Shown one piece after another: positions 1 to 64,000 of a stretch of DNA of 64,000 nt. The position numbers were made by a program, and so were the translations under genes. The notes beneath the pieces are model-generated. The model searched no databases. It was not told the DNA's origin and saw only the letters and a list, made by a program, of their open reading frames with translations. Within the stretch, counting starts at the first letter, position 1. Each line of letters begins with the position of its first letter. The stretch lies in NCBI RefSeq assembly GCF_004353525.1, contig NZ_CP085524.1, positions 2,997,001 to 3,061,000 of the forward strand, given 5' to 3'. Source of the stretch: Zhaonella formicivorans. Lineage in GTDB: Bacteria > Bacillota > DUOV01 > Zhaonellaceae.

Positions 1-393
1 CAAATTGCCCAGCTTATTAAGGAAGTGCAGAATGAAACGAAACAATGCGTTGCTATTATGAATGAAAGCATCGACGAGGTGAGTTCCGGAACGGAAATTA
101 TCAACCAGGCCGAACAGTCTTTTGAGGAGATTGCCAAGGTGATTGAAGAACTTAACAGCAAGATTACCGGTGCTGCCTCTGGCGCCCTGCAAATTGTGGA
201 AATGGCCGCCAAAGCCAAAGAAGGGATCGAAAATATTGCAGCTATAGGTCAGCAAGCGGCAAGCAGTACCCAGGAGGTGGCCGCTTCTGCCGAGGAGCAG
301 TCAGCCTCAGTGGAGGAAATTGTCAGCTCTGTAGAAGAATTGGCCAGAATGGCACAAGAGCTGCAAGACGAGATTAAGGCCTTTAAAGTTTAG
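1..393 (+). CDS. Methyl-accepting chemotaxis protein, C-terminal part (5' end outside window)
   Basis: The reading frame is open from base 1, so the receptor begins upstream of the window. What remains is an alanine-, glutamate- and serine-rich coiled-coil helix with the regular heptads of the signalling and methylation helices of chemotaxis receptors (for example AASTQEVAASAEEQSASVEE, with likely methylatable Gln/Glu pairs). It ends in ELQDEIKAFKV. The ligand-binding part and the signalling tip are not visible, so the stimulus is unknown. The style resembles the receptor at 59361-61283, but the two are separate genes. Confidence 0.9.
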   Translation, partial: QIAQLIKEVQNETKQCVAIMNESIDEVSSGTEIINQAEQSFEEIAKVIEELNSKITGAASGALQIVEMAAKAKEGIENIAAIGQQAASSTQEVAASAEEQSASVEEIVSSVEELARMAQELQDEIKAFKV

Positions 394-501
394 GTAGGCT
401 TTTGCAATGAAAAGGTAAGAGGCAAGCAATAACCAGACATAGTGTTTTTCTTCCCCGCATATTGTTAGTAAAGAGTGAGTGGCTCTTGGGGAGGGAAATG
501 T

Positions 502-1233
502 ATGGCAAGATTCCGGTCTAAAGTTTTGCGGGTAAGGCTTCAGTATCTGGTTTACCTGGCCATTTTGACCGTGGTAGTGATTAACGGCTACAGGTTTGTG
601 GGCTTAAGGCTGAACCAAGAGGCTATCGAGACTATGTCCTGGGCCTTGGCCAACAAAGTTGTGGTTATTGACCCCGGCCATGGCGGCTATGATCCTGGCA
701 AGATTGGCGTCGCCGGTACCAAAGAAAAGGATTTAAACCTAGCCATCGCCAAAAAACTAGCCAGAGTAATGGGCAATGCCGGTGCCCTGGTGGTGTTAAC
801 CAGAGAAACCGATAAGGATTTAGTCACCCCGGGTGAAGGCACTATGAAAAAAAGAGACCTTGATAACCGCCTGAGAGTTGTGCAAGATGTCAAAGCTGAC
901 ATCTATCTGGGCATTCAGGCCAACGCTTTTGGCACTCGCTGGACAGGAGCCCAAACTTTTTATAATATAAAAAATGAGGAAGGCAGGAAACTGGCAGTCA
1001 GCATCCAAAACGAGATTAAAAGGCAGCTAAGAAATACCGACCGTAAAGCATTGAAAATCAGCGATGAAAATTCTTATATGTTGAGAAATCTGCTGCACCT
1101 CCCTGCTGCTATTGTGGAAGTAGGCTTTATTTCCAATGCTGCCGAAGAAAAGCTTTTAAATGATCCTGACTACCAGCAAAAAATGGCCTTGGCTATTTAC
1201 GGTGGCGTGGTAAAGTACCTGAATGGAGAGTAA
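502..1233 (+). CDS. cwlD: N-acetylmuramoyl-L-alanine amidase, CwlD-like
   Basis: Predicted zinc amidase that cleaves the lactyl-peptide bond of peptidoglycan; in spore formers CwlD helps make muramic-lactam in the spore cortex. A hydrophobic N-terminal segment (YLVYLAILTVVVING) suggests membrane anchoring with the catalytic part outside. The Amidase_3 domain opens with VVIDPGHGGYDPG, carrying the first zinc histidine, and ends with PAAIVEVGFISN, carrying the conserved glutamate. At 243 residues it is close to the CwlD length. ATG at 502 is chosen because GGGGAGGG lies just upstream; a GTG at 475 would lack a site. Assignment to CwlD rather than another amidase is from overall similarity. Confidence 0.88.
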   Translation: MARFRSKVLRVRLQYLVYLAILTVVVINGYRFVGLRLNQEAIETMSWALANKVVVIDPGHGGYDPGKIGVAGTKEKDLNLAIAKKLARVMGNAGALVVLTRETDKDLVTPGEGTMKKRDLDNRLRVVQDVKADIYLGIQANAFGTRWTGAQTFYNIKNEEGRKLAVSIQNEIKRQLRNTDRKALKISDENSYMLRNLLHLPAAIVEVGFISNAAEEKLLNDPDYQQKMALAIYGGVVKYLNGE

Positions 1234-1285
1234 TTGTCAGCCGCAATAAATTTCTAAAAATCTTTTAACAAATAGGGGTGCAAGG

Positions 1286-1792
1286 ATGGTGACAATGCGT
1301 TTTGCAATTTGGCAGACCCCCTTTGGGCATATGGGCGCCCTGGCCGGTGCAGCCGGGTTGATCTCCCTGACACTGCCTATGGAAAGCCCGGAAGATGTAT
1401 TCCGGGAACTCTTGGGTAAAGGGGAACCTGCTCATGAGGACTCAGGATACTTTGCCGGTTTGATCCGCGCTTTAACAAATTACTTTAATGGACAAGAGCT
1501 GAACTGCAGCTGCCAGCTGGACTTAAGCAGACTTACCCCTTTCCGCAGAAAGGTTTTGCAGGCGGTAGCCACGATCCCTTATGGGCAGGTGCGTTCGTAC
1601 AAATGGGTGGGGGAAAGTATCGGCTGTCTCAGGGGTTTCAGGGCTATTGGACAAGCCGTAGGTGCCAATCCCTTTCCTGTATTAATCCCATGCCACCGGG
1701 TGATCGCCAGCGACGGCAGCCTGGGGGGCTATACCGGGGGACTGGACCATAAGCGTAGGTTTCTGCGGCTTGAAGGGATAAAGATAAGTTAA
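1286..1792 (+). CDS. ogt: Methylated-DNA--protein-cysteine S-methyltransferase
   Basis: Suicide DNA-repair protein that transfers the methyl group from O6-methylguanine to its own cysteine. The diagnostic active-site motif IPCHRVI is present, followed by GSLGGYTGG, and the helix-turn-helix region (TPFRRKVLQAVATIPYGQVRSY) precedes it. At 168 residues it matches the Ogt class, with a poorly conserved N-terminal domain and no Ada-type regulatory domain. The ATG at 1286 follows AGGGGTG; an in-frame ATG at 1295 is an alternative. It stands alone and is followed by a terminator-like hairpin. Confidence 0.93.
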   Translation: MVTMRFAIWQTPFGHMGALAGAAGLISLTLPMESPEDVFRELLGKGEPAHEDSGYFAGLIRALTNYFNGQELNCSCQLDLSRLTPFRRKVLQAVATIPYGQVRSYKWVGESIGCLRGFRAIGQAVGANPFPVLIPCHRVIASDGSLGGYTGGLDHKRRFLRLEGIKIS

Positions 1793-1822
1793 TAGCAAAA
1801 CGTTGAACTTTTGTCACTGCAA

Positions 1823-1868
1823 AAATCGCCGTTTCGGTTTTAAGACCCAAGCGGCGATTTGATTTTAG
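1823..1868 (+). terminator. Hairpin terminator after ogt
   Basis: AAATCGCCG (1823-1831) pairs with CGGCGATTT (1852-1860), followed by the T-rich GATTTTAG. It separates ogt from the AmmeMemo genes. Confidence 0.6.
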
Positions 1869-1944
1869 GACAATAGGGAGCAAATACCCTGGATAAATTT
1901 TAGATCCGGGTAGAAACTACCAGTAGTATACGGAGGTGGATAGA

Positions 1945-3348
1945 ATGGGAGAAATAGTGCATGCCGGTTTTTTGCCCCATCCACCGGTGATGGTGCCTGA
2001 GGTGGGCAAGGAAGAAACTTACCGGGTGAGCGAGAGCTTAGCGGCAGCCCGAAAGTTTGCCAGAGAACTAAAAGCCTTTGAACCGGAGGTAATAGTTTTA
2101 ATTACCCCTCACGGAGCCGTTTTCCGTGATGCAGTGGCTATTAATATGGTACCTGAACTGAAGGGGGACCTGAAGCAGTTTGGAGCCGCCCAGGTTAAAT
2201 TCAGGTTAAAAAACGATTTGCAGTTGGCGGAAGCCATAACCAGGCTTTCTTTAGGCAAGGGAATTGCTGTGGCCCAAGTGGATGAGGAGCTGGGCAGGGA
2301 GTACCAAGTCGGCACTGCTCTGGACCACGGGGCTATGGTGCCCCTGTATTTCCTGCAGGAAGCAGGGGTAAATGTGCCTTTAGTACATATCACCATGGGG
2401 CTTTTACCTTTGGAGGAGCTTTACCTCTTCGGAACTCTCATCCAGGATGCGGTGCTAATGAGCTCCAGAAAAGCAGCTGTGATTGCCAGCGGGGACTTAT
2501 CCCATCGTCTGACTCCAGACGCACCTGCCGGGTATCACCCCAGGGGGAAAGAATTTGATGCGGAAATGCGAAGGCTGCTGGAAGCTGTAGATGCGCCGGG
2601 GATAATCAACCTACCTTCTGACTTGGTGGAACAGGCGGGAGAATGCGGTTTTCGCCCGCTGGTGATGCTTTTAGGTGCATTGGATGGTTACCAAGTAAAA
2701 GGAGAGGTGCTCTCCTACGAAGGGCCCTTTGGGGTAGGCTACCTGGTAGCGGCTTTAAAACCGCAAGGTCAATACCGGGAACTCCGGCTGGTAAACCGGC
2801 TTTTTAATGCTCGGACGGAAAAAATTAAAAATGCAAGAAAAGGGGAATCCTTTGCTGTAAGGCTTGCCAGGGAAACCCTGGAGGCTTATGTGACCACCGG
2901 GAAAATCATAGCAACTCCTAAGGAAGTACCCAGGGAATGGCCGGAGCAGGCGGGAACTTTTGTTTCCTTAAAGAAACACGGGCAACTCAGGGGCTGTATC
3001 GGCACGACAGCTCCAACCAGGGACAGTACTGCGGAAGAAATTATTTACAACGCCATCGCTGCCGGCACCCAGGACCCTCGTTTTGATCCGGTTACGACCG
3101 ATGAATTGGACCAGTTAACCTATTCGGTGGATATTTTGGGGGAGCCGGAGAAAATACCCGACCCTAGCTTTCTGGACCCCAAAAAGTACGGCGTCATCGT
3201 GCGGCAGGGCAGGCGTTCAGGTTTGCTTTTGCCTGACCTGGAGGGTATAGACACTGTGGAGGAGCAGGTGGCGATTGCCAAGCGCAAGGCGGGAATTACA
3301 GGAAATGAATATACTTTAGAGAGATTTAAGGTAACGAGATATACATAA
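1945..3348 (+). CDS. AmmeMemoRadiSam system protein: LigB/MEMO-like domain fused to AMMECR1 domain
   Basis: A 467-residue two-domain protein. Residues about 1-275 form a class III extradiol dioxygenase/MEMO-type domain: it opens with [15 protein letters not shown] and includes [20 protein letters not shown] and [12 protein letters not shown], whose histidines and acidic residues are the likely metal ligands. Residues about 290-467 form an AMMECR1 domain with [23 protein letters not shown] and [10 protein letters not shown]. Elsewhere these units are commonly separate proteins encoded with a radical SAM gene, and that partner lies 21 bases downstream here. The biochemical role of the system is not established. 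ATG at 1945 is preferred over GTG at 1936, because GGAGGTGG overlaps the GTG and is well spaced from the ATG. Confidence 0.88.
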
Positions 3349-3369
3349 CTGCTGGAAAGGGGGTTGGAC

Positions 3370-4371
3370 GTGCGAGAAGCTAAATGGTACGAAAAGTTGG
3401 AGGGGAATGCAGTGCTCTGTCGGCTTTGCCCCCACGGCTGCCGGCTTGAGCCGGGCAAAACGGGAATCTGCCGGGTACGCACTAACGTGGGGGGTAGGCT
3501 GGAAACCAGGAACTATGGTTTGTGCACCTCTTTGGCCCTGGATCCTATTGAAAAAAAGCCCCTTTATCATTTTTACCCCGGCAAAAATATAGTTTCCCTG
3601 GGGACTGTGGGTTGTAACCTGCAGTGCGCCTTTTGCCAAAACTGGCATCTAGCCCATGGGGAGCCAGGTTTGGCCGAAATAACTCCCCGGGAGCTGGTGC
3701 AGGCCGCCTGCCAGGTGAAAGAAAAAGACTCCATTGGCATTGCTTACACTTATTCTGAGCCCACAGTATGGTATGAGTTTGTTTTGGAAGCTGCAGAACA
3801 AGCAAAAAGCGCAGATCTGCAAAATGTGCTGGTTACCAACGGCTTTATTAACGAAGAGCCTTTAAAAGAGTTGGCACCGGTAATCGATGCTTTAAATATT
3901 GATGTCAAAGGTTTCAGTACAGATTTCTACAGGAAAATAATCAAAGGCGATTACCGGCCGGTGTTAAGAACAGCGGAGCTGGCAAAAGAAGCAGGCTGCC
4001 ATGTGGAAATTACTACGCTCCTCATTACGGGGCTAAATGATGGCGAAGAGGAAATCAAATCCCTGGTAGAGTGGCTGGCAGGTTCTTTGGGAGCTGACGT
4101 TCCGCTCCATTTTTCCAGGTATTTTCCCAATTACCAAATGGAAGCGCCGCCAACACCCCTGAAGACGCTACAAAAAGCCAGGGAAATCGCCAGGGAAAAG
4201 CTTCATTTTGTCTATATTGGCAACGCTCCCGAGCTGGATGGCAGTGACACTTATTGCCCCAAATGCGGGCGGGATGTTATTTCCCGCAGCGGTTACCGTG
4301 TGGCGCTGACGGGGCTTAAAGGGAAGGAATGCAAATACTGCGGGGAAGAGCTGGCCATTGTGGGGGTTTAA
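3370..4371 (+). CDS. amrS: AmmeMemoRadiSam system radical SAM enzyme
   Basis: Radical SAM enzyme. The CxxxCxxC motif appears as CNLQCAFCQNW and binds the SAM-associated 4Fe-4S cluster. An N-terminal cysteine cluster (CRLCPHGCRLEPGKTGICRV) and a C-terminal zinc-ribbon-like pair (CPKCG and CKYCG) are both visible. The protein resembles pyruvate formate-lyase activases, and older annotations call it PflA-like. Its position directly behind the fused MEMO/AMMECR1 gene identifies the subfamily; the substrate is unknown. GTG at 3370 is preferred to TTG at 3364, because the GGAAAGGGGG box almost touches the TTG. The gene ends next to the convergent plsC, with no bases between the stop codons. Confidence 0.9.
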   Translation: MREAKWYEKLEGNAVLCRLCPHGCRLEPGKTGICRVRTNVGGRLETRNYGLCTSLALDPIEKKPLYHFYPGKNIVSLGTVGCNLQCAFCQNWHLAHGEPGLAEITPRELVQAACQVKEKDSIGIAYTYSEPTVWYEFVLEAAEQAKSADLQNVLVTNGFINEEPLKELAPVIDALNIDVKGFSTDFYRKIIKGDYRPVLRTAELAKEAGCHVEITTLLITGLNDGEEEIKSLVEWLAGSLGADVPLHFSRYFPNYQMEAPPTPLKTLQKAREIAREKLHFVYIGNAPELDGSDTYCPKCGRDVISRSGYRVALTGLKGKECKYCGEELAIVGV

Positions 4372-4965
4372 TTAAGGTCGCTCCTCCAGCATCTCTGTGA
4401 TTGCAGTCACAATTTCCCGCGAAAAGTTTTCCAATTCCTCTTTGCCTGCCCGCCCGTCGGCCTCGATGGGGAAGGAGATTGGTTTGCCTACCCGGACGAT
4501 TACTTTGCCGCTAAACCCGGAAGTGCCAATTAGGGCCACAGGCAATACGGGTGCTCCGCTCTTTGCAGCCAGCATGGCTGCTCCTGCTTTAAAAGGAAGA
4601 AGCAACTGGCTGGTCTTATTGCGCCCTCCCTCGGGGAAGATGCCAAAGCAGCCTCCGTTATGCAGGATCTCCAGGGAGGCACGGATGGCTCCCCTGTCAC
4701 CTGCTCCCCGTTTCACGGGAAATGCGCCTAAATGGTCGATGATCCACCCTAAAAGAGGGATGCGGAACAATTCTTCCTTGGCTAAGAAATGGACCTGCCG
4801 GTCAAAAGCGCAGCCTAATGCCACCGGATCTAAATAGCTAACATGGTTAGCAGCCAGAATGACCGGACCTTTGCTGGGCAGGTTTTCGGCTCCCTCCACC
4901 TGCCAGCGCCGGAATGTTTTTAAATAAATACGGCAGAGACCCCTGGCAAATTCATAAAAGGTCAT
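4372..4965 (-). CDS. plsC: 1-acyl-sn-glycerol-3-phosphate acyltransferase
   Basis: Membrane-associated acyltransferase that converts lysophosphatidate to phosphatidate in phospholipid synthesis. The catalytic NHxxxxD motif appears as NHVSYLDP at about residue 40, and the glycerol-phosphate-binding motif as FPEGGRN at about 110. The length of 197 residues is typical of the short Firmicute PlsC. It is convergent with the radical SAM gene and transcribed alone. Acyl-chain and head-group preference cannot be read from the sequence. Confidence 0.92.
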   Translation of the reverse strand: MTFYEFARGLCRIYLKTFRRWQVEGAENLPSKGPVILAANHVSYLDPVALGCAFDRQVHFLAKEELFRIPLLGWIIDHLGAFPVKRGAGDRGAIRASLEILHNGGCFGIFPEGGRNKTSQLLLPFKAGAAMLAAKSGAPVLPVALIGTSGFSGKVIVRVGKPISFPIEADGRAGKEELENFSREIVTAITEMLEERP

Positions 4966-5104
4966 TGTACTTCTCTCCTGTCGTTATGTAATACTACCTA
5001 ACATCATAACCCAGAATGGATAAATTAAAAACATAGAAAATTAACAGCCGGTTTAATTAGATGTAACAAACAAATAAAATTTTATAGTATAAGCGGGGAA
5101 AAAC

Positions 5105-5133
5105 TTGACGACACGGGCAAAGTGGGTTACAGT
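5105..5133 (+). promoter_or_regulatory. Possible promoter of the Rrf2-type regulator gene
   Basis: TTGACG (5105-5110) lies 17 bases upstream of TACAGT (5128-5133), a good -35 with a moderate -10. An alternative pair, TTGATA (5138-5143) and TAGAAT (5162-5167), would overlap the dyad but leave too little room for the ribosome-binding site. Confidence 0.45.
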
Positions 5134-5141
5134 GTAATTGA

Positions 5142-5164
5142 TAAACTATACAAAAATAGTATAG
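5142..5164. promoter_or_regulatory. Dyad operator upstream of the Rrf2-type regulator
   Basis: CTATAC (5146-5151) and GTATAG (5159-5164) form a perfect 6-7-6 inverted repeat. The extended half-site TAAACTATAC (5142-5151) recurs before cydA, so this is a likely binding site of the adjacent regulator. That assignment is inference. Confidence 0.6.
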
Positions 5165-5180
5165 AATAGGAGCAACTCAA

Positions 5181-5594
5181 GTGCAACTAAACCAGGCAAC
5201 TGATTACGCTTTTCGAGCAGTATTATACTTAGCAAACCTCCCCCAGGATGAAGTTGTTACCGCCCAGACTATTGCAAGTGCGGAAGAAATTCCGATGCGG
5301 TTTTTGCTCAAAATTATGAGGTCCCTTACCCATGCCGGGGTGGTAAAATCCTTTCGCGGCGTCGAGGGCGGCTATGCCTTGGCCAAACCGCCGGCGGAAA
5401 TCACTCTCCTGGATGTGGTTGAAGCTATTGAAGGGCCTGTTTACATTAACCGCTGCCTCTTGGATAAGGAATACTGCAGCAAACATTGGGCCAATAGGTG
5501 TGCAATTCATCACGTACTGGGGGAGATCCAGTCGAGCCTGCTTGAGCAGCTGGGTAGCCATACATTTGCCGATCTGCTGAAGCAGAAACAGTAA
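5181..5594 (+). CDS. Rrf2-family transcriptional regulator
   Basis: Small winged-helix repressor of the Rrf2 family (IscR, NsrR, CymR, RirA). The N-terminus QATDYAFRAVLYLA and the recognition region FLLKIMRSLTHAGVVKSFRG followed by GGYALAKP are diagnostic. The C-terminal half has three cysteines (CLLDKEYCSKHWANRC), the usual place where sensor members bind an iron-sulfur cluster, so a redox, NO or oxygen sensor is plausible. It lies immediately upstream of cydAB, with related dyads before its own start and before cydA, suggesting autoregulation and control of the oxidase. The start is GTG with AGGAG upstream. The exact signal is unknown. Confidence 0.92.
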   Translation: MQLNQATDYAFRAVLYLANLPQDEVVTAQTIASAEEIPMRFLLKIMRSLTHAGVVKSFRGVEGGYALAKPPAEITLLDVVEAIEGPVYINRCLLDKEYCSKHWANRCAIHHVLGEIQSSLLEQLGSHTFADLLKQKQ

Positions 5595-5631
5595 ATGTAT
5601 CACTTCAGCAAAAAGGGGGTGCCTGAAAGTG

Positions 5632-5641
5632 TAAACTATAC
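5632..5641. promoter_or_regulatory. Repeated operator half-site between regulator and cydA
   Basis: TAAACTATAC is an exact copy of the half-site at 5142-5151. The partner half is poor here (CTACAC at 5649-5654), so this could be a weak or single-sided site. Confidence 0.4.
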
Positions 5642-5702
5642 TATCTTACTACACTTTACGGAGGGGGAGACCGAACCAAAGATTACTGTTTTTTTATGGT
5701 TG

Positions 5703-5725
5703 TAAAGTATACTGTTGCGGTATAC
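5703..5725. promoter_or_regulatory. Dyad operator upstream of cydA
   Basis: TAAAGTATAC (5703-5712), a 7-base spacer, then GTATAC (5720-5725). The geometry is the same as the dyad upstream of the Rrf2 gene, and the site lies 25 bases before the cydA start. Confidence 0.6.
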
Positions 5726-5749
5726 ATAAGCAATTAGGGAGGGAAACCG

Positions 5750-7135
5750 ATGGATCAACTTTTGCTGGCAAGGTGGCAGTTTGGCATTACTACTGTCTAT
5801 CACTTTTTATTTGTGCCTTTAACCCTGGGGCTTTCCATTCTGGTGGCCATCATGGAGACTATTTACGTCCGCACAGGGAATGAGACCTATCAAAAGATGG
5901 CCAAGTTCTGGGGCAAACTCTTTTTGATCAATTTTGCTATGGGAGTGGTCACCGGCATCGTGCAGGAATTTCAATTCGGGATGAACTGGTCGGGCTATTC
6001 CCGCTTCGTAGGTGATATTTTTGGCGCCCCCCTGGCGGTGGAAGCACTGGCTGCTTTTTTTATCGAGTCAACTTTTATTGGTTTATGGATTTTTGGCTGG
6101 GATAAGCTATCCAAAACTGTACATGCGGCTACCATTTGGCTGGTGGCTTTTGCTACCAATCTCTCCGCTTTCTGGATCCTGGTGGCCAATTCCTTTATGC
6201 AGGCGCCGGTAGGCTATGTGCTTAGGAATGGCCGGGCTGAAATGACCGAATTCTTTGCTCTCTTGAGCAATCGCCATGTCTGGTACCAGTTTCCGCATAC
6301 GGTCCTTTCCGGGTTTACTACTGCGGCCTTTTTCGTGATGGGCATCAGCGCCTATCATCTAATGAGGAAAAACTACTCCGACTTTTTCCGCCGTTCCTTC
6401 CGGCTGGGCCTTATTTTCGGAGTGGCCAGCATTCTTTTGGTATCAGCCGTTGGCCATTTTCAGGGACAGTACCTAACCCAGGCCCAGCCTATGAAAATGG
6501 CAGCAGCTGAAGCCCTGTGGGAGAGCGCGGACCCGGCACCGCTTGCGGTGCTGGCAATCATTGATGAACAAAACCAAACTAACTCTGCTGAAATCCAGCT
6601 TCCCGGTTTGCTGAGTTTTTTGACGTATAACAAATTCAGCGGAGAGGTCAAAGGGATTAAGGAAATTCAAGCTGAGTACGAGACAGAGTATGGCCCCGGC
6701 AACTATATCCCGCCGGTGGTGCCTGTTTTCTGGAGTTTCCGCATCATGGTGCTGGCCGGCGTGCTGATGGCCATCCTGGCGCTTTATGGACTTTACCTGC
6801 AACAAACCGGGCAGTTGGAAAATAAGCAGGGTTTCCTAAAAGCCATGCTTTGGGCTATACCTTTACCCTACATCGCCAATACCGGCGGGTGGCTCATGGC
6901 CGAGATCGGCCGTCAACCCTGGATTGTCCAAGGGCTGCAGCGGGTAGAAGAAGCTATTTCACCGGCAGTTTCGACCGGAGCAGTTTTGACCAGCTTGCTC
7001 GGGTTTACGCTGCTCTACGGGGTTTTGGCAGTAGCTGATGTTTACCTGCTCAGCAAGTATGCCAAACAGGGGCCTGAAGAAAAGATTTTGGACGATAGAG
7101 TAGGGACTTCTAAGGAGGTGTCGTTATGGACCTAA
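5750..7135 (+). CDS. cydA: Cytochrome bd quinol oxidase subunit I
   Basis: Haem-bearing subunit of the bd-type terminal oxidase, a membrane quinol:oxygen oxidoreductase with high oxygen affinity. Likely haem ligands are visible: His18 (TTVYHFLF), His183 (QFPHTVLSGF) and Met333 (FWSFRIMV). Acidic residues of the proton path appear as Glu98 and Glu106 (AVEALAAFFIEST), and the GRQPW motif is present. The Q-loop is short, as in many Gram-positive enzymes. At 461 residues it is full length. It overlaps cydB by 10 bases. In an anaerobe this enzyme usually protects against oxygen. Confidence 0.97.
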   Translation: MDQLLLARWQFGITTVYHFLFVPLTLGLSILVAIMETIYVRTGNETYQKMAKFWGKLFLINFAMGVVTGIVQEFQFGMNWSGYSRFVGDIFGAPLAVEALAAFFIESTFIGLWIFGWDKLSKTVHAATIWLVAFATNLSAFWILVANSFMQAPVGYVLRNGRAEMTEFFALLSNRHVWYQFPHTVLSGFTTAAFFVMGISAYHLMRKNYSDFFRRSFRLGLIFGVASILLVSAVGHFQGQYLTQAQPMKMAAAEALWESADPAPLAVLAIIDEQNQTNSAEIQLPGLLSFLTYNKFSGEVKGIKEIQAEYETEYGPGNYIPPVVPVFWSFRIMVLAGVLMAILALYGLYLQQTGQLENKQGFLKAMLWAIPLPYIANTGGWLMAEIGRQPWIVQGLQRVEEAISPAVSTGAVLTSLLGFTLLYGVLAVADVYLLSKYAKQGPEEKILDDRVGTSKEVSLWT

Positions 7136-8130
7136 ATACAATCTGGTTTAGTCTGGTTGCAGTCCTGTTCACCGGTTTTTTCTTTCTGGAAGGCTTTGAT
7201 TACGGCGTGGGCATCCTCTTGCCTTTTTTAGGGAAAAATGATACGGAACGCCGCATGATAATCAACACCATCGGGCCTGTGTGGGATGGCAACGAGGTTT
7301 GGATGCTCACCGCCGGCGGAGCCATGTTTGCCGCTTTCCCCAATTGGTATGCCACTCTCTTCAGCGGTTTTTACCTGGCACTCTTCCTGATGCTGGCGGC
7401 TCTGATTGTGCGTGGCGTGGCTTTTGAGTTTCGCAGCAAAGACCCGAGCCCCGCTTGGCGAAACATGTGGGACTGGGCTATTTTTGCCGGCAGCCTCTTG
7501 CCTGCTCTCCTCTGGGGTGTGGCCATGACCAACCTGCTTCAGGGTGTGCCCATCGATGCACAGATGGAGTACGTAGGGTCCTTCTGGAACCTCCTTTCCC
7601 CTTACACCCTGGTGGGCGGAATAGCGGGGCTGTTGGTCTTTATCCTGCACGGAGCTATTTTCCTGAGCCTGAAGATTGACGGGGAGATAATGGAGCGGGC
7701 CCGCCAGAAAGCTTTGGCAGCAGGCGTTTTGGCCATACCCGCGGTTTTACTTCTGGCGGTTTTAAGCTACACCCAGACAGACCTTTTTGCCAAAGCGGGT
7801 GCCGGAGCCGTGCTGATTGGGTCCCTGATGGCTCTTGTGGCCGCTTATTTGCTGCTCAGTCGCGGCAAGCCCGGCTGGGCCCTGGTGGCAAATGGTTTAA
7901 CTATAGTATGCTACATTGCGGCCATTTTCTGGGGACTTTTCCCAAGGGTCATGGTCTCCAGCCTTAATCCCGACTGGAGTCTAACTATTTACAACGCATC
8001 CTCAAGCCCTTATACCCTAAAAGTGATGACTATAGTTGCCCTTACTTTGGTGCCCATCGTGCTGGCTTACCAAGCCTGGACTTACTGGATCTTTCGCCGG
8101 CGCGTCGGGCCAAAAAATTTGGAGTATTAA
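7126..8130 (+). CDS. cydB: Cytochrome bd quinol oxidase subunit II
   Basis: Second membrane subunit of the bd oxidase, pairing with CydA. The signature FFLEGFDYGVGILLPFLG near the N-terminus and GNEVWMLTAGGAMFAAFP are characteristic. It has about eight to nine hydrophobic segments over 334 residues, the normal length. The ATG at 7126 lies inside the end of cydA, with GGAGGTG upstream, so the two are translationally coupled. Confidence 0.97.
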   Translation: MDLNTIWFSLVAVLFTGFFFLEGFDYGVGILLPFLGKNDTERRMIINTIGPVWDGNEVWMLTAGGAMFAAFPNWYATLFSGFYLALFLMLAALIVRGVAFEFRSKDPSPAWRNMWDWAIFAGSLLPALLWGVAMTNLLQGVPIDAQMEYVGSFWNLLSPYTLVGGIAGLLVFILHGAIFLSLKIDGEIMERARQKALAAGVLAIPAVLLLAVLSYTQTDLFAKAGAGAVLIGSLMALVAAYLLLSRGKPGWALVANGLTIVCYIAAIFWGLFPRVMVSSLNPDWSLTIYNASSSPYTLKVMTIVALTLVPIVLAYQAWTYWIFRRRVGPKNLEY

Positions 8131-8149
8131 ATCCAAAATGCTGCATCAA

Positions 8150-8177
8150 ATGGGGTGAGGTGAAGACTTCACCCCAT
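8150..8177 (+). other. Alternative hairpins between cydB and cydD
   Basis: ATGGGGTGA (8150-8158) can pair with TCACCCCAT (8169-8177), while GGTGAAG (8159-8165) can instead pair with CTTCACC (8167-8173). The two structures exclude each other and no T-run follows, so this may be a partial terminator or processing site. Confidence 0.45.
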
Positions 8178-8254
8178 TACACAGCCACTCAATTTTTACC
8201 GGCCCCCTTTAGTTGGTGCGGTAATGGAAGCTATATTCCGGGGGAGGTATAATG

Positions 8255-9979
8255 ATGCTGGACAAAAAGCTGATGACTGAAGCTAAAAAATCCCGGCGTT
8301 TTCTAGCCCTGACCATAACCTTGGGAATGTTCACCGGTCTATTAACCGTGCTGCAAGCGGGCTATTTTGCTCGGGTAGTAAGTGGCGTTTTTCTTCGAGG
8401 GGAGGGGTTGAGGCAGGTTTGGCACTGGCTCATGTTTCTTTTAGCTGTCATTGTGCTGCGAGCCGGAAGTGCCTGGCTGGCGGAAGTAGTCGCTTACCGT
8501 GCTGCCGCCCGGATTAAAGAAGACTTGCGCCAGAGGCTATTGGCCCATCTTTTTGCTTTGGGACCGCTATATGCCCGGGGGGAGCGTACCGGTGAACTGG
8601 TCAATCTGGTGGTTGAGGGAGTCGAGTCGTTAGAGGCTTATTTTGCCCGCTATCTCCCCCAACTGGCTTTATCTGTCCTGGTACCTGTACTTATTCTGGG
8701 GTTCGTTTTTCCGCTGGATTTGCTTTCTGGTTTCATCATGTTATTTACTGCCCCCTTAATTCCCCTTTTTATGATTTTAATTGGAAAATGGGCAGACCAT
8801 CTTACCCAAAGACAATGGGATGACTTAAGCCGCATGAGCGCCCATTTCCTGGACGTTTTGCAAGGTCTCACCACCCTTAAAATCTTTGGCCGGAGCAAAG
8901 ACCAACTGGAAATAATAGCCAGGTTCAGTGACCGCTTCCGGGTAAGTACATTAGGGGTGCTGCGGGTAGCATTCCTTTCGGCACTGGTTTTGGAACTTTT
9001 CTCCACCATCAGTACCGCGCTGGTGGCAGTGGCTTTAGGACTGCGCCTGGTGTATGCCCGGATCACCTTCGAACAGGCCTTTTTTCTTTTGCTCCTGGCG
9101 CCTGAGTTTTACCTGCCGCTGCGCATGTTAGGTGCCCAGTTTCATGCAGGGCTCACCGGGGTTAGCGCCGCGAAACGGATTTATGAGGTGCTGGGACTGC
9201 TTCCGCCGGGGAACAGCCAGGGTAGTACCCCCTTGTCCACACAAGTGCAGCTTCACCTCACCTTTCAGGACGTCCATTATGCCTACGATGGTAACCGGCC
9301 GGCTTTGCAGGGGGTTTCTTTTAAAGTCCGGCCCGGGGAACGGGTGGCCCTGGTAGGTGCCAGCGGGTCGGGAAAAAGCACAGTAGCCGGTTTACTGCTC
9401 CGCTTTATGGAACCGGACTCGGGCCGGATTACCGTAAATGGGATGCCGCTTAGAGAGCTGCCCGCCCAGGAGTGGCTGCGCCTGGTAGCATACGTACCTC
9501 AGCACCCCTACCTCTTTACCGGGACTGTGCGTGCTAACATCTCCCTGGGACAACCGGAAGCCTCCATGGAGGAGGTAATAGCAGCAGCCAAACTGGCGAG
9601 AGCTCATGACTTTATCTGCAGCCTGCCGCAGGGGTATGATACTCCCCTAGGCGAAAGGGGAATGGGGCTGAGCGGCGGTCAGGCCCGGCGCATCGCTATT
9701 GCTCGAGCTTTCCTTAGAAATGCGCCACTGCTGCTTCTGGATGAAGCTACTGCCGGCCTGGACCCGGAAAATGAGCAGGAAATTGAGGCGGCTCTGGACT
9801 CCCTGATGCAGGGCCGTACAGCGCTGATCATTGCCCACCGGCTTTCTACAGTCCGGCGGGCTGACCGGGTGCTGGTGCTGGATAAGGGAAGGGTTGCGGA
9901 AGCAGGGAAACATGAGGAGCTGATGCAGAGGGAAGGAATTTATTACCACCTTGTAACCGCGTTTGGAGGTGCAGCATGA
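8255..9979 (+). CDS. cydD: Thiol reductant ABC exporter subunit CydD
   Basis: Half of the CydDC heterodimeric ABC exporter, which moves cysteine or glutathione-like thiols out of the cytoplasm and is needed to assemble cytochrome bd. The N-terminal region of about 320 residues has the transmembrane segments. The ATPase domain follows, with Walker A GASGSGKST, signature LSGGQ, Walker B LLLLDEAT and H-loop HRLST. At 574 residues it is full length. ATG at 8255 has the better distance from GGAGG than ATG at 8252. It overlaps cydC by four bases (ATGA). Confidence 0.94.
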   Translation: MLDKKLMTEAKKSRRFLALTITLGMFTGLLTVLQAGYFARVVSGVFLRGEGLRQVWHWLMFLLAVIVLRAGSAWLAEVVAYRAAARIKEDLRQRLLAHLFALGPLYARGERTGELVNLVVEGVESLEAYFARYLPQLALSVLVPVLILGFVFPLDLLSGFIMLFTAPLIPLFMILIGKWADHLTQRQWDDLSRMSAHFLDVLQGLTTLKIFGRSKDQLEIIARFSDRFRVSTLGVLRVAFLSALVLELFSTISTALVAVALGLRLVYARITFEQAFFLLLLAPEFYLPLRMLGAQFHAGLTGVSAAKRIYEVLGLLPPGNSQGSTPLSTQVQLHLTFQDVHYAYDGNRPALQGVSFKVRPGERVALVGASGSGKSTVAGLLLRFMEPDSGRITVNGMPLRELPAQEWLRLVAYVPQHPYLFTGTVRANISLGQPEASMEEVIAAAKLARAHDFICSLPQGYDTPLGERGMGLSGGQARRIAIARAFLRNAPLLLLDEATAGLDPENEQEIEAALDSLMQGRTALIIAHRLSTVRRADRVLVLDKGRVAEAGKHEELMQREGIYYHLVTAFGGAA

Positions 9980-11706
9980 GTATTTTTCTTAGACTTATCA
10001 AGCTGTTGGCTCCTAGCTGGAAATCCATGCTGTTGGCCACTATCTTGGCCTCTTTAACTGTTGGCAGCAATGTGGGCCTCTTGGCCGCTTCCGCCTATCT
10101 CATCTCATGCGCGGCGCTGCACCCTCCGGTACTGGATTTAATGCCATTAATCGTAGGCGTGCGTTTTTTTGGCATTTCCCGGGCTGTTTTCCGTTATTTG
10201 GAGCGCTACGTTTCCCACGATGTTACTTTCAGGATTCTCAAGGAAGTGCGGGTTTGGTTTTACGTGCGGCTGGAGCCTTTGGCACCACAAGTGTTTAAGA
10301 ATTACAGGAGCGGTGAGCTTTTAAGCGGCATAGTGGCCGATGTGGAAACGCTGAAGGATTTCTACCTGCGGGTTTTGGCACCCCCTCTTATGGCTCTGCT
10401 GGTACTTCCGGTAACGTTTCTCTTTCTGGCCCGCCATGATCTTAAACTAGGGTTGGCACTGCTCCCGTTCTTCTTGTTGGCCGGGATTGGAGCGCCGCTG
10501 GGAGTAAGGGTTTTGAGCCGGGGAATAGGCAGCAGGATGGTGGGGATAAAATCTGCCCTCAATGCTCATCTGGTGGATTGCATTCAGGGAATGACTGAGC
10601 TTGCTGCTTTCGGTCAGGAGAAAAGGCATCTCGCGGTGGCTCGGGAGCTGGGCTGTGAATTGGTACTCCAGCAGGGAAAGGCTGCGGGATTGTCGGGGCT
10701 TTCCACTGCTTTGACAGGCTTGAGTTCGAACCTGGCTTTATGGTCCATATTGGTGCTGTCTATTCGGGCGGTGGAAAGCGGCCAACTCAAAGGAACTTAT
10801 TTGGCTATGCTAGCTTTAGCTGCTTTTGGCAGCTTTGAGGCGATAGCTCCTTTGCCACTTGCCTGGCGGCATTTGGAGGAAAGCTTGGCGGCAGCCCGAC
10901 GGCTTTTCCAGATTAGCGATGGGGGACCGGCGGTACCAGACTCTCCTGAAGGAAACATTAGGCCCCAAGGTTATGATTTAAAGGTGAAAAACTTAAGCTT
11001 TCGCTATGATGACCATGGACCTTGGGTTCTGCAGGATATAAATCTGGAGCTGCCAGCGGGAAAACGGGTGGCAGTAGTGGGCCCCAGCGGTGCAGGTAAA
11101 AGCACTCTGGTCAACTTACTTTTACGCTTCTGGGACTGTGAGGAAGGAACAATCCTTTTAGGGGGGCGCCAGCTTAAGGATTATCCCCAGGAAGAAGTGC
11201 GGCGGCTTTTTAGCGTGGTTAGCCAGCATACCTACCTTTTCAACGTCACCGTCCGGGAAAACCTGCTTCTGGCGAGGCCTACGGCCAGCCAGGAAGAGAT
11301 GTTCCAGGCTGCCCGGGAGGCCCGTATCCATGAGTTTATTCAAAGTCTGCCTCAAGGCTATGATACCTACGTTGGGGAAGGGGGATTCAAGCTTTCCGGT
11401 GGCCAGCGCCAGCGGGTGGCTATTGCCCGAGCGCTTCTAAGGAACGCCCCAATTTTGGTGCTGGATGAGGTTACAACCGGACTGGATGCGGTTACCGAGC
11501 GGGAAGTATGGGATGCGCTCAGGAATGTGATGCAGGGACGGACCACCCTGGTGATTACTCACCACCTGGCGGGTTTGGAAGATATGGATGAGATTATAGT
11601 TCTACAGGGGGGCCGGGCTGTAGAGCGGGGCACGGAGCAGGAACTGTTAAAGCAAGGCGGACTTTACCGCCAGATGTGGGAACTGCAGCACCAGGTATTG
11701 AGATAA
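9976..11706 (+). CDS. cydC: Thiol reductant ABC exporter subunit CydC
   Basis: Partner of CydD in the thiol exporter. Transmembrane domain of about 330 residues, then an ATP-binding domain with Walker A GPSGAGKST, signature LSGGQRQR, Walker B LVLDEVTTG and H-loop HHLAG. The Walker B neighbourhood (DEVT) and H-loop differ slightly from CydD (DEAT, HRLS), as expected for an asymmetric heterodimer. It is 576 residues long. It is translationally coupled to cydD and closes the cyd group. Confidence 0.94.
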   Translation: MSIFLRLIKLLAPSWKSMLLATILASLTVGSNVGLLAASAYLISCAALHPPVLDLMPLIVGVRFFGISRAVFRYLERYVSHDVTFRILKEVRVWFYVRLEPLAPQVFKNYRSGELLSGIVADVETLKDFYLRVLAPPLMALLVLPVTFLFLARHDLKLGLALLPFFLLAGIGAPLGVRVLSRGIGSRMVGIKSALNAHLVDCIQGMTELAAFGQEKRHLAVARELGCELVLQQGKAAGLSGLSTALTGLSSNLALWSILVLSIRAVESGQLKGTYLAMLALAAFGSFEAIAPLPLAWRHLEESLAAARRLFQISDGGPAVPDSPEGNIRPQGYDLKVKNLSFRYDDHGPWVLQDINLELPAGKRVAVVGPSGAGKSTLVNLLLRFWDCEEGTILLGGRQLKDYPQEEVRRLFSVVSQHTYLFNVTVRENLLLARPTASQEEMFQAAREARIHEFIQSLPQGYDTYVGEGGFKLSGGQRQRVAIARALLRNAPILVLDEVTTGLDAVTEREVWDALRNVMQGRTTLVITHHLAGLEDMDEIIVLQGGRAVERGTEQELLKQGGLYRQMWELQHQVLR

Positions 11707-11877
11707 AGAAAACTTGGCTTACACCAAGCTTTAAAGCTGGTGGAAGCCCTAGTTGCACTTATGCAGGTAAAAATAAAATATTTCTGGTCTGTCAAGGTTT
11801 AGCTTTGCTAAAATGAATATAGCAAATTCTTTTTTGGAATCATTATGTTGAATCCTAGAGTAGGAAGTGATTAGTGT
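11707..11877. other. Intergenic gap with one small dyad
   Basis: The gap holds a perfect inverted repeat TTTAGC-TTT-GCTAAA at 11798-11812 and a short CTTGG/CCAAG hairpin near 11713-11728. No convincing promoter or terminator could be fixed. Confidence 0.35.
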
Positions 11878-12837
11878 ATGACTGATTTAGCCACAGCGGC
11901 CCGGGTGGTGCTGGGCGACTGCATGGGAGTCAAAGCAGGGGAAAAGGTGCTGGTGGTAGTGGATACCCCGCTCAGGAATATCGGGCAGGTGTTGCTCCAG
12001 GCGGCGGTGGAAAAAGAAGCGGAGGCCGTCTACATGGAGATGCTTCCCCGGGAAAGCAATGGCCAGGAGCCTCCCCGGCAGGTGGCGGCAGCCATGTTGG
12101 AAGCTGATGTAGTGCTTATGGCAACCTCCAAATCCTTATCTCATACCAGGGCCAGGAAAGAAGCCAACAACCGGGGAGCACGGGTGGCCTCGCTGCCTGG
12201 TTTGACGGAAGAGGTAATGGCCCGTACCTTAAGTTCGGGCTACGGCCACATTGCCGACCTCTGCAGGCTTTACGCAGCCAAAATAACGGGAGCACGGGAA
12301 GTCAGGATTACCACCGCAAAAGGAACGGATTTAATATTCTCCCTGGAAGGCCGCATGGGTGTAGCTGATACAGGTTTACTTCATGCTCCGGGGGCTTTCG
12401 GCAATTTGCCGGCCGGGGAGGCTTATATCGCCCCGCTGGAGGGCACGGCGCAAGGAATCCTGGTGGTTGACGGCTCTATGGCAGGGGTGGGCCTCATCCA
12501 GGAGCCTATTAAAATTAAGGTGGAAAACGGACTGGCAACGGAGATAACAGGCGGCGAAGAGGCTAAGAAACTCAACGCCCTGATGGAAAAACACGGGCAA
12601 AAAGCCCGCAACATTGCCGAGCTGGGCATCGGCCTGAACGACCAGGCGAAGATTACCGGGGTGGTCCTGGAGGATGAAAAGGCCTTGGGAACCATCCATA
12701 TTGCCCTGGGCGATAACAGCACCTTTGGCGGCACGGTGGAAGTTGACAGCCACCTGGACGGCATTGTATTAAACCCCACAGTAACTGTGGACGGGGAAGT
12801 TATAATCGAAAACGGAAAGTTGCAACTGCACAAATAG
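11878..12837 (+). CDS. M29-type aminopeptidase (leucyl aminopeptidase-like)
   Basis: Predicted metal-dependent aminopeptidase related to peptidase family M29. The N-terminal half (VLGDCMGVKAGEKVLVVVD) is the substrate-side domain. The C-terminal half carries the metal-ligand regions NIAELGIGLND, GTIHIALGDNSTFGG and DSHLDGIVLNPTVTVDG, which match the Glu/His/Asp pattern of the family. At 319 residues it is shorter than classical M29 enzymes of about 400, like many clostridial annotations of this type. Substrate is unknown. It stands alone between the cyd genes and a minus-strand gene and is followed by a hairpin. Confidence 0.78.
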   Translation: MTDLATAARVVLGDCMGVKAGEKVLVVVDTPLRNIGQVLLQAAVEKEAEAVYMEMLPRESNGQEPPRQVAAAMLEADVVLMATSKSLSHTRARKEANNRGARVASLPGLTEEVMARTLSSGYGHIADLCRLYAAKITGAREVRITTAKGTDLIFSLEGRMGVADTGLLHAPGAFGNLPAGEAYIAPLEGTAQGILVVDGSMAGVGLIQEPIKIKVENGLATEITGGEEAKKLNALMEKHGQKARNIAELGIGLNDQAKITGVVLEDEKALGTIHIALGDNSTFGGTVEVDSHLDGIVLNPTVTVDGEVIIENGKLQLHK

Positions 12838-12853
12838 TTACTCTTATAACAGT

Positions 12854-12874
12854 AGCCCGGCCTTATGCCGGGCT
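12854..12874 (+). terminator. Hairpin after the M29-type gene
   Basis: AGCCCGGC (12854-12861), CTTAT loop, GCCGGGCT (12867-12874). The stem is strong but no real T-run follows. Confidence 0.5.
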
Positions 12875-12895
12875 CAGACTTTAGGACCTATTATG

Positions 12896-13014
12896 AGCCT
12901 GCATGTATTATGAAGCGGGACTTGTTTCGCTCTAGGCTGGCAGCTTTGCTAGAGGTTAACGCGTGCGAGTTTGTCCATAGTGAAATAATACATGCGAGCT
13001 TTATCTACAGCGGG
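12896..13014. repeat. Dispersed inverted-repeat element, copy A
   Basis: The left arm has GCATGTATTAT (12901-12911) and the right arm its reverse complement ATAATACATGC (12984-12994). Beyond these, both arms share GGAC and TCGC blocks in matching order. A third, single arm at 32097-32150 shares AGCCTGCATGTATTAT exactly with the left arm. No coding frame is supported. This looks like a small non-autonomous mobile or REP-like repeat. Confidence 0.65.
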
Positions 13015-13019
13015 ACGTT

Positions 13020-13517
13020 TTATTCTAACTGGATGTAGGTCGTTTTGTTGCCGCAGTGCCCCAAAAATTTTTGGAAATCATTCGTAGATATGGTGAGAGT
13101 GGCTGTATTGACGTTGGGATGGAAGTTGACCTGCTCCGCCTCCATGATGTCGCTGTCGATTAATACTTCTACCTTTTTCTCTACATCGTTGACCAGGCCG
13201 AAGGGAGAAACGGCCCCCGCCTCGAGACCCAAATACTCGAAAAGTTTTTCTGCAGGAGCAAAACGCAGATTTTTTGCCTCCAACTGCCGGTATAACTGCT
13301 TAAAATCCAGCTTTTTTGAATTGACCAAAACTACCAAGTAGTAGTGCTCTTTATTTTTATCGCATAAAAATATATTTTTGCAGTGGGTGCCGGGAATACC
13401 TTTTTCATATTGCTTAGCTTCTTCCACCGTATAAACAGGGGGGTGCTCATGCCTGATATAAGGAATATTTAATTTTTCCAGATAAGCGTAAACTTTTTGT
13501 TCTCGCTGGCTAACCAT
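13020..13517 (-). CDS. Aminoacyl-tRNA deacylase, YbaK/PrdX-like
   Basis: Free-standing trans-editing domain of the YbaK/ProX family, which hydrolyses mischarged tRNA, typically Ala- or Cys-tRNA(Pro). The pattern EHPPVYTVEEA near residue 25-35, GTHCKNIFLCDK, YYLVVLVNSKKLDFKQL and VSPFGLVND follows the PrdX subgroup. At 165 residues it is full length. The start is ATG at 13517, nine bases from AAGGAG; a GTG at 13526 abuts the box. Which tRNA it edits cannot be told from sequence. Confidence 0.85.
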   Translation of the reverse strand: MVSQREQKVYAYLEKLNIPYIRHEHPPVYTVEEAKQYEKGIPGTHCKNIFLCDKNKEHYYLVVLVNSKKLDFKQLYRQLEAKNLRFAPAEKLFEYLGLEAGAVSPFGLVNDVEKKVEVLIDSDIMEAEQVNFHPNVNTATLTISTNDFQKFLGHCGNKTTYIQLE

Positions 13518-13795
13518 ATCTTCCACTCCTTGTTCCGGGTAAAGGTTTTTAACTGTATTATATTATACCAGAAAAGACTGCTAGTACGGTTTTGAGAGCG
13601 TTCCTTCTTGGGTTTATACGGACTAAATCCGACCGGCAGAAATTGTACTGATTAATTTGTTGGCGGTAGGAATAAGGCAACTTTTGCCGAAGTTTTTAAT
13701 TAGAAGTAGCGGTATGAAATTCAAAAGTTTGGAGGTGAAACGGTTTTCCTTTTGCTATCCGTTCCGAAAAAAGAGACAAGGAGTGTTTGTTTTAA
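13518..13795. other. Intergenic region between divergent genes
   Basis: A gap of 278 bases between the minus-strand deacylase and the small plus-strand gene. A GGAGGTGAAAC box at 13730-13740 is not followed by a convincing start. No known riboswitch was recognised. Confidence 0.3.
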
Positions 13796-14038
13796 ATGAA
13801 GTACACTGGCAAATATCTTGCAAAGATTGAGTCTATCAGAAATTCGGAAGAGTATAATGCATTTGTTCAGAGAGCCACTGAAGAGCATGGATATCAAGTT
13901 ACCGGCATGTTCAGGGCGGAAAACGGCAGGGCAGTATGCATCAACTGCGGAGGACACCTGGAAGGCACTGGTTCGGGAAGGTATCGCTGCGATTCCTGCG
14001 ATTCGGTTGCAATCAGAGCTTGGGTAGCAGAAGAATGA
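13796..14038 (+). CDS. Small zinc-ribbon protein of unknown function
   Basis: An 80-residue protein. Two CxxC knuckles, CINCGG and CDSCDS, are separated by about 15 residues in the C-terminal half, as in a zinc ribbon. The N-terminal half (EEYNAFVQRATEEHGYQVT) is probably helical. No family was recognised. The ATG at 13796 follows AAGGAGTG, and a good terminator lies just downstream, so it is probably a single-gene transcript. Nucleic-acid binding or a redox role are both possible. Confidence 0.6.
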   Translation: MKYTGKYLAKIESIRNSEEYNAFVQRATEEHGYQVTGMFRAENGRAVCINCGGHLEGTGSGRYRCDSCDSVAIRAWVAEE

Positions 14039-14076
14039 TAAGGGGTTGAACAGCAATAAATAACCATTGGGGATTA

Positions 14077-14112
14077 AACAGCTAGTGGACAGGGTTCATT
14101 AGCTGTTTTTTT
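14077..14112 (+). terminator. Intrinsic terminator after the zinc-ribbon gene
   Basis: AACAGCTA (14077-14084) pairs with TAGCTGTT (14100-14107), followed by a run of T to 14112. Confidence 0.85.
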
Positions 14113-14223
14113 ATGCGTTTTTTGTTAACTAAAGGTTACAGTGGCAGCTACTGTGGCTTTAAATTACGGGCTTACCAAAAAAGATCTGTTCAACAAGAAA
14201 GGAACGCCTGACGCATTCCTTTT

Positions 14224-14370
14224 TCAAATGTCGATTTGATGTTTGCCACAGCTCTTCCATGTTTTCACTTCCCGCGGCGACTTAACAGGTTGCCCGGAAG
14301 CGGACAGATCCAGCTCAGCTAATTCCTCTTGCTTTGTTTGGCATGTGCCGTCAAAAATGGTTTCCGGCAT
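14224..14370 (-). CDS. Small ORF of 48 residues, unknown
   Basis: Minus-strand ORF with ATG at 14370. AAAGGGGG lies six bases upstream, a strong ribosome-binding site. The predicted product is hydrophilic, with two cysteines (GTCQ and KSCGK) and no membrane segment. The start lies within the decayed end of the transporter remnant. No family was recognised. It is supported mainly by the ribosome-binding site. Confidence 0.4.
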   Translation of the reverse strand: MPETIFDGTCQTKQEELAELDLSASGQPVKSPREVKTWKSCGKHQIDI

Positions 14371-14685
14371 GTAATTCCCCCTTTGCTCTACTGGGGTAGT
14401 ATGCCCAAAAAGTGGAGGAATTATTTACCCAGCTTATGATGAGAAAGGCGCCAACGATAACCAGGAAGATGCTGGCCAGCAGTTTGGCTGAAAAATGCTC
14501 CGCTTTTCTTAAAAAAATCCAGCTTAAAGTAAGATGAAAAGGGGCGAAGTATTTTTCAAAGCCGCAGTCACGGAAACGGAACCGCCGGCAGAGAGTGCGA
14601 GGAAAACCATCAACATCCCGGTGGTGTTGCCAAAACCGCCGAGGGTAAAAATAAGACTCCTGCATGGAGTCGTAAAAATTGCCAT
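14351..14685 (-). pseudogene. Remnant of an EamA/DMT-family transporter
   Basis: From ATG at 14685 one frame reads LIFTLGGFGNTTG, then VSVTAALKNTSPLFILL, and stops at 14524. In another frame translation continues with SWIFLRKAEHFSAK and a last membrane helix (SIFLVIVGAFLIISW). Together these match the end of a drug/metabolite transporter: the ALKxTSPLF helix, the LFLR loop and the final helix. Loss of one T in the CTTTAAGC stretch near 14524-14530 would explain the break. Only about the last 75 codons remain, and the neighbouring gene starts at once, so this is a 5'-truncated, frameshifted remnant. A sequencing error could explain the frameshift but not the truncation. Confidence 0.7.
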
Positions 14686-14710
14686 GGTTCATGCTTGCCT
14701 GCGGCTTCTT

Positions 14711-15358
14711 TTACAAAAAGGAACGCTGCATGATGATTTGGCCCGGCGGGTTGACCACGAATTCTTGGTCCCATTCTCCTCGGACCAATTTGCGCAGTAA
14801 GCGCAGCGACCCCTCCCGTTCTGCGAAGTTTACTCCCAAGTATGCGGCAACTTCCCGGGCATAATCCCGGTACCGGTCCAGCCCCTCCAGCTCCGTATAG
14901 ATAAAAACTACGCGCTGGTAGTTGCTGTACATCTGATCAATAAAGGATTGGGCCAGCTCTTCGCCGTAGTCTTTGGCATACCGGCGGAACTCGGCAAGGG
15001 GCTCGGCTTCCTGGTCAATCCAACCTTTACTCAAATAAATGGTGGCGGGGAATTGTTCAAATTCCCGGTCATAAGCTGCTCTTGAGCCGAGGAGGAGGCT
15101 GATGCAGTCATGGGTTTTTGGCACCACCAGGGTATGTTTGGGCGATCTAAGATGGGCTGTGCCATTGGAACATAATCCATAACCGAAAAGCAGGGTGTCA
15201 AATTCCTGGGCTGCATCAATCCGCTGCTGCAGTTCCCTGGTTAATTTAGTAGGGACCCGGTGCAGCGCGTATTCCAGAAATTCGCATTCCAGTTCCGGAG
15301 GCTTCACCGCCAGCACCTCATCCTCCATAGTTTTGCAGGCAAAAATCTTACACTTCAT
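14711..15358 (-). CDS. DUF1638-family protein
   Basis: A 215-residue soluble protein recognisable as DUF1638: KIFACKTMEDEV at the start, FGYGLCSNGTAHLRSPKHTLVVPKTHDCISLLLGS in the middle and FIYTELEGLDRYRDYAREVA near the end. The conserved cysteines and histidine (LCSNGT, THDC) suggest metal binding. The family often lies near corrinoid methyltransferase genes in anaerobes, but none is visible here. Function is unknown. It is transcribed leftward toward the transporter remnant. Confidence 0.75.
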   Translation of the reverse strand: MKCKIFACKTMEDEVLAVKPPELECEFLEYALHRVPTKLTRELQQRIDAAQEFDTLLFGYGLCSNGTAHLRSPKHTLVVPKTHDCISLLLGSRAAYDREFEQFPATIYLSKGWIDQEAEPLAEFRRYAKDYGEELAQSFIDQMYSNYQRVVFIYTELEGLDRYRDYAREVAAYLGVNFAEREGSLRLLRKLVRGEWDQEFVVNPPGQIIMQRSFL

Positions 15359-15672
15359 AAATCTTTCCCTCTATGTCATCTTAGGTTATGCGTTTTTCTT
15401 TTACAACAAATTATGTCATAATTCAGATAATTGGCCGGAGTATATTATAAGTACATATATTAAGTACATATATTATAACTTGCAGTTCATTTCCTGCACA
15501 GGGAAAAAAACGGCATGTCAGGTAAAATACCTGTTTCTATTGGGCAAGTTTCCTGCCTAGACCATAAGCATAAAGCAATTGCCGGGCCTGGGTTATTACA
15601 AGTATATTTTTTTCCTAGAACTGCACAATATTTTAGGTGGTGAAGATTTAGACAAGTGGAAGGAGACAACCT
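15359..15672. other. Intergenic region before speD with a 13-base tandem repeat
   Basis: AAGTACATATATT occurs twice in direct tandem (15449-15461 and 15462-15474) in an AT-rich stretch. A short perfect hairpin, CAGGTA-AAA-TACCTG, follows near 15520-15535. This is probably the divergent control region of the DUF1638 gene and speD; no clear -35/-10 pair was fixed. Confidence 0.4.
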
Positions 15673-16500
15673 GTGAAAATTAAACCAATAAACAAGAAAT
15701 TGAAGCTCTATGGGTTTAATAACCTGACCAAAACGCTGAGCTTTAATTTGTATGACATCTGCTATACCTTAAGTCCTGAACACCAAAAGGAATATATTGA
15801 ATACATAGACGAGGAGTATAACGCGGACCGGTTAGTAAGCATTTTGACAGATGTGGCTAAAATCATCGGTGCCAACGTGCTCAACGTGGCCAACCAGGAC
15901 TATGACCCGCAAGGGGCAAGCGTTACCATGCTGGTGGCAGAAAATGAGGTGCTGCATGAACAGCCGGTGAATGTAGTTGATAATGAGTCACCGGGACCTT
16001 CGTCGGAAGCGGTTGTGGGACATTTGGACAAAAGCCATATTACAGTCCATACTTATCCGGAAAGCCATCCCTACAAAGGCATTAGCACGTTCCGTGCTGA
16101 CATAGACGTTTCCACTTGCGGCCAGATATCACCCCTTAAAGCCTTAAATTATTTAATCACCAGCTTTGAACCGGACATCGCCATTATCGATTACCGGGTC
16201 AGGGGGTTTACCCGGGATGTAAACGGCAAAAAATATTATATCGACCATAAGATTAACTCCATCCAAAACTATATGACCGGTAAAACCCGGGAACTATACC
16301 AGATGATCGATGTAAATATTTATCAGGAGAATATCTTTCATACCAAGATGATTCTTAAGGAATTCGATTTGGACCATTATTTATTCGGGACTGCCAAGAA
16401 AGAACTGCCACCGGCAGAACGGAAAAAAATCAAGCAGCGCATCAAAAAGGAAATGCTGGAAATATATTATGGTAAGAATATGCCGACAGTCAGGGGCTAA
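15673..16500 (+). CDS. speD: S-adenosylmethionine decarboxylase proenzyme
   Basis: Pyruvoyl enzyme that decarboxylates S-adenosylmethionine to supply aminopropyl groups for spermidine. [14 protein letters not shown] contains the self-cleavage site between Lys120 and Ser121; Ser121 becomes the pyruvoyl group. The 275-residue length is that of the long E. coli-type class rather than the 120-residue Bacillus type. The GTG start follows GGAAGGAG. It is 28 bases upstream of pdaD, so the two probably form a polyamine operon. Spermidine synthase is not in the window. Confidence 0.95.
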
Positions 16501-16528
16501 TTGAAAAATGTTTCGAGGAGTTGATTAT

Positions 16529-16987
16529 ATGCTTCCAATTCCCAAAAAATTTTTTGTGACTAGCGGCTGTGCGGAAGGTGATTCTGAGTTAACTGCTTTT
16601 GACGGGGCGTTGTTAAAGGCCGGCATCGGAAACATAAATTTGCTGAAAGTCAGCAGCATCCTTCCCCCCGGTGCCCAATTTGCGCCCGGTCTTGAGTTCC
16701 CAGCGGGGGCCATGGTACCTACCGCTTATGGTACTATTGTCTGCACCGAACCGGGTACCACGATTGCGGCTGCCATAGCAGTGGGCCTATCTGAAAGTTC
16801 TTTCGGAATAATTATGGAGTTAGTAGGCAAACTTACCAGGCAAGAGGCGGAAGAGAAAATCCAAGGCATGGTTCAAGAGTCTTTTGCCATGAGAAAAATG
16901 GAATTGAAAGAAATTAAAATCTCGGCAGCAGAACATACCGTACAAAAAATAGGGTGCGCTGTGGCAGCGGCACCCATGTGGTATTAG
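16529..16987 (+). CDS. pdaD: Pyruvoyl-dependent arginine decarboxylase
   Basis: Converts arginine to agmatine with a self-generated pyruvoyl group. The proenzyme cleavage region LLKVSSILPPGA is present, with cleavage expected between Ser42 and Ser43. The start LPIPKKFFVTSG is typical. At 152 residues it is full length. ATG at 16529 is nine bases from GAGGAG; an upstream ATG at 16508 lies before that box. It follows speD closely. The family is best known from archaea and some bacteria. A second, PLP-type arginine decarboxylase is encoded at 53092-54594. Confidence 0.95.
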   Translation: MLPIPKKFFVTSGCAEGDSELTAFDGALLKAGIGNINLLKVSSILPPGAQFAPGLEFPAGAMVPTAYGTIVCTEPGTTIAAAIAVGLSESSFGIIMELVGKLTRQEAEEKIQGMVQESFAMRKMELKEIKISAAEHTVQKIGCAVAAAPMWY

Positions 16988-17003
16988 CAGTTAAAAAACT
17001 GCT
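16986..17003 (+). terminator. Weak hairpin at the end of pdaD
   Basis: AGCAGTT (16986-16992) pairs with AACTGCT (16997-17003). It overlaps the stop codon and has no clear T-run. Confidence 0.35.
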
Positions 17004-17096
17004 TCCACAACCTCTTACCTTTATTTGTATTTTTTGCTTGTTTTTGTATTAGATATAGGCTAAAATAAAGATAAATTTAAATAAAACTGCATCTTG

Positions 17097-17189
17097 CACT
17101 AGGGGAGCTGAAGAGGTCAGCTGAGATGAAGAACCGATGAATTCTTTGACCCTTGAACCTGATCTGGATAATGCCAGCGTAGGGAAGTG
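17097..17189 (+). promoter_or_regulatory. TPP riboswitch (THI element)
   Basis: The conserved THI-box elements are present in order: GGGGAGCTG, then GCTGAGATGAA, then GACCCTTGAACCTGATCTGG, ATAATGCCAGCGTAGGGAAG. CACT (17097-17100) and AGTG (17186-17189) close the outer stem. It lies upstream of thiC, as in most bacteria, and binds thiamine pyrophosphate to lower expression. Confidence 0.96.
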
Positions 17190-17229
17190 ACGCGTATCAT
17201 GTACAAATTATTTTGTACGTTGAATTGTT

Positions 17230-17266
17230 AGCACAAATCTCACCTGGGATTTGTGCTTTTTATTTT
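17230..17266 (+). terminator. thiC: Expression-platform terminator of the TPP riboswitch
   Basis: AGCACAAATC (17230-17239) pairs with GATTTGTGCT (17248-17257), followed by TTTTATTTT. Its place between the aptamer and thiC fits transcription attenuation. Confidence 0.85.
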
Positions 17267-17403
17267 GGCGTTATTTCCCGGAAAATGACAACTGAATTAA
17301 GCTGGTAACCATTAACTGGGGGGGATCCTTATGTCTAACTAAGTGTTAATGTGTTCAAAGCTATTCTCTTTTTTGAATTTATCCTAAGAAAGGTGTGAAG
17401 ACA

Positions 17404-18702
17404 ATGACCCAACTGGAAGCGGCTAAAAAAGGTATTATCACGGAGGAAATGGAGAAAGCGGCCCGGTTCGAAAAGATATCTGCGGAAGAACTGCGGGAAA
17501 AAATCGCCTCAGGGGAAGCAGTATTACCCTGTAATGTAAACCACAAAGGAATTACCCCTATGGCTGTAGGGAAAGGTTTATCTACCAAGGTAAATGCTAA
17601 TCTTGGTACATCCGATGCTTATCCGGAAGTAGAAAAGGAACTGGAAAAATTGCATGCAGCCATTAAGGCAGGAGCAAATTCGGTGATGGATTTAAGCACA
17701 GGAGGAGATATTGACCAGGTTAGAAAAAAGATTATTGAGGCCAGTCCTGTGATGGTTGGTTCTGTTCCAATGTATCAAGTTCTGGTGGAGAACCAGAGAA
17801 AGGGCAAAGGCATGATTGAAATGACGGCAGATGATATTTTTGCCGGCATTGAAAAACACTGTGCGGACGGTGTGGATTTTATTACCGTTCACTGCGGTGT
17901 AAATTTGGAAGTCATCGAGGAATTAAAAGAAAAGGGTAGAGTTATGGACATTGTTTCCCGGGGAGGATCTTTTATCACGGCTTGGATGTTGCATAACCAA
18001 AAACAGAACCCCTTATATGAAGAATTCGACCGGCTTTTGGAAATCGCTAAAAAGTATGATGTTACTCTAAGCCTTGGAGATGGGTTAAGGCCCGGGTGTC
18101 TGGCAGATGCTACCGATGCTCCGCAAATTCAAGAATTAATGATCCTGGGAGGACTGGTAAAAAGGGCAAGGGAAGCAGGAGTTCAAGTGATGGTAGAAGG
18201 TCCTGGCCATGTGCCTCTAGACCAAATTGAAGCCAACATGAAGCTGGAAAAGACATTATGCTATAATGCGCCTTTTTATGTGTTAGGGCCTATAGTGACC
18301 GATGTAGCACCGGGGTATGATCATATTACCTCTGCCATAGGCGGCGCTATAGCAGCTTCGTCAGGCGCTGACTTTCTCTGTTATGTGACACCGGCGGAAC
18401 ATCTTGGCCTGCCTACGGTGGAAGATGTGAAAGAGGGGGTAATTGCAGCCAGGATCGCAGCCCATGCCGCCGATATTGTCAAAGGTGTAAAAGGCGCCTG
18501 GGAGTGGGATCTGGAAATGGCCAAAGCCAGGAAAGGATTGGACTGGCAAAAGCAAATTGACTTATCTATGGACCCTGAAAAAGCGGCTAAAATGCGCAAA
18601 GAGAAAAATGAAGATGATCAGGAATGCTGCACCATGTGTGGCAAGTTCTGCGCCTACAAGCTGATCAGCGAATATCTGGGAACTACATTTACAGGTTGTT
18701 AA
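17404..18702 (+). CDS. thiC: Phosphomethylpyrimidine synthase ThiC
   Basis: Radical SAM enzyme that rearranges aminoimidazole ribotide (AIR) to the pyrimidine moiety of thiamine. The unusual C-terminal cluster motif CxxCxxxxC appears as CTMCGKFC, and the core has GDGLRPGCLADATD, VEGPGHVPLDQ and GPIVTDVAPGYDHI. At 432 residues it is the short form without the N-terminal extension. ATG at 17404 fits the family start (MTQLEAAKKG) better than GTG at 17395. It is controlled by the TPP riboswitch and followed after 10 bases by purF. Confidence 0.97.
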   Translation: MTQLEAAKKGIITEEMEKAARFEKISAEELREKIASGEAVLPCNVNHKGITPMAVGKGLSTKVNANLGTSDAYPEVEKELEKLHAAIKAGANSVMDLSTGGDIDQVRKKIIEASPVMVGSVPMYQVLVENQRKGKGMIEMTADDIFAGIEKHCADGVDFITVHCGVNLEVIEELKEKGRVMDIVSRGGSFITAWMLHNQKQNPLYEEFDRLLEIAKKYDVTLSLGDGLRPGCLADATDAPQIQELMILGGLVKRAREAGVQVMVEGPGHVPLDQIEANMKLEKTLCYNAPFYVLGPIVTDVAPGYDHITSAIGGAIAASSGADFLCYVTPAEHLGLPTVEDVKEGVIAARIAAHAADIVKGVKGAWEWDLEMAKARKGLDWQKQIDLSMDPEKAAKMRKEKNEDDQECCTMCGKFCAYKLISEYLGTTFTGC

Positions 18703-18712
18703 GTTTACAAAG

Positions 18713-20128
18713 ATGAAAAAGGCTGTATTCCCTTTAGAAGAAGATAAACCCCGCGAGGAATGCGGGGTGTTCGGTATCTATGCTCCCGGTGAGGATGTTG
18801 CCCGTCATACTTACTACGGGCTCTGTGCACTCCAGCACCGGGGGCAGGAAAGCGCGGGCATAGCAGTAGCGAATGGGCATGAAATCAAAATCCACAAAAA
18901 TATGGGATTGGTAACGGAAGTTTTTGCTGAAGACATCTTTAAGCAGTTGAAAGGTAACTTGGCAATTGGGCATGTGCGTTATTCCACCACCGGGGAAAGT
19001 TCAATAGCAAATGCCCAGCCCTTAATATCCCCTTATAATTCAGGGAGCATTGCCTTAGCTCACAATGGACACCTGGTTGATGCAGTTGTCGTTAGATCCG
19101 GTCTGTTGAAAAAGGGACTGACTTTGCAGACAACCAGTGACAGTGAGGTTCTTTTAAAGTTTATTGCCAGTTTTAGCTCCATTTCGTTGCCTGACGCGTT
19201 GAAAAAATGCATGGCAAAGCTGAGGGGAGCTTATTCACTGGTGGTGATGACCGAAAAACAATTAATAGGCATGCGGGACCGGAGAGGGATGAGGCCACTC
19301 TGCCTGGGGAGGTTTGGTAAGGGTTACGTTCTGGCTTCCGAGACCTGTGCCCTGGATAGTATAGGTGCTGAATTTATAAGAGATATCAAACCCGGCGAAA
19401 TAGTTTGTATCGACGAAAACGGTCTTAACTCCTTGCAGGTAACTCCTGCCTGCCACCGCAGCTTGTGCATTTTTGAATATATTTATCTGGCCCGCCCGGA
19501 CAGCATAATTGACGGCGAGCAAGTGAAAACGGTGCGGCTGGCCCTAGGCCGGCAGTTAGCCCGGGAATGCCCTACTCACGCAGATGTGGTAGTGCCTGTA
19601 CCTGATTCGGGAAAGCTGGCCGCACTGGGTTATGCCACAGCATTAGGAACTCCCCTGCAAGAGGGTCTCAAAAAAAACCTTTGGGTAGGTCGTAACTTCA
19701 TTCAACCTACCCAAATCCTAAGGGAAAAAACCATTAAACTCAAATTCCGACCGGTCAAGGAGGTTGTTCAAAGTAAAAGTGTGGCACTGGTGGATGATTC
19801 CCTGGTACGCGGTACTACCGGTCGCCAAATCGTTAAAATGTTACGGGATGCGGGGGTTAAAGAAGTGCACTTGCTGGTGAGTTCTCCACCTATACGCTAT
19901 CCGTGCTATTTCGGAATAGATATTTCAGACCGGAAGCAGCTGCTGGCTGCCAGATATAGCCTGGAAGAAATAAAAAGCTATATCGGAGTTGACAGTCTCC
20001 ATTATTTAAGCCTGGAAAACGTGTTGCAGGTAATGCAGGCCCCGGCTGAAGAATTTTGCTTGGCTTGTTTTAACGGAGAATATCCAATTGAGATAGCTGC
20101 TCTCGGAAAGTGCTATAAGATTATCTGA
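18713..20128 (+). CDS. purF: Amidophosphoribosyltransferase
   Basis: First enzyme of purine synthesis: PRPP and glutamine give phosphoribosylamine. Cys17 (REECGVFG) is the glutaminase nucleophile exposed by propeptide removal. The PRPP-binding loop is VALVDDSLVRGTT. Cysteines expected to bind a 4Fe-4S cluster include EEFCLACFNGEYP near the C-terminus, as in the Bacillus-type enzyme. At 471 residues it is full length. It sits 10 bases behind thiC instead of in a pur operon, so it probably shares the TPP riboswitch; its product leads to AIR, the ThiC substrate. Confidence 0.95.
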   Translation: MKKAVFPLEEDKPREECGVFGIYAPGEDVARHTYYGLCALQHRGQESAGIAVANGHEIKIHKNMGLVTEVFAEDIFKQLKGNLAIGHVRYSTTGESSIANAQPLISPYNSGSIALAHNGHLVDAVVVRSGLLKKGLTLQTTSDSEVLLKFIASFSSISLPDALKKCMAKLRGAYSLVVMTEKQLIGMRDRRGMRPLCLGRFGKGYVLASETCALDSIGAEFIRDIKPGEIVCIDENGLNSLQVTPACHRSLCIFEYIYLARPDSIIDGEQVKTVRLALGRQLARECPTHADVVVPVPDSGKLAALGYATALGTPLQEGLKKNLWVGRNFIQPTQILREKTIKLKFRPVKEVVQSKSVALVDDSLVRGTTGRQIVKMLRDAGVKEVHLLVSSPPIRYPCYFGIDISDRKQLLAARYSLEEIKSYIGVDSLHYLSLENVLQVMQAPAEEFCLACFNGEYPIEIAALGKCYKII

Positions 20129-20158
20129 TCCGATCAATAGGAACTGCAAAATGGGTTG

Positions 20159-20192
20159 AAGGTTGCAATTATTACTTGCAACCTTTTCTTTT
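20159..20192 (+). terminator. Intrinsic terminator after purF
   Basis: AAGGTTGCAA (20159-20168) pairs with TTGCAACCTT (20176-20185), followed by TTTTCTTTT. Confidence 0.9.
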
Positions 20193-20303
20193 ACATGATA
20201 CTAAAGCAATTTTTATAGCTTACTATCTACTGCGCCCCGTTTGTTAACGGTCTTTTATTATACTACTTTGTGAGAAAAGCAAAGGTTAGGCCGAAAATTA
20301 TTG

Positions 20304-20332
20304 TTGTATTTTTATACAATGAAATGTATAAT
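20304..20332 (+). promoter_or_regulatory. argC: Promoter of argC
   Basis: TTGTAT (20304-20309), a 17-base spacer and a perfect TATAAT (20327-20332). The -35 lies inside the palindrome TTGTAT-TTTT-ATACAA. Confidence 0.75.
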
Positions 20333-20340
20333 TATAAACA
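20304..20340. promoter_or_regulatory. Putative ArgR (ARG box) operators
   Basis: TTGTAT-TTTT-ATACAA (20304-20319) is a perfect 16-base palindrome. An imperfect second one, TGTATAATTATAAACA (20325-20340), follows. Tandem AT-rich 18-base ARG boxes are typical of ArgR/AhrC control, and these cover the promoter. The match to the ARG consensus is partial. Confidence 0.55.
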
Positions 20341-20403
20341 TCATGGGAAACAGATATTAATTTAAACAAGTATCCAGTCCCTTGTCTGCGGGAGGTTGTA
20401 ACA

Positions 20404-21444
20404 ATGATTAAAGCAAGCATAATCGGAGCCACAGGCTATACAGGAGTTGAGCTGGTACGCCTGTTGGCCGGCCATAGAGAAGTGGAGTTGGTGGCTTTAA
20501 CTTCACAAAGTTACGAGGCTGAGGATTATACAGCAGTTTATCCTAATATGACCGGTTACATAAATAAAAAATGCACCGCCCAAGACGTGCCGGAAATAAT
20601 CGGGGCCAGTGACGTGGTTTTTATCGCGCTGCCGCACGGCCATGCCGTTCCGGTGGCTGCAGAAGCAGTGAAGCAAGGAAAGAAAGTAATCGACCTGGGA
20701 GCCGATTTTCGTTTCGACGACCTCAAAGTGTATGAAGAATGGTATAAAGTGGAGCATACGGGAGGCAGCCTGCTGTCTCGCGCAGTATATGGCTTACCGG
20801 AGATTAACCGGGAGAGAATCAAAAATGCGGCTATTGTAGGCAACCCTGGCTGCTATCCCACCAGCATAATTTTAGGCCTGGCGCCGGCTTTAAAGCACGG
20901 CTTAGTTGTTCCAGACACCATTATCATCGACTCCAAATCGGGAGTGTCGGGGGCGGGAAGAAAGTTAGCCCTGGGCAGCCATTATGCCGAAGTGAATGAA
21001 AATATTAACGCCTACGGCGTAGCTTCTCACCGGCACACACCGGAGATTGAGCAGGAACTGAGCAAGCTGGCAGGCACTAAGCTTACGGTATCCTTCACTC
21101 CCCACTTGATGCCCATGACCAGGGGAATTTTAAGCACCATCTATGCTACAGTTAAGGATAACATTGCTCTGGATGAGGTAAGGGAAGTTTACAGTAAGTA
21201 TTACACTGAAGAGCCATTTGTGCACCTTTTGCCGCCGGGACAGTGGCCCCATACCAAATGGGTCTATGGCTCCAACAACTGTCAGCTGAACTTGACTATT
21301 GACCGACGGACCAACCGTTTAATTATTTGCTCAGTTATCGACAATTTGGTAAAAGGGGCTGCGGGCCAAGCAGTGCAGAATATGAACATCCTGTTTGGTT
21401 TGCCGGAAACCACAGCTTTACGGATACCGGGGATGTATCCATAG
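20404..21444 (+). CDS. argC: N-acetyl-gamma-glutamyl-phosphate reductase
   Basis: NADPH-dependent reductase of the third step of arginine synthesis. The nucleotide-binding start is SIIGATGYTGVELVRLL, and the catalytic cysteine lies in GNPGCYPTS. The later motif SHRHTPEIEQEL carries the substrate-binding histidines. At 346 residues it is the normal long form. It opens the arg cluster behind a good promoter with palindromic operators. GGGAGG precedes the ATG. Confidence 0.97.
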   Translation: MIKASIIGATGYTGVELVRLLAGHREVELVALTSQSYEAEDYTAVYPNMTGYINKKCTAQDVPEIIGASDVVFIALPHGHAVPVAAEAVKQGKKVIDLGADFRFDDLKVYEEWYKVEHTGGSLLSRAVYGLPEINRERIKNAAIVGNPGCYPTSIILGLAPALKHGLVVPDTIIIDSKSGVSGAGRKLALGSHYAEVNENINAYGVASHRHTPEIEQELSKLAGTKLTVSFTPHLMPMTRGILSTIYATVKDNIALDEVREVYSKYYTEEPFVHLLPPGQWPHTKWVYGSNNCQLNLTIDRRTNRLIICSVIDNLVKGAAGQAVQNMNILFGLPETTALRIPGMYP

Positions 21445-21467
21445 AAATGCATGTAAGATAAATGTTG

Positions 21468-21502
21468 GCTATCAGCTTTCAGCCGTCAGCTGTTAGCTTG
21501 TA
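21468..21502. repeat. Heptamer repeat array 1
   Basis: Five consecutive 7-base units: GCTATCA, GCTTTCA, GCCGTCA, GCTGTTA, GCTTGTA. The consensus is close to GCTGTCA, the same as in array 2 at 24008-24042. Confidence 0.7.
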
Positions 21503-21581
21503 TCTGCTAACCTAAAATGGACCATAAACTTTTTTTATAATTGTTAGTTTTACGTGTTTTAAAGGATAAGGGGGTCTAATA

Positions 21582-21743
21582 ATGTATTTAGTATTAAAAG
21601 TTAATGAAATTTATGGTGACACAGTGGTTAAGGTTACTAAATCCATTGAAGAGGCTGTTAACTATGTCCGGGAAAAAGTAAACACAGGATTTTACGATAA
21701 AGAGGATTTCAAAGTTGCTTGCCAAGTGAATATTGACTATTAA
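21582..21743 (+). CDS. Small protein (53 residues) inside the arginine cluster
   Basis: Complete ORF MYLVLKVNEIYGDTVVKV...VNIDY, with ATG at 21582 eight bases after a GGGGG box. The composition is protein-like: alternating hydrophobic strands, a helix (SIEEAVNYVREKV) and an acidic C-terminus, suggesting a small alpha/beta fold. It lies between argC and argJ on the same strand, so it is probably co-transcribed. No family was recognised. It could be an accessory or regulatory peptide of the pathway, but nothing shows that directly. Confidence 0.65.
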   Translation: MYLVLKVNEIYGDTVVKVTKSIEEAVNYVREKVNTGFYDKEDFKVACQVNIDY

Positions 21744-21878
21744 GATGGAAACTCAAGCATAGTTCGTGCTAAATTCTGACAAACCGCTGAAGCCTGAATT
21801 TATAATGCAATGCAGAACTAAATACTATTAATGGTACCCCAAATATACCGGCTTATAACAACGATTGGAGGCGAGAAA

Positions 21879-23102
21879 ATGAATGAATATACAGAGATTC
21901 CCGGAGGGCTCACCGCGGTTCCGGGCTTCTTAGCGGCCGGAATCCACGCAGGGCTGAAGAAAGCTAAAAAGGACATGGCTTTAATTTGTTCCACTGTTCC
22001 GGCGGTGGCGGCGGGAGTTTTTACGACCAATAAAGTGAAAGCGGCTCCACTCTTATTAAACATGGAGCATCTGCAAAACGATATTACCAAGGCTATAGTA
22101 ATTAACAGCGGCAATGCCAATGCCTGTACCGGGGCACAAGGGATGAAGGATGCGCAAGCAATGGCAGAGCTCACTGCCGAGGCCTTAGGTTTGAACTCCC
22201 AAGAGGTTTTAGTCGCCTCCACCGGGGTCATCGGAGTGCAAATGCCTATGGACAAAGTGGCGGCTGGCATTAAATTGGCTGCACAGGAACTTTCACCCGC
22301 TGGAGGGCCGCTGGCTGCTGAAGCTATCATGACCACCGATACTTTTCTAAAACAAATCAGTTTTCAATTTACGGTGGGTGGTAAAACAGTAACTTTGGGC
22401 GGTGCCGCCAAGGGGTCGGGAATGATTCATCCCAATATGGCTACCATGCTGGGCTTCATCACCACTGACCTGGCCATCGGTAAAGAAGTATTGCAACATG
22501 CTTTATCGGAGGTAGTAAAAAGAACATTTAACATGATTACGGTGGACGGGGATACCTCCACCAACGATATGGTGCTGGTTCTGGCCAACGGCCTGGCTGG
22601 CAATCAGGCAATTAAGGATAGAGAAGATGACGGCTACGATGACTTTTACCGGGCTCTCACCTATGCCTGCACTTACCTGGCTAAAGAAATCGCCAGGGAC
22701 GGCGAAGGGGCAACCAAGCTGTTAACGGTGGAAGTATTAAATGCTCCTACTGAGCTGGACGCCCAGCTGGCGGCCAAAAGCGTTTGCGGCTCCAACCTTG
22801 TTAAGACGGCCCTCTTCGGGGAAGATGCAAACTGGGGCCGGATTCTGGCTGCAGTAGGCTATTCCGGAGCTGATTTTGACCCGGCCAAGGTGGATATTTT
22901 TATTAAGAGCGCAGCCGGAGAGGAACAGGTTGCTGCCAAGGGAACGGGCTTAAACTTTAGCGAGGAGAAAGCCAAGAAAATCCTCGAGGAAAAAGAAGTG
23001 ACTTTTATCGTAGATTTAAACTCAGGCAAGGAAAAAGCAACAGCCTGGAGCTGTGATTTTTCTTATGATTATGTCAAAATAAACGCCAGCTACAGGACTT
23101 AG
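21879..23102 (+). CDS. argJ: Bifunctional ornithine acetyltransferase/N-acetylglutamate synthase
   Basis: Recycles the acetyl group from N-acetylornithine to glutamate; bifunctional members also make N-acetylglutamate from acetyl-CoA. The precursor is self-cleaved before the nucleophilic threonine in [31 protein letters not shown] and [10 protein letters not shown] are further family motifs. ATG at 21879 follows GGAGGCGA; an upstream ATG at 21831 lacks a site. At 407 residues it is full length. Its stop codon overlaps the ribosome-binding site of argB. Mono- or bifunctionality cannot be told from the sequence alone. Confidence 0.96.
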
Positions 23103-23113
23103 GAGTGGAGAAG

Positions 23114-24004
23114 ATGGTTTTAACAGCGTTGGAAAAAGCGGGTATACTGGTAGAGGCTTTGCCATATATCAAAAAGTTTTACGGCAAGACAGTGGTAATC
23201 AAATATGGCGGCCACGCCATGCTGAATGAGGAATTGAAAAAAGCGGTCATGCAGGACGTAATCTTGATGAAGTTCGTAGGCATGAACCCGGTGATCGTCC
23301 ACGGCGGCGGCCCTGAAATCAACACTATGCTGAAGCGCTTAGGCAAAAAATCAGAGTTTGTCAGCGGCATGCGGGTGACCGATGCCGAAACCATGGAAGT
23401 GGTGGAAATGGTGCTGGTTGGCAAGGTAAATAAAGATATCGTGGCCGGCATTAACCGTTTCGGGGGAAAAGCGGTAGGCTTGTGCGGCAAGGACGGTCAG
23501 CTGATTGAAGCATATAAGAAGCTGGAAAAGCATCTGGATGAAAACGGGGAAGAAGTGGCCATCGATTTAGGTTTTGTAGGGGAAGTGGAGCGCATTAACC
23601 CCCAGATCATCAAAACCCTAGTTGCCCAGGACTATATTCCCGTAATCGCTCCCATCGGTGTGGGCCCCGAGGGGGAAAGCTATAACATCAACGCCGATTA
23701 TGTGGCGGGAGAAATAGCGGCGGCTTTACAGGCTGATAAATTTGTGCTCTTAACCGATGTGGAAGGCATTTTCGAAAACTATGAAGATAAGGACTCGTTA
23801 ATTTCATCTCTAAATATTAACGATGTGCCCGCCCTAATCAAACGGGGAGTAATCAGCGGAGGGATGATTCCCAAGGTGCAGTGCTGTGTAAAGGCCCTGA
23901 ATGAAGGGGTGGAAAAAGCCCACATCATCGATGGCCGTCTGCCCCATTCCATTCTGTTGGAAATTTTTACTGACCAGGGAATTGGCACTATGGTGGTCAA
24001 GTAA
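23114..24004 (+). CDS. argB: Acetylglutamate kinase
   Basis: Phosphorylates N-acetylglutamate, the second arginine step. Family motifs: VIKYGGHAM at the start (phosphate binding), [12 protein letters not shown] (substrate) and the amino-acid kinase end [15 protein letters not shown] with LLTDVEGI. At 296 residues it is full length. The N-terminal [11 protein letters not shown] helix resembles arginine-inhibited hexameric enzymes. ATG at 23114 is preferred over GTG at 23105, which overlaps the AGGAGTGG box. It follows argJ directly. Confidence 0.97.
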
Positions 24005-24007
24005 TTG

Positions 24008-24042
24008 GCTGTCAGCTGTCAGCCGTCAGCTAATAGCTGGTA
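24008..24042. repeat. Heptamer repeat array 2
   Basis: Five consecutive units: GCTGTCA, GCTGTCA, GCCGTCA, GCTAATA, GCTGGTA. It starts four bases after the argB stop. Confidence 0.75.
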
Positions 24043-24146
24043 ACCTATGAAAAAACATATATGGTATTTGGTATTTATAGAGAGAGAAATATACATTACG
24101 AACTATTAAAAGTAACTATAGAGCTTTATCGGGATTAATTATTTTA

Positions 24147-24203
24147 GCTGAAAGCTGAAGGCTCACGGCTGACCGCCTTATAAGTCTAAGCTGATGGCTT
24201 AAG
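24147..24203. repeat. Heptamer repeat array 3, inverted orientation
   Basis: Units GCTGAAA, GCTGAAG, GCTCACG, GCTGACC, then GCTGATG and GCTTAAG after a short gap. Read on the other strand they resemble the units of arrays 1 and 2. Arrays 2 and 3 thus form a large imperfect inverted repeat flanking about 100 AT-rich bases between argB and argD. Confidence 0.65.
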
Positions 24204-24244
24204 AAGTTCAGGGTGATGGCTATTTAAAACGAGGAGTGATTGCA

Positions 24245-25435
24245 ATGTCCAATCAAAGCATTGTTGAATTGGGACAAAAGTACGTGATGAATACCTATGG
24301 TCGACTGCCTATGGCCTTGGTTAAAGGAGAGGGAGCCAGGGTCTGGGATGCGGACGGTAAGGAATATCTTGATTTTGTGGGAGGGTTAGCGGTAAACTCT
24401 CTGGGCCACTGCCATCCCAAGGTGACGGCAGCTATCCGGGAGCAGGCAGGGAAGCTGGTGCATTGCTCCAACCTATATTGGATTGAACCCCAGGTGAAGC
24501 TGGCCCAGCTCTTGGTGGAACACTCCTGCATGGATAAAGTGTTTTTTGCCAATAGCGGTGCCGAGGCCAATGAAGGTGCAATTAAGCTGGCCAGGAAATA
24601 TGCCAAGCTCCACTATGGGGAGAAAAAATATGAAATTATCACCATGCACCAGTCCTTTCATGGCCGCACTTTAGCCACGTTAACCGCCACCGCCCAGGAA
24701 AAATTCCACAAAGGATATGCTCCCCTGCCGGAAGGTTTTAAGTATGTGCCATTTAACGATTTTAAAGCTTTAGCGGAGGCTGTAAGCGACAAGACCTGCG
24801 CGATAATGCTTGAGCCAATTCAGGGGGAGGGTGGCGTCAACGAGGCTGATCCCGGTTATTTGGACAACGTGAAAGAGCTGTGTCAGGAAAAAGGGCTGCT
24901 CCTGATTTTTGATGAAGTACAGTGCGGCATCGGCAGGACCGGCAAACTTTTCGCCTATGAACACTTCGGGGTGGAGCCCGATATCATGACCCTGGCTAAA
25001 GCGCTGGGCGGAGGAGTGGCCATCGGAGCCCTTCTGGCTAAAGAGGAGGTAGCAGCTGCCTTTCAGCCTGGGGACCACGCCTCTACTTTCGGAGGAAACC
25101 CCTTAGCAACCGCTGCCGGCGTGGCAGCCCTCGATACAATACTGAAGGACGGGGTGCTGGCTAAGGCGGAAGAAGCAGGAGCTTACTTGAAAGAAAAGCT
25201 GTTAGCTTTAAAAGAACAGTACGGATTCATCAAAGAAGTAAGGGGCAAGGGGCTAATCCTTGGAATGGAATTGACTATCCCGGGAGCGGGGATAGTGAGC
25301 AAATGCCTGGAGGCGGGACTGCTTATAAACTGCACTAATAACACTGTTTTAAGGTTCCTGCCGCCCCTAATTATCACCAAAGCTGAGATAGATGAGGCTG
25401 TAGGTATATTAACCCAAGCTTTGGATCAGGTGTAG
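24245..25435 (+). CDS. argD: Acetylornithine aminotransferase
   Basis: PLP-dependent class III aminotransferase that makes N-acetylornithine from the semialdehyde. The PLP region is clear: NSGAEANEGAIKLARKYA (phosphate), FDEVQCGIGRTGK (cofactor aspartate) and TLAKALGGG with the Schiff-base lysine. STFGGNPLA is also present. At 396 residues it is full length. ATG at 24245 follows GAGGAGTG with seven bases between. The heptamer arrays separate it from argB, so it may have its own transcript. Confidence 0.95.
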   Translation: MSNQSIVELGQKYVMNTYGRLPMALVKGEGARVWDADGKEYLDFVGGLAVNSLGHCHPKVTAAIREQAGKLVHCSNLYWIEPQVKLAQLLVEHSCMDKVFFANSGAEANEGAIKLARKYAKLHYGEKKYEIITMHQSFHGRTLATLTATAQEKFHKGYAPLPEGFKYVPFNDFKALAEAVSDKTCAIMLEPIQGEGGVNEADPGYLDNVKELCQEKGLLLIFDEVQCGIGRTGKLFAYEHFGVEPDIMTLAKALGGGVAIGALLAKEEVAAAFQPGDHASTFGGNPLATAAGVAALDTILKDGVLAKAEEAGAYLKEKLLALKEQYGFIKEVRGKGLILGMELTIPGAGIVSKCLEAGLLINCTNNTVLRFLPPLIITKAEIDEAVGILTQALDQV

Positions 25436-25457
25436 CCGGCTATTTCCAAAATAGTTG

Positions 25458-25486
25458 CTGTCAAAGGCGCCGAAGTGCAGTATACT
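25458..25486 (+). promoter_or_regulatory. argG: Possible promoter of argG
   Basis: CTGTCA (25458-25463), a 17-base spacer and TATACT (25481-25486). The -10 is good, the -35 moderate. Confidence 0.45.
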
Positions 25487-25566
25487 GGTGTTTGGGCCTA
25501 GTCGCCTTAAATTTAACCGCAAAAGCATTTATTAAAAATGATAGTACCTGAAAGGAGAAATAGAGC

Positions 25567-26775
25567 ATGAAAAAAGTTGTATTGGCATATTCCGGAGGTC
25601 TTGATACTTCCATCATCATCCCTTGGTTAAAAGAAAATTACGGCTACGAAGTTATTGCCATGGCTGCTGACGTAGGTCAAGGGGAAGAACTGGCCCCGCT
25701 GGAGGAGAAAGCGATCAAATCCGGCGCCAGCAAAATTTATATCGAGGATTTGAAGGAAGAATTTGTAACCGATTTTATCTGGCCAACATTAAAAGCAGGG
25801 GCCATCTACGAAGGTAAATACCTGCTGGGCACCTCCTTTGCCCGGCCTGTAATTGCCAAGAGGCTTGTGGAAATCGCTGAAAAGGAAGGCGCCGAAGCTG
25901 TTGCCCACGGGGCCACAGGCAAGGGCAACGACCAGGTGCGTTTTGAACTGACCGTTAAGGCTCTAAACCCTGAATTGAAAATAATTGCTCCCTGGAGGCT
26001 GTGGGATATTCGTTCCAGAGAAGACGCCATTGACTATGCTAACCAGCGGAATATCCCCGTGCCCGTTACCAAAGAAAAAATCTACAGCATGGACAGGAAC
26101 CTGTGGCACTTAAGCCACGAAGGGGGCGACCTGGAAGATCCCTGGAACGAGCCGAAGGATGACTTATTCATGATAATTACTCCGCCGGAACAAGCTCCTG
26201 ATAAGCCAACCTATGTGGAAATCGATTTTGAAAAGGGTATCCCGGTAGCTATCGACGGCAAAGCATATGGGCCCGTTGAATTAATTGAAAAGCTAAACGA
26301 CTTGGCTGCGGCCAACGGCATTGGAATTGACGATATGGTGGAGAACCGTCTGGTAGGCATCAAGTCAAGGGGAGTATATGAAACCCCGGGAGGCACTATC
26401 CTCTACAAGGCTCACAAAGAATTGGAGTACCTGACTTTAGACAGGCAGACCATGCATTATAAAGAATTGATTGCGGCAAAATATGCGGAATTGGTTTATG
26501 ACGGCGTTTGGTACTCGCCATTGCGTAAAGCGCTGGATGCCTTTGTAGATGTTACCCAGGAGACAGTCACGGGTACAGTGAGGATGAAGCTCTACAAAGG
26601 AAACTGCACCGTTGCGGGATCCAAGTCCCCATATTCCCTCTACAGCGAAGAATTTGCAACCTTTGGTGAGAGCGAAGTCTACGACCATAAGGATGCAGAA
26701 GGGTTCATCAACCTCTTTGGGCTGCCTCTGAAAGTCCGGGCCATGATGGAGAAGAAAGCGGGGCTGCGCAAGTAA
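25567..26775 (+). CDS. argG: Argininosuccinate synthase
   Basis: Joins citrulline and aspartate with ATP. The N-terminal P-loop-like motif [13 protein letters not shown] is diagnostic, with [15 protein letters not shown] and [21 protein letters not shown] later. At 402 residues it is full length. AAGGAG precedes the ATG. It follows argD and is separated from argH by a foldback element. Carbamoyltransferase (argF) and carbamoyl-phosphate synthase genes are not in the window. Confidence 0.98.
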
Positions 26776-26801
26776 GACAATCATGGTCAGCTTACAGCGA
26801 T

Positions 26802-27028
26802 CATGAAAATGTTAACTATTGTGTCCGCTGCTATGGGATGACTTCGCCAAGAGCGCTGTTCCTGATCAGAGTTTGACTTCCAGCGGCACGCGTTGACGCG
26901 GCATCCGTGCCGCTCCAGCGCTCTCGCAGCGTCCATGCTGCTCGACCGCTTTCAGTCAAACTCTCCACAGGGCGCTCTATGGCTTGTCATAATGTCGCAG
27001 CTCCACACAATAGTTACATTTTTTCATG
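26802..27028. mobile_element. Foldback (MITE-like) element between argG and argH
   Basis: The ends are CATGAAAA (26802-26809) and TTTTCATG (27021-27028). Inside, both arms share long blocks in the same order when one is reverse-complemented: AACTATTGTGT, GCTGC, ATGAC, AGAGCGC, AGAGTTTGACT. Each arm spans about 75 bases. The centre has its own hairpin, AGCGGCACG paired with CGTGCCGCT (about 26882-26914). No transposase is encoded. The structure is that of a small non-autonomous inverted-repeat element; an RNA role is possible. Confidence 0.7.
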
Positions 27029-27142
27029 CATGATAGTATTGGGGCAGCAGGGTGTCTATCAGCTTATTGAGCTTGGAAGACTGAAAGCCTAAGCTGGCCT
27101 TTTATTTTAGAGGATAAAACAATTTTGGGAGTGAATTATTTA

Positions 27143-28525
27143 ATGAAGCTCTGGGGTGGCCGGTTTCAAAAGGAAACCGATCGTCTGGTGGAGGACTTCC
27201 ATTCCTCCATTTCCTTCGACCAGCGGCTGTACAAGCAGGATATTCGCGGAAGCATAGCCCATGCCAGGATGCTGGGTAAAATAGGGGTACTGACGCAGGA
27301 AGAAGCAGACACAATTATTGCAGGTTTACAGGATATTTTAAAGGATATTGAGGCGGGCCAGGTAGAGTTTGAAATCGGGGCCGAAGATATTCATATGAAT
27401 ATAGAAAAGCTGTTGACGGCCAGGGTGGGGGAAGTGGGCAAAAAGCTGCATACCGCCAGAAGCCGCAACGATCAGGTGGCCCTGGACACCAGGCTCTTTG
27501 TCAAAGAGGAGATCCAGGAAATCTGTCAGTTAATTTTAAAGCTGCAGGAGGTTATTCTGAATTTAAGTGAGGCCCATTTAGAAACAGTGATGCCCGGCTA
27601 CACCCACCTGCAGAAGGCCCAGCCCATAACCTTTGCCCATCACCTGATGGCTTATTTTCAGATGTTGCAAAGGGACTATGAGCGCTTCCAGGACTGCTTA
27701 AAAAGAGCAGATGTCATGCCGCTGGGTTCCGGAGCCCTGGCAGGTACTACCTTCCCCTTGGACCGGCAGATGGTAGCCGAGGAATTGGGCTTTGCCAAGA
27801 TCACATTAAACAGCCTGGACGGCGTCAGTGACCGGGACTATATTATTGAATTGGCGTCTGCCGCATCTATCCTGATGATGCACTTCAGCCGTCTGTGTGA
27901 GGAAATCATCCTCTGGTCTTCTGATGAATTTCGCTTCATAGATCTGGACGATGCCTACAGCACCGGTTCCAGCATCATGCCCCAGAAGAAAAACCCCGAT
28001 GTGGCTGAACTTATCAGGGGTAAAACCGGCAGAGTGTACGGACACCTGATGGGGCTCTTGACCATGATGAAATCCCTGCCCCTGGCCTATAATAAGGATA
28101 TGCAGGAGGATAAAGAAGCCCTCTTCGATACGGTGGATACGGTCAAGAAGTGCCTGATGACTATAACACCGATGCTTCAGACCATGAAGGTGAACAAAGA
28201 GCGCATGGCAGCCGGAGCCAAAGGGGGGTTCACCAACGCAACCGATGTGGCCGACTATCTTGCCAAAAAGGGAGTCCCCTTCCGGGAAGCCCACGCCATC
28301 GTAGGCCGGCTGGTGCTGAAATGCGTGCAGGAAGGCAGGGTGCTGGAGGATTTAACGTTGGAGGAGTACAAGTACTTTTCCCCGGTATTCGCGGAAGATA
28401 TCTACACAGCCATTTCCATCCAGGAGTGCGTCTCAAAACGCAACGTCCCCGGCGGCCCGGCCAAGGAGGCCGTGTTGGCCAGCATTGATGCAGGGAAGAA
28501 GTGGCTGGAAAAGAATAAGCAGTAA
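27143..28525 (+). CDS. argH: Argininosuccinate lyase
   Basis: Last step of arginine synthesis: argininosuccinate gives arginine and fumarate. The superfamily signature GSSIMPQKKNPD is present with the catalytic serine, and TARSRNDQVALD and GYTHLQKAQPI are further active-site segments. At 460 residues it is full length. The family start MKLWGGRFQ fixes ATG at 27143; a TTG at 27125 is in frame but overlaps the ribosome-binding site. A strong terminator follows. Confidence 0.97.
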   Translation: MKLWGGRFQKETDRLVEDFHSSISFDQRLYKQDIRGSIAHARMLGKIGVLTQEEADTIIAGLQDILKDIEAGQVEFEIGAEDIHMNIEKLLTARVGEVGKKLHTARSRNDQVALDTRLFVKEEIQEICQLILKLQEVILNLSEAHLETVMPGYTHLQKAQPITFAHHLMAYFQMLQRDYERFQDCLKRADVMPLGSGALAGTTFPLDRQMVAEELGFAKITLNSLDGVSDRDYIIELASAASILMMHFSRLCEEIILWSSDEFRFIDLDDAYSTGSSIMPQKKNPDVAELIRGKTGRVYGHLMGLLTMMKSLPLAYNKDMQEDKEALFDTVDTVKKCLMTITPMLQTMKVNKERMAAGAKGGFTNATDVADYLAKKGVPFREAHAIVGRLVLKCVQEGRVLEDLTLEEYKYFSPVFAEDIYTAISIQECVSKRNVPGGPAKEAVLASIDAGKKWLEKNKQ

Positions 28526-28531
28526 TTGAAC

Positions 28532-28555
28532 GAGCAGCATGCGCTGCTCTTTTTT
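28532..28555 (+). terminator. Intrinsic terminator after argH
   Basis: GAGCAGC (28532-28538), loop ATGC, GCTGCTC (28543-28549), then six T. Confidence 0.93.
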
Positions 28556-28587
28556 GCTGCTATGCACGTTTCTAAAGAATACTTTTT

Positions 28588-28621
28588 TTACTGGTGTTCT
28601 AGACAGCTTACTGGTGTTCTA
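28588..28621. repeat. Short direct repeat
   Basis: TTACTGGTGTTCTA occurs at 28588-28601 and 28608-28621, a 14-base direct repeat with a 20-base period. Confidence 0.75.
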
Positions 28622-28641
28622 TAGAGCCACTTCCAAGCAAA

Positions 28642-28752
28642 CATAACGCTAGAAATTTTTGCGCCCTAAAGGACTGGAATTTCTACGCGTTGTGCAGACA
28701 CAATGCTAGTAATTCTGGCGCGCTTATGGCTTGGCGAAAGCCAAGTTTTCTT
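28642..28752 (+). ncRNA. Candidate structured RNA ending in a terminator
   Basis: Non-coding stretch with nested pairings. An outer stem joins CATAACGC (28642-28649) to GCGCTTATG (28719-28727). An inner hairpin joins TAGAAATT to AATTTCTA (about 28650-28686). A second joins GCGTTGTG (28687-28694) to CACAATGC (28699-28706) over a CAGA loop. It ends with CTTGGC-GAAA-GCCAAG (28730-28745) and TTTTCTT, a textbook terminator. It could be a small RNA, a leader of the next gene or a repeat remnant; no known family was recognised. Confidence 0.45.
28730..28752 (+). terminator. Intrinsic terminator upstream of the AlkD-like gene
   Basis: CTTGGC, a GAAA tetraloop, GCCAAG, then TTTTCTT. Confidence 0.8.
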
Positions 28753-28854
28753 CGCCTTTTCGGTGTTGTAAAAATATGGTACAATTAAGCAAGAGGTGAT
28801 TTTATGAGCATGTTAGCTCGAATCAGAGGAAGCTGAAGATGTTGAGGTGAAAAC

Positions 28855-29568
28855 TTGGGTTATTTAGCAGACATTAGGCATGAACTGACTAAACACATTA
28901 TCCCAGAAAAAGCGGAGTTTCTCCCTGTTTTTTTTAAAGCATTCCCGGGGGGTTACGGAGAAGGGGACCAATTTATCGGCGTTATGGTACCGGAGCAGAG
29001 AAAGGTGGCCAAAAAGTACTTTACAAAGGTTAGTTTGCAAGAAGTAGAAGAACTTTTACAAGAGCCGATTCACGAGTACCGGCTTGCTGCCCTGTTTATA
29101 CTTGTATACAAATTTGAGAGATCAAAAAGCGAAGCCGAAAAGAAAGAGGTTGTTGACCTATATCTAAATAATCTCAGTTTCGTAAACAATTGGGACCTGG
29201 TTGATTCATCGGCAGACAAAATTTTAGGGCCCTATCTATTTGATAAAGAAAAAACCATGTTATATCATTTTGCCAAGTCCGGCGATCTCTGGAAACAGAG
29301 GGTTGCCATCATAACCACTTATCATTTCATAAAACAAAATCATTTTACTGATACGCTGGAACTGGCCAAAATCTTATTACGCCATGAGCATGACTTGATC
29401 CATAAGGCGGTAGGCTGGATGCTGAGGGAAATTGGAAAAAGGGATTTTGCAGTTGAGTATAATTTTTTGGCAGAACACTATAAAGAAATGCCTAGAACTA
29501 TGCTGCGTTACGCTATCGAGAAGTTTGAGCCCGAGCTGCGAGAAAAATTTTTGAAGGGACTGGTTTAG
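28855..29568 (+). CDS. DNA alkylation repair protein, AlkD-like
   Basis: HEAT-like-repeat DNA glycosylase family that removes alkylated bases such as 7- and 3-alkylpurines. The pattern GVMVPEQRKVAKKY, then EYRLAALFILVYKF, NNWDLVDSSADKILG and WKQRVAIITTYHFI matches the family: the WDLVD segment carries the key aspartate and the tryptophan/arginine line the DNA cleft. At 237 residues it is full length. The start is TTG at 28855, five bases from GAGGTG. It has its own terminator downstream. Confidence 0.85.
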   Translation: MGYLADIRHELTKHIIPEKAEFLPVFFKAFPGGYGEGDQFIGVMVPEQRKVAKKYFTKVSLQEVEELLQEPIHEYRLAALFILVYKFERSKSEAEKKEVVDLYLNNLSFVNNWDLVDSSADKILGPYLFDKEKTMLYHFAKSGDLWKQRVAIITTYHFIKQNHFTDTLELAKILLRHEHDLIHKAVGWMLREIGKRDFAVEYNFLAEHYKEMPRTMLRYAIEKFEPELREKFLKGLV

Positions 29569-29671
29569 CATCTGTTTTAAGAACCAAAGAAACCAATGGC
29601 TTGCAGAAAATGTTACAGTGTATAATTCTGTTCAGCAAGTGGCAGAATTTTGGTTTAAGAAGTACGGTAAC

Positions 29672-29704
29672 TGGGTGGGTTGTTTTCGCCGCCCATTCTT
29701 TTTT
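29672..29704 (+). terminator. Intrinsic terminator after the AlkD-like gene
   Basis: TGGGTGG (29672-29678) pairs with CCGCCCA (29689-29695), including one wobble pair, followed by TTCTTTTTT. Confidence 0.75.
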
Positions 29705-29851
29705 CGGAAATTACATATCTTACCTACCGGTTTGGGCAAAATGTGGCTAGGCACTTTAACTCTGAGATGATTAATAGGAAAAGTAGGTCTAATTAGATGC
29801 ATGCAACTTGACAGAGTAATTAATTGCCAGGATTCTAATATAAGCTCACTA

Positions 29852-30151
29852 TTAACGCAGAACTATGCCTAAATAAATTGTGGTAAGTATTTGTGGTATT
29901 AAGTATAACAATGCTTTCAATTTTGCTCCCCGATAAACCAAGAGTAAGGAGCCAAGATGAAGTAGTGGCATGGATACTCCCAATATCTCCCAAATAAGCA
30001 GTGGCGAACCGATGAGGTAAACCGAAAACCCCAAAATGAGTAAAGCGCTGACAACCAGTAAGTACCATCGGCCTGTACTAATTCCGACTAGTGAAATAAT
30101 CAATGAGGAAAGAATACCCGGCCATCCAAAAACAATTTCTATAAACGACAT
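29852..30151 (-). CDS. Small membrane protein of unknown function
   Basis: A 99-residue, very hydrophobic protein with about four membrane segments (for example ILSSLIISLVGIS, LLVVSALLILGFSVYLIG and LLYLIPQILTTIYLGIVL). No family was recognised. AAAGGG lies upstream of the ATG, which gives moderate support. It is a single gene on the minus strand, convergent with the AlkD-like gene. An overlapping frame (29835-30068) is probably a shadow. Confidence 0.5.
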   Translation of the reverse strand: MSFIEIVFGWPGILSSLIISLVGISTGRWYLLVVSALLILGFSVYLIGSPLLIWEILGVSMPLLHLGSLLLVYRGAKLKALLYLIPQILTTIYLGIVLR

Positions 30152-30464
30152 AAAGCCCTTTGACCCCCTTTATGAGATATCAATTGTTCAGTTTTGCTGT
30201 ATTTTCCCTATACTAAAAGTATGACGTATTAGCCTAGTCTAAGGTTCCACCCAAATTTTATATGTTGCTTCTAATTTTATCGTCAAGGTGTTTAATGGAA
30301 CTTCCGTAGCTTATGCAACGTCTGGAGTTTAAGTAGTCTTTTGCTTCATAATCAAGCTCGCGGTTAAAAATTCAGTTAAAGAATTAAAGAGGGAAGGGGA
30401 GCTTTAGTTGGGGAATTTTGTTAATCTGGCTTCGTCAAAGAAATAAAACTTTAGAGGGGAAATA
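30152..30464. other. Intergenic region, nothing recognised
   Basis: AT-rich, 313 bases between divergent genes. No promoter pair, terminator or repeat could be supported. Confidence 0.3.
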
Positions 30465-30902
30465 GTGAATAGTGATTTGGAAATAAGGCTTCGGAAAGCA
30501 AGGGAAGATAAAGAACTGGCGGAAAAATTGCAGAGGAAACTACAAGCGACCGAGGAGCAGTTGCTCAAGTCTAAAACCAGAATAAAGGAACTGGATAAAT
30601 TATTAAACAAAGAAAAAAGAGATGTGGAGAAGCTGGAACATCTTAGCCTAACTAATCTGTTTGTTTCCATTTTAGGGACAAAGGAAGAGAGAATGGATAA
30701 AGAACAGCAGGAGTATTTGGCAGCAAAGCTCAAGTTTGACGCTGCTGTTAGCGCAGTTAAAGAATTGGAAAAAGAGAAGCAAGCTTTACAGGAACAGCTT
30801 GTACTGCTGGAGTTTTTCTGGTATTTAAGCCGTGCTGATTATGCGACAAAAAACCATGCTCTTATGATGTATCAAATTTTTTTGCCGGACGCCATTTCAT
30901 AG
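30465..30902 (+). CDS. Coiled-coil protein of unknown function, possibly truncated
   Basis: A 145-residue, highly charged helical protein with two coiled-coil stretches (residues about 1-60 and 80-110). They flank a short segment, LTNLFVSILGTKEERMDKEQ, that recurs in a family of longer Firmicute proteins as I remember it. The last 30 residues (FFWYLSRADYATKNHALMMY) lose the coiled-coil character. This suggests a frameshift or early stop removing the remainder. The GTG start follows GAGGGGA. Function is unknown. Confidence 0.55.
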   Translation: MNSDLEIRLRKAREDKELAEKLQRKLQATEEQLLKSKTRIKELDKLLNKEKRDVEKLEHLSLTNLFVSILGTKEERMDKEQQEYLAAKLKFDAAVSAVKELEKEKQALQEQLVLLEFFWYLSRADYATKNHALMMYQIFLPDAIS

Positions 30903-31091
30903 TAGCAGGATTCCAGCATTTTGCTCTGTAACATTTGTCACAGTTCCTTATTAATTTTGATACAACCTACAGGATCAACATCATATTGATCACCTTAGAA
31001 AGCGATTATGGTCTGGACAAGAATTTGGGACTTATCGTATAGAGATTTTGGCCACTAAGGTTTAGCTAACTTTATTGAGGGGAGTTGCACT

Positions 31092-31643
31092 ATGGAAAGC
31101 TTTAAATTTGGAAACCGGGTTGAGGTAATCAAAGGGGATATTACCAAAATAAAAGTAGATGCCATTGTAAATGCCGCTAACAACAGCCTTTTAGGCGGCG
31201 GTGGAGTTGACGGGGCTATCCATGCAGCGGGTGGAAAAGCAATTTTGGAAGAATGCATGAAAATCAGGGAAAAGCAAGGCGGATGCAAAACAGGGGAAGC
31301 AGTGATTACTACGGCAGGGAACCTTCCTGCCAAATATGTCATTCACACGGTGGGACCGGTTTGGAGTGGAGGACAAAGCGGGGAAGAGGATTTGCTGCGG
31401 AACAGTTACAGGAACTCCTTAAGGCTTGCGGTGGAACATGGAGTGGAAAGCATAGCTTTTCCCAACATCAGTACCGGCGTCTATATGTTCCCCAAAGAGC
31501 TGGCGGCAAAAATAGCCATAGACGAAGTGCTAAAGTTTTTGGAAAAAGACAGCAGCATACAAAAAGTTCTTTTTGTCTGTTATAACGAAGATAATTACCG
31601 GCTGTATAGGGAAATTTGCACGTCGAAAAGGGAAGGTATATAA
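31092..31643 (+). CDS. Macro-domain ADP-ribose hydrolase, YmdB-like
   Basis: Macro domain that removes ADP-ribose from proteins or hydrolyses O-acetyl-ADP-ribose. The ADP-ribose pocket is recognisable: [30 protein letters not shown], with the catalytic-loop asparagine and aspartate, and [13 protein letters not shown]. At 183 residues it is a stand-alone domain. It is followed after 3 bases by a Nudix gene, so both probably belong to one transcript dealing with nucleotide derivatives. Confidence 0.93.
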
Positions 31644-31646
31644 GCC

Positions 31647-32072
31647 ATGGTTGCAATTGAGTTTGACCCTGGTGGCATAATTGAAGAAGGGGAAATACAG
31701 ATTGTTATTATTTGTGCCAATTATAAGGGAAAATGGATAGTAGTAAGGCATAAAGACCGCACAACTTGGGAGATCCCGGGAGGTCACAGGGAACCCTTTG
31801 AAGACTTGGAAATGGCGGCCTCAAGGGAACTTTATGAAGAAACAGGGGCGCTAAAATTTAATTTATTTCCGGTAGTTGCCTATTCCGTTGACAACGGTGA
31901 GAAACGCACATTTGGCAAGCTTTTTTATGCCAGGGTGCAAGAGTTGGGAGAACTGCCTCAATCGGAAATTGCCGAAATAAAGTTCGTGGAGAAATTACCT
32001 CGTAATTTAACATACCCGTTGATCCAACCTCTATTGTATCAAAAGGTAGTGGATTATCTCCATAATTTATGA
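31647..32072 (+). CDS. Nudix hydrolase, YtkD-like
   Basis: The Nudix box is intact: GGHREPFEDLEMAASRELYEETG fits Gx5Ex7REUxEExGU. The N-terminal EFDPGG and the overall length of 141 residues resemble Bacillus YtkD, which hydrolyses oxidised nucleotides or pyrophosphorylated RNA ends. The substrate here is unproven. It starts 3 bases after the macro-domain gene, whose 3' end supplies a GGGAAGG box, so translation is likely coupled. Confidence 0.85.
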   Translation: MVAIEFDPGGIIEEGEIQIVIICANYKGKWIVVRHKDRTTWEIPGGHREPFEDLEMAASRELYEETGALKFNLFPVVAYSVDNGEKRTFGKLFYARVQELGELPQSEIAEIKFVEKLPRNLTYPLIQPLLYQKVVDYLHNL

Positions 32073-32096
32073 AGAGGACAATTTTATAAATCAGCT

Positions 32097-32150
32097 TGTA
32101 GACAAAGCCTGCATGTATTATATTATTTCGCTCTGGACAAGTTCGCAACG
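32097..32150. repeat. Dispersed repeat element, copy B (single arm)
   Basis: It shares AGCCTGCATGTATTAT with the left arm of copy A (12896-13014), and TGTAGA, GCATGTATTAT, GGACAA and TCGCA in order with its right arm on the opposite strand. No second arm is visible nearby, so this is a half or solo copy. Confidence 0.6.
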
Positions 32151-32201
32151 AAAAAATAAAACTAAATTTTAGTCCAATGGGGAGATGCTTTTACTTCTAT
32201 C

Positions 32202-32237
32202 AACCCTATGTTATCATCAAACGTAGGGTTCTTTATT
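32202..32237 (+). terminator. Hairpin terminator upstream of the second Nudix gene
   Basis: AACCCTA (32202-32208) pairs with TAGGGTT (32224-32230), followed by CTTTATT. It probably ends the macro/Nudix transcript. Confidence 0.5.
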
Positions 32238-32312
32238 CGTCTGCGTAAAGATGCTGGAATATCAGCCGGAAAGAGGAGTAATGATTTATTTGTGCTGTAA
32301 GGAGTAAGGCAA

Positions 32313-32993
32313 ATGGATTTTCGGCAATTACAGCAACTGCAAAAGCTTTTGCCTAAGGTTCCCGGAATTAATGGCAAGGAAGAGTATTTTAATTCAGCGG
32401 TCTTGGTGCTGCTCATGCCGGTAAACGGTGATTATCATTTTGTGTTTGAAAAGAGAGGCCCAAATATCAGACAGGGCGGCGAAATATGCTTTCCGGGCGG
32501 GAAATTCGATCCCGAAACGGATGCGAATTTTGCGGCAACTGCTGTCAGGGAGACTGTGGAAGAACTAGGCATTACCCCAGAAGATTTAAGGATATTTGGC
32601 AGGTTAGATACTGTTATTTCCCCTATGGGCGCCACAGTGGATGCCTTCTTGGCAACCATAGAGCATCAAGAGCTGAGCAAGCTGAATTTTAACCGGGACG
32701 AGGTGGAAAATGTTTTTACCATACCGGTATCCTATTTTACCAGGAACGAACCCCAAGTTTATAAAGTTTGCATTAAAGCACACCCTTCCTATATAAATAA
32801 AGAGGGGGAAGAGGTGGTGTTATTTCCGGCCAAGGAGTTAGGCCTGCCGGACAGGTACAGTAAGCCATGGGGGCAGGGGCAAATTAACATCTATGTTTAT
32901 CAGGTAAAAGAGGGTGTGATCTGGGGAATAACTGCCAGGTTGATTTACGATCTGGTGAAAAAGCTCAGATGTTTGGAAAACTGCAAAATGTAA
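32313..32993 (+). CDS. Nudix hydrolase, CoA pyrophosphatase type
   Basis: Predicted to hydrolyse coenzyme A to phosphopantetheine and 3',5'-ADP. The Nudix box is GGKFDPETDANFAATAVRETVEELGI. Upstream of it, EKRGPNIRQGGEICFPGG matches the extra CoA-class motif (LxxRSxxxRxxxGxxxFPGG) in slightly altered form. At 226 residues it has the expected length. ATG at 32313 follows AAGGAGTAAGG. It stands in its own unit after the repeat copy B. Confidence 0.88.
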   Translation: MDFRQLQQLQKLLPKVPGINGKEEYFNSAVLVLLMPVNGDYHFVFEKRGPNIRQGGEICFPGGKFDPETDANFAATAVRETVEELGITPEDLRIFGRLDTVISPMGATVDAFLATIEHQELSKLNFNRDEVENVFTIPVSYFTRNEPQVYKVCIKAHPSYINKEGEEVVLFPAKELGLPDRYSKPWGQGQINIYVYQVKEGVIWGITARLIYDLVKKLRCLENCKM

Positions 32994-33141
32994 TGCACTT
33001 AAAAAAACTGATGGTTCCTTATGCCGAATAATTGACCAGGTGGCTAACCTTAAACTGCAGTACAAACTAAAATCTTTCTGATTCACGAAGGAATTGCTTA
33101 ACTTAAGCAATGTAAAGAAAAATTAAGAAAGAGGCTAAAAG

Positions 33142-34170
33142 ATGAACAATTTATTACCTACCCTTGCTGAATGGAAGAGCTTATATGAAGCAGCTATCGA
33201 ATTCAAGAAAATAGAAAGCTGGCACTGGATGGGCGAAACGGAGATCTTTGGGGTGCAAAATCCTGAAGATGGTGAAATCGGCTATTGTATGACTTTGGGC
33301 AGTAACGGCGAAGTATTCGCTTTAGCTGTATATTTAGGAACTGATGGGCTGGAAGGAATGTTGAAAATTCAATCCGGAGAGGTAGGTCCTGAGGGACTGG
33401 ACGCCCTGCATGCCCAAAAATGTTTAATGGCTTCCTTTGAAAACAGGGATTGTCTGCAAAAGGCCGATTTGCAAATAATCAAAGAACTAGGGTTAAAATT
33501 CCGGGGACGTCATGAATGGCCTCTGTTTAGAAGTTACGAGCCTGGCTTTTTCCCTTGGTATTTATCAAAGAGCGAAGTGCGTTTTTTAACCCTGGCCTTG
33601 GAACAGGCCTGCCAGGTTTCCTTGCGTGTCAAAGACAATCCTGATTTGTTGCTCTCATCCAAAGAAAATCAATATTTTGTCAGGGTTCCGGAGAAGATTG
33701 GCAGGGACATAGTCTGGCATGATCAGTGGCTGGTCCCCGAACCTCTGGAGAAGAAGGAGAGGAAGCAGCCGGTGTTGGATGAGCTTTACCTGCGCAGGTT
33801 AAAAGACAAAACTGTTAAGCAGGACAGGGTTTTAGAAGCTGATTTATTCTATGCGCCCTTTCCTGTACAGGAGAAAAAGAATGAGCGCCCTTATTATCCA
33901 TATGTTTCGCTGTGGCTGGATCAACACTCGGGCGAGATCCTTAATTATTGCCTTTCTCCCCATTCAGACTACAGGGCTGATTTCTGCAACAGCTTTTTAA
34001 AGCTGATAGAAAACATCCGGGTTATTCCCAGAGCTGTAACGGTTGCTAAAATAGAAGTAGCGGAGCTTTTGGAACCGTTGGCAAGAAAGTTGGGAACGGA
34101 AATAAAATTGGTGAAGAGGTTTAAAGTTTTGGAAGGAGCAAAAGAGAGTTTATTTGAATATTTAGGTTAG
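33142..34170 (+). CDS. Uncharacterised 342-residue protein
   Basis: I do not recognise a characterised family; it resembles from memory the DUF6930/DUF7309 type of bacterial proteins. Visible: an N-terminal mixed region with WHWMGETEIFGVQNPEDGEIGYC; a middle EWPLFRSYEPGFFPWYLSKSEVRFLTLALEQA; and a C-terminal alpha/beta part with PYVSLWLDQHSGEILNYCLS and RVIPRAVTVAK. No signal peptide or membrane segment. The gene is free-standing, between the CoA pyrophosphatase and glnS. Function is unknown. Confidence 0.7.
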   Translation: MNNLLPTLAEWKSLYEAAIEFKKIESWHWMGETEIFGVQNPEDGEIGYCMTLGSNGEVFALAVYLGTDGLEGMLKIQSGEVGPEGLDALHAQKCLMASFENRDCLQKADLQIIKELGLKFRGRHEWPLFRSYEPGFFPWYLSKSEVRFLTLALEQACQVSLRVKDNPDLLLSSKENQYFVRVPEKIGRDIVWHDQWLVPEPLEKKERKQPVLDELYLRRLKDKTVKQDRVLEADLFYAPFPVQEKKNERPYYPYVSLWLDQHSGEILNYCLSPHSDYRADFCNSFLKLIENIRVIPRAVTVAKIEVAELLEPLARKLGTEIKLVKRFKVLEGAKESLFEYLG

Positions 34171-34210
34171 GCTTACTCACTTATGTCAACCGGGTTAAAA
34201 CAGGAAATAG

Positions 34211-34240
34211 TTATGTAAAATCGTAAATTTTGTTTATAAT
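34211..34240 (+). promoter_or_regulatory. glnS: Possible promoter of glnS
   Basis: A perfect TATAAT (34235-34240) with a weak TTATGT (34211-34216), spacer 18. No T-box leader is present. Confidence 0.4.
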
Positions 34241-34295
34241 AGAAGCAGTGTGAAAAGAGAAGTCGTAACCCAAGATCGAAGGAGGAGTAAGATAG

Positions 34296-35993
34296 ATGGA
34301 GTCGCTCAACACAGAATTACTCTCTTCTCACTTTATTCATGACATTATCAACGAAGACTTAAAGACAGGCAAATGCGGCAGCAAGGTACACACCCGTTTT
34401 CCTCCCGAGCCCAACGGCTACCTGCATATCGGGCACGCTAAATCCATCTGCCTTAATTTTGGTATTGCCGCCCAATACGGAGGTTTGTGCAACTTGCGTT
34501 TTGACGATACCAACCCCAGCAAGGAAGATGTTGAATACGTGGATTCAATTCAAGAGGACGTCAAATGGCTGGGATTTGACTGGGATGACAGGCTTTTTTA
34601 TGCTTCCGACTATTTTGAGCAGTTATATGCTTATGCTGTCCAGTTAATCAAAGACGGCAAAGCTTACGTCTGCGATTTAAGCGCCCAGGAGATCAGGGAA
34701 TACCGCGGCACTTTAACCGAGCCTGGCAAAGAGAGCCCTTACCGCAACCGGACGGTGGAAGAAAACCTGGACTTATTCGAAAGGATGCGGGCAGGAGAGT
34801 TTCCGGACGGCTCCCGGGTGCTGCGGGCTAAGATCGATATGGCTTCGCCTAACCTAAATTTGCGGGATCCGGTCCTTTACCGCATTCAGCGGGCAACCCA
34901 CCACAGGACCGGGGATAAGTGGTGCATTTATCCCATGTATGACTTCGCCCACCCACTTTCCGATGCCCTGGAAGGAATTACTCATTCGATCTGCACTTGT
35001 GAATTTGAGGACCATCGCCCGCTGTACGATTGGGTCATTGAAGCATGCAAAGTGGAATGCAGGCCACGGCAAATTGAATTTGCCCGCCTTAATTTAAGCT
35101 ACACTGTCATGAGCAAGCGCAAGCTGCGGGAATTGGTGGAAGGAGGCTATGTGGAGGGTTGGGATGACCCGCGCATGCCAACCATCTCCGGATTGAGGAG
35201 GAGAGGGTACACTCCGGAGGCAATCAGGGACTTCTGCGAGCGCATTGGTGTGGCCAAAGCCGTCAGCACGGTGGATATCTCCCTTTTGGAACACTGCATC
35301 CGGGAGGACTTAAACAAGCGGGCTCCAAGGGCCATGGCAGTTCTGCGCCCGCTTAAAGTAATTATCGACAACTATCCCGAAGGTCAGGTGGAATGGCTGG
35401 AAGCCGACATTAACCCCGAACAGCCGGAGTTAGGCAAAAGGAAGATACCCTTTTCCCGGATAGTATATATTGAACAAGATGATTTTATGGAAAACCCGCC
35501 GAAAAATTTCTACCGCCTGGCTCCCGGTCGTGAGATCCGGCTCCAGCATGCCTACTACGTGAAATGCGTGGATGTGGTGAAGGATGAAAAAACCGGGGAA
35601 ATTGTAGAACTGCATTGCACCTATGATCCGGAGACAAGAGGCGGATGGTCTGCCGACGGACGCAAAGTAAAGGGCACTTCTCACTGGGTATCGGCTTCCC
35701 ATGCCGTTAGAGCGGAAGTGCGCTTGTATGAACATCTCTTTACCAGAGAGAACCCGGATGATGTAAAAGAGGGTGAGGACTTTAAAGCCAATTTAAACCC
35801 TAACTCTTTGCAAGTGTTAACTTCCTGTCTGGTTGAGCCCAGCCTGGCGGAGGCAGTCCCGGGAGATAGGTTCCAATTCTTAAGACAGGGCTATTTCTGC
35901 GCTGATCCCGACTCAAGGGATGGCAAAATGGTGTTTAACCGCATCGTGCCGCTGCGGGATTCCTGGGCAAAGGCGCAGAAAGCAGGGAAGTAG
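34296..35993 (+). CDS. glnS: Glutaminyl-tRNA synthetase
   Basis: Charges tRNA(Gln) directly. Class I signatures: HIGH within [15 protein letters not shown]-like VMSKRKL, and the GlnRS-specific start [15 protein letters not shown]. The C-terminal beta-barrel anticodon-binding part is present ([16 protein letters not shown] near the end). At 565 residues it is full length. Most Firmicutes lack GlnRS and use Glu-tRNA(Gln) amidation, so the gene was probably acquired laterally in the lineage. It is directly abutted by a DUF1294 gene. Confidence 0.97.
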
Positions 35994-36296
35994 ATGAAAT
36001 TTAAACCCATTGTATTAGCCTTTGTAGCAGGGGTTAACTTTCTGGGATTCTTCCTGATGGGACTGGATAAGTCCAAGGCGAAGATGGGCTGGTGGCGTGT
36101 CAAGGAGACAACTTTGCTAGGTCTGGCCCTGGTCTTTGGCTCCTTTGGGGTTTATGCCGGTCTGAAAATCTTCAAACATAAGACAAAGCACAAATCCTTT
36201 ACAGTTACTTTGCCGGTGTTAATGATGATCCAGGCTGTCGTGCTGGTCTGGTTCTATTTTAAGTGTTCCGATTTGTCCCGTTACAGCGTTTTTTAG
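35994..36296 (+). CDS. DUF1294 membrane protein
   Basis: A 100-residue membrane protein with about three hydrophobic segments. The segment FFLMGLDKSKAKMGWWRVKETTLL with an aspartate-lysine and an Arg/Glu pair is characteristic of DUF1294, followed by GLALVFGSFGVYAGLKIFKHKTKHKSF. Function is unknown. The ATG begins one base after the glnS stop codon, so translation is probably coupled. Confidence 0.8.
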   Translation: MKFKPIVLAFVAGVNFLGFFLMGLDKSKAKMGWWRVKETTLLGLALVFGSFGVYAGLKIFKHKTKHKSFTVTLPVLMMIQAVVLVWFYFKCSDLSRYSVF

Positions 36297-36368
36297 AATC
36301 TGCGGCCCTTGACGGAACAGAGATGTTTGGCAATATATTTTTGTCAAAGAAAAATAAAAATAAACTAA

Positions 36369-36397
36369 TTGACAGATCTGGTAAATCCGCCTAACAT
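36369..36397 (+). promoter_or_regulatory. Promoter of the multihaem lipoprotein gene
   Basis: A perfect TTGACA (36369-36374), a 17-base spacer and TAACAT (36392-36397). A GGAGGAGGTG box follows. Confidence 0.75.
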
Positions 36398-36417
36398 GGT
36401 ACAGGGGAGGAGGTGAA

Positions 36418-37215
36418 ATGATGAATAAGCGCTTATTGCTGTTTGGTGTAGTACTTCTTTTGGCCTTGTTCGTTATCGTCGGCTGCGGTCAAAAAGATGC
36501 TGCGCAGCAGGAAGCTGGGCAGGCCCCTGCCGCCGAGAGCCAACCTGCGGATAGTCAGCCCGCTGAAAACCAGTCAGAGCAAGGAACAACAGGCGATGCT
36601 GAAATGGTATTTGTTTCCTCTGGCGAGGTAAACGGCTGCAATGACTGCCACAAGAAGGTTGCAGAGGACAAAGATTACTCGCTGACAGCAGAACTGAAGA
36701 AAATTGAGGGCCATCCACAGCTGGAAGCCAAAGGTGTGGCTGACTGCACAAGCTGTCACCAGGGTGATAACGGCTTAAACAAGGTGCTGCATAAAGCCCA
36801 CTATGGTCAGGACAGCGTATTTGTATCCGAATATAAGGGGGCATGCGTGCAGTGCCATAAGCTGTCGGAAAGCGGCAAGCTTACTGTAGCAGGATTGGAG
36901 CCTCAAGGGACCAAGTTTGTAACTGTTGAAGTAGCTATGGTGGATAAAGCCCCAGGCGGCTGCAACGATTGTCATAAGAAAGTTGCCGAAGACAAGGATT
37001 ATACCCTGGCTGCGGAAATCAAAAACATTAAAGGGCATCCCGAGGTCCTTGCCGACAACGTTCAGGCATGTTTGAGCTGCCACAAAGAGGGGAATTTGGC
37101 CTTTAACACCATCCTACATAAAGCTCACCTCCAGGGAGAGGTGTATAAGGAATATGGCAACAGCTGTATCAATTGCCATGACCAACAAAATGACATGAAA
37201 GTAAAGGGGTTATAA
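36418..37215 (+). CDS. Six-haem c-type cytochrome lipoprotein with internal duplication
   Basis: Exported electron-transfer protein. A signal peptide ends in a lipobox (FVIVGC, Cys23), so it is tethered to the outer face of the membrane; an Ala/Gln/Pro-rich linker follows. Six CxxCH haem motifs: CNDCH (74-78), CTSCH (110-114), CVQCH (143-147), CNDCH (182-186), CLSCH (218-222) and CINCH (250-254). Residues 74-147 and 182-254 are a duplicated three-haem unit sharing KKVAEDKDY, GHP and LHKAH, the histidines of which are likely distal ligands. It is a single gene with its own promoter and terminator. The partner is unknown. Confidence 0.92.
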   Translation: MMNKRLLLFGVVLLLALFVIVGCGQKDAAQQEAGQAPAAESQPADSQPAENQSEQGTTGDAEMVFVSSGEVNGCNDCHKKVAEDKDYSLTAELKKIEGHPQLEAKGVADCTSCHQGDNGLNKVLHKAHYGQDSVFVSEYKGACVQCHKLSESGKLTVAGLEPQGTKFVTVEVAMVDKAPGGCNDCHKKVAEDKDYTLAAEIKNIKGHPEVLADNVQACLSCHKEGNLAFNTILHKAHLQGEVYKEYGNSCINCHDQQNDMKVKGL

Positions 37216-37217
37216 AA

Positions 37218-37254
37218 AAACTGGGTGTGGATCTGGTAGATTCACACCCAGTTT
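37218..37254. terminator. Bidirectional terminator
   Basis: AAACTGGGTGTG (37218-37229) pairs with CACACCCAGTTT (37243-37254). A-rich bases before it and T after it let it serve both the cytochrome gene and the convergent transporter gene. Confidence 0.85.
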
Positions 37255-37259
37255 TACCA

Positions 37260-37775
37260 TCAGTTTTTTTGTTTGCTAGTTACATTGCTATCAATAACTT
37301 GCATTCGCAATAAGAGCTCTGCCAGGATCAGTGCTACTACACCTCCGGTCACGGCTGTAAACAGCTGCGGCAGTTGCAGTGCCTTGGCTGCTGCCGGGGG
37401 AAGGTTGATGAGGGTCTGCACGGCAAAAGAGAGAATGAGATACTTGCTTGCCGCACCGGCCAGAACGCCCAGGAATTTTAGATAGCTCCCTTTTTTGACT
37501 GGTAAACAAGAGATAAAAACGAAAAAGGCGTTGCCCAGCATGATAAAGGGGATGGCTGGCGCTAGGGGCGCAGGAAGTATTCCCCGCGTAAAGGCAATGA
37601 TTGGCGTTAGCAAGCCAATGCATATTCCGCTAATGGGGTTCACCAGAATTCCTGCCAAAAGGAGCAGCGCATTAACCGCTGGGCCGGTAAACGTTTGGGG
37701 AAGTCCTAGAAGCTGGATTGCCAAGGTGAGCGCCAAAAGGACAGCTGTCCGGGTTAACCATTTGACACTGAACAT
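37260..37775 (-). CDS. ECF transporter S component, substrate unknown
   Basis: A 171-residue membrane protein with about five to six hydrophobic segments. LALTLAIQLLGLPQ near the start and NALLLLAGILVNPISGICIGLLTPIIAFTRG resemble the substrate-binding subunits of energy-coupling-factor transporters. ATG at 37775 follows AGAGGTGA; a GTG at 37784 overlaps that box. The ECF A and T subunits are not in the window, consistent with a shared module elsewhere. The vitamin or ion transported cannot be told. Confidence 0.65.
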   Translation of the reverse strand: MFSVKWLTRTAVLLALTLAIQLLGLPQTFTGPAVNALLLLAGILVNPISGICIGLLTPIIAFTRGILPAPLAPAIPFIMLGNAFFVFISCLPVKKGSYLKFLGVLAGAASKYLILSFAVQTLINLPPAAAKALQLPQLFTAVTGGVVALILAELLLRMQVIDSNVTSKQKN

Positions 37776-37869
37776 AAAAATCACCTCTGACCGTACTTTT
37801 GATTCAAGTTTATCACATTTTTTCTCGAAAGAGAGGGTGGAATAACAAATTACATCGTTTTTAAGCAGG

Positions 37870-37922
37870 AATCATTCAATGAATGTGGAAATATTCTTAA
37901 TCAAAGGTGCATAAATATGCAC
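37870..37922. promoter_or_regulatory. Dyads upstream of the sodium:solute symporter
   Basis: GTGCATA-AA-TATGCAC (37907-37922) is a perfect 16-base dyad, and CATTCA-A-TGAATG lies just upstream (about 37873-37885). Both may be operators; neither was matched to a known regulator. Confidence 0.4.
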
Positions 37923-37988
37923 TGTAGGGTAGGTAGGTTTGTGCAAAAGTAGAAATAGTAAAAGTAGAATGGAAGGATGGTAGATAAC

Positions 37989-39506
37989 ATGAAAGCTCTG
38001 ATTATTTCTCTCTATGTTTTAATGCTTTTGACTATTGGTTATCTGACAATGAAAAAAACGAAAAGCGTGGATGATTTTTTCCTGGGGAACCGCTCCATTG
38101 GTCCCTGGGTTTCTGCGTTTGCCTACGGGACCACCTACTTCAGCGCGGTGGTCTTTATCGGTTATGCAGGAAAGGTAGGTTGGGGCTTTGGCCTTTCTTC
38201 CTTGTGGATAGTACTGGGCAACGCCTTTGTAGGCACCATGCTTGCCTGGTTGCTGCTCGCTAAACCTACCCGAGAAATCACTACCCGTCTCAATGTGCTT
38301 ACTATGCCAGAGTTTTTGGCTGCCCGCTACGATAGCCCAAACCTTAAACTAGTGGCGGCCATGATTATTTTTCTTTTTCTGGTGCCTTATTCTGCATCGG
38401 TCTATATGGGCCTGAGCTACCTGTTTGAACAGATTTTCCATATTCCTTTTCTGTATGCCCTGATTTTTATTGCGGTTTTAACCGGGGTTTACCTGGTCAT
38501 GGGCGGGTATTTGGCGGTGACCCTTACTGATTTCATTCAAGGACTGGTGATGATTGTAGGTGCTACCCTGCTGGTATTCTACGTGGTTACCGACTCCCAT
38601 GTGGGGGGGATCACCCAGGGCTTGGCAAGGCTTGCCGCTTATGATCCCAAATTGGTGCAACCCATTGGCCCCGGGGGTTTTATTCCCCTTGCTTCTTTAG
38701 TAGTTTTAACAAGTCTGGGGGCTTGGGGATTGCCGCAAATGGTGCAAAAGTTTTACTCTATTAAAAATGAGCAAGCCATTAAACCGGCTATCATTGTTTC
38801 TACAGCTTTTGCGCTGATCATTGCCTTTGGAGCCTATTTTACCGGCTCCTTTGGCCGGCTGTTTTTCAACAATGAGATGCCTGTCATGGCAGGAAAACCC
38901 AATCCGGACATGATCATACCCTATATTGTCAGCACCGCTTTGCCGGAATGGGTAGGAGTGTTGATTTTGCTATTGGTACTGGCTGCTTCTATGTCTACTT
39001 TGGCTTCATTGGTGCTGGTCTCCAGCTCTGCTATTGCCATGGACTTGGTTAAAGGCTCCCTTTTTCCAAACTTGCCGAAAGAAAAGGTTGTCACTTTGAT
39101 GCGCATACTCTGTGTGGCCTTTATAGCCTTATCTGTGTACATTGCCCTGAGGCCTACTTTCATTTTGACACTGATGGCCATCTCTTGGGGCACCATTGCC
39201 GGCGCATTCTTGGCCCCTTATCTCTACGGACTGTTTTGGCCCGGAACAACCAAAGCCGGCGCCTGGGCGGGTCTGGTCACAGGACTGGCCATTTCCATTG
39301 GCTTTTCGTTCCTCTACAGAATGAACTCGGCAGTGATTCCTACCATTGGTTCGGCGGCGATCCTGATCCCGCTTGTGGTAGTGCCGCTGGTCAGTGTCTT
39401 TACCCCCGGGTTTTCTGAGGAGCATTTGAGGAAAGTTTACGGAAAAGATGCGCCCTCTACCGGCTGGGGACGTTCTTCACCGGCCCTGCGTTCGGAAGAG
39501 GCATAA
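37989..39506 (+). CDS. Sodium:solute symporter (SSS family)
   Basis: Inner-membrane sodium-coupled permease with about thirteen membrane segments. The family pattern KSVDDFFLGNRSIGPWVSAFAYGTTYFSA opens it, and MGGYLAVTLTDFIQG is the conserved SSS signature. GAWGLPQMVQKFYS and LAASMSTLASLVLVSSSAI carry the sodium-site residues. ATG at 37989 is 11 bases from GGAAGGA; an ATG at 37977 touches it. The substrate cannot be read. Its place ahead of paaK and iorAB hints at uptake of an organic acid or amino acid. Confidence 0.9.
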   Translation: MKALIISLYVLMLLTIGYLTMKKTKSVDDFFLGNRSIGPWVSAFAYGTTYFSAVVFIGYAGKVGWGFGLSSLWIVLGNAFVGTMLAWLLLAKPTREITTRLNVLTMPEFLAARYDSPNLKLVAAMIIFLFLVPYSASVYMGLSYLFEQIFHIPFLYALIFIAVLTGVYLVMGGYLAVTLTDFIQGLVMIVGATLLVFYVVTDSHVGGITQGLARLAAYDPKLVQPIGPGGFIPLASLVVLTSLGAWGLPQMVQKFYSIKNEQAIKPAIIVSTAFALIIAFGAYFTGSFGRLFFNNEMPVMAGKPNPDMIIPYIVSTALPEWVGVLILLLVLAASMSTLASLVLVSSSAIAMDLVKGSLFPNLPKEKVVTLMRILCVAFIALSVYIALRPTFILTLMAISWGTIAGAFLAPYLYGLFWPGTTKAGAWAGLVTGLAISIGFSFLYRMNSAVIPTIGSAAILIPLVVVPLVSVFTPGFSEEHLRKVYGKDAPSTGWGRSSPALRSEEA

Positions 39507-39534
39507 CCCGTGGACAATGGATGATATACAATAC

Positions 39535-39566
39535 TTAAGAGGCAGGAAATATTTCCTGCCTCTTAA
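39535..39566. other. Perfect 32-base palindrome between symporter and paaK
   Basis: TTAAGAGGCAGGAAAT is followed directly by its reverse complement. There is no loop and no strong T-run, so it may be a terminator or an operator. Confidence 0.6.
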
Positions 39567-39584
39567 ACGAAAGGTTGAGGTCAG

Positions 39585-40886
39585 ATGATCTGGGATAAAG
39601 AAATGGAAACTATAAAGCGTGAAGAACTGCAGAAGATCCAGTTAGAGCGGTTGCAGCAAACTGTGGCAAGGGTCTATGCCAAAGTTCCATTTTACCGTCA
39701 GGCTTTTGATAAGGCAGGGGTGCGTCCCGAGGATATAAAAGCCCTGGAGGATGTCAGGCGGCTTCCTTTCACCACCAAAGACAACCTGCGGGATAACTAC
39801 CCCTTTGGCATGTTTGCAGTGCCCAAGCAGGAACTGGTCAGGATCCATGCTTCTTCCGGCACTACCGGAAAGCCAACGGTAGTAGGTTACACCAGAAATG
39901 ACCTGGAAGTCTGGTCCGACTTGGTGGCCCGTATTGTAGCCCTGGCGGGAGGTACGGCGGAGGATGTGGCTCAGGTGGCTTTCGGTTACGGTCTCTTTAC
40001 GGGGGCTTTCGGATTGCACTATGGTTTGGAAAAAATCGGCGCTACCGTGGTACCTGCTTCCACCGGCAATACGGAAAAACAGATTATGCTGATGCAGGAT
40101 TTTGGCACTACTATTTTAGTAAGTACTCCCTCCTACGCCCTCTACATGGCGGAAGTGGCTGAGCAAATGGGGATTAACACTTCAAGGCTCCCTTTGCGTC
40201 TCGGCCTTTTTGGCTCCGAGGCCAGCACTGAAGAGATGCGGCGAGAGATAGAACGTCGTTGGAACATCATTGCCACTGACAATTACGGCTTAAGTGAAAT
40301 TATCGGACCAGGGGTATCGGGCGAATGCCATTTAAAACAGGGGATGCACATCGCCGAAGACCATTTCCTGGTAGAAGTTATTGACCCCCAAACCGGGGAG
40401 CCTTTGCCCTATGGTGAGGTAGGTGAGCTGGTCTTTACCACCCTCACCAAGGAAGCTTTGCCGCTGATTCGCTACCGGACCAAGGACCTTTCTGTTCTCA
40501 ATCCTGAACCATGCGCTTGCGGACGTACAACGGTGCGGATGGAAAAGATCAAAGGGCGGACTGATGATATGCTGATCATCAAGGGGGTAAATGTGTTCCC
40601 CTCCCAAATTGAAAGCGTCTTGATGGAAATGGAAGGGGTTGCTCCCCACTACCAGTTGGTTGTGACTAAGAAGGGTTACCTGGATGAATTGGAAATTAAA
40701 GTGGAAGTTAAGGACGAATGGTTTACCGGTCGGTTTAAAGAGCTGGAAGCTTTAGAACATAGTATTACCCAAAAGCTGCAAAGTGTGTTATCATTGAATG
40801 CAAAGGTGCGTTTAGTTGAACCTCGTTCTTTGACCCGTTTCGAAGGTAAAGCCAAAAGGGTTTTAGATTTGCGCAACAATTGCTAG
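39585..40886 (+). CDS. paaK: Phenylacetate--CoA ligase
   Basis: AMP-forming ligase that links aryl- or phenylacetate to CoA; in fermenters it may run with arylacetyl-CoA. The ATP/AMP motif is [16 protein letters not shown], with [17 protein letters not shown] for acyl-adenylate binding and RYRTKDLS with [16 protein letters not shown] in the C-terminal domain. At 433 residues it is full length. It is 14 bases upstream of iorA, the usual arrangement with indolepyruvate oxidoreductase in anaerobes. Confidence 0.96.
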
Positions 40887-40900
40887 GAAGGAGAGCTTAA

Positions 40901-42640
40901 GTGAAGAAGCTTTTGACAGGAAACGAGGCGATTGCCCGGGGGGCTTTTGAAGCCGGCGTTACAGTGGCGGCAGCTTACCCAGGTACGCCAAGCACAGAGA
41001 TCTTGGAAAATATAGCAGGGTATCCGGAAATTTATGCCGAGTGGTCACCCAACGAGAAGGTAGCTTTGGAAGTGGGGATTGGCGCCTCCATTGCCGGAGC
41101 CAGGGTGCTGGTAGCCATGAAGCATGTGGGCGTCAATGTGGCGGCCGACCCGCTCCTGACTTTGGCCTATACAGGGGTAAACGGCGGCCTGGTTTTAGTT
41201 TCTGCCGATGACCCCGGTATGCATAGTTCCCAAAACGAGCAGGATAACCGTTATTATGCCAAATTTGCCCAAATACCCCTTTTAGAGCCCAGCGACAGCC
41301 AGGAAGCCAAGGAGATGTTAATCGAGGCTTACCGGTTGAGCGAACAATTCGATACCCCTGTCCTTTTCAGGACTACCACAAGGGTTGCCCATTCTCAGTC
41401 CCTGGTGGAGCTGGGGGAAAGAGAAGAAGTACCTCTCAAAGAATATGTGAAAAATGCGCAGAAATATGTGATGCTGCCAGCCCATGGACGGATGCGCCAC
41501 CCAATCGTGGAAGAACGCAGGGAAAAGCTGGCGCTCTACAATGAGACAAGCGCGTTTAACCGTATTGAAAGGGGCAGTTCAAAAATCGGGATCATCACCA
41601 GCGGCATTGCTTACCAGTATGTGAAAGAAGCTGTGCCGGAGGCTTCCGTGCTGAAATTGGGGATGACTTATCCTTTGCCCAAAAAACTGATTAGTAGCTT
41701 TGTAGATTCCGTTGAAACTTGTTACGTGGTTGAGGAACTGGAGCCTTTCCTGGAGGAACAACTGAAAGCATGGGGCTTAAAGGTAATCGGCAAAGAGCTT
41801 TTTCCCAGGGTCGGAGAACTTAGTTCCGAACTGGTAGCAGCCAAACTCAGCCTAGGACAGTCCCAGCATGAAGTGGCGGCGAGCAGCGCAGCCCCTATTC
41901 CTGTCCGACCTCCTGTGCTCTGCCCGGGATGTCCTCACCGCGGTGTTTACTATGTAATCAATAAGCTGAGACTGAAAGTTGCCGGTGATATCGGTTGTTA
42001 TACGCTTGGGGCTACTCCTCCTTTATCCAGTATGGATACCTGCATCTGTATGGGAGCCAGCATCAGCGGTGCCCTGGGCATGGAGAAGGCCAGGGGTAAG
42101 GAGTTTGCCAGGGGATTGGTGGCTGTAATCGGCGACTCTACCTTTATGCATTCCGGCATGACGGGGCTGGTGGATGTGGTATACAACGGAGGGACTACTA
42201 CTACGCTGATCCTGGATAACAGCACCACCGCCATGACCGGCCATCAGGACCACCCGGCTACTGGTATGACCCTAGGCAAAAAACAGTTTAAGCAGATAGA
42301 CTTGGAACAGCTGGTTAGGGCATTGGGAGTGGAGCGGGTGCAAGTGGTAGACCCTTACGATTTGAAAGCAGTGGAAGAAGCCCTTAAAACCGAAGTGGCC
42401 ATTGAGGAACCTTCCGTCATTATCTTTAAGCGGCCCTGCGTGCTCCTGAAAGGCCATGCTCCTGAAGGCTGTGTTACTGTAGAACAAGAAAAATGCAAGG
42501 CCTGCGGCATGTGCCGCAAGCTGGGCTGTCCGGCCCTGGTCTTTAAGGGTGATAAGCCGGCGGTGAATGCTACCTTGTGTAACGGCTGCGGCCTGTGCAT
42601 ACAAGTCTGCCGTTTCGGGGCAATCCGGGAGGTGGAGTAA
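40901..42640 (+). CDS. iorA: Indolepyruvate ferredoxin oxidoreductase, alpha subunit
   Basis: Thiamine-diphosphate enzyme subunit that oxidises arylpyruvates to arylacetyl-CoA with ferredoxin. Visible in order: the pyrimidine-binding domain (LLTGNEAIARGAFEAGV, AAAYPGTPSTEI, EWSPNEKVALEVGIGAS), a cysteine-containing PP domain (CPGCPHRGVYY, GDIGCYTLGATPPL, and GDSTFMHSGMTGLVDVVYN with the metal-binding GDS...N motif), and a C-terminal two-cluster ferredoxin domain (CKACGMCRKLGC and CNGCGLCIQVC). At 579 residues it is full length. The start is GTG. It ends directly against iorB. Confidence 0.97.
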   Translation: MKKLLTGNEAIARGAFEAGVTVAAAYPGTPSTEILENIAGYPEIYAEWSPNEKVALEVGIGASIAGARVLVAMKHVGVNVAADPLLTLAYTGVNGGLVLVSADDPGMHSSQNEQDNRYYAKFAQIPLLEPSDSQEAKEMLIEAYRLSEQFDTPVLFRTTTRVAHSQSLVELGEREEVPLKEYVKNAQKYVMLPAHGRMRHPIVEERREKLALYNETSAFNRIERGSSKIGIITSGIAYQYVKEAVPEASVLKLGMTYPLPKKLISSFVDSVETCYVVEELEPFLEEQLKAWGLKVIGKELFPRVGELSSELVAAKLSLGQSQHEVAASSAAPIPVRPPVLCPGCPHRGVYYVINKLRLKVAGDIGCYTLGATPPLSSMDTCICMGASISGALGMEKARGKEFARGLVAVIGDSTFMHSGMTGLVDVVYNGGTTTTLILDNSTTAMTGHQDHPATGMTLGKKQFKQIDLEQLVRALGVERVQVVDPYDLKAVEEALKTEVAIEEPSVIIFKRPCVLLKGHAPEGCVTVEQEKCKACGMCRKLGCPALVFKGDKPAVNATLCNGCGLCIQVCRFGAIREVE

Positions 42641-43219
42641 ATGGAGAAGACTACGAACATTCTCCTGGTTGGCGTTGGAGGCCAGGGTACAATTTTGGCC
42701 AGTAAAATCCTGGGGCATGTGGCGCAAAACCTGGGGGCGGAAGTTAAAGTCTCGGAAATTCACGGCATGTCCCAACGGGGAGGCAGTGTGGTCACCCAAG
42801 TCCGTTTTGGGGAGAAGGTTTATTCCCCTGTCATTGCGCCGGGCACGGCTGATGTAATTTTGGCCTTCGAAAAACTGGAGGCGCTACGCTGGTTGCCCTT
42901 TTTAAAAGAAGGCGGGGTAATGATCGTCAATAACCAGGAAATTGACCCGATGCCGGTAATCATGGGCGCCGCCGAATACCCGCAGGATATTTTCCGTACT
43001 CTCGAGTCGGCAGCCCGGACTGTGAAGGTTCCTGCCCTGGCTATGGCGGAAGCCTGTGGTTCTGTCAAGAGCGTGAACGTAGTGCTTTTAGGTGTCTTGG
43101 CCAAGTCCTTGGGTTTGGATGAAGAGGTATGGCTGGATGCCCTGATTCACTGCGTGCCCAAAAAGACCATCGAGGTAAATAAGAAAGCTTTTCTGCAAGG
43201 TTATCAATTTGCAGGTTAG
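42641..43219 (+). CDS. iorB: Indolepyruvate ferredoxin oxidoreductase, beta subunit
   Basis: Gamma-domain subunit of the 2-oxoacid:ferredoxin oxidoreductase. The start LLVGVGGQGTILASKILGHVA and SEIHGMSQRGGSVVTQVRFG are characteristic of IorB. At 192 residues it is full length. The ATG begins one base after the iorA stop, so the pair is coupled. A hairpin terminator follows and is shared with the convergent regulator gene. Confidence 0.96.
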   Translation: MEKTTNILLVGVGGQGTILASKILGHVAQNLGAEVKVSEIHGMSQRGGSVVTQVRFGEKVYSPVIAPGTADVILAFEKLEALRWLPFLKEGGVMIVNNQEIDPMPVIMGAAEYPQDIFRTLESAARTVKVPALAMAEACGSVKSVNVVLLGVLAKSLGLDEEVWLDALIHCVPKKTIEVNKKAFLQGYQFAG

Positions 43220-43223
43220 ATAA

Positions 43224-43253
43224 AAGCCCAGGTGTCCCTGGGCTTCCTTTTAT
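43224..43253. terminator. Terminator between iorB and the LuxR-type gene
   Basis: AAGCCCAGG (43224-43232) pairs with CCTGGGCTT (43237-43245), with CCTTTTATT after it. Confidence 0.75.
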
Positions 43254-44389
43254 TCTTCTGTTTCTTCTTCTGCAGGAATAAGAGTCCCTGCAAATCCCCG
43301 GCGAAGGGCTTCTGCTGCCGCCTGCCCCCGGCTGCGTACATTTAGCTTTTCCAGAATGTTTCGCACATGATTTTTAACCGTATATGCGCTGATTTGCAGA
43401 TTTAAAGCTATTTCCTTATTGCTCATGCCGGCTGCCAAACCGGCCAGCACTTGCTTTTCTCTTGGCGAAAGGGTGAAATCCACGGTACTTATTTGCTCCC
43501 CTGCCTGCAAAGCGTTTAACCGGGCCCGCTGTAGCAGTTGGGCGTTATGAATACCCATTCCCAACTGAATTCCCATATTGACAAAAAGTGCTTCGTTTAA
43601 CCATAATTTAGGGAGCATTTTATCCCATGTCAGAATACAGAGGCCCCATGCCTCCTGGTGGTATAATGCGGGGAAGCCGACGAAAAAAATTCCCTGCAGG
43701 GCACAGGCCAAACTTTGCGGTACTGTTCCCTGTTTCTCCGGCCCGTAAAAGGGGCGGGAGTCAGGCAGGTCAGGAAGCCATTTAGGAAGCTTTTGCAGGT
43801 TGAGCAAAGTGCCGGTGGCCGCCGCCAGTTTAAGCTGTTTCCCATCTTTGATGTACAGGATTCCGGCTTGGGCTCCGGTAGCTTGTTTAACCCGCTGCAA
43901 AAACAGTTTACATAGGTTATCGGTTTCCAGGGATTCATTGACCGCGGTGGCTGCTACGTTCAGCAGAAAAAGCTGGGCATTTTTAAATTCCATTTCTTCC
44001 TGCACACTTTTAGCCTGGGTGATATCGGTGTATACTTCCACCCGGCCCAGCAACTGCTGCTTTTTGTTAAAAACAGGGCCGCTAAAACGCTGCAGGATGC
44101 GCCGGCGGGGAATGCTGACTTCAACTTCATCGTGGGCAGTTACCTCCGGATTTTCATAAAGCCAAAACAGCCTCTTTTCAAACTCCTCAGGGTTTTGTAC
44201 CCGCCATTTGATGTCCCGGGTGATAGCAGTGCGCTTATCCTGTCCGATTAAAGCTGAAGGATCCAAACCGAAAAAATCGCCGAAGCGGCTGTTACAGAGC
44301 ACCACTTGTAAACGGCTGTCTACCATCAGAATGGCCGCATCAACGGAATCAAGCACTGCTTGCAGCATTTGGGCCCCATCCTCCCACAT
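43250..44389 (-). CDS. PAS-GAF-LuxR transcriptional regulator
   Basis: A 379-residue soluble regulator. A PAS domain at about 5-135 (VLDSVDAAILMVDSRLQVVLCNSRFGDFFG) is followed by a GAF-like domain at about 145-295. A C-terminal LuxR-type helix-turn-helix lies at about 310-370 (LSPREKQVLAGLAAGMSNKEIA and TVKNHVRNILEKLNV). There is no receiver domain, so it probably senses a small molecule directly. It lies convergent to iorB and divergent from cynS; control of either unit is a reasonable guess. Confidence 0.9.
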   Translation of the reverse strand: MWEDGAQMLQAVLDSVDAAILMVDSRLQVVLCNSRFGDFFGLDPSALIGQDKRTAITRDIKWRVQNPEEFEKRLFWLYENPEVTAHDEVEVSIPRRRILQRFSGPVFNKKQQLLGRVEVYTDITQAKSVQEEMEFKNAQLFLLNVAATAVNESLETDNLCKLFLQRVKQATGAQAGILYIKDGKQLKLAAATGTLLNLQKLPKWLPDLPDSRPFYGPEKQGTVPQSLACALQGIFFVGFPALYHQEAWGLCILTWDKMLPKLWLNEALFVNMGIQLGMGIHNAQLLQRARLNALQAGEQISTVDFTLSPREKQVLAGLAAGMSNKEIALNLQISAYTVKNHVRNILEKLNVRSRGQAAAEALRRGFAGTLIPAEEETEE

Positions 44390-44412
44390 TTTAATTACCC
44401 CCTGAAGCAGTT

Positions 44413-44448
44413 AATTGATTATTCAATTCGACGTTTGGAATATATTCC
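44413..44448. promoter_or_regulatory. Dyads in the divergent regulator/cyanase region
   Basis: AATTGA-TTAT-TCAATT (44413-44428) and GGAATATATTCC (44437-44448) are perfect palindromes. The 200-base leader before cynS also has GGGTTA paired with TAACCC (about 44520-44545) and CTCCTCGGGGAG. Confidence 0.45.
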
Positions 44449-44597
44449 CTGCAGTGGTTATTTAGAACTAATAATTTTTGGCTACTCCTCGGGGAGGACT
44501 AGTCCGAAAATGGGCCTTAAGGGTTATGGCAAAGAATGGTAACCCTGTGGTAGCGTATAGATAAGCTGGCAGCACTAAAAAACAAGGGGGTTTCAAG

Positions 44598-45023
44598 GTG
44601 AACCGTTTGGAAGCTTTGGAAATTTTACAGGAGGCAAGAAAAAAGCAAGGGCTTACTTATGAGCAGCTGGGGGTCAAAGTGGGGCACAACGCCATGTGGA
44701 TAGCCAGCGCTTTCCAGGGGCAGCAGCATGTGCCGCCGGAAGAGGCGATCAAGATTGTGCAGGAGCTGGGAGTCCCTAAAGATGTGGCTGAAGTACTGGC
44801 GCAGCATCCCTACAAAGGCAAGACCGACCCAGTGATCTATCGCCTGCAGGAGATTGTAGATGTATACGGGCCGGCAATCAAAGAGGTCATCCATGAAAAA
44901 TTTGGCAACGGGATCATGAGTGCTATCGATTTCACTATTGATATTCAAAAACAAGAAGATCCTAAAGGGGACAGGGTACTAATCACCATGAGCGGCAAAT
45001 TCCTGCCTTATAAGATTTTCTAA
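44598..45023 (+). CDS. cynS: Cyanate hydratase (cyanase)
   Basis: Converts cyanate and bicarbonate to ammonia and CO2 through carbamate. All three catalytic residues are conserved with the spacing of the E. coli enzyme: Arg82 and Glu85 (YRLQEIVDVYG) and Ser108 (GIMSAIDF). The N-terminal helix-turn-helix-like domain and the end ITMSGKFLPYKIF match too. At 141 residues it has a shorter N-terminus. The GTG start follows AAGGGGG. Cyanase is uncommon in Clostridia, and no carbonic anhydrase or cyanate transporter gene is adjacent. Confidence 0.96.
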   Translation: MNRLEALEILQEARKKQGLTYEQLGVKVGHNAMWIASAFQGQQHVPPEEAIKIVQELGVPKDVAEVLAQHPYKGKTDPVIYRLQEIVDVYGPAIKEVIHEKFGNGIMSAIDFTIDIQKQEDPKGDRVLITMSGKFLPYKIF

Positions 45024-45043
45024 TGCTGTAAAACAGAAATTAG

Positions 45044-45078
45044 GAGCCGTAGAAAACGCTTTGCGTTAACTACGGCTC
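45044..45078. terminator. Stem-loop between cynS and the deacylase gene
   Basis: GAGCCGTAG (45044-45052) pairs with CTACGGCTC (45070-45078), with an inner AACGC-TTT-GCGTT. The stem is strong but there is no T-run. It lies between convergent genes. Confidence 0.5.
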
Positions 45079-45109
45079 GCGTATTATCATAATGGCAATT
45101 ATATATTAT

Positions 45110-46291
45110 TTAATCTTCCACACCTAACATCCTAGCAGCCAAAACGATATAGAACTTAATAGCTTCCATGACCTCATGAATATCTACGGATTCGTTGGGT
45201 TGGTGCGCCAGTTTTTCGTCCCCTGGTCCCATAATTAGTGCTGGAACTCCTGTGGCAGGTACAAAGATTGAGGCGTCAGTGTAGTAGTTGACGCCGTAAA
45301 GTTTTAAATCAGTATGACCGAGGAATTTTTTTACAGTACCGGCAGCCTTGATGATAGCTTCCTTTGCATCAGTTTCTACAGGTACCCGCTCATTGATAAC
45401 TTTTATTTCAGTTTGAAATCCTGGGAAGCTGTCTAACCTGTCCAAGATGTCTTTTATTTGTGCCAGGATGCGGCTGTGATCCATGCCTGGGACGGTTCGT
45501 ATATCGATGGTAGCGGTGCATTTATCTGGAACGACATTGGTTTTGATTCCACCCGAAATAGTTCCCACATTAATTGTAGGATTCCCCAGCAGAAAATGGG
45601 GAGAACAGGTAAAATCAAATTGTTCCAACTCGTGCAAAAAACGATTCATATGCCGAATAGCGTTTGCCCCTTGTTCGGGCATGGCGCCGTGTGCGGTTTG
45701 GCCGAAAGTGGTTATTTCCAACCACAGGCATCCTTTATGGGCGGTGAAAAGCTTTAATGAGCTTGGTTCTGCAATCACCATGGCCTGAAGATTTTGCAAC
45801 AGTCCGCTTTCCACCAGCAGCTTGGCGCCGATGCTATCGCTTTCTTCACCGGCCGTACCGGCCACGATTAAATCCCCTTGCAGCTTGATACCGGATTTTT
45901 TCAAGAGACAGGCGGCCATTACCAAGGCCGCCAAGCCGCTTTTCATATCTACTGTTCCTCTACCGTACATGCGCCCGTCAATTACAGTACCGCTAAATGG
46001 ATCATATTCCCACGGGTTTTCTCCCGGGGGTACGGTATCCAAATGCCCGTTAAAAAGTAAGGCCCCTTTTTTGCCGGTCCCCCGGATGATCCCCGTAACG
46101 TTTGCTCTACCTTCGGCAAAAGTATCCACTTGATTGCTGATACCGTAACTGGCCAACTTCCTGGCAACAGCCTGCGCTACTTGTAATTCCCCTCCAGGAG
46201 GATTAACAGAATTACTTTGCACCAGTTGTTGCAGAAACTCCACAACCTCTTCTATGTCTATGCTGCCAATAATGTTGCTCAGGTTCTGCAA
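45110..46291 (-). CDS. M20-family peptidase/deacylase, ArgE/DapE-like
   Basis: Two-zinc amide hydrolase. Metal and catalytic motifs: FNGHLDTVPPG, GRGTVDMKSGLAALV, TAGEESDSIGAK (catalytic and metal-binding glutamates) and a late histidine in GDEKLAHQPNES. The dimerisation domain in the middle (TTFGQTAHGAMPEQGANAI) is typical. At 393 residues it is full length. The start is TTG at 46291, seven bases from TAAGGAGG; a GTG at 46336 lies within the upstream gene. That gene's stop forms part of this box, so the two are coupled. The substrate is probably an N-acyl or N-carbamoyl amino acid. Confidence 0.88.
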   Translation of the reverse strand: MQNLSNIIGSIDIEEVVEFLQQLVQSNSVNPPGGELQVAQAVARKLASYGISNQVDTFAEGRANVTGIIRGTGKKGALLFNGHLDTVPPGENPWEYDPFSGTVIDGRMYGRGTVDMKSGLAALVMAACLLKKSGIKLQGDLIVAGTAGEESDSIGAKLLVESGLLQNLQAMVIAEPSSLKLFTAHKGCLWLEITTFGQTAHGAMPEQGANAIRHMNRFLHELEQFDFTCSPHFLLGNPTINVGTISGGIKTNVVPDKCTATIDIRTVPGMDHSRILAQIKDILDRLDSFPGFQTEIKVINERVPVETDAKEAIIKAAGTVKKFLGHTDLKLYGVNYYTDASIFVPATGVPALIMGPGDEKLAHQPNESVDIHEVMEAIKFYIVLAARMLGVED

Positions 46292-46304
46292 TATCCGTTC
46301 CTCC

Positions 46305-47663
46305 TTACAGTTCGTATGCAAAAGCTGCCAGATCACCTACACCTGTACGGTTTACAATTCCCCATTTGCTGGTCCAGCCACCGGCACCGTTTGCTTCCCG
46401 AACAGGCCTGTCTTCAAAGCCGGCGATACGGCCGTTAACGATTGTGTAGGTAGCCAGCTTGTCATCTCTGTCAATCACTGTGATGTTGGCCAGGGCACCT
46501 ACTCCTAAATGTCCAACTTTCTCTGTCCACCAGCTTTGCCCCGTTCTTTCAGCAATGAGCTTTGCGGGATTAATAGTCATAGTAGCGATAGACTTGGATA
46601 AGGAGAGTATTCCCATTTCGACAAGTTCCAGCAGGGCTGGTATGTTATCCCTGGTATCTCCGAACCCTTTCATGGTTGCATCATTTTGCCCATCGGAGAT
46701 TAAAATATCAACTAAGCCGGATTGTAGAGCCTCATAAGCAATTTCCTGGGCTTTTTTCGGCAAGAACAACCCTTCTCTGCTGCCCCTGCCTTTGCGGAGC
46801 ATAGTGGTAACAAACTCTCCGCTCACATGAGGCTGTTTTAACAGCTCAACTATAGTTTCCATGCTCTTGGCCGGGTCATCATGGGTGCCGCAGCCTGCTG
46901 CTGTGGCATGGCCTAAATGTACCGGTCTTCCTTTAGAAAGGCTTACAACTCTTTCGGCATGGGCAGGATCTTGGGTATGGGACATGAATACCAGCCCGGC
47001 TTTGGAGGTAATCTCGTAAATCTTATCAAAGCTTTCATCGCTCATGATAAAGTGACCCATGTGGTCCTTGATGCCTACGGTCAAGGGAGCGGTGGTAAAG
47101 GTGATGGGGTTGCGGGTGATCTTTTCATAAGCAACCTCCTTCTCCAACTCACCCCGGAAAAGGGCAATTAGCTCCTCCACGCTGGCTCTAGTTCCCAGGA
47201 TGTTTAAGGCTCCAATATAGCAGCCTATATTCATGGGAACTCCCCGGTCAACTTCAGCCCCTAAGAGGGAAGGAGCCATCAGAGTGTTGCCTGCTCCCGG
47301 GGAAAGACCTATAGTCACCCCATCTGCCACCGAACCGAAGATTGGTTCAGTGCTTACCTCAAAGAGGTCACCTAAATGGAGGTGCATATCGATGAGCCCC
47401 GGTACTACTAAGAGGCCTTCCACGTTAATAACTCGGTCTCCTTTTTCCGGAAAAATCTTATCTGCTACTTCAACTATCTCAGTGCCGGCAATGGCAATAT
47501 CCTGCACAGCTTCGATCTGGTTTTTGGGGTCAACCACAAAACCATTTTGCAGAATTAACCGTCCTTTGGATGCTAAAGGGTGCAACGGGTCGTGTAACCT
47601 ATTTTGCTTTACTGTGGCTAGAACATCAGGTAAAGAGCCTACTGATGTACGGTAAGAACTCAT
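46305..47663 (-). CDS. Amidohydrolase, dihydroorotase/hydantoinase-like
   Basis: Metal-dependent hydrolase of the amidohydrolase superfamily. HLHLGD (the HxH metal motif) follows the usual VPGLIDM, and the small beta domain has ILQNGFVVDPKNQIEAVQDIAI. Later likely ligands: MSHTQDPAHAERV, HLGHATAAGCGTH and LISDGQND. At 452 residues it fits hydantoinase or D-aminoacylase-like enzymes. It lies between a membrane protein gene and an M20 deacylase gene, an order expected for ring opening followed by amide hydrolysis. The precise substrate is unknown. Confidence 0.8.
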   Translation of the reverse strand: MSSYRTSVGSLPDVLATVKQNRLHDPLHPLASKGRLILQNGFVVDPKNQIEAVQDIAIAGTEIVEVADKIFPEKGDRVINVEGLLVVPGLIDMHLHLGDLFEVSTEPIFGSVADGVTIGLSPGAGNTLMAPSLLGAEVDRGVPMNIGCYIGALNILGTRASVEELIALFRGELEKEVAYEKITRNPITFTTAPLTVGIKDHMGHFIMSDESFDKIYEITSKAGLVFMSHTQDPAHAERVVSLSKGRPVHLGHATAAGCGTHDDPAKSMETIVELLKQPHVSGEFVTTMLRKGRGSREGLFLPKKAQEIAYEALQSGLVDILISDGQNDATMKGFGDTRDNIPALLELVEMGILSLSKSIATMTINPAKLIAERTGQSWWTEKVGHLGVGALANITVIDRDDKLATYTIVNGRIAGFEDRPVREANGAGGWTSKWGIVNRTGVGDLAAFAYEL

Positions 47664-47735
47664 GGTAAAAGCCTCCTTATTTTTAGAAAGAGTTATTAAA
47701 TGTTGCCTGATAATCTTAATTTAGTTTGACTCAAG

Positions 47736-48968
47736 TTACCAGGGCCTACCAAGGCCTGGCAAAACGTTAACTATCATCATGACAATCACAATGCCAAGCG
47801 ACATAGCGAAGGTATTGCCGATTAAGGGGTGCCAGCCCTCGGGTAGCTTGCGGTTAACCATATCACCCAGCGGAGGTCCGATAAGAGCGCCTAGGATTGC
47901 CCCAATCAAGATGCTTTGCAATGTTCCTCCGTAAGCTAAAATTACAGCAGGAGTTATGCTTACAATTGGGACGAAGGTGGGATACCAACCTTTTTCCTCC
48001 CAGTGTTTATGGTAAAGGTAAACACCCAAGGCCGAGGTTAAGAGTTGTCCTGCCAACAGGGCAGGCAGCATTTTTCCGCCGTAGACGGTGCTTTCCGGGG
48101 TCAAAAACCAGGAAACTATGGTTCCAAGTAATAGTCCGATAGAAGCTAACTCGTTGGCATAAAATTGGGGCTCGGTAAAATCGGCCAATACCCGGCGTAC
48201 AAACCAGCTGGCGGATGACAAATTTTCCTTAGGAGCGGGGCTTTCAGGAGCTTTAGGCTCTACCCGCTTAATCCAGGGAAGATAACGACAAATTTCCAGA
48301 GTAATGATTCCTCCAAGCCACATGGAAGTTACGTTGCCTACAACCAAAGGCAGTTTCCAAGGCACTAACAGGAAAATATCCACCCAATAGGCAATGGGGA
48401 AACCCAGTAAAGCGCCTAAGACCGCTCCGGTAAAAACTGTTGCTAAGCTAGGCCCATAAACAAATAATACTGCTACCGGAATGCTTACAAAGGGTACAAA
48501 GGTAGGCACCCAGCCCAAGTCGGTTGTGCCTAGAACTTCTAAAAACCGGAAGACAAAGACTGAAAAGATGAGGCCCAAAGTCTGGGAGGCCAATACCCAG
48601 GGCCAAATACCACTGCCATAGGCGATGGAAAAACCTGCCCATCTTGATTTTTGGGTATCCAAGAACCAGGCTAGGGCTGCAAACCCAATCATAGCTACAC
48701 CGCCCAAAGCGCTTTTGTAGAATTGTGCTTCGTTGGTATCCCCCAGGAACCAATAAAGCTTGTACAACAATTGAGTGGGAGCTTTTTCAGCCAGTTCCCC
48801 GTAGGTCATCCATCCACTGCCTGTGGGCAGTGTGGTCAAAAGGTAGTAAAGCCCCAGGGCACATAAAGCAATTAACCCTAGCCCAGCCAGGGATGGGCCT
48901 GTTTTTTTAGCTGCCTCTGAAATTCTTTCATCGTCATCAGCATATACCTCTTTTGCCAATTGACTCAT
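47736..48968 (-). CDS. Predicted permease with internal duplication, unknown family
   Basis: A 410-residue membrane protein with about ten hydrophobic segments. The halves repeat: GWVPTFVPFVSIPVAVLFVYG with GAVLGALLGFPIAYW in the first, and GWYPTFVPIVSITPAVILAYG with GAILGALIGPPLGDM in the second. Each half also has an F[YA]K/N segment before it (EAQFYKSALGGVAM and EPQFYANELASIGL). I do not recognise the family. ATG at 48968 follows GAGGAGGG. It lies between the PucR gene and the amidohydrolase, so transport of their substrate is likely. Confidence 0.7.
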   Translation of the reverse strand: MSQLAKEVYADDDERISEAAKKTGPSLAGLGLIALCALGLYYLLTTLPTGSGWMTYGELAEKAPTQLLYKLYWFLGDTNEAQFYKSALGGVAMIGFAALAWFLDTQKSRWAGFSIAYGSGIWPWVLASQTLGLIFSVFVFRFLEVLGTTDLGWVPTFVPFVSIPVAVLFVYGPSLATVFTGAVLGALLGFPIAYWVDIFLLVPWKLPLVVGNVTSMWLGGIITLEICRYLPWIKRVEPKAPESPAPKENLSSASWFVRRVLADFTEPQFYANELASIGLLLGTIVSWFLTPESTVYGGKMLPALLAGQLLTSALGVYLYHKHWEEKGWYPTFVPIVSITPAVILAYGGTLQSILIGAILGALIGPPLGDMVNRKLPEGWHPLIGNTFAMSLGIVIVMMIVNVLPGLGRPW

Positions 48969-49056
48969 TGTTTCCCTCCTCAACCAATTTTGTAATTAGG
49001 TGCATTAACGAAAAACTGGTGTACTTGCTTGTATTAGTTAATCCCTCCTTCATAAT

Positions 49057-49153
49057 TTGTTGTGTGACAATTTCGATAATAAAAGACCTCCCCCCTTTGG
49101 GACATATTCCGAAAACAAGGGAGAGGAAATTGTGAATAATCACAAATTGTGAT
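49057..49153. promoter_or_regulatory. Putative operator of the permease/amidohydrolase unit
   Basis: TTGTGA (49130-49135), TCACAA (49140-49145) and TTGTGA (49147-49152) alternate in orientation, giving two overlapping palindromes. A related TTGT-GTG-ACAA is at 49060-49070. The region lies between pucR and the permease gene, so it may bind the PucR-type protein. Confidence 0.5.
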
Positions 49154-49183
49154 AGTAAATATAAGTTTATAGTTATTAAATTG

Positions 49184-50743
49184 TTATAGAGACTTTGGAG
49201 CCACTATTTTGGCAATCTTCATGGCTACCAGAAGATTTAAGCGATCTTCAAAATCCTGCAAGGAAATGTCTAAAATCTGTTCTATCTTAGTTAAACGATA
49301 GTACAGGGTATTGTGGTGTATAAAAAGGACCTGGCTGGTTTTAGTCAGACTTTGGTTATTAGCGAAATAAGCCTCAAGAGTTTCAACCAGATGGCTGCGG
49401 TTAAGCTGGTCGAATTCTACCAAGGGTAGGAACTTTTCCTGATAAAAAGCTAGGACCTCATGGTCCTGCTCTCTGCCTAACAATAGGCGATAGACCCCTA
49501 AATCATCATAGGCCGTAACTGTATTCTCAACTTTTGCTGCATCGGCAAGCTTCAGTGCTTGCTGTGCCTGGCTGTAACCTTGCCTGATTTCCAAAATGTC
49601 CTCAATGTAGCGGGATATGCCTACAGAAAACTGAATTTCTGGCATTTGTTTTTTTGCCTGGCGAATTATTTCATGGGCAGTGTTTTTTAACCTCGATAAT
49701 TGAGCTTTGCTTGTTTCCTTATTTTGTGGAGCACTCAATACCAAAACATAGTCGCCAACGAAAGCAATAATTGGTTGCGGTTCGGAAAATTGAAAACGCT
49801 GGGCAATGATTTTAGCCAGGTTTTGCTTAGCTTTTAGCGCTTTATCCTCATTTTCTGCCAGTTGTTTAGAGATAGCAGGATGACTTTGGAAAAGACAGAC
49901 TATATGTCCCAGATTCAGATCCCAGCCATAAAAAGCTCCTCTTTTAAGTACTGTTGCCCGTTCATGATAATGGCCAAAAATTAAGTCGGTTATGAAGTCG
50001 TTACGAAAGCGTTGTTCCACCTCTTTTTTTGCTTCTTCCCGCTGCATTAGTAAGGCAATTACCGTGGCACCATGAACGACAGCCACTTTGGCTATTTCGT
50101 TAACCGGCTGCTCTTTTTCAGTTAATATTAGCCAGCCGTAAGGCCGAGAACCGGCTTGCACTATAGCTTTATAGGAATTTTTATCCTGAATGTCTGTCAT
50201 TTCTTCTGCTAAAATCGTATCCTGGTAGAAAGCTACCTCCCCTTGGGTAAACTGGGATAAAGCAGTAAGCACATCCTGAACTTGCCCGCCGTTAAGCACT
50301 ATCTCAGTCAATCGGCGGTGAATGTGCTCAGACTTAGATAGTAGATCTGCCTGCTCATGCAGGATCGCAGTTAAGATAGGGTTCATAATTTCTACCCAGG
50401 AACAATGGAGAGGGATATAGAATAACGGAAAATTTAAATCATTAGCGGCAGATAGAGCTTTAGGAGGAAGTTCATCAATAAAACGTTTTAGTTTAATGCC
50501 CAGGGCGGCAACTCCGCGGGCGTGAAGGTCGTGAATTAAGGTAACGATGGCTTCCGGATCGTCTTTTAAAACGTAGGCTGTAGTTATTAGTAGTTCGTTT
50601 CCTTTTAACCAATCTTTAATATCGGGAGCATCCATTACGCTGACGCTTTGAATCACGTTGTCCAGACCCCCATGGCCTGCCAGCACTTCAGCTTCAGTTA
50701 AGGGTTGAAGCTTTAGAGCTTCCCGCACGGTAATTCCCATCAT
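49184..50743 (-). CDS. PucR-family transcriptional regulator
   Basis: A 519-residue regulator. The N-terminal PucR domain (residues about 1-125, VREALKLQPLTEAEVLAGHGGLDN) is followed by a central GGDEF-related region (about 250-400). The C-terminal HTH_30 domain has LVETLEAYFANNQSLTKTSQVLFIHHNTLYYRLTKIEQIL. In Bacillus PucR controls purine catabolism, and relatives often sit next to catabolic genes for allantoin, amino acids or hydantoins. Here it precedes the permease, amidohydrolase and M20 genes on the same strand. The start is ATG with GGAGGTC. Confidence 0.93.
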   Translation of the reverse strand: MMGITVREALKLQPLTEAEVLAGHGGLDNVIQSVSVMDAPDIKDWLKGNELLITTAYVLKDDPEAIVTLIHDLHARGVAALGIKLKRFIDELPPKALSAANDLNFPLFYIPLHCSWVEIMNPILTAILHEQADLLSKSEHIHRRLTEIVLNGGQVQDVLTALSQFTQGEVAFYQDTILAEEMTDIQDKNSYKAIVQAGSRPYGWLILTEKEQPVNEIAKVAVVHGATVIALLMQREEAKKEVEQRFRNDFITDLIFGHYHERATVLKRGAFYGWDLNLGHIVCLFQSHPAISKQLAENEDKALKAKQNLAKIIAQRFQFSEPQPIIAFVGDYVLVLSAPQNKETSKAQLSRLKNTAHEIIRQAKKQMPEIQFSVGISRYIEDILEIRQGYSQAQQALKLADAAKVENTVTAYDDLGVYRLLLGREQDHEVLAFYQEKFLPLVEFDQLNRSHLVETLEAYFANNQSLTKTSQVLFIHHNTLYYRLTKIEQILDISLQDFEDRLNLLVAMKIAKIVAPKSL

Positions 50744-50816
50744 TGTTGACCTCCTTCATTATTTTGCAATAACTTAAGCCCGCTTACCGGACATGATAAT
50801 GATTTTAGTTAGACTT

Positions 50817-50845
50817 ATTCTAATATGTAACACTTTACGTTTCAA
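50817..50845 (-). promoter_or_regulatory. Promoter of the PucR-type gene
   Basis: On the minus strand TTGAAA (50845-50840), a 17-base spacer and TAGAAT (50822-50817), a good sigma-A-type pair. Confidence 0.7.
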
Positions 50846-51063
50846 CGGACGATGCTACATACAATTTAACGGCTTCGAGCACTTGAGCCTTTTCTACCAA
50901 TTGTGGGGTGGGCGACATAAAAGTTTTCTTTAGTTGGGAACCTTCCGCTGTCTCGAAAGGTCTTATTTTAAAAGATACTCGGGAGAATATTTAACTCTGT
51001 TAAAGGGTTTGGCAGGTATTTTGCAGAATATGGTAGACAGATAATTGAAACACGGAGGTTAAA
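50846..51063. other. Intergenic region before the ECF sigma gene
   Basis: No second promoter pair is certain. GGAACC near 50938 resembles an ECF -35 element, but no matching -10 was found at the usual distance. Confidence 0.25.
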
Positions 51064-51642
51064 ATGTCTGCTCCTAACGATCAACTGGTTTTGGCCGAGG
51101 CTTTATTTAAAGCCTACTACCGGAAAACCTGCCGGGCCATCACCTATTTAATAAAGGATCCTTATTCAGTGGAAGACGTGGTACAACAAGCTTTCTTAAA
51201 GGCGTTTAACCGCTTGAACCAGCTTAACGATTTCGGGAAATTCGGCCCTTGGCTTGTCAGCATTGCCATCAACGAAGCCAAAGATGTCTTGCGCCGGGAA
51301 AAGAAAGTCCTGGTGCTGGACAATGCTGAACAGTTGGGCAGTTTAAAGCGCGCTGAATATGGCGGGAAAGGTATTTTGGAAGAAATCGAACTAAAAAGTG
51401 ATGTCAATTCCTACTTGCAACAGCTGCCGCTGAAGTACCGGGAGGTTTTACTCCTGAAATACTATTACGACCTGGAGATCAAAGAGATTGCCCAGTTCTT
51501 GAAAATCAGCCAAGGTACCGTGAAATCCCGCATTCACCGGGCGAAAGAGGCATACCGGCAGCTGGTGGAAGCCTGGGAGAACTCCGTGGCTTCCACAGAT
51601 GATGTCGTGGGTGAGCGAGGTGAAACCGGATGCGGCAAATAA
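51064..51642 (+). CDS. ECF-type RNA polymerase sigma factor
   Basis: A 192-residue sigma factor with region 2 (LFKAYYRKTCRAITYLIKDPYSVEDVVQQAFLKAF) and region 4 (QLPLKYREVLLLKYYYDLEIKEIAQFLKISQGTVKSRIHRAKEAYRQL) separated by a short linker. Regions 1 and 3 are absent, as in extracytoplasmic-function factors. It overlaps the next gene by 13 bases, which encodes its likely membrane anti-sigma partner. GGAGG precedes the ATG. The inducing signal is unknown. Confidence 0.95.
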   Translation: MSAPNDQLVLAEALFKAYYRKTCRAITYLIKDPYSVEDVVQQAFLKAFNRLNQLNDFGKFGPWLVSIAINEAKDVLRREKKVLVLDNAEQLGSLKRAEYGGKGILEEIELKSDVNSYLQQLPLKYREVLLLKYYYDLEIKEIAQFLKISQGTVKSRIHRAKEAYRQLVEAWENSVASTDDVVGERGETGCGK

Positions 51643-52433
51643 CCGATGCGGAACTGGATGAATTAATTAGACAGGCTTTAATTGAAGAAGCTGAAAGCAT
51701 TGAGATAACCCCTGAACAGATCGAGGCCGGCTGGCAAAAGCTGCAAGCCCGCTTGGAAGCGGAAGGTTTTTGCCAAAAGGAACTTAGGCGCAAGGTCCTT
51801 ATGCCCTGGGGTCAGGTGGCAAAGATTGCCGGCTTGGTGCTGCTGGTTATAACCGTTGCTTTTAATTCCCTACCTCACCAGGCAAAGGCGGTGGGCAACA
51901 GGTTTTTTATTTCCATCTGGCAGAAAGTAACCGGCAATTCAGTCAATGTATTTATCTCCGGCGGTCTGCCGGAAGAAGCTCCTGCCAAAGATGCTCCCCC
52001 TCCCCCAAAGGTCTTCGAGGTAGCGGAGCCGGAACCGGAAAAGGAAATGAGCCTGGAGGAAATTAAACAAACCGCCACTTTCAGGCCTTTCGTGCCCGCT
52101 TATCTGCCTGATGGATATGTGCTCAAGCGGGCCACATACCAGGTAATCTACAAAGAGTCATCCCGGGTTTACCTGGAGTATGACGGGGGGGCTGATGTGC
52201 CGCTGCGCATCGAGCAGCGCAATATTTTGGGTCAAATGGGTGCAGGGGTAGGTTTTGATAAAGATGATGCGGAGGCTAAGCAAATTCAGATTAACGGCAA
52301 CCCTGCCTTGCTTATAGTATTTAAGAGAGGCCATGCCGGTTTAATGTGGATGCAAAACAGCATCCAAATAGATATCTCGGGTCAAATCAGCGCCGGGGAG
52401 ATTGTAAAGATCGCCGAGTCAATGCGACAATAG
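51630..52433 (+). CDS. Membrane anti-sigma factor with DUF4367 domain
   Basis: A 267-residue single-pass protein. The N-terminal cytoplasmic part (about 1-65, mostly helical and acidic) should hold the sigma factor. A membrane segment follows (VAKIAGLVLLVITVAFNSL, about 70-90). A proline-rich linker (PAKDAPPPPKVFEVAEPEPE) leads to the exterior part with FRPFVPAYLPDGYVLKRATYQ and IQIDISGQISAGEIVKIAESM, recognisable as DUF4367. The overlap with the sigma gene supports the pairing. Confidence 0.85.
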   Translation: MRQITDAELDELIRQALIEEAESIEITPEQIEAGWQKLQARLEAEGFCQKELRRKVLMPWGQVAKIAGLVLLVITVAFNSLPHQAKAVGNRFFISIWQKVTGNSVNVFISGGLPEEAPAKDAPPPPKVFEVAEPEPEKEMSLEEIKQTATFRPFVPAYLPDGYVLKRATYQVIYKESSRVYLEYDGGADVPLRIEQRNILGQMGAGVGFDKDDAEAKQIQINGNPALLIVFKRGHAGLMWMQNSIQIDISGQISAGEIVKIAESMRQ

Positions 52434-52436
52434 CGG

Positions 52437-52483
52437 ACAGGAAGGCTGTGACTACAAATTGTCAACAGCCCTCCTGTTTTTTT
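52437..52483 (+). terminator. Intrinsic terminator after the sigma/anti-sigma pair
   Basis: ACAGGAAGGCTGT (52437-52449) pairs with ACAGCCCTCCTGT (52465-52477) with one mismatch region, followed by TTTTTTT. Confidence 0.88.
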
Positions 52484-52672
52484 AGTTTGCAGGCTCCCGT
52501 TGTTCTGCTTACTGCCTGACAGCTCTGGCTAAAGCGCGTCGATAAATTTTAATGGGTTATCAAGTACGTAGCGTTCTATGCGCTGGTTAATGATGTTTGT
52601 GCTTTCTTCTGCAATTTGTAAAACCGTCTATTAATATTCTTTCCCTCATATATTTTCTTAGGGGGGATTTTA

Positions 52673-53095
52673 GTGGCTGTGTTGCTGGCATTTTTTGGAA
52701 TGGTTTGTTGGGGTCTTGCCCCAATATTTGGAAAGTTGGGTCTAAGCCAGGTTCATCCCTTGGTAGCGCTTTCGCTTAGAACTATGATGGCTTCAACACT
52801 AATTTTGGGATGGTTATTATATTCTAAAAGCTATAATCTATTTTGGGAAATCCCAATAAAGTTTTGGTTTTTTATTGCTACTGAGGCGATTTTGGCAACG
52901 TTAGTAGGCGATTTAGCCTATTTTGGAGCTTTAAAATATGGAAATATTAATGATGTCACATTAATTATGTCCTCTTCTCCTTTAATCACTATCATTTTTA
53001 GTTGCTTACTGCTTGATCAAAAAATTTATGCTCAACAGCTCATAGGAGCTCTATTAATAATCTGTGGGTTAGTTTTGATCACTGTCAAAGTCTAG
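52673..53095 (+). CDS. Half-size EamA/DMT-family transporter
   Basis: A 140-residue membrane protein with about five membrane segments, corresponding to one EamA domain instead of the usual two: FFGMVCWGLAPIFGKLG at the start, LRTMMASTLIL, then LAYFGALKYGNINDVTLI and SSSPLITIIFSCLLLDQK. Single-domain members occur and may dimerise. The GTG start follows a GGGGGG box. Its stop codon overlaps the stop codon of the convergent speA. The substrate is unknown. Confidence 0.8.
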   Translation: MAVLLAFFGMVCWGLAPIFGKLGLSQVHPLVALSLRTMMASTLILGWLLYSKSYNLFWEIPIKFWFFIATEAILATLVGDLAYFGALKYGNINDVTLIMSSSPLITIIFSCLLLDQKIYAQQLIGALLIICGLVLITVKV

Positions 53096-54594
53096 CTATA
53101 TTGCTGGTTCAAGTTCCGATCCACAATTCTTTTGACGGCGGCGCGTTTTAGAACTTTAATGCTGTTGATTTCCGGATCTTCAGTTCCTTGTAGATCTGCA
53201 TGCTCTTGCTTAAGGATATGGACGTAATCTATAACTCCCTGGGTTATTTTTTCACCGGGGCAAATAAGTGGAATGCCGGGCGGATAAGCCATAATAGACT
53301 CGGCACTGATTTCACCTGCTGCATCCTGTAGACTAACAACCTTAGCCTGACTATAAAAAGCTTCACGGGGAGATACTATTATCGGAGGTATTTCCGGCAC
53401 CGGTGGATATAATTTTATCACTTTTTTTGTCAGGCGATGGGCTGCTAGTTCCCTAAGGCATGCACTTAGGTAGGTTACAGTCTCCCAGGTATCAGCTAAC
53501 GTGATCAAAAAGATGACATTGTATAAGTCGGAGAGTTCTACTTGTAACTTATATCGTGACCGTAAAATGTTTTCCACTTCATACCCTGACATCCCCAAGC
53601 CGCTAACATTAATTGTCACCTTAGTAGGATCAAAGTCAAAACAACCGGATCCCCCAACCAACTCTTCTCCAAGAAGTCTTAACCCCTGGATCTCTTTAAT
53701 TTCATTTCTCAACCAGTTAGTTAATTTCAAGGTATGGGAAAGCAGCTCCTTACCTTTTAAAGCTATTTGCTTCCTGGCTAAATCCAGGGAAGATAATAAG
53801 ATATAAGAAGGGCTTGTGGTTTGGGTCAAGTTTAAAACCGCCTTAACTCTCTGCTGTGAAATCAAGCCCTTTTGTAAAAGCAACATGGAACTTTGAGTTA
53901 AAGAACCAATTAATTTATGAGTGCTGCTTGCCGCTAAATCAGCACCTGCTTCCATAGCAGAAATAGGCAATTCAGGATGGAATTTAAAGTGAGCCCCATG
54001 AGCTTCATCCACTAATACAGGAACGCCGAAAGAATGGGCAGTAGCAACTATTTCCGCCAAATTTGACGCAATTCCGTAATAATTTGGGTTAATAACAAAT
54101 ACTGCTTTGGCATCGGGATGCTGCTCTAGAGCCCATGCTACCTTTTGCGGGTTAACCCCTAGGGAAATTCCAAAATCAGTATCTATTTCAGGTTTAATAT
54201 AAATGGGCTGGGCTCCACTTAGAATGAGACCTCCAATGGCTGATTTATGGGCATTTCTTGGAATTATGATCTTATCGCCAGGTTCGCACACCGCCATGAT
54301 CATGGCCTGTATGCCGCAAGTAGTCCCGTTCACAAGAAAGAAAGCGTAATCAGCGCCATATGCTTCGGCAGCTAGAGCCTCCGCCTCTGCAATTACGCCC
54401 CGAGGGTTGCAAATATTGTCTGTATCGGGGAAACAAGTTAAATCCATACTTAAGACGTTGTCTCCAACATATTCTCTGAATTCTGGAATTCCTTTACCAA
54501 GTTTATGTGCCGGTACATGAAACGGTATTGTTCCCTCGGAAACATATTTTTTCACCGCTTCGAAAATGGGTGTCCGCTCTTGATGACAACTCAA
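53092..54594 (-). CDS. speA: Arginine decarboxylase, PLP-dependent (SpeA type)
   Basis: Fold-type I decarboxylase of the Orn/Lys/Arg class, giving agmatine if arginine-specific. IPFHVPAHKLGKG starts it; VNGTTCGIQAMIMAV, PVLVDEAHGAHFKFH and SSTHKLIGSLTQSS (the PLP lysine) are visible. The C-terminal domain has YPPGIPLICPGE. At 500 residues it matches Bacillus SpeA in length and order. The start is TTG, eight bases from GAGGAGG. Ornithine or lysine specificity cannot be excluded. It coexists with pdaD. Confidence 0.93.
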   Translation of the reverse strand: MSCHQERTPIFEAVKKYVSEGTIPFHVPAHKLGKGIPEFREYVGDNVLSMDLTCFPDTDNICNPRGVIAEAEALAAEAYGADYAFFLVNGTTCGIQAMIMAVCEPGDKIIIPRNAHKSAIGGLILSGAQPIYIKPEIDTDFGISLGVNPQKVAWALEQHPDAKAVFVINPNYYGIASNLAEIVATAHSFGVPVLVDEAHGAHFKFHPELPISAMEAGADLAASSTHKLIGSLTQSSMLLLQKGLISQQRVKAVLNLTQTTSPSYILLSSLDLARKQIALKGKELLSHTLKLTNWLRNEIKEIQGLRLLGEELVGGSGCFDFDPTKVTINVSGLGMSGYEVENILRSRYKLQVELSDLYNVIFLITLADTWETVTYLSACLRELAAHRLTKKVIKLYPPVPEIPPIIVSPREAFYSQAKVVSLQDAAGEISAESIMAYPPGIPLICPGEKITQGVIDYVHILKQEHADLQGTEDPEINSIKVLKRAAVKRIVDRNLNQQYS

Positions 54595-54820
54595 GTGACC
54601 GACCTCCTCGAGCTATAAAATAGCGAAGATGCAAAGACATCTGCTATAATATACGGATTCTGTAGTAGCTTGTGACAAAAACTTAGCACCTGGTTTTGGC
54701 GCGTAATACAAAGGGGGCGAAGGTCAAGTTGCAATTATTTTGGAAAAAAGAGGCAAGTATATAAAGGCTAAGGAGGATAAAAATAACTAGGAACACTAGA
54801 AAATATGGACGAGGGAACCT

Positions 54821-55756
54821 ATGCAAAATTTGTTTAAGTATTTTTTAGTAACTATTTTTATTGTTGTCTCCGTATTTGGAATCAGCCAATTTAATATTTT
54901 TGAGGTAGACTTGAACCAAATTTCAAAAGCTAGTCCACAGAAAATTGCCGCTGAGCAAGATGCCAGTGGCATGGTCTATCCCCTAGTAGAAGCTAGAAAA
55001 CAATTATTAGAACCTCTGCCCTGGGAAGAGGATGCTAAATTTAAAGGGACTATACTAAAACATCACACCCCGATAATGATGGCAAAATATCATGCGACTT
55101 TGCATGATCCTTTACCTGGAGAAATGTATAATGTGGGGCTGGCAGCTGATCGGTTGGCGGGGACGGTGGTAATGCCCGGTGAAATATTTTCCCAAAACCG
55201 GAAACTGGGACCTTATACCAGTGCAAAGGGTTACCAAGAGGGGCCAATGTATAAAGGAACCGCAGTCGTAAAGTCAACTGGCGGAGGCGTATGCAAAATT
55301 GCTTCATTACTGTATAACGTAGCCACATTAAGCAATTTACGCATAATTGAACGGCATAATCATTCTATGACAGTTCCTTATGTACCCCCTGGCCAGGATG
55401 CTACCGTCTATTATGGTGTAAAAGACCTTCGCTTTTTGAACAATACCTCCGGGCCCATTGTTATTTGGGCTGATACCGTTGGTAATACACTATATATGGC
55501 TATTTATGGACAAAACAAGCCTCCCAAGGTAACTTGGCACCACGAAACTTTAAAACATATAAAATATTGGAGTATTTACCGGACTAATTTTAATTTACCT
55601 AAAGGTACTGAAAAAGTGGTTGTACCCGGACAAGACGGGTATCTTGTTCGTTCATGGTTGACTATAGAGTATGAAGATGGCAAAATCGAGAAGAAAAATT
55701 TAGGTAAAAACTGGTATGACGCTTTACCACAAGTAATTGAACGGGGGCCAAAATAA
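54821..55756 (+). CDS. VanW-family protein
   Basis: A 311-residue exported or membrane-anchored protein: an N-terminal hydrophobic segment (YFLVTIFIVVSVFGI) is followed by a VanW domain with NVGLAADRLAGTVVMPGEIFSQNRKLGPYTSAKGYQEGP and STGGGVCKIASLLYNVATLSNL. The last part (GTEKVVVPGQDGYLVRSW and IEKKNLGKNWYDALP) looks like a G5-type beta unit. VanW is named after vancomycin clusters, but most members lie elsewhere, and a cell-wall role is only inferred. It has its own terminator. Confidence 0.85.
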   Translation: MQNLFKYFLVTIFIVVSVFGISQFNIFEVDLNQISKASPQKIAAEQDASGMVYPLVEARKQLLEPLPWEEDAKFKGTILKHHTPIMMAKYHATLHDPLPGEMYNVGLAADRLAGTVVMPGEIFSQNRKLGPYTSAKGYQEGPMYKGTAVVKSTGGGVCKIASLLYNVATLSNLRIIERHNHSMTVPYVPPGQDATVYYGVKDLRFLNNTSGPIVIWADTVGNTLYMAIYGQNKPPKVTWHHETLKHIKYWSIYRTNFNLPKGTEKVVVPGQDGYLVRSWLTIEYEDGKIEKKNLGKNWYDALPQVIERGPK

Positions 55757-55769
55757 AAGCCGTGAAATG

Positions 55770-55791
55770 AGCGCCGATAGGCGCTTTTTTT
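55770..55791 (+). terminator. Intrinsic terminator after the VanW-family gene
   Basis: AGCGCC, loop GATA, GGCGCT, followed by a run of seven T. Confidence 0.93.
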
Positions 55792-55867
55792 ATGCAAATA
55801 GTTTTATCCGCACAGCATGTTGGCAAAAATATCACTGTCATAGCTTTTTAATAAAATGGAGGTACTC

Positions 55868-58006
55868 ATGGTCAGTGTTGCAATCCCAAGGGCAATGTCC
55901 TATTACTACCTTTATCCGTTTTTTAAAACATTGCTTACGGAAATGGGCGCTGAGGTAACCGTTTCCAAGCCCACCACGAAGACTACCTTGGAAAAAATGT
56001 CAGCATGCCCTACCGATGAACCCTGCCTCGCGGTGAAGCTGTGCTTTGCCCATGTTCAGGAATTGCGGGAGCAAAAGCACGATTACATTTTCCTGCCAAA
56101 AATAATCAGCGTAGAGCGGGGAGCCTATTGCTGCCCTAAGTTCATCGGGATAGCGGATATGGTTAGAAATGCTTTTGAGCTGGATGAGAAAATACTCTCT
56201 CCCAGGGTTAATCTCTCGGCAGACCGGCAGCTTTTGCAAGATACGGAGGAAATAGCCAGGCAGTTAGGCTTGAAGAAAGTAAAGGCTGCCCAGATTATTC
56301 GCAAAGCCTGGGATGTCCAGGAGAATGTTTCCCGATTAATCATTAAAAACCAGATTACCACAGTAGAAGCTTACCAGCAGTTTGTGGAAGGCAAGGTTGC
56401 CGGTGAGGAGAGCCCCATAGGCACGGCAGGACAGCACAGCGTGATCGGGGTAATAGGTCACCCCTATGTGCTCTACGAATGGGTCAGCCACGGTTTAGTC
56501 CACCGCTTCCGGCAGTACGGGCAGGTAATCACTCCGGAGATGGTGGATAAAGAAAACATCAAAGCCCAAATGGGGCAAATTTACGAGGGACATAAGCTCT
56601 GGAGCTTTGAAGCGCAAATGCTGGGGGCCGCCCTGCACCTGCTGCGCAACCGCCTGGTGGATAGATTAGTATTAGTAGGATTATTTGAATGTGGACCTGA
56701 GTCGATTATTGAAGCCTATATAGAGGAAGAAGCGGAGCGGCTGGGCGTCCCCCTGCTGAAGCTTTTCATGGATGAGCAAACCGGTGAGGCGGGTCTAATC
56801 ACCAGGATTGAAGCATTTATGGACACCTGCGGGGAGACCCATGCGGAGCAGGAAAAGGAGTCTTATGCACCGGTAACTGTTGCCACGAAGTGGCCGGTAA
56901 AGCCTGTGGTTGGTTTCCCGTCCATGGGGCACCTGGACCTTGTGGTGCATTCAGTATTGCGGGAATGTGGAATAGAGACGGTCAAACCTCCTGCTCTATC
57001 CCGCCAGGCAATGGAACTTGGCAAAGAACTTGTGCCTGAGTTTGTCTGCTTGCCCTTGACGGCAACCCTGGGGCAGATGATCCAAATGTTGGACTTAGGA
57101 GTAAATTGCTTTCTCATGGTGGGGGGCAAAGGACGCTGCCGATTGGGATGGTATGCCCAGGTACAAGAACTGCTTCTCAAAAGAAAAGGGCTTTCCTTCG
57201 ATATGGTAATTGTTGACTCCCCGTTTCCCTTGAGGAAAAACGGCCTGAGCTTCCTAAATGCCCTCAAAAAAGTGACAGGCGGGGCAAGCTGGGACAAAAT
57301 CGTGAAAAGCCTGTTATTTGGGTACCATAAGCTAGAGGTCCTTGATGAAGCGGAGATCCTCACCAGGAGGCTGCGTGCTTTTGAAAAGCAGCGTGGGCAG
57401 GCGGACAAGGCTTTTAAAACATTAAAATATCAGATCGAACAAGCCGACACCTATCAAAGGGTGGCTGCCCTGCAAAAAGAATTTTTAGAAAAAACAGCAG
57501 CCGTTGAAACAGAGGAAACAGCTCCCTTAAAGATTGCTTTGATCGGGGAGATTTATGTACTGTTGGAACCTTTTATCAATATGGAGATTGAAAAATTCTT
57601 AAGCAGCCGGGAAGGCGTACGGGTGCTGGTGGAAAAGGAAACGAGCGTAAGCCACTGGTTCCGGGGAAATGTTTTGCATACCCGGCGGCTTAAGGAGCGG
57701 GCAAAGGAAGTTGCGGCTGCAGCCGGGCCTTATCTCAGTGAGCATGTGGGGGGCCATGGCCAGGAAAGTGTGGGGCTTACTGTATTGGCAGCAAGAGGCG
57801 GCCTGGATGGGGTGATTCAGCTGATGCCATTTACCTGTATGCCGGAAATCGTAGCCCAAAGTATCTTGACCAGGGTGAGTAAAGAGCACGATCTTCCCGT
57901 GCTTTCCCTCATTATCAGCGATCAGACGGGGGAAGCCGGGATCGAAACAAGGCTTGAAGCATTTTTGGATTTGCTTTTGGAAAGGCGATATGAAAGGACG
58001 AGGTGA
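55868..58006 (+). CDS. Fused acyl-CoA dehydratase activase-related protein (COG3580-COG3581 type)
   Basis: A 712-residue protein made of two related units that are separate genes in many Clostridia, as I recall. Unit 1 (about 1-325) begins SVAIPRAMSYYYLYPFFKTLL and has SACPTDEPCLAVKLCFAHV. Unit 2 (about 340-712) begins VVGFPSMGHLDLVVHSVLREC. Both end alike: MDEQTGEAGLITRIEAFMD and SDQTGEAGIETRLEAFLDLL, which shows internal duplication. Conserved cysteines suggest an iron-sulfur cluster. The BadF-type ATPase gene follows after six bases. ATG at 55868 fits GGAGGT; an ATG at 55856 lies before that box. The reaction is not known. Confidence 0.82.
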   Translation: MVSVAIPRAMSYYYLYPFFKTLLTEMGAEVTVSKPTTKTTLEKMSACPTDEPCLAVKLCFAHVQELREQKHDYIFLPKIISVERGAYCCPKFIGIADMVRNAFELDEKILSPRVNLSADRQLLQDTEEIARQLGLKKVKAAQIIRKAWDVQENVSRLIIKNQITTVEAYQQFVEGKVAGEESPIGTAGQHSVIGVIGHPYVLYEWVSHGLVHRFRQYGQVITPEMVDKENIKAQMGQIYEGHKLWSFEAQMLGAALHLLRNRLVDRLVLVGLFECGPESIIEAYIEEEAERLGVPLLKLFMDEQTGEAGLITRIEAFMDTCGETHAEQEKESYAPVTVATKWPVKPVVGFPSMGHLDLVVHSVLRECGIETVKPPALSRQAMELGKELVPEFVCLPLTATLGQMIQMLDLGVNCFLMVGGKGRCRLGWYAQVQELLLKRKGLSFDMVIVDSPFPLRKNGLSFLNALKKVTGGASWDKIVKSLLFGYHKLEVLDEAEILTRRLRAFEKQRGQADKAFKTLKYQIEQADTYQRVAALQKEFLEKTAAVETEETAPLKIALIGEIYVLLEPFINMEIEKFLSSREGVRVLVEKETSVSHWFRGNVLHTRRLKERAKEVAAAAGPYLSEHVGGHGQESVGLTVLAARGGLDGVIQLMPFTCMPEIVAQSILTRVSKEHDLPVLSLIISDQTGEAGIETRLEAFLDLLLERRYERTR

Positions 58007-58012
58007 AGTTTA

Positions 58013-59047
58013 ATGGACCATTATCTTGGCATCGATGTGGGCAGTGTGACCACCAAACTGGCGTTAACCGGTGCTAACGGTGAAATACTGTGGAGTACCT
58101 ACCTCAGGACAGCAGGCGGGCCTATTGAGGCCATCCAAAAGGCTTTTGGACAACTGGCCAAGGATGGCTACGACGGGAAAAAAGTAACTGGGGTAGGAAC
58201 AACAGGCAGCGGCCGGCATCTGGCCGCCATCATGGTCGGGGCCGACGCAGTAAAAAATGAAATCACGGCCCATGCGGCAGCTGCTAAATTTGTGGAGCCC
58301 CTTGTGAGGACCGTGATTGACATCGGGGGACAGGACTCCAAAATTATTTTCATCAAAAACGGGGTTTCTACAGGGTTCAATATGAACAGCATCTGTGCTG
58401 CCGGTACCGGCTCTTTTTTGGATCACCAGGCGACGCGGCTGGGCATTCCCATCGAAGAATTCGGCGAATACGCGCTCAAATCCACCAGCCCGGTAAAGAT
58501 CTCCGGGCGCTGCGGCGTTTTTGCCGAATCAGATCTGATTCACAAGCAGCAAATGGGATACAAAAAAGAGGACTTGATTGCCGGGCTTTGTTTGGCGCTG
58601 GTGGGTAACTTTCTGAGCAATGTGGCCCGGGGGAAAAAGATCGAGCCTGTTGTCCTCTTCCAGGGGGGAGTGGCAGCCAATGTAGGGATAAGGGCAGCCT
58701 TTGAACAAAAATTGCAGATGCCCGTAGTTGTACCCAGAAACCATGCGGTCATGGGCGCATGGGGGGCGGCGCTTCTAGCCAAGCAGTGGAAAGAGCGAAC
58801 CAATGGAGCAACCCAGTTCCGCGGGGTGGAAAGTATCAGCTCCTTCGAATGCCTGCCCCGAACATTTTCCTGCACAGACTGTTCCAACATGTGCGAAGTT
58901 AATGAACTCTACATCCAAAACAAATTGGTAAGCCGCTGGGGCAGCCGCTGCGGGAAATGGTCAAACCTTGAGCGCTCTTCAAAAGGCAGGGAAGAAGCCC
59001 GGTATTTTCCTCTAAGGATAAGCGAACAGGACAGGATCCTGGTTTAG
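58013..59047 (+). CDS. BadF/BadG/BcrA/BcrD-type ATPase (acyl-CoA dehydratase activase-like)
   Basis: ASKHA-fold ATPase related to activators of 2-hydroxyacyl-CoA dehydratase and benzoyl-CoA reductase, which use ATP to push an electron. LGIDVGSVTTKLAL (phosphate 1), TGVGTTGSGR, VIDIGGQDSKII (phosphate 2) and NSICAAGTGSFLDHQATRLG are typical, with the cluster cysteines in CAAGTG and GRCGVFAESD. A C-terminal extension adds SCTDCSNMCEV and RCGK, possibly a further metal site. At 344 residues it is longer than the 260-residue activator of the dehydratase. It pairs with the fused upstream gene; no dehydratase subunit gene is visible. Confidence 0.9.
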   Translation: MDHYLGIDVGSVTTKLALTGANGEILWSTYLRTAGGPIEAIQKAFGQLAKDGYDGKKVTGVGTTGSGRHLAAIMVGADAVKNEITAHAAAAKFVEPLVRTVIDIGGQDSKIIFIKNGVSTGFNMNSICAAGTGSFLDHQATRLGIPIEEFGEYALKSTSPVKISGRCGVFAESDLIHKQQMGYKKEDLIAGLCLALVGNFLSNVARGKKIEPVVLFQGGVAANVGIRAAFEQKLQMPVVVPRNHAVMGAWGAALLAKQWKERTNGATQFRGVESISSFECLPRTFSCTDCSNMCEVNELYIQNKLVSRWGSRCGKWSNLERSSKGREEARYFPLRISEQDRILV

Positions 59048-59092
59048 AGGCGTGAATGAATTTGTTCCGATTCCATATATTTATTACATTAC

Positions 59093-59129
59093 AGAGTGAT
59101 GCTGCAGGTAGCGGCATCACTCTTTTTAT
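59093..59129 (+). terminator. Intrinsic terminator after the BadF-type gene
   Basis: AGAGTGATGC (59093-59102) pairs with GCATCACTCT (59114-59123), followed by TTTTAT. Confidence 0.9.
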
Positions 59130-59177
59130 GGAAACAACTGGGTACAAAAACGGACAAAAACGCAATTTTTATGTGAC

Positions 59178-59204
59178 AATCTGACATTATTTGTCAGATT
59201 TTTT
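59178..59204 (+). terminator. Second terminator-like hairpin, before the chemotaxis operon
   Basis: AATCTGACA (59178-59186), loop TTATT, TGTCAGATT (59192-59200), then TTTT. It may be a backup terminator or an attenuator of the operon. Confidence 0.6.
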
Positions 59205-59254
59205 GATGTTATGATTTACTTATGTCATATTTTCCCGGGGGGGGGTGAATTTAA

Positions 59255-59401
59255 TTGGAAGAACTGGAAATAGAGCAAATTCTCACAGAGGAAGAGCTGG
59301 AATTTCTTTTGGAAGAGTTTAAAAAATTAAACGAGAAAATAAATAAAAGGGGAGATTTATATGGAGAAAAAGCTGGCTGCACCGCCGGAAAAGAAGAATA
59401 A
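59255..59401 (+). CDS. Small acidic ORF overlapping the receptor start
   Basis: TTG at 59255 follows a G-rich GGTGA box. The 48-residue product is strongly acidic and helical for its first 25 residues ([19 protein letters not shown]), then runs into the receptor gene in another frame. It could be a leader peptide coupling translation of the receptor, or chance. The biased glutamate-rich codons and box support it moderately. Confidence 0.35.
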
Positions 59402-61283
59402 TCACAAAGACTTAGGACAAGAATCACGCCATGAAATGACTAAGAAAATGGAACTGCAACGCCGTCAAGCCCGGACTTATGCAAAAAAACAACAGTTGGC
59501 AGAACGCATAGCCTCAGCCAGCGAACAGCTGTCAGCAGGAGTAGAGGAAGCCTCCCAGGCTGCGGGCGAACTAAGGCAGGCAATGGAACAAATTGCCTCG
59601 GGGGCAGATGAAGCTGCCAGCGCTACCCAGGAGTCATTGGCTGCTATCAAACAAATAGAAAAAGGCTCCTTGGTGGCCCTGCAGCGTGCAAATGAATCAC
59701 TGGATAAAATTAATGCGTTGCAGGAACTGGTGAAACAAATAGCTGCAAGCATAAATAAAATGGTAGACGGCGTTTTAACGGCTGCCATAAAGAATGAGGA
59801 ATCGGCTCAGACCGTAGCCAAACTGGAAAAGCAGGCTGAAAATATCGGGGGAATAGTCCGTACCGTGGTTAGGATTGCAGACCAAACAAATCTGCTGGCC
59901 TTAAATGCTGCCATCGAAGCCGCCAGAGCCGGGGACTATGGCAAGGGCTTCGCGGTAGTTGCCGATGAGGTTAGAACACTGGCTGAAACATCAGAAAAAG
60001 CGGCGGAAGACATTCGCAATTTAATCAATAACATCCAAAACCAGGTAAGAGATATTGCCTCAGACATCACCAGAGCGGCAGAAGTTGCTAAAGACGAAGC
60101 AAATAAGGGACGGACCATTCAAGAGCGGCTAATTAAAATAATCGATGACATGACTGCCGTAAAGGAAGGCTCCAAGGAGATTGCTGAACTGGCGGAACAG
60201 GCTTCCCTTGCAGTCAAGGAATTTCAAGAAGGAGCAAGCTCCATAGCTCAAGCTGCCGATGAGCAGGCCAGCGCTACCAACGAAGCTTTAGCCTCTTTGG
60301 AACAGCAGGTCAAAGCCCTTGATGATATTACTATGACAGTAAATGATCTGGTAACGAAGGCTGATGAGTTGAGAACAGCAACAGATGTCAGCAAATCCTC
60401 CGAAAGTCTGGCTGCGTCGGCGGAGGAACTGACTGCCGTCCTGGAAGAAGCAGATTCTGCTGCAAGTCAAATTATGACTGCCATAGGTCAAATGGCCAAA
60501 GCTGCACAAATCCAGGCCGAAGCAACGGAACACTCTTCGACCAGCTCGGAACAAGTTTTAAGACAGATGACAGTTATTACAGAAAAATCAGAGGCCAGTT
60601 TAAGCGATGTCAATGCCATGAGCGAGCTGCTTGAGACCAACAGGGCGGGAACGGAGAATTTAATTGAAGGCATTAATGCGGCTTTAACAACCAGTTTGGA
60701 GAATGCGAAAAAAGTTCAGGAGCTTGAGCTTCAGGCCAGGCAGATTGATAAAATTGTGGATTCAATAGTGACTGTCGGCATTCAAACCAACCTCCTGGCA
60801 GTAACAGGGGCCGTTGAAGCTGCAAGGTCGGGAGATTTCGGCAAGGGATTTGCAGTGGTTGCTTCAGACATCAGGAACTTAGCCCAGGAAAGCGCCAAAA
60901 ATGCAGAGCAGATTAAAGAATTGGTCCGCAATATCCAGGATCAGATTGGTCTGGTCAAACGGGAAGTTGAAACAGTAGCGGGAAATGCGGCCAAAGAAGT
61001 GGAGGCTGCTAAGCAAGTAGTAGGGGAGATGCAGAAGATTAAAGATGACATGGCTGCGGTAGCAGCAGGCTCAGAAGAGATCAAGGAAAACTCCCTGCAG
61101 GCGGTAAGCGCTGTGGAACAAGCCCGCAAAGCAGTAGAACAAATTGCCTCTGCCGCCCAAGAAGCCTCTGCCGCTTCGGAGCAGGCGTTCACCGCTTCGA
61201 AACAACAAGCCCAGGGAATGCAGGAGCTTGCCAAAGGCATAGAAGAAATCGCGGCAATGGCTGATGAACTCCAGCAGCTTTAA
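59361..61283 (+). CDS. Soluble chemotaxis receptor with two signalling domains
   Basis: A 640-residue protein with no membrane segment and no recognised ligand-binding domain. Two signalling hairpin tips occur exactly 300 residues apart: residues 171-207 ([20 protein letters not shown], then [19 protein letters not shown]) and 471-507 ([20 protein letters not shown], then [19 protein letters not shown]). The first is canonical; the second departs from consensus at the tip ([11 protein letters not shown] for [11 protein letters not shown]). Long coiled-coil helices surround both. It heads an operon with a triple CheW, CheB and CheR. The signal could come from another protein bound to it. Confidence 0.93.
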
Positions 61284-61305
61284 TAAACTGGAGAGGATGA
61301 TCTAA

Positions 61306-62820
61306 ATGTCAATTGATGTCGAAAGATTAGAGCAGTATGTGACATTTCATTTAGCCGGAGAACGGTATGGGATACCTATAAACAAGGTCCAGGAGATTAT
61401 CAGGCTTCCTGAGATCACTAAAGTGCCGCAGGCGCCCGAATACGTAGAAGGACTGGCAAATTTGCGGGGCATGATTGTGACAGTAATCAACGGAAGGCTG
61501 AAATTTAACCTTCTGACTAAAGAACATGATGAAGATACCCGGGTAATTATTCTGGCCCTTGATAACAGGACCGCCGGTTATATAGTAGATTCAATCTCGG
61601 AGGTGATCTCCGTTGCCCAAAATGAGATTGAAAATGTCCCAGAGGATTTGCCTAACAATGGATGCCTTTCAGGTTTAATCCGCAGCGAAAAAGGGGTCAT
61701 ACTTCTGCTGGATGCCGAGAAGCTGGTAGGTAGCAGCTATGAGGCAAAATGGAAAACAAAAGAAGAAAATGTTAGTGACAAAAGAAATCTGGCCGGGGAA
61801 AAGCAGGAATTGTCTGAAGAACGGCAACTGGTGAGTTTTAACGTAGGCAGTGAAGAGTACGCCCTGGATATTGCCCACGTGCAGGAAATTGTAGGGTATC
61901 CGGAAAGCTTAAGCACAGTCCCCACATTTCCTTATTATGCCCAAGGGATAATGGTTTTACGGGAGAGCATGCTTCCTGTCGTGAGTTTGGCAAAACTTAT
62001 CGGAGCCGGTGAGGCGGAAGATAAGACAAGAAGCAGGGTAGTAGTGCTGACCAGCGGCGGTAACTCGGCCGGCCTGGGTATGAGCGTTGACAGTGTTTCC
62101 GAGGTTTTGCGGGTGCGGGAAGACTCTATCGGGGAACTCCCCGAATACCTTGTGGGGAGCGGCAACATTAAACTCACCGGCGTGTGCAAACTGGACGGAG
62201 GCAAAAGGCTTGTCTACCTTCTTGACCCTGATTTTCTGTTAAGCCTTAATGATGTAAAACTGGTCTCGCAAAAAAACGATGGGGAGGCAAATTTTAAGCT
62301 ACAAGAGGCAAGTGATCATGAAGGCCAATTCATAGTTTTTAAACTTGCCGGTCAAGTGTTTATGACTGAAATATCCTCGGTACGGGAAATCCTCAATGTT
62401 CCTGAAATCTTTGCCGTACCGCAAGCGCCCGGCTTTGTGGAAGGTGTGATCAATATCAGGGGAAGGATTATTCCTGTAGTTGATTTGAGGAGGCGCCTTG
62501 ACCTAGGCTATTTGGAGCGGGAAGAGCAAAACAGAATAGTCGTGGTGGAGTTAGATGGCAGTTTAACAGGATTTATCGTAGATGCGGTAAAGGAAGTGAA
62601 AAAAATTCCTTTGGCTAATATCGAGCCACCCGACGTCTTGAGTGGAGTAGGCTTAGACTTTGCTCATGTGGTGGGCATAGCAAAACTTAACGCAGAGGGA
62701 CTGATAGCAATGGTATTAGACCTAAAATGCCTGCTAAGCGGTTTCGAACGAAAAATCCTTTCCTCATTAACGAGGGAGGGAGAAAAAGGTGAAGTCGAAA
62801 ATCCGGGTGTTGTTAGCTGA
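61306..62820 (+). CDS. CheW-like coupling protein with three CheW domains
   Basis: A 504-residue protein of three tandem CheW domains: about 8-150 (QYVTFHLAGERYGIPINKVQEIIRLPEITKVPQAP), about 172-330 (QLVSFNVGSEEYALDIAHVQEIVGYPE) and about 343-490 (QFIVFKLAGQVFMTEISSVREILNVPEIFAVPQAP). Domains 1 and 3 keep the usual NLRG/NIRGRI surface; domain 2 is more divergent (VLRESMLPVVSL). CheW normally links receptors to CheA. A triple scaffold could bridge several receptors or stabilise arrays. It lies 22 bases behind the receptor and overlaps cheB by 32 bases. Confidence 0.94.
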   Translation: MSIDVERLEQYVTFHLAGERYGIPINKVQEIIRLPEITKVPQAPEYVEGLANLRGMIVTVINGRLKFNLLTKEHDEDTRVIILALDNRTAGYIVDSISEVISVAQNEIENVPEDLPNNGCLSGLIRSEKGVILLLDAEKLVGSSYEAKWKTKEENVSDKRNLAGEKQELSEERQLVSFNVGSEEYALDIAHVQEIVGYPESLSTVPTFPYYAQGIMVLRESMLPVVSLAKLIGAGEAEDKTRSRVVVLTSGGNSAGLGMSVDSVSEVLRVREDSIGELPEYLVGSGNIKLTGVCKLDGGKRLVYLLDPDFLLSLNDVKLVSQKNDGEANFKLQEASDHEGQFIVFKLAGQVFMTEISSVREILNVPEIFAVPQAPGFVEGVINIRGRIIPVVDLRRRLDLGYLEREEQNRIVVVELDGSLTGFIVDAVKEVKKIPLANIEPPDVLSGVGLDFAHVVGIAKLNAEGLIAMVLDLKCLLSGFERKILSSLTREGEKGEVENPGVVS

Positions 62821-63835
62821 TGATTCGGCGCTGATGAGGAAATATATCAAAGAAATATTGGAGCAAGACCCTCAGCTGGAGGTTGTTGCCCTGGCCAGGG
62901 ATGGAGAAGAAGTAGTGGGGTATGCAAGGGAGACCCGGCCTGATGTGATCACCATGGATATTAACATGCCTAAAATGGACGGCCTCACTGCCCTGCAGTA
63001 CATTATGAACACCACCCCCTGCCCTGTTGTAATACTCTCGTCACTGGCCAAAAAAGGAGAGTTGGTGACTTTTGAGGCTTTGGAGCTGGGAGCGGTGGAT
63101 TATATCGCCAAACCCGACGGCACAGTCTCCTTGGAAATTAATAAAATTGCCGATGAAATCAGAAGAAAGGTAAAAGCGGCGGCTCAGGCCAATCTCAGGG
63201 CCGCCGTGCGTACCTTGCAAAAGACCGAAGCAAAGGCTGCACACAGTTTCTCCCGCGGAAAGAATAAATTGGTAGTGATAGGTGTTTCCACCGGGGGACC
63301 GAAGACACTGTCGGAAATACTTCCCATGTTGCCTAGAGATTTTCCCGCCCCAATTTTAGTTGTACAGCACATGCCAAGCAATTTTACCGCCTCTTTTGCC
63401 AGTCGCTTAAATTCCATCTGCCGGTTACAGGTTGCGGAAGCCAAGGACAGGCAGGAAATTAATCAGGGTTGCATCCTTGTTGCCCCGGGTGATTTGCACT
63501 TAAAGGTTGAAAGGAAGCTGAACGGTAAGCTCATGGCACGGATCACCAAAGAACCGAGCGGGACCCTTTTTCGCCCATCGGTTGATGTCACCATGGAATC
63601 AGCGCTGAAAGTGGCGGGAAGAGATTTAGTTGGGGTACTCCTTACGGGCATGGGAGATGACGGGGCAAACGCCATGGTGAAGATTAAAAATAGTGGAGGA
63701 AAAACCATAGTTGAGTCCAGTGAGACGGCAATTGTCTGGGGAATGCCTAAAGAAGCGCTAAACCGCGGGGGGGCAGAAGTTGTGGCTCCCTCCTACAAGA
63801 TTGCCGAAGAAATTATAAAAGCAGTAACCATATAA
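62789..63835 (+). CDS. cheB: Protein-glutamate methylesterase/deamidase CheB
   Basis: Response regulator that removes methyl groups from receptors. The receiver domain (1-125) has DDSALMRK and the phosphoacceptor Asp57 in ITMDINMPKMDG. The effector domain (about 155-348) has the catalytic triad: Ser167 (GVSTGGPKT), His194 (VQHMPSNFT) and the aspartate of GMGDDGANAM. At 348 residues it is full length. The GTG start overlaps the CheW-like gene by 32 bases, behind GAGGGAG, so the two are coupled. Confidence 0.97.
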   Translation: MKSKIRVLLADDSALMRKYIKEILEQDPQLEVVALARDGEEVVGYARETRPDVITMDINMPKMDGLTALQYIMNTTPCPVVILSSLAKKGELVTFEALELGAVDYIAKPDGTVSLEINKIADEIRRKVKAAAQANLRAAVRTLQKTEAKAAHSFSRGKNKLVVIGVSTGGPKTLSEILPMLPRDFPAPILVVQHMPSNFTASFASRLNSICRLQVAEAKDRQEINQGCILVAPGDLHLKVERKLNGKLMARITKEPSGTLFRPSVDVTMESALKVAGRDLVGVLLTGMGDDGANAMVKIKNSGGKTIVESSETAIVWGMPKEALNRGGAEVVAPSYKIAEEIIKAVTI

Positions 63836-63877
63836 TGCAAAGGTGAAAGTACTACCTTGGCAATAAGGAGTTAAATA

Positions 63878-64000
63878 ATGAATTTAGAAGAATTTGAGAT
63901 CTTTCAGGAGATTATCTACAAAAAAACCGGTATTCTCTTTGAAACGAAAAAGCTTTATTATGTAGAGCGCAGGATTAAAGAGCGAATGAAATATCATAAC
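63878..64000 (+). CDS. cheR: Chemotaxis methyltransferase CheR, N-terminal part (3' end outside window)
   Basis: The first 41 residues are visible: MNLEEFEIFQEIIYKKTGIL, followed by YYVERRIKERMKYHN. This matches the CheR N-terminal all-helical domain, whose basic helix (VERRIKERM) contacts the receptor. ATG at 63878 follows AAGGAG by seven bases. Placement after cheB supports the assignment. The SAM-binding domain lies outside the window. Confidence 0.85.
   Translation, partial: MNLEEFEIFQEIIYKKTGILFETKKLYYVERRIKERMKYHN

Follow-up and report, generated by a model that had tools for sequence, protein, structure and literature searches.

Urea transporters (UT/SLC14; PF03253), such as dvUT, Yut, UT-A and UT-B, form a small family that has been studied in detail and is associated with a single substrate. 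In imidase/half-amidase and hydantoinase pathways, an amidohydrolase is followed by a second C-N hydrolase. The amide and urea channels AmiS and UreI, and NqrB and RnfD, for which a resemblance to the urea transporter has been reported (PMC10643135), are further points of comparison for the locus described here. This locus lies in a 64,000-nucleotide stretch of Zhaonella formicivorans DNA (the window) and encodes a membrane protein, referred to below as the permease, that is probably representative of amide-uptake channels of a family not yet described.

The permease resembles UT/SLC14 proteins in its predicted fold and in having two homologous halves; a weak profile alignment also places a putative Q/E-x-x-F motif in both halves, and an amide-type cargo is likely. 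It differs from them in sequence (11-15% identity to the UTs matched by structure), in the replacement of the central threonines, in the absence of the signature LPxxTxPF and in being undetected by PF03253, which matched none of 22 permease-family members up to an E value of 10. The neighbors of its gene are amide hydrolases, not urease. Because of the missing PF03253 match and signature, the permease was not filed as a UT/SLC14 member, although it would function in the manner of a urea transporter if the fold prediction is correct. The most fitting description is a new family built on a fold that is already known.

Like the AmiS/UreI channels, the permease is encoded beside amidases, and AmiS and the permease are both present in one region of Prescottella and Rhodococcus plasmids. 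AmiS is approximately 217 aa long there, whereas the permease is approximately 410 aa long, and comparison of the permease with AmiS/UreI gave neither a Pfam model match nor a structure match. An RnfD chain was a low-ranking Foldseek match of the permease model (probability 0.57); in contrast to the permease, NqrB and RnfD are subunits of redox ion pumps, and the permease has no Pfam match to them. The pairing of an amidohydrolase with a second C-N hydrolase resembles the imidase and hydantoinase pathways, but the enzyme families in the window are not the characterized ones. A literature search, with most subscription journals outside its coverage, found no description of a UT-fold amide transporter or of a UT gene in amidase or nitrilase operons.

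Organization and regulation of the locus

The first-pass annotation had placed four minus-strand genes between positions 45110 and 50743, and all four open reading frames were present there. They encode a PucR-family regulator (49184-50743), the membrane protein, composed of two homologous halves and predicted to adopt a urea-transporter fold (47736-48968), an amidohydrolase-superfamily enzyme of an unnamed family (46305-47663) and an M20 family hydrolase (45110-46291). According to Shine-Dalgarno spacing, the likely starts of the permease (ATG at 48968) and the M20 protein (TTG at 46291, giving 393 aa) lie slightly inside the longest open reading frames, which extend to 48983 and 46336, respectively. 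With these starts, the permease, amidohydrolase and M20 genes form a compact operon-like run, and pucR is located directly upstream of it on the same strand.

The regulator contains PucR, GGDEF_2 and HTH_30 domains (PF07905, PF17853 and PF13556), all above the Pfam cut-offs, and therefore belongs to the PucR regulators. A PucR homologue (32% identity) also heads the related cluster at locus L024, described below, and the window protein is likely the local regulator of its cluster. The TTGTGA sites reported earlier between pucR and the permease gene are real: the gap contains the perfect palindrome TTGTGAATAATCACAA (TTGTGA-N4-TCACAA) at 49130-49145 and an extra adjoining half-site on the plus strand at 49147-49152. 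The genome (3.31 Mb) contains no other perfect copy of this 16-bp palindrome. Global control of the CRP/FNR type was considered and rejected, since a single perfect copy argues against a global regulon; the palindrome may plausibly serve as a local operator. No such palindrome was found in the two intergenic gaps inspected at L024.

Next to the cluster, a cyanase gene (cynS; TIGR00673 and PF02560 above cut-off) is located on the plus strand at 44598-45023, in convergent orientation and at a distance of 87 bp. Cyanase was rejected as a pathway member because of its convergent orientation and because its linkage was not kept at L024, where it was absent from the list of open reading frames. Further away, two overlapping genes at 40901-43219 resemble subunits of indolepyruvate ferredoxin oxidoreductase and are followed by a PAS-LuxR regulator gene (43250-44389). 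On the other side, at 51064-52433, a gene for an ECF sigma factor overlaps one for a DUF4367 membrane-type protein, likely forming a sigma/anti-sigma pair.

The permease is predicted to have a urea-transporter fold

The membrane protein had been described as internally duplicated and as belonging to no recognized family, and both statements were borne out. Comparison of its N-terminal and C-terminal halves by hhalign gave a probability of 99.9% (E value 6e-32, 34% identity). Searches against Pfam and NCBIfam gave no match above chance, those against PDB sequences gave nothing with either the single sequence or a 22-member profile, and the viral fold library gave no match. Thus, the protein matched no known non-transport family; such a match is what the first-pass annotation had named as contrary to its reading. 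Identity with ThrE was also considered, and it was rejected: the Pfam matches were weak (best E value 0.003, nine members) and below the standard, and the fold search gave no support.

Structure prediction, which had been proposed as a check, gave a urea-transporter fold in two AlphaFold2 models. The first was built for the window protein from 12 sequences (pLDDT 78.6, pTM 0.80), and the second was led by a Lachnospiraceae homologue with 35% identity to it (pLDDT 80.9, pTM 0.84); the same twelve sequences stand behind both, and therefore the models are not fully independent. When the window-protein model was compared with the PDB using Foldseek, the top 12 matches were urea transporters at a probability of 1.00 (E values 3.8e-4 to 4e-3, TM-score on the target up to 0.67), after which the matches fell sharply to MATE proteins at a probability of 0.25. 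All of the top 16 matches of the Lachnospiraceae-led model were urea transporters, also at a probability of 1.00. TM-scores of 0.5-0.67 and an rmsd of 5-7 Å indicate that the UT fold is compatible, although the match is not tight. Two inverted halves, as in the UT family, were found in the predicted models, and the repeat was confirmed by hhalign.

The permease profile was also compared by hhalign with an alignment of nine UT sequences, using reversed profiles as controls. The P value was 5.7e-4 for the full-length profiles, 7.3e-5 for the permease N-terminal half against the UT C-terminal half, and 7.7e-4 over 141 columns for the pooled repeats, whereas the reversed controls gave 0.06-0.13. 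The signal was weak but ran in the expected register across the whole repeat. Single UT sequences gave no signal against the permease profile beyond that of 33 unrelated membrane proteins; therefore, the sequence signal comes from the profile-profile comparison with reversed controls. Distant homology between the permease and UTs is probable at this level, short of proof. The proposal that the protein may define a new transporter type is thus sharpened: its family is unnamed, but its architecture is not new, being predicted to be that of urea transporters.

Putative pore residues

The Q-V-x-F motif of UTs, which comprises the dvUT filter residues Q24/V25/F27 and E187/V188/F190, fell in the weak profile alignment on E85-A-Q-F88 and E271-P-Q-F274 of the permease, giving E-x-Q-F in both halves. 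Among the 22 sequences, E85 was conserved in 21, F88 in 19, E271 in all and F274 in 21. The filter sites reported for dvUT comprise E187, V188, F190, L84, T130, L247 and T294 (PMC4357013). The UT leucines L84 and L247 fell on F162 (22/22) and F337 (F or Y in 22/22), and the UT threonines on V215 and I388, with position 215 being threonine in two of the 22 members. At the place of LPxxTxPF, which is missing from the permease family, P212-x-V-V-G-N and H385-P-x-I-G-N were aligned. From these positions, E85/E271 and F88/F274 are putative pore residues, and the filter looks as though its ends were kept and its middle rebuilt. Such a filter would be in keeping with a non-urea amide.

The two hydrolases

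The amidohydrolase matched PF01979 with 42 bits (cut-off 25), which places it in the amidohydrolase superfamily. Residues H94 and H96 of an HxH motif, K199, H229, H249/H252 and D324 were invariant in five homologues with 59-72% identity to the window protein; judging from the motif order (HxH...K...H...H...D), they are the candidate ligands. No NCBIfam model was matched above its cut-off: the score was 36 bits versus 393 for TIGR02033, and other related models were far below. The N- and C-terminal parts matched structures of dihydroorotases and dihydropyrimidinases.

The M20 protein contains the M20 and M20_dimer domains (PF01546/PF07687) and belongs to the ArgE/DapE group, with 298.8 bits for TIGR01910 (cut-off 217.6). 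The metal-ligand residues H98, D100, D130, E164/E165, E190 and H378 (numbered in the 408-aa open reading frame) were present and invariant in the alignment. No carbamoylase model was found among its 25 best NCBIfam matches; together with the ArgE/DapE assignment, this means that a route from a hydantoin to a carbamoylase is not specifically favored. Two related loci, L048 and L049, showed an Amidase gene next to the amidohydrolase gene and no M20 gene, suggesting that the second step is also amide hydrolysis.

Distribution of the cluster

Among 399 genomes of the same phylum, seven permease matches were found. Thirteen loci were found in a public genome collection (Pseudonocardia, Streptomyces, Actinomadura, Brevibacterium, Lachnospiraceae MAGs and others), and the gene was also present on six plasmids and in additional genomes of the Pseudonocardia phylum. 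Homologues thus came from Actinomycetota, Lachnospiraceae and Phyllobacterium. Two of the matches, L013 (8001-8471) and L014 (8001-8468), were approximately half-length and aligned in both repeat registers; they are possibly truncated, frameshifted or single-repeat genes.

The neighborhood comparison suggested by the first-pass annotation, which would have counted against the cluster had its genes been unlinked in all relatives, showed that the linkage is kept. All four genes were present on one strand and in a different order at L024, in a genome (G239) from another family of the same phylum, which was the only other genome in which they were found together; identities to the window proteins were 32% for PucR, 72% for the amidohydrolase, 33% for M20 and 38% for the permease. 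Each of L047-L049, from three genomes in the Pseudonocardia phylum, has an amidohydrolase gene (59-64% identity) beside the permease gene, and one of them also has an M20 gene (45%). The amidohydrolase occurred in two of the 399 same-phylum genomes, with the permease adjacent in both. It was not found in 80 relatives of either carrier genome, and a search of plasmids gave distant relatives only. The first-pass reading is thus supported in part, as a regulator-transporter-hydrolase cluster kept in relatives; the ring opening and two-step order that it proposed are putative.

Amide hydrolases adjoin permease genes

Since the loci were collected via the permease sequence alone, their neighbors were not preselected. 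Nearly all permease homologues adjoined C-N hydrolases of unrelated folds, namely amidase, nitrilase, asparaginase, FmdA/AmdA, AAT, amidohydrolase and M20. An Amidase gene was located within 5 kb of the permease gene in 10 of 10 actinobacterial cases, versus 0.23 expected from the Amidase gene counts per genome. With each of five clades counted once, in our own tree-guided split, the chance of this linkage was approximately 8e-9.

An Amidase gene was found near the permease gene in Prescottella and two Rhodococcus plasmids, an amidase and a nitrilase at L002, L003 and L005, and an asparaginase and a nitrilase in Paenarthrobacter. Nitrilase, amidase and tautomerase genes accompanied it in Phyllobacterium and likewise at a second Pseudonocardia locus (L050). 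The Actinomadura locus (L008) carried Amidohydro_3 and Amidase genes, the latter also occurring in its relatives, and the Brevibacterium locus carried M20 and Amidase genes. Two FmdA/AmdA genes and HyuA/HyuB were present in G073, and in G140 an AAT gene adjoined a permease homologue of 28% identity. No amide hydrolase was found near the homologue at L034, and the most distant homologue (L027) was located among choline-kinase-like genes. Because the hydrolase switches between unrelated folds from locus to locus, what the loci share is the C-N bond.

In Lachnospiraceae MAGs (L006, 5735-7807; L007, 6009-7883), a single open reading frame with two CN_hydrolase (nitrilase superfamily) domains adjoins the permease gene. 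L047 (671-13276) is a dense amide-catabolism region with an OPT transporter, three Amidases, the unnamed amidohydrolase, the permease, M20 and an SSF symporter.

Proposed function and alternative explanations

The explanation that we favor, and hold to be somewhat probable, is that the cluster serves to scavenge amides or ureides. Its permease would be the first member observed of an undescribed UT-fold family that takes up amides, imides or ureides. What is directly supported is the gene order, the conservation, the association with C-N hydrolases and the internal duplication. The two inverted halves of the permease, each with half-membrane helices, would meet at a pore admitting a small carboxamide, imide or ureide. 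The C-N bonds of the cargo would then be cleaved, in the window, by the amidohydrolase and the M20 protein in turn, and the products would feed nitrogen and carbon metabolism under PucR control. Relatives pair the permease family with other amide hydrolases, so that the common element would be the amide rather than one pathway. For the more general proposal, the chances appear to be about even: a widespread unnamed branch of UT-fold amide, imide and ureide importers, in at least two phyla, whose filter was rebuilt (acid and phenylalanine kept, threonines lost) and which is paired modularly with unrelated amide hydrolases.

Several other explanations were weighed. A proton- or ion-coupled secondary transporter on the UT scaffold, moving larger amides or N-acyl compounds, would account for the charged residues that are invariant or nearly so (R264, D268, E271, D82, E85 and H385) and for the loss of the central threonines. 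Substrates of the M20 deacylase could exceed urea in size, and NqrB shows that a UT scaffold is able to move ions (PMC10643135). Passive UTs, however, can also carry an acidic or amide residue at the Q/E site, and we regard such a transporter as unlikely. The fold might also be that of UTs while the cargo is a reaction product such as ammonia or ammonium. Release of ammonia is the established chemistry of the amidase, nitrilase, asparaginase and FmdA/AmdA families, and it is common to many of the neighbors. NqrB, with its UT-like fold, has also been likened to ammonium transporters (PMC10643135). On the other hand, M20, AAT and many amidohydrolases need not release ammonia, Amt/Rh proteins were not among the best Foldseek matches, and the aligned motif is the UT filter and not that of Amt, which makes a product cargo distinctly unlikely.

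An ordinary hydantoin or dihydropyrimidine pathway, with ring opening followed by hydrolysis of an N-carbamoyl amino acid, would agree with the structures matched by the amidohydrolase termini, with PucR and with the nearby cyanase. It appears very unlikely given that the amidohydrolase did not reach the cut-off of any dihydropyrimidinase, hydantoinase or allantoinase model, that the M20 protein groups with ArgE/DapE and had no carbamoylase model among its 25 best matches, and that in G580 and G644 an Amidase, and no M20 protein, was seen beside the amidohydrolase. Highly improbable, finally, is a wrong fold assignment, in which the permease would be a different, new two-repeat membrane protein linked to amides by another mechanism. 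The very low identity, the moderate TM-scores and the missing PF03253 match would fit such a protein, but two models gave only UTs at a probability of 1.00, and the profile alignment kept the same register over the whole repeat.

If the amide-import explanation is true, a sister family of UTs that is invisible to sequence searches would show the same pore retuned for other amides. Many amidase and nitrilase operons that include a "hypothetical protein" would then gain a candidate transporter in the permease, whose gene could also mark further amide pathways, including that of the unnamed amidohydrolase described here.

A true PF03253 urea transporter was seen at L051 (1390-2487), directly after a gene that resembles adenine deaminase in its sequence. 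This may further indicate that UT genes occur close to genes of purine or ureide catabolism.
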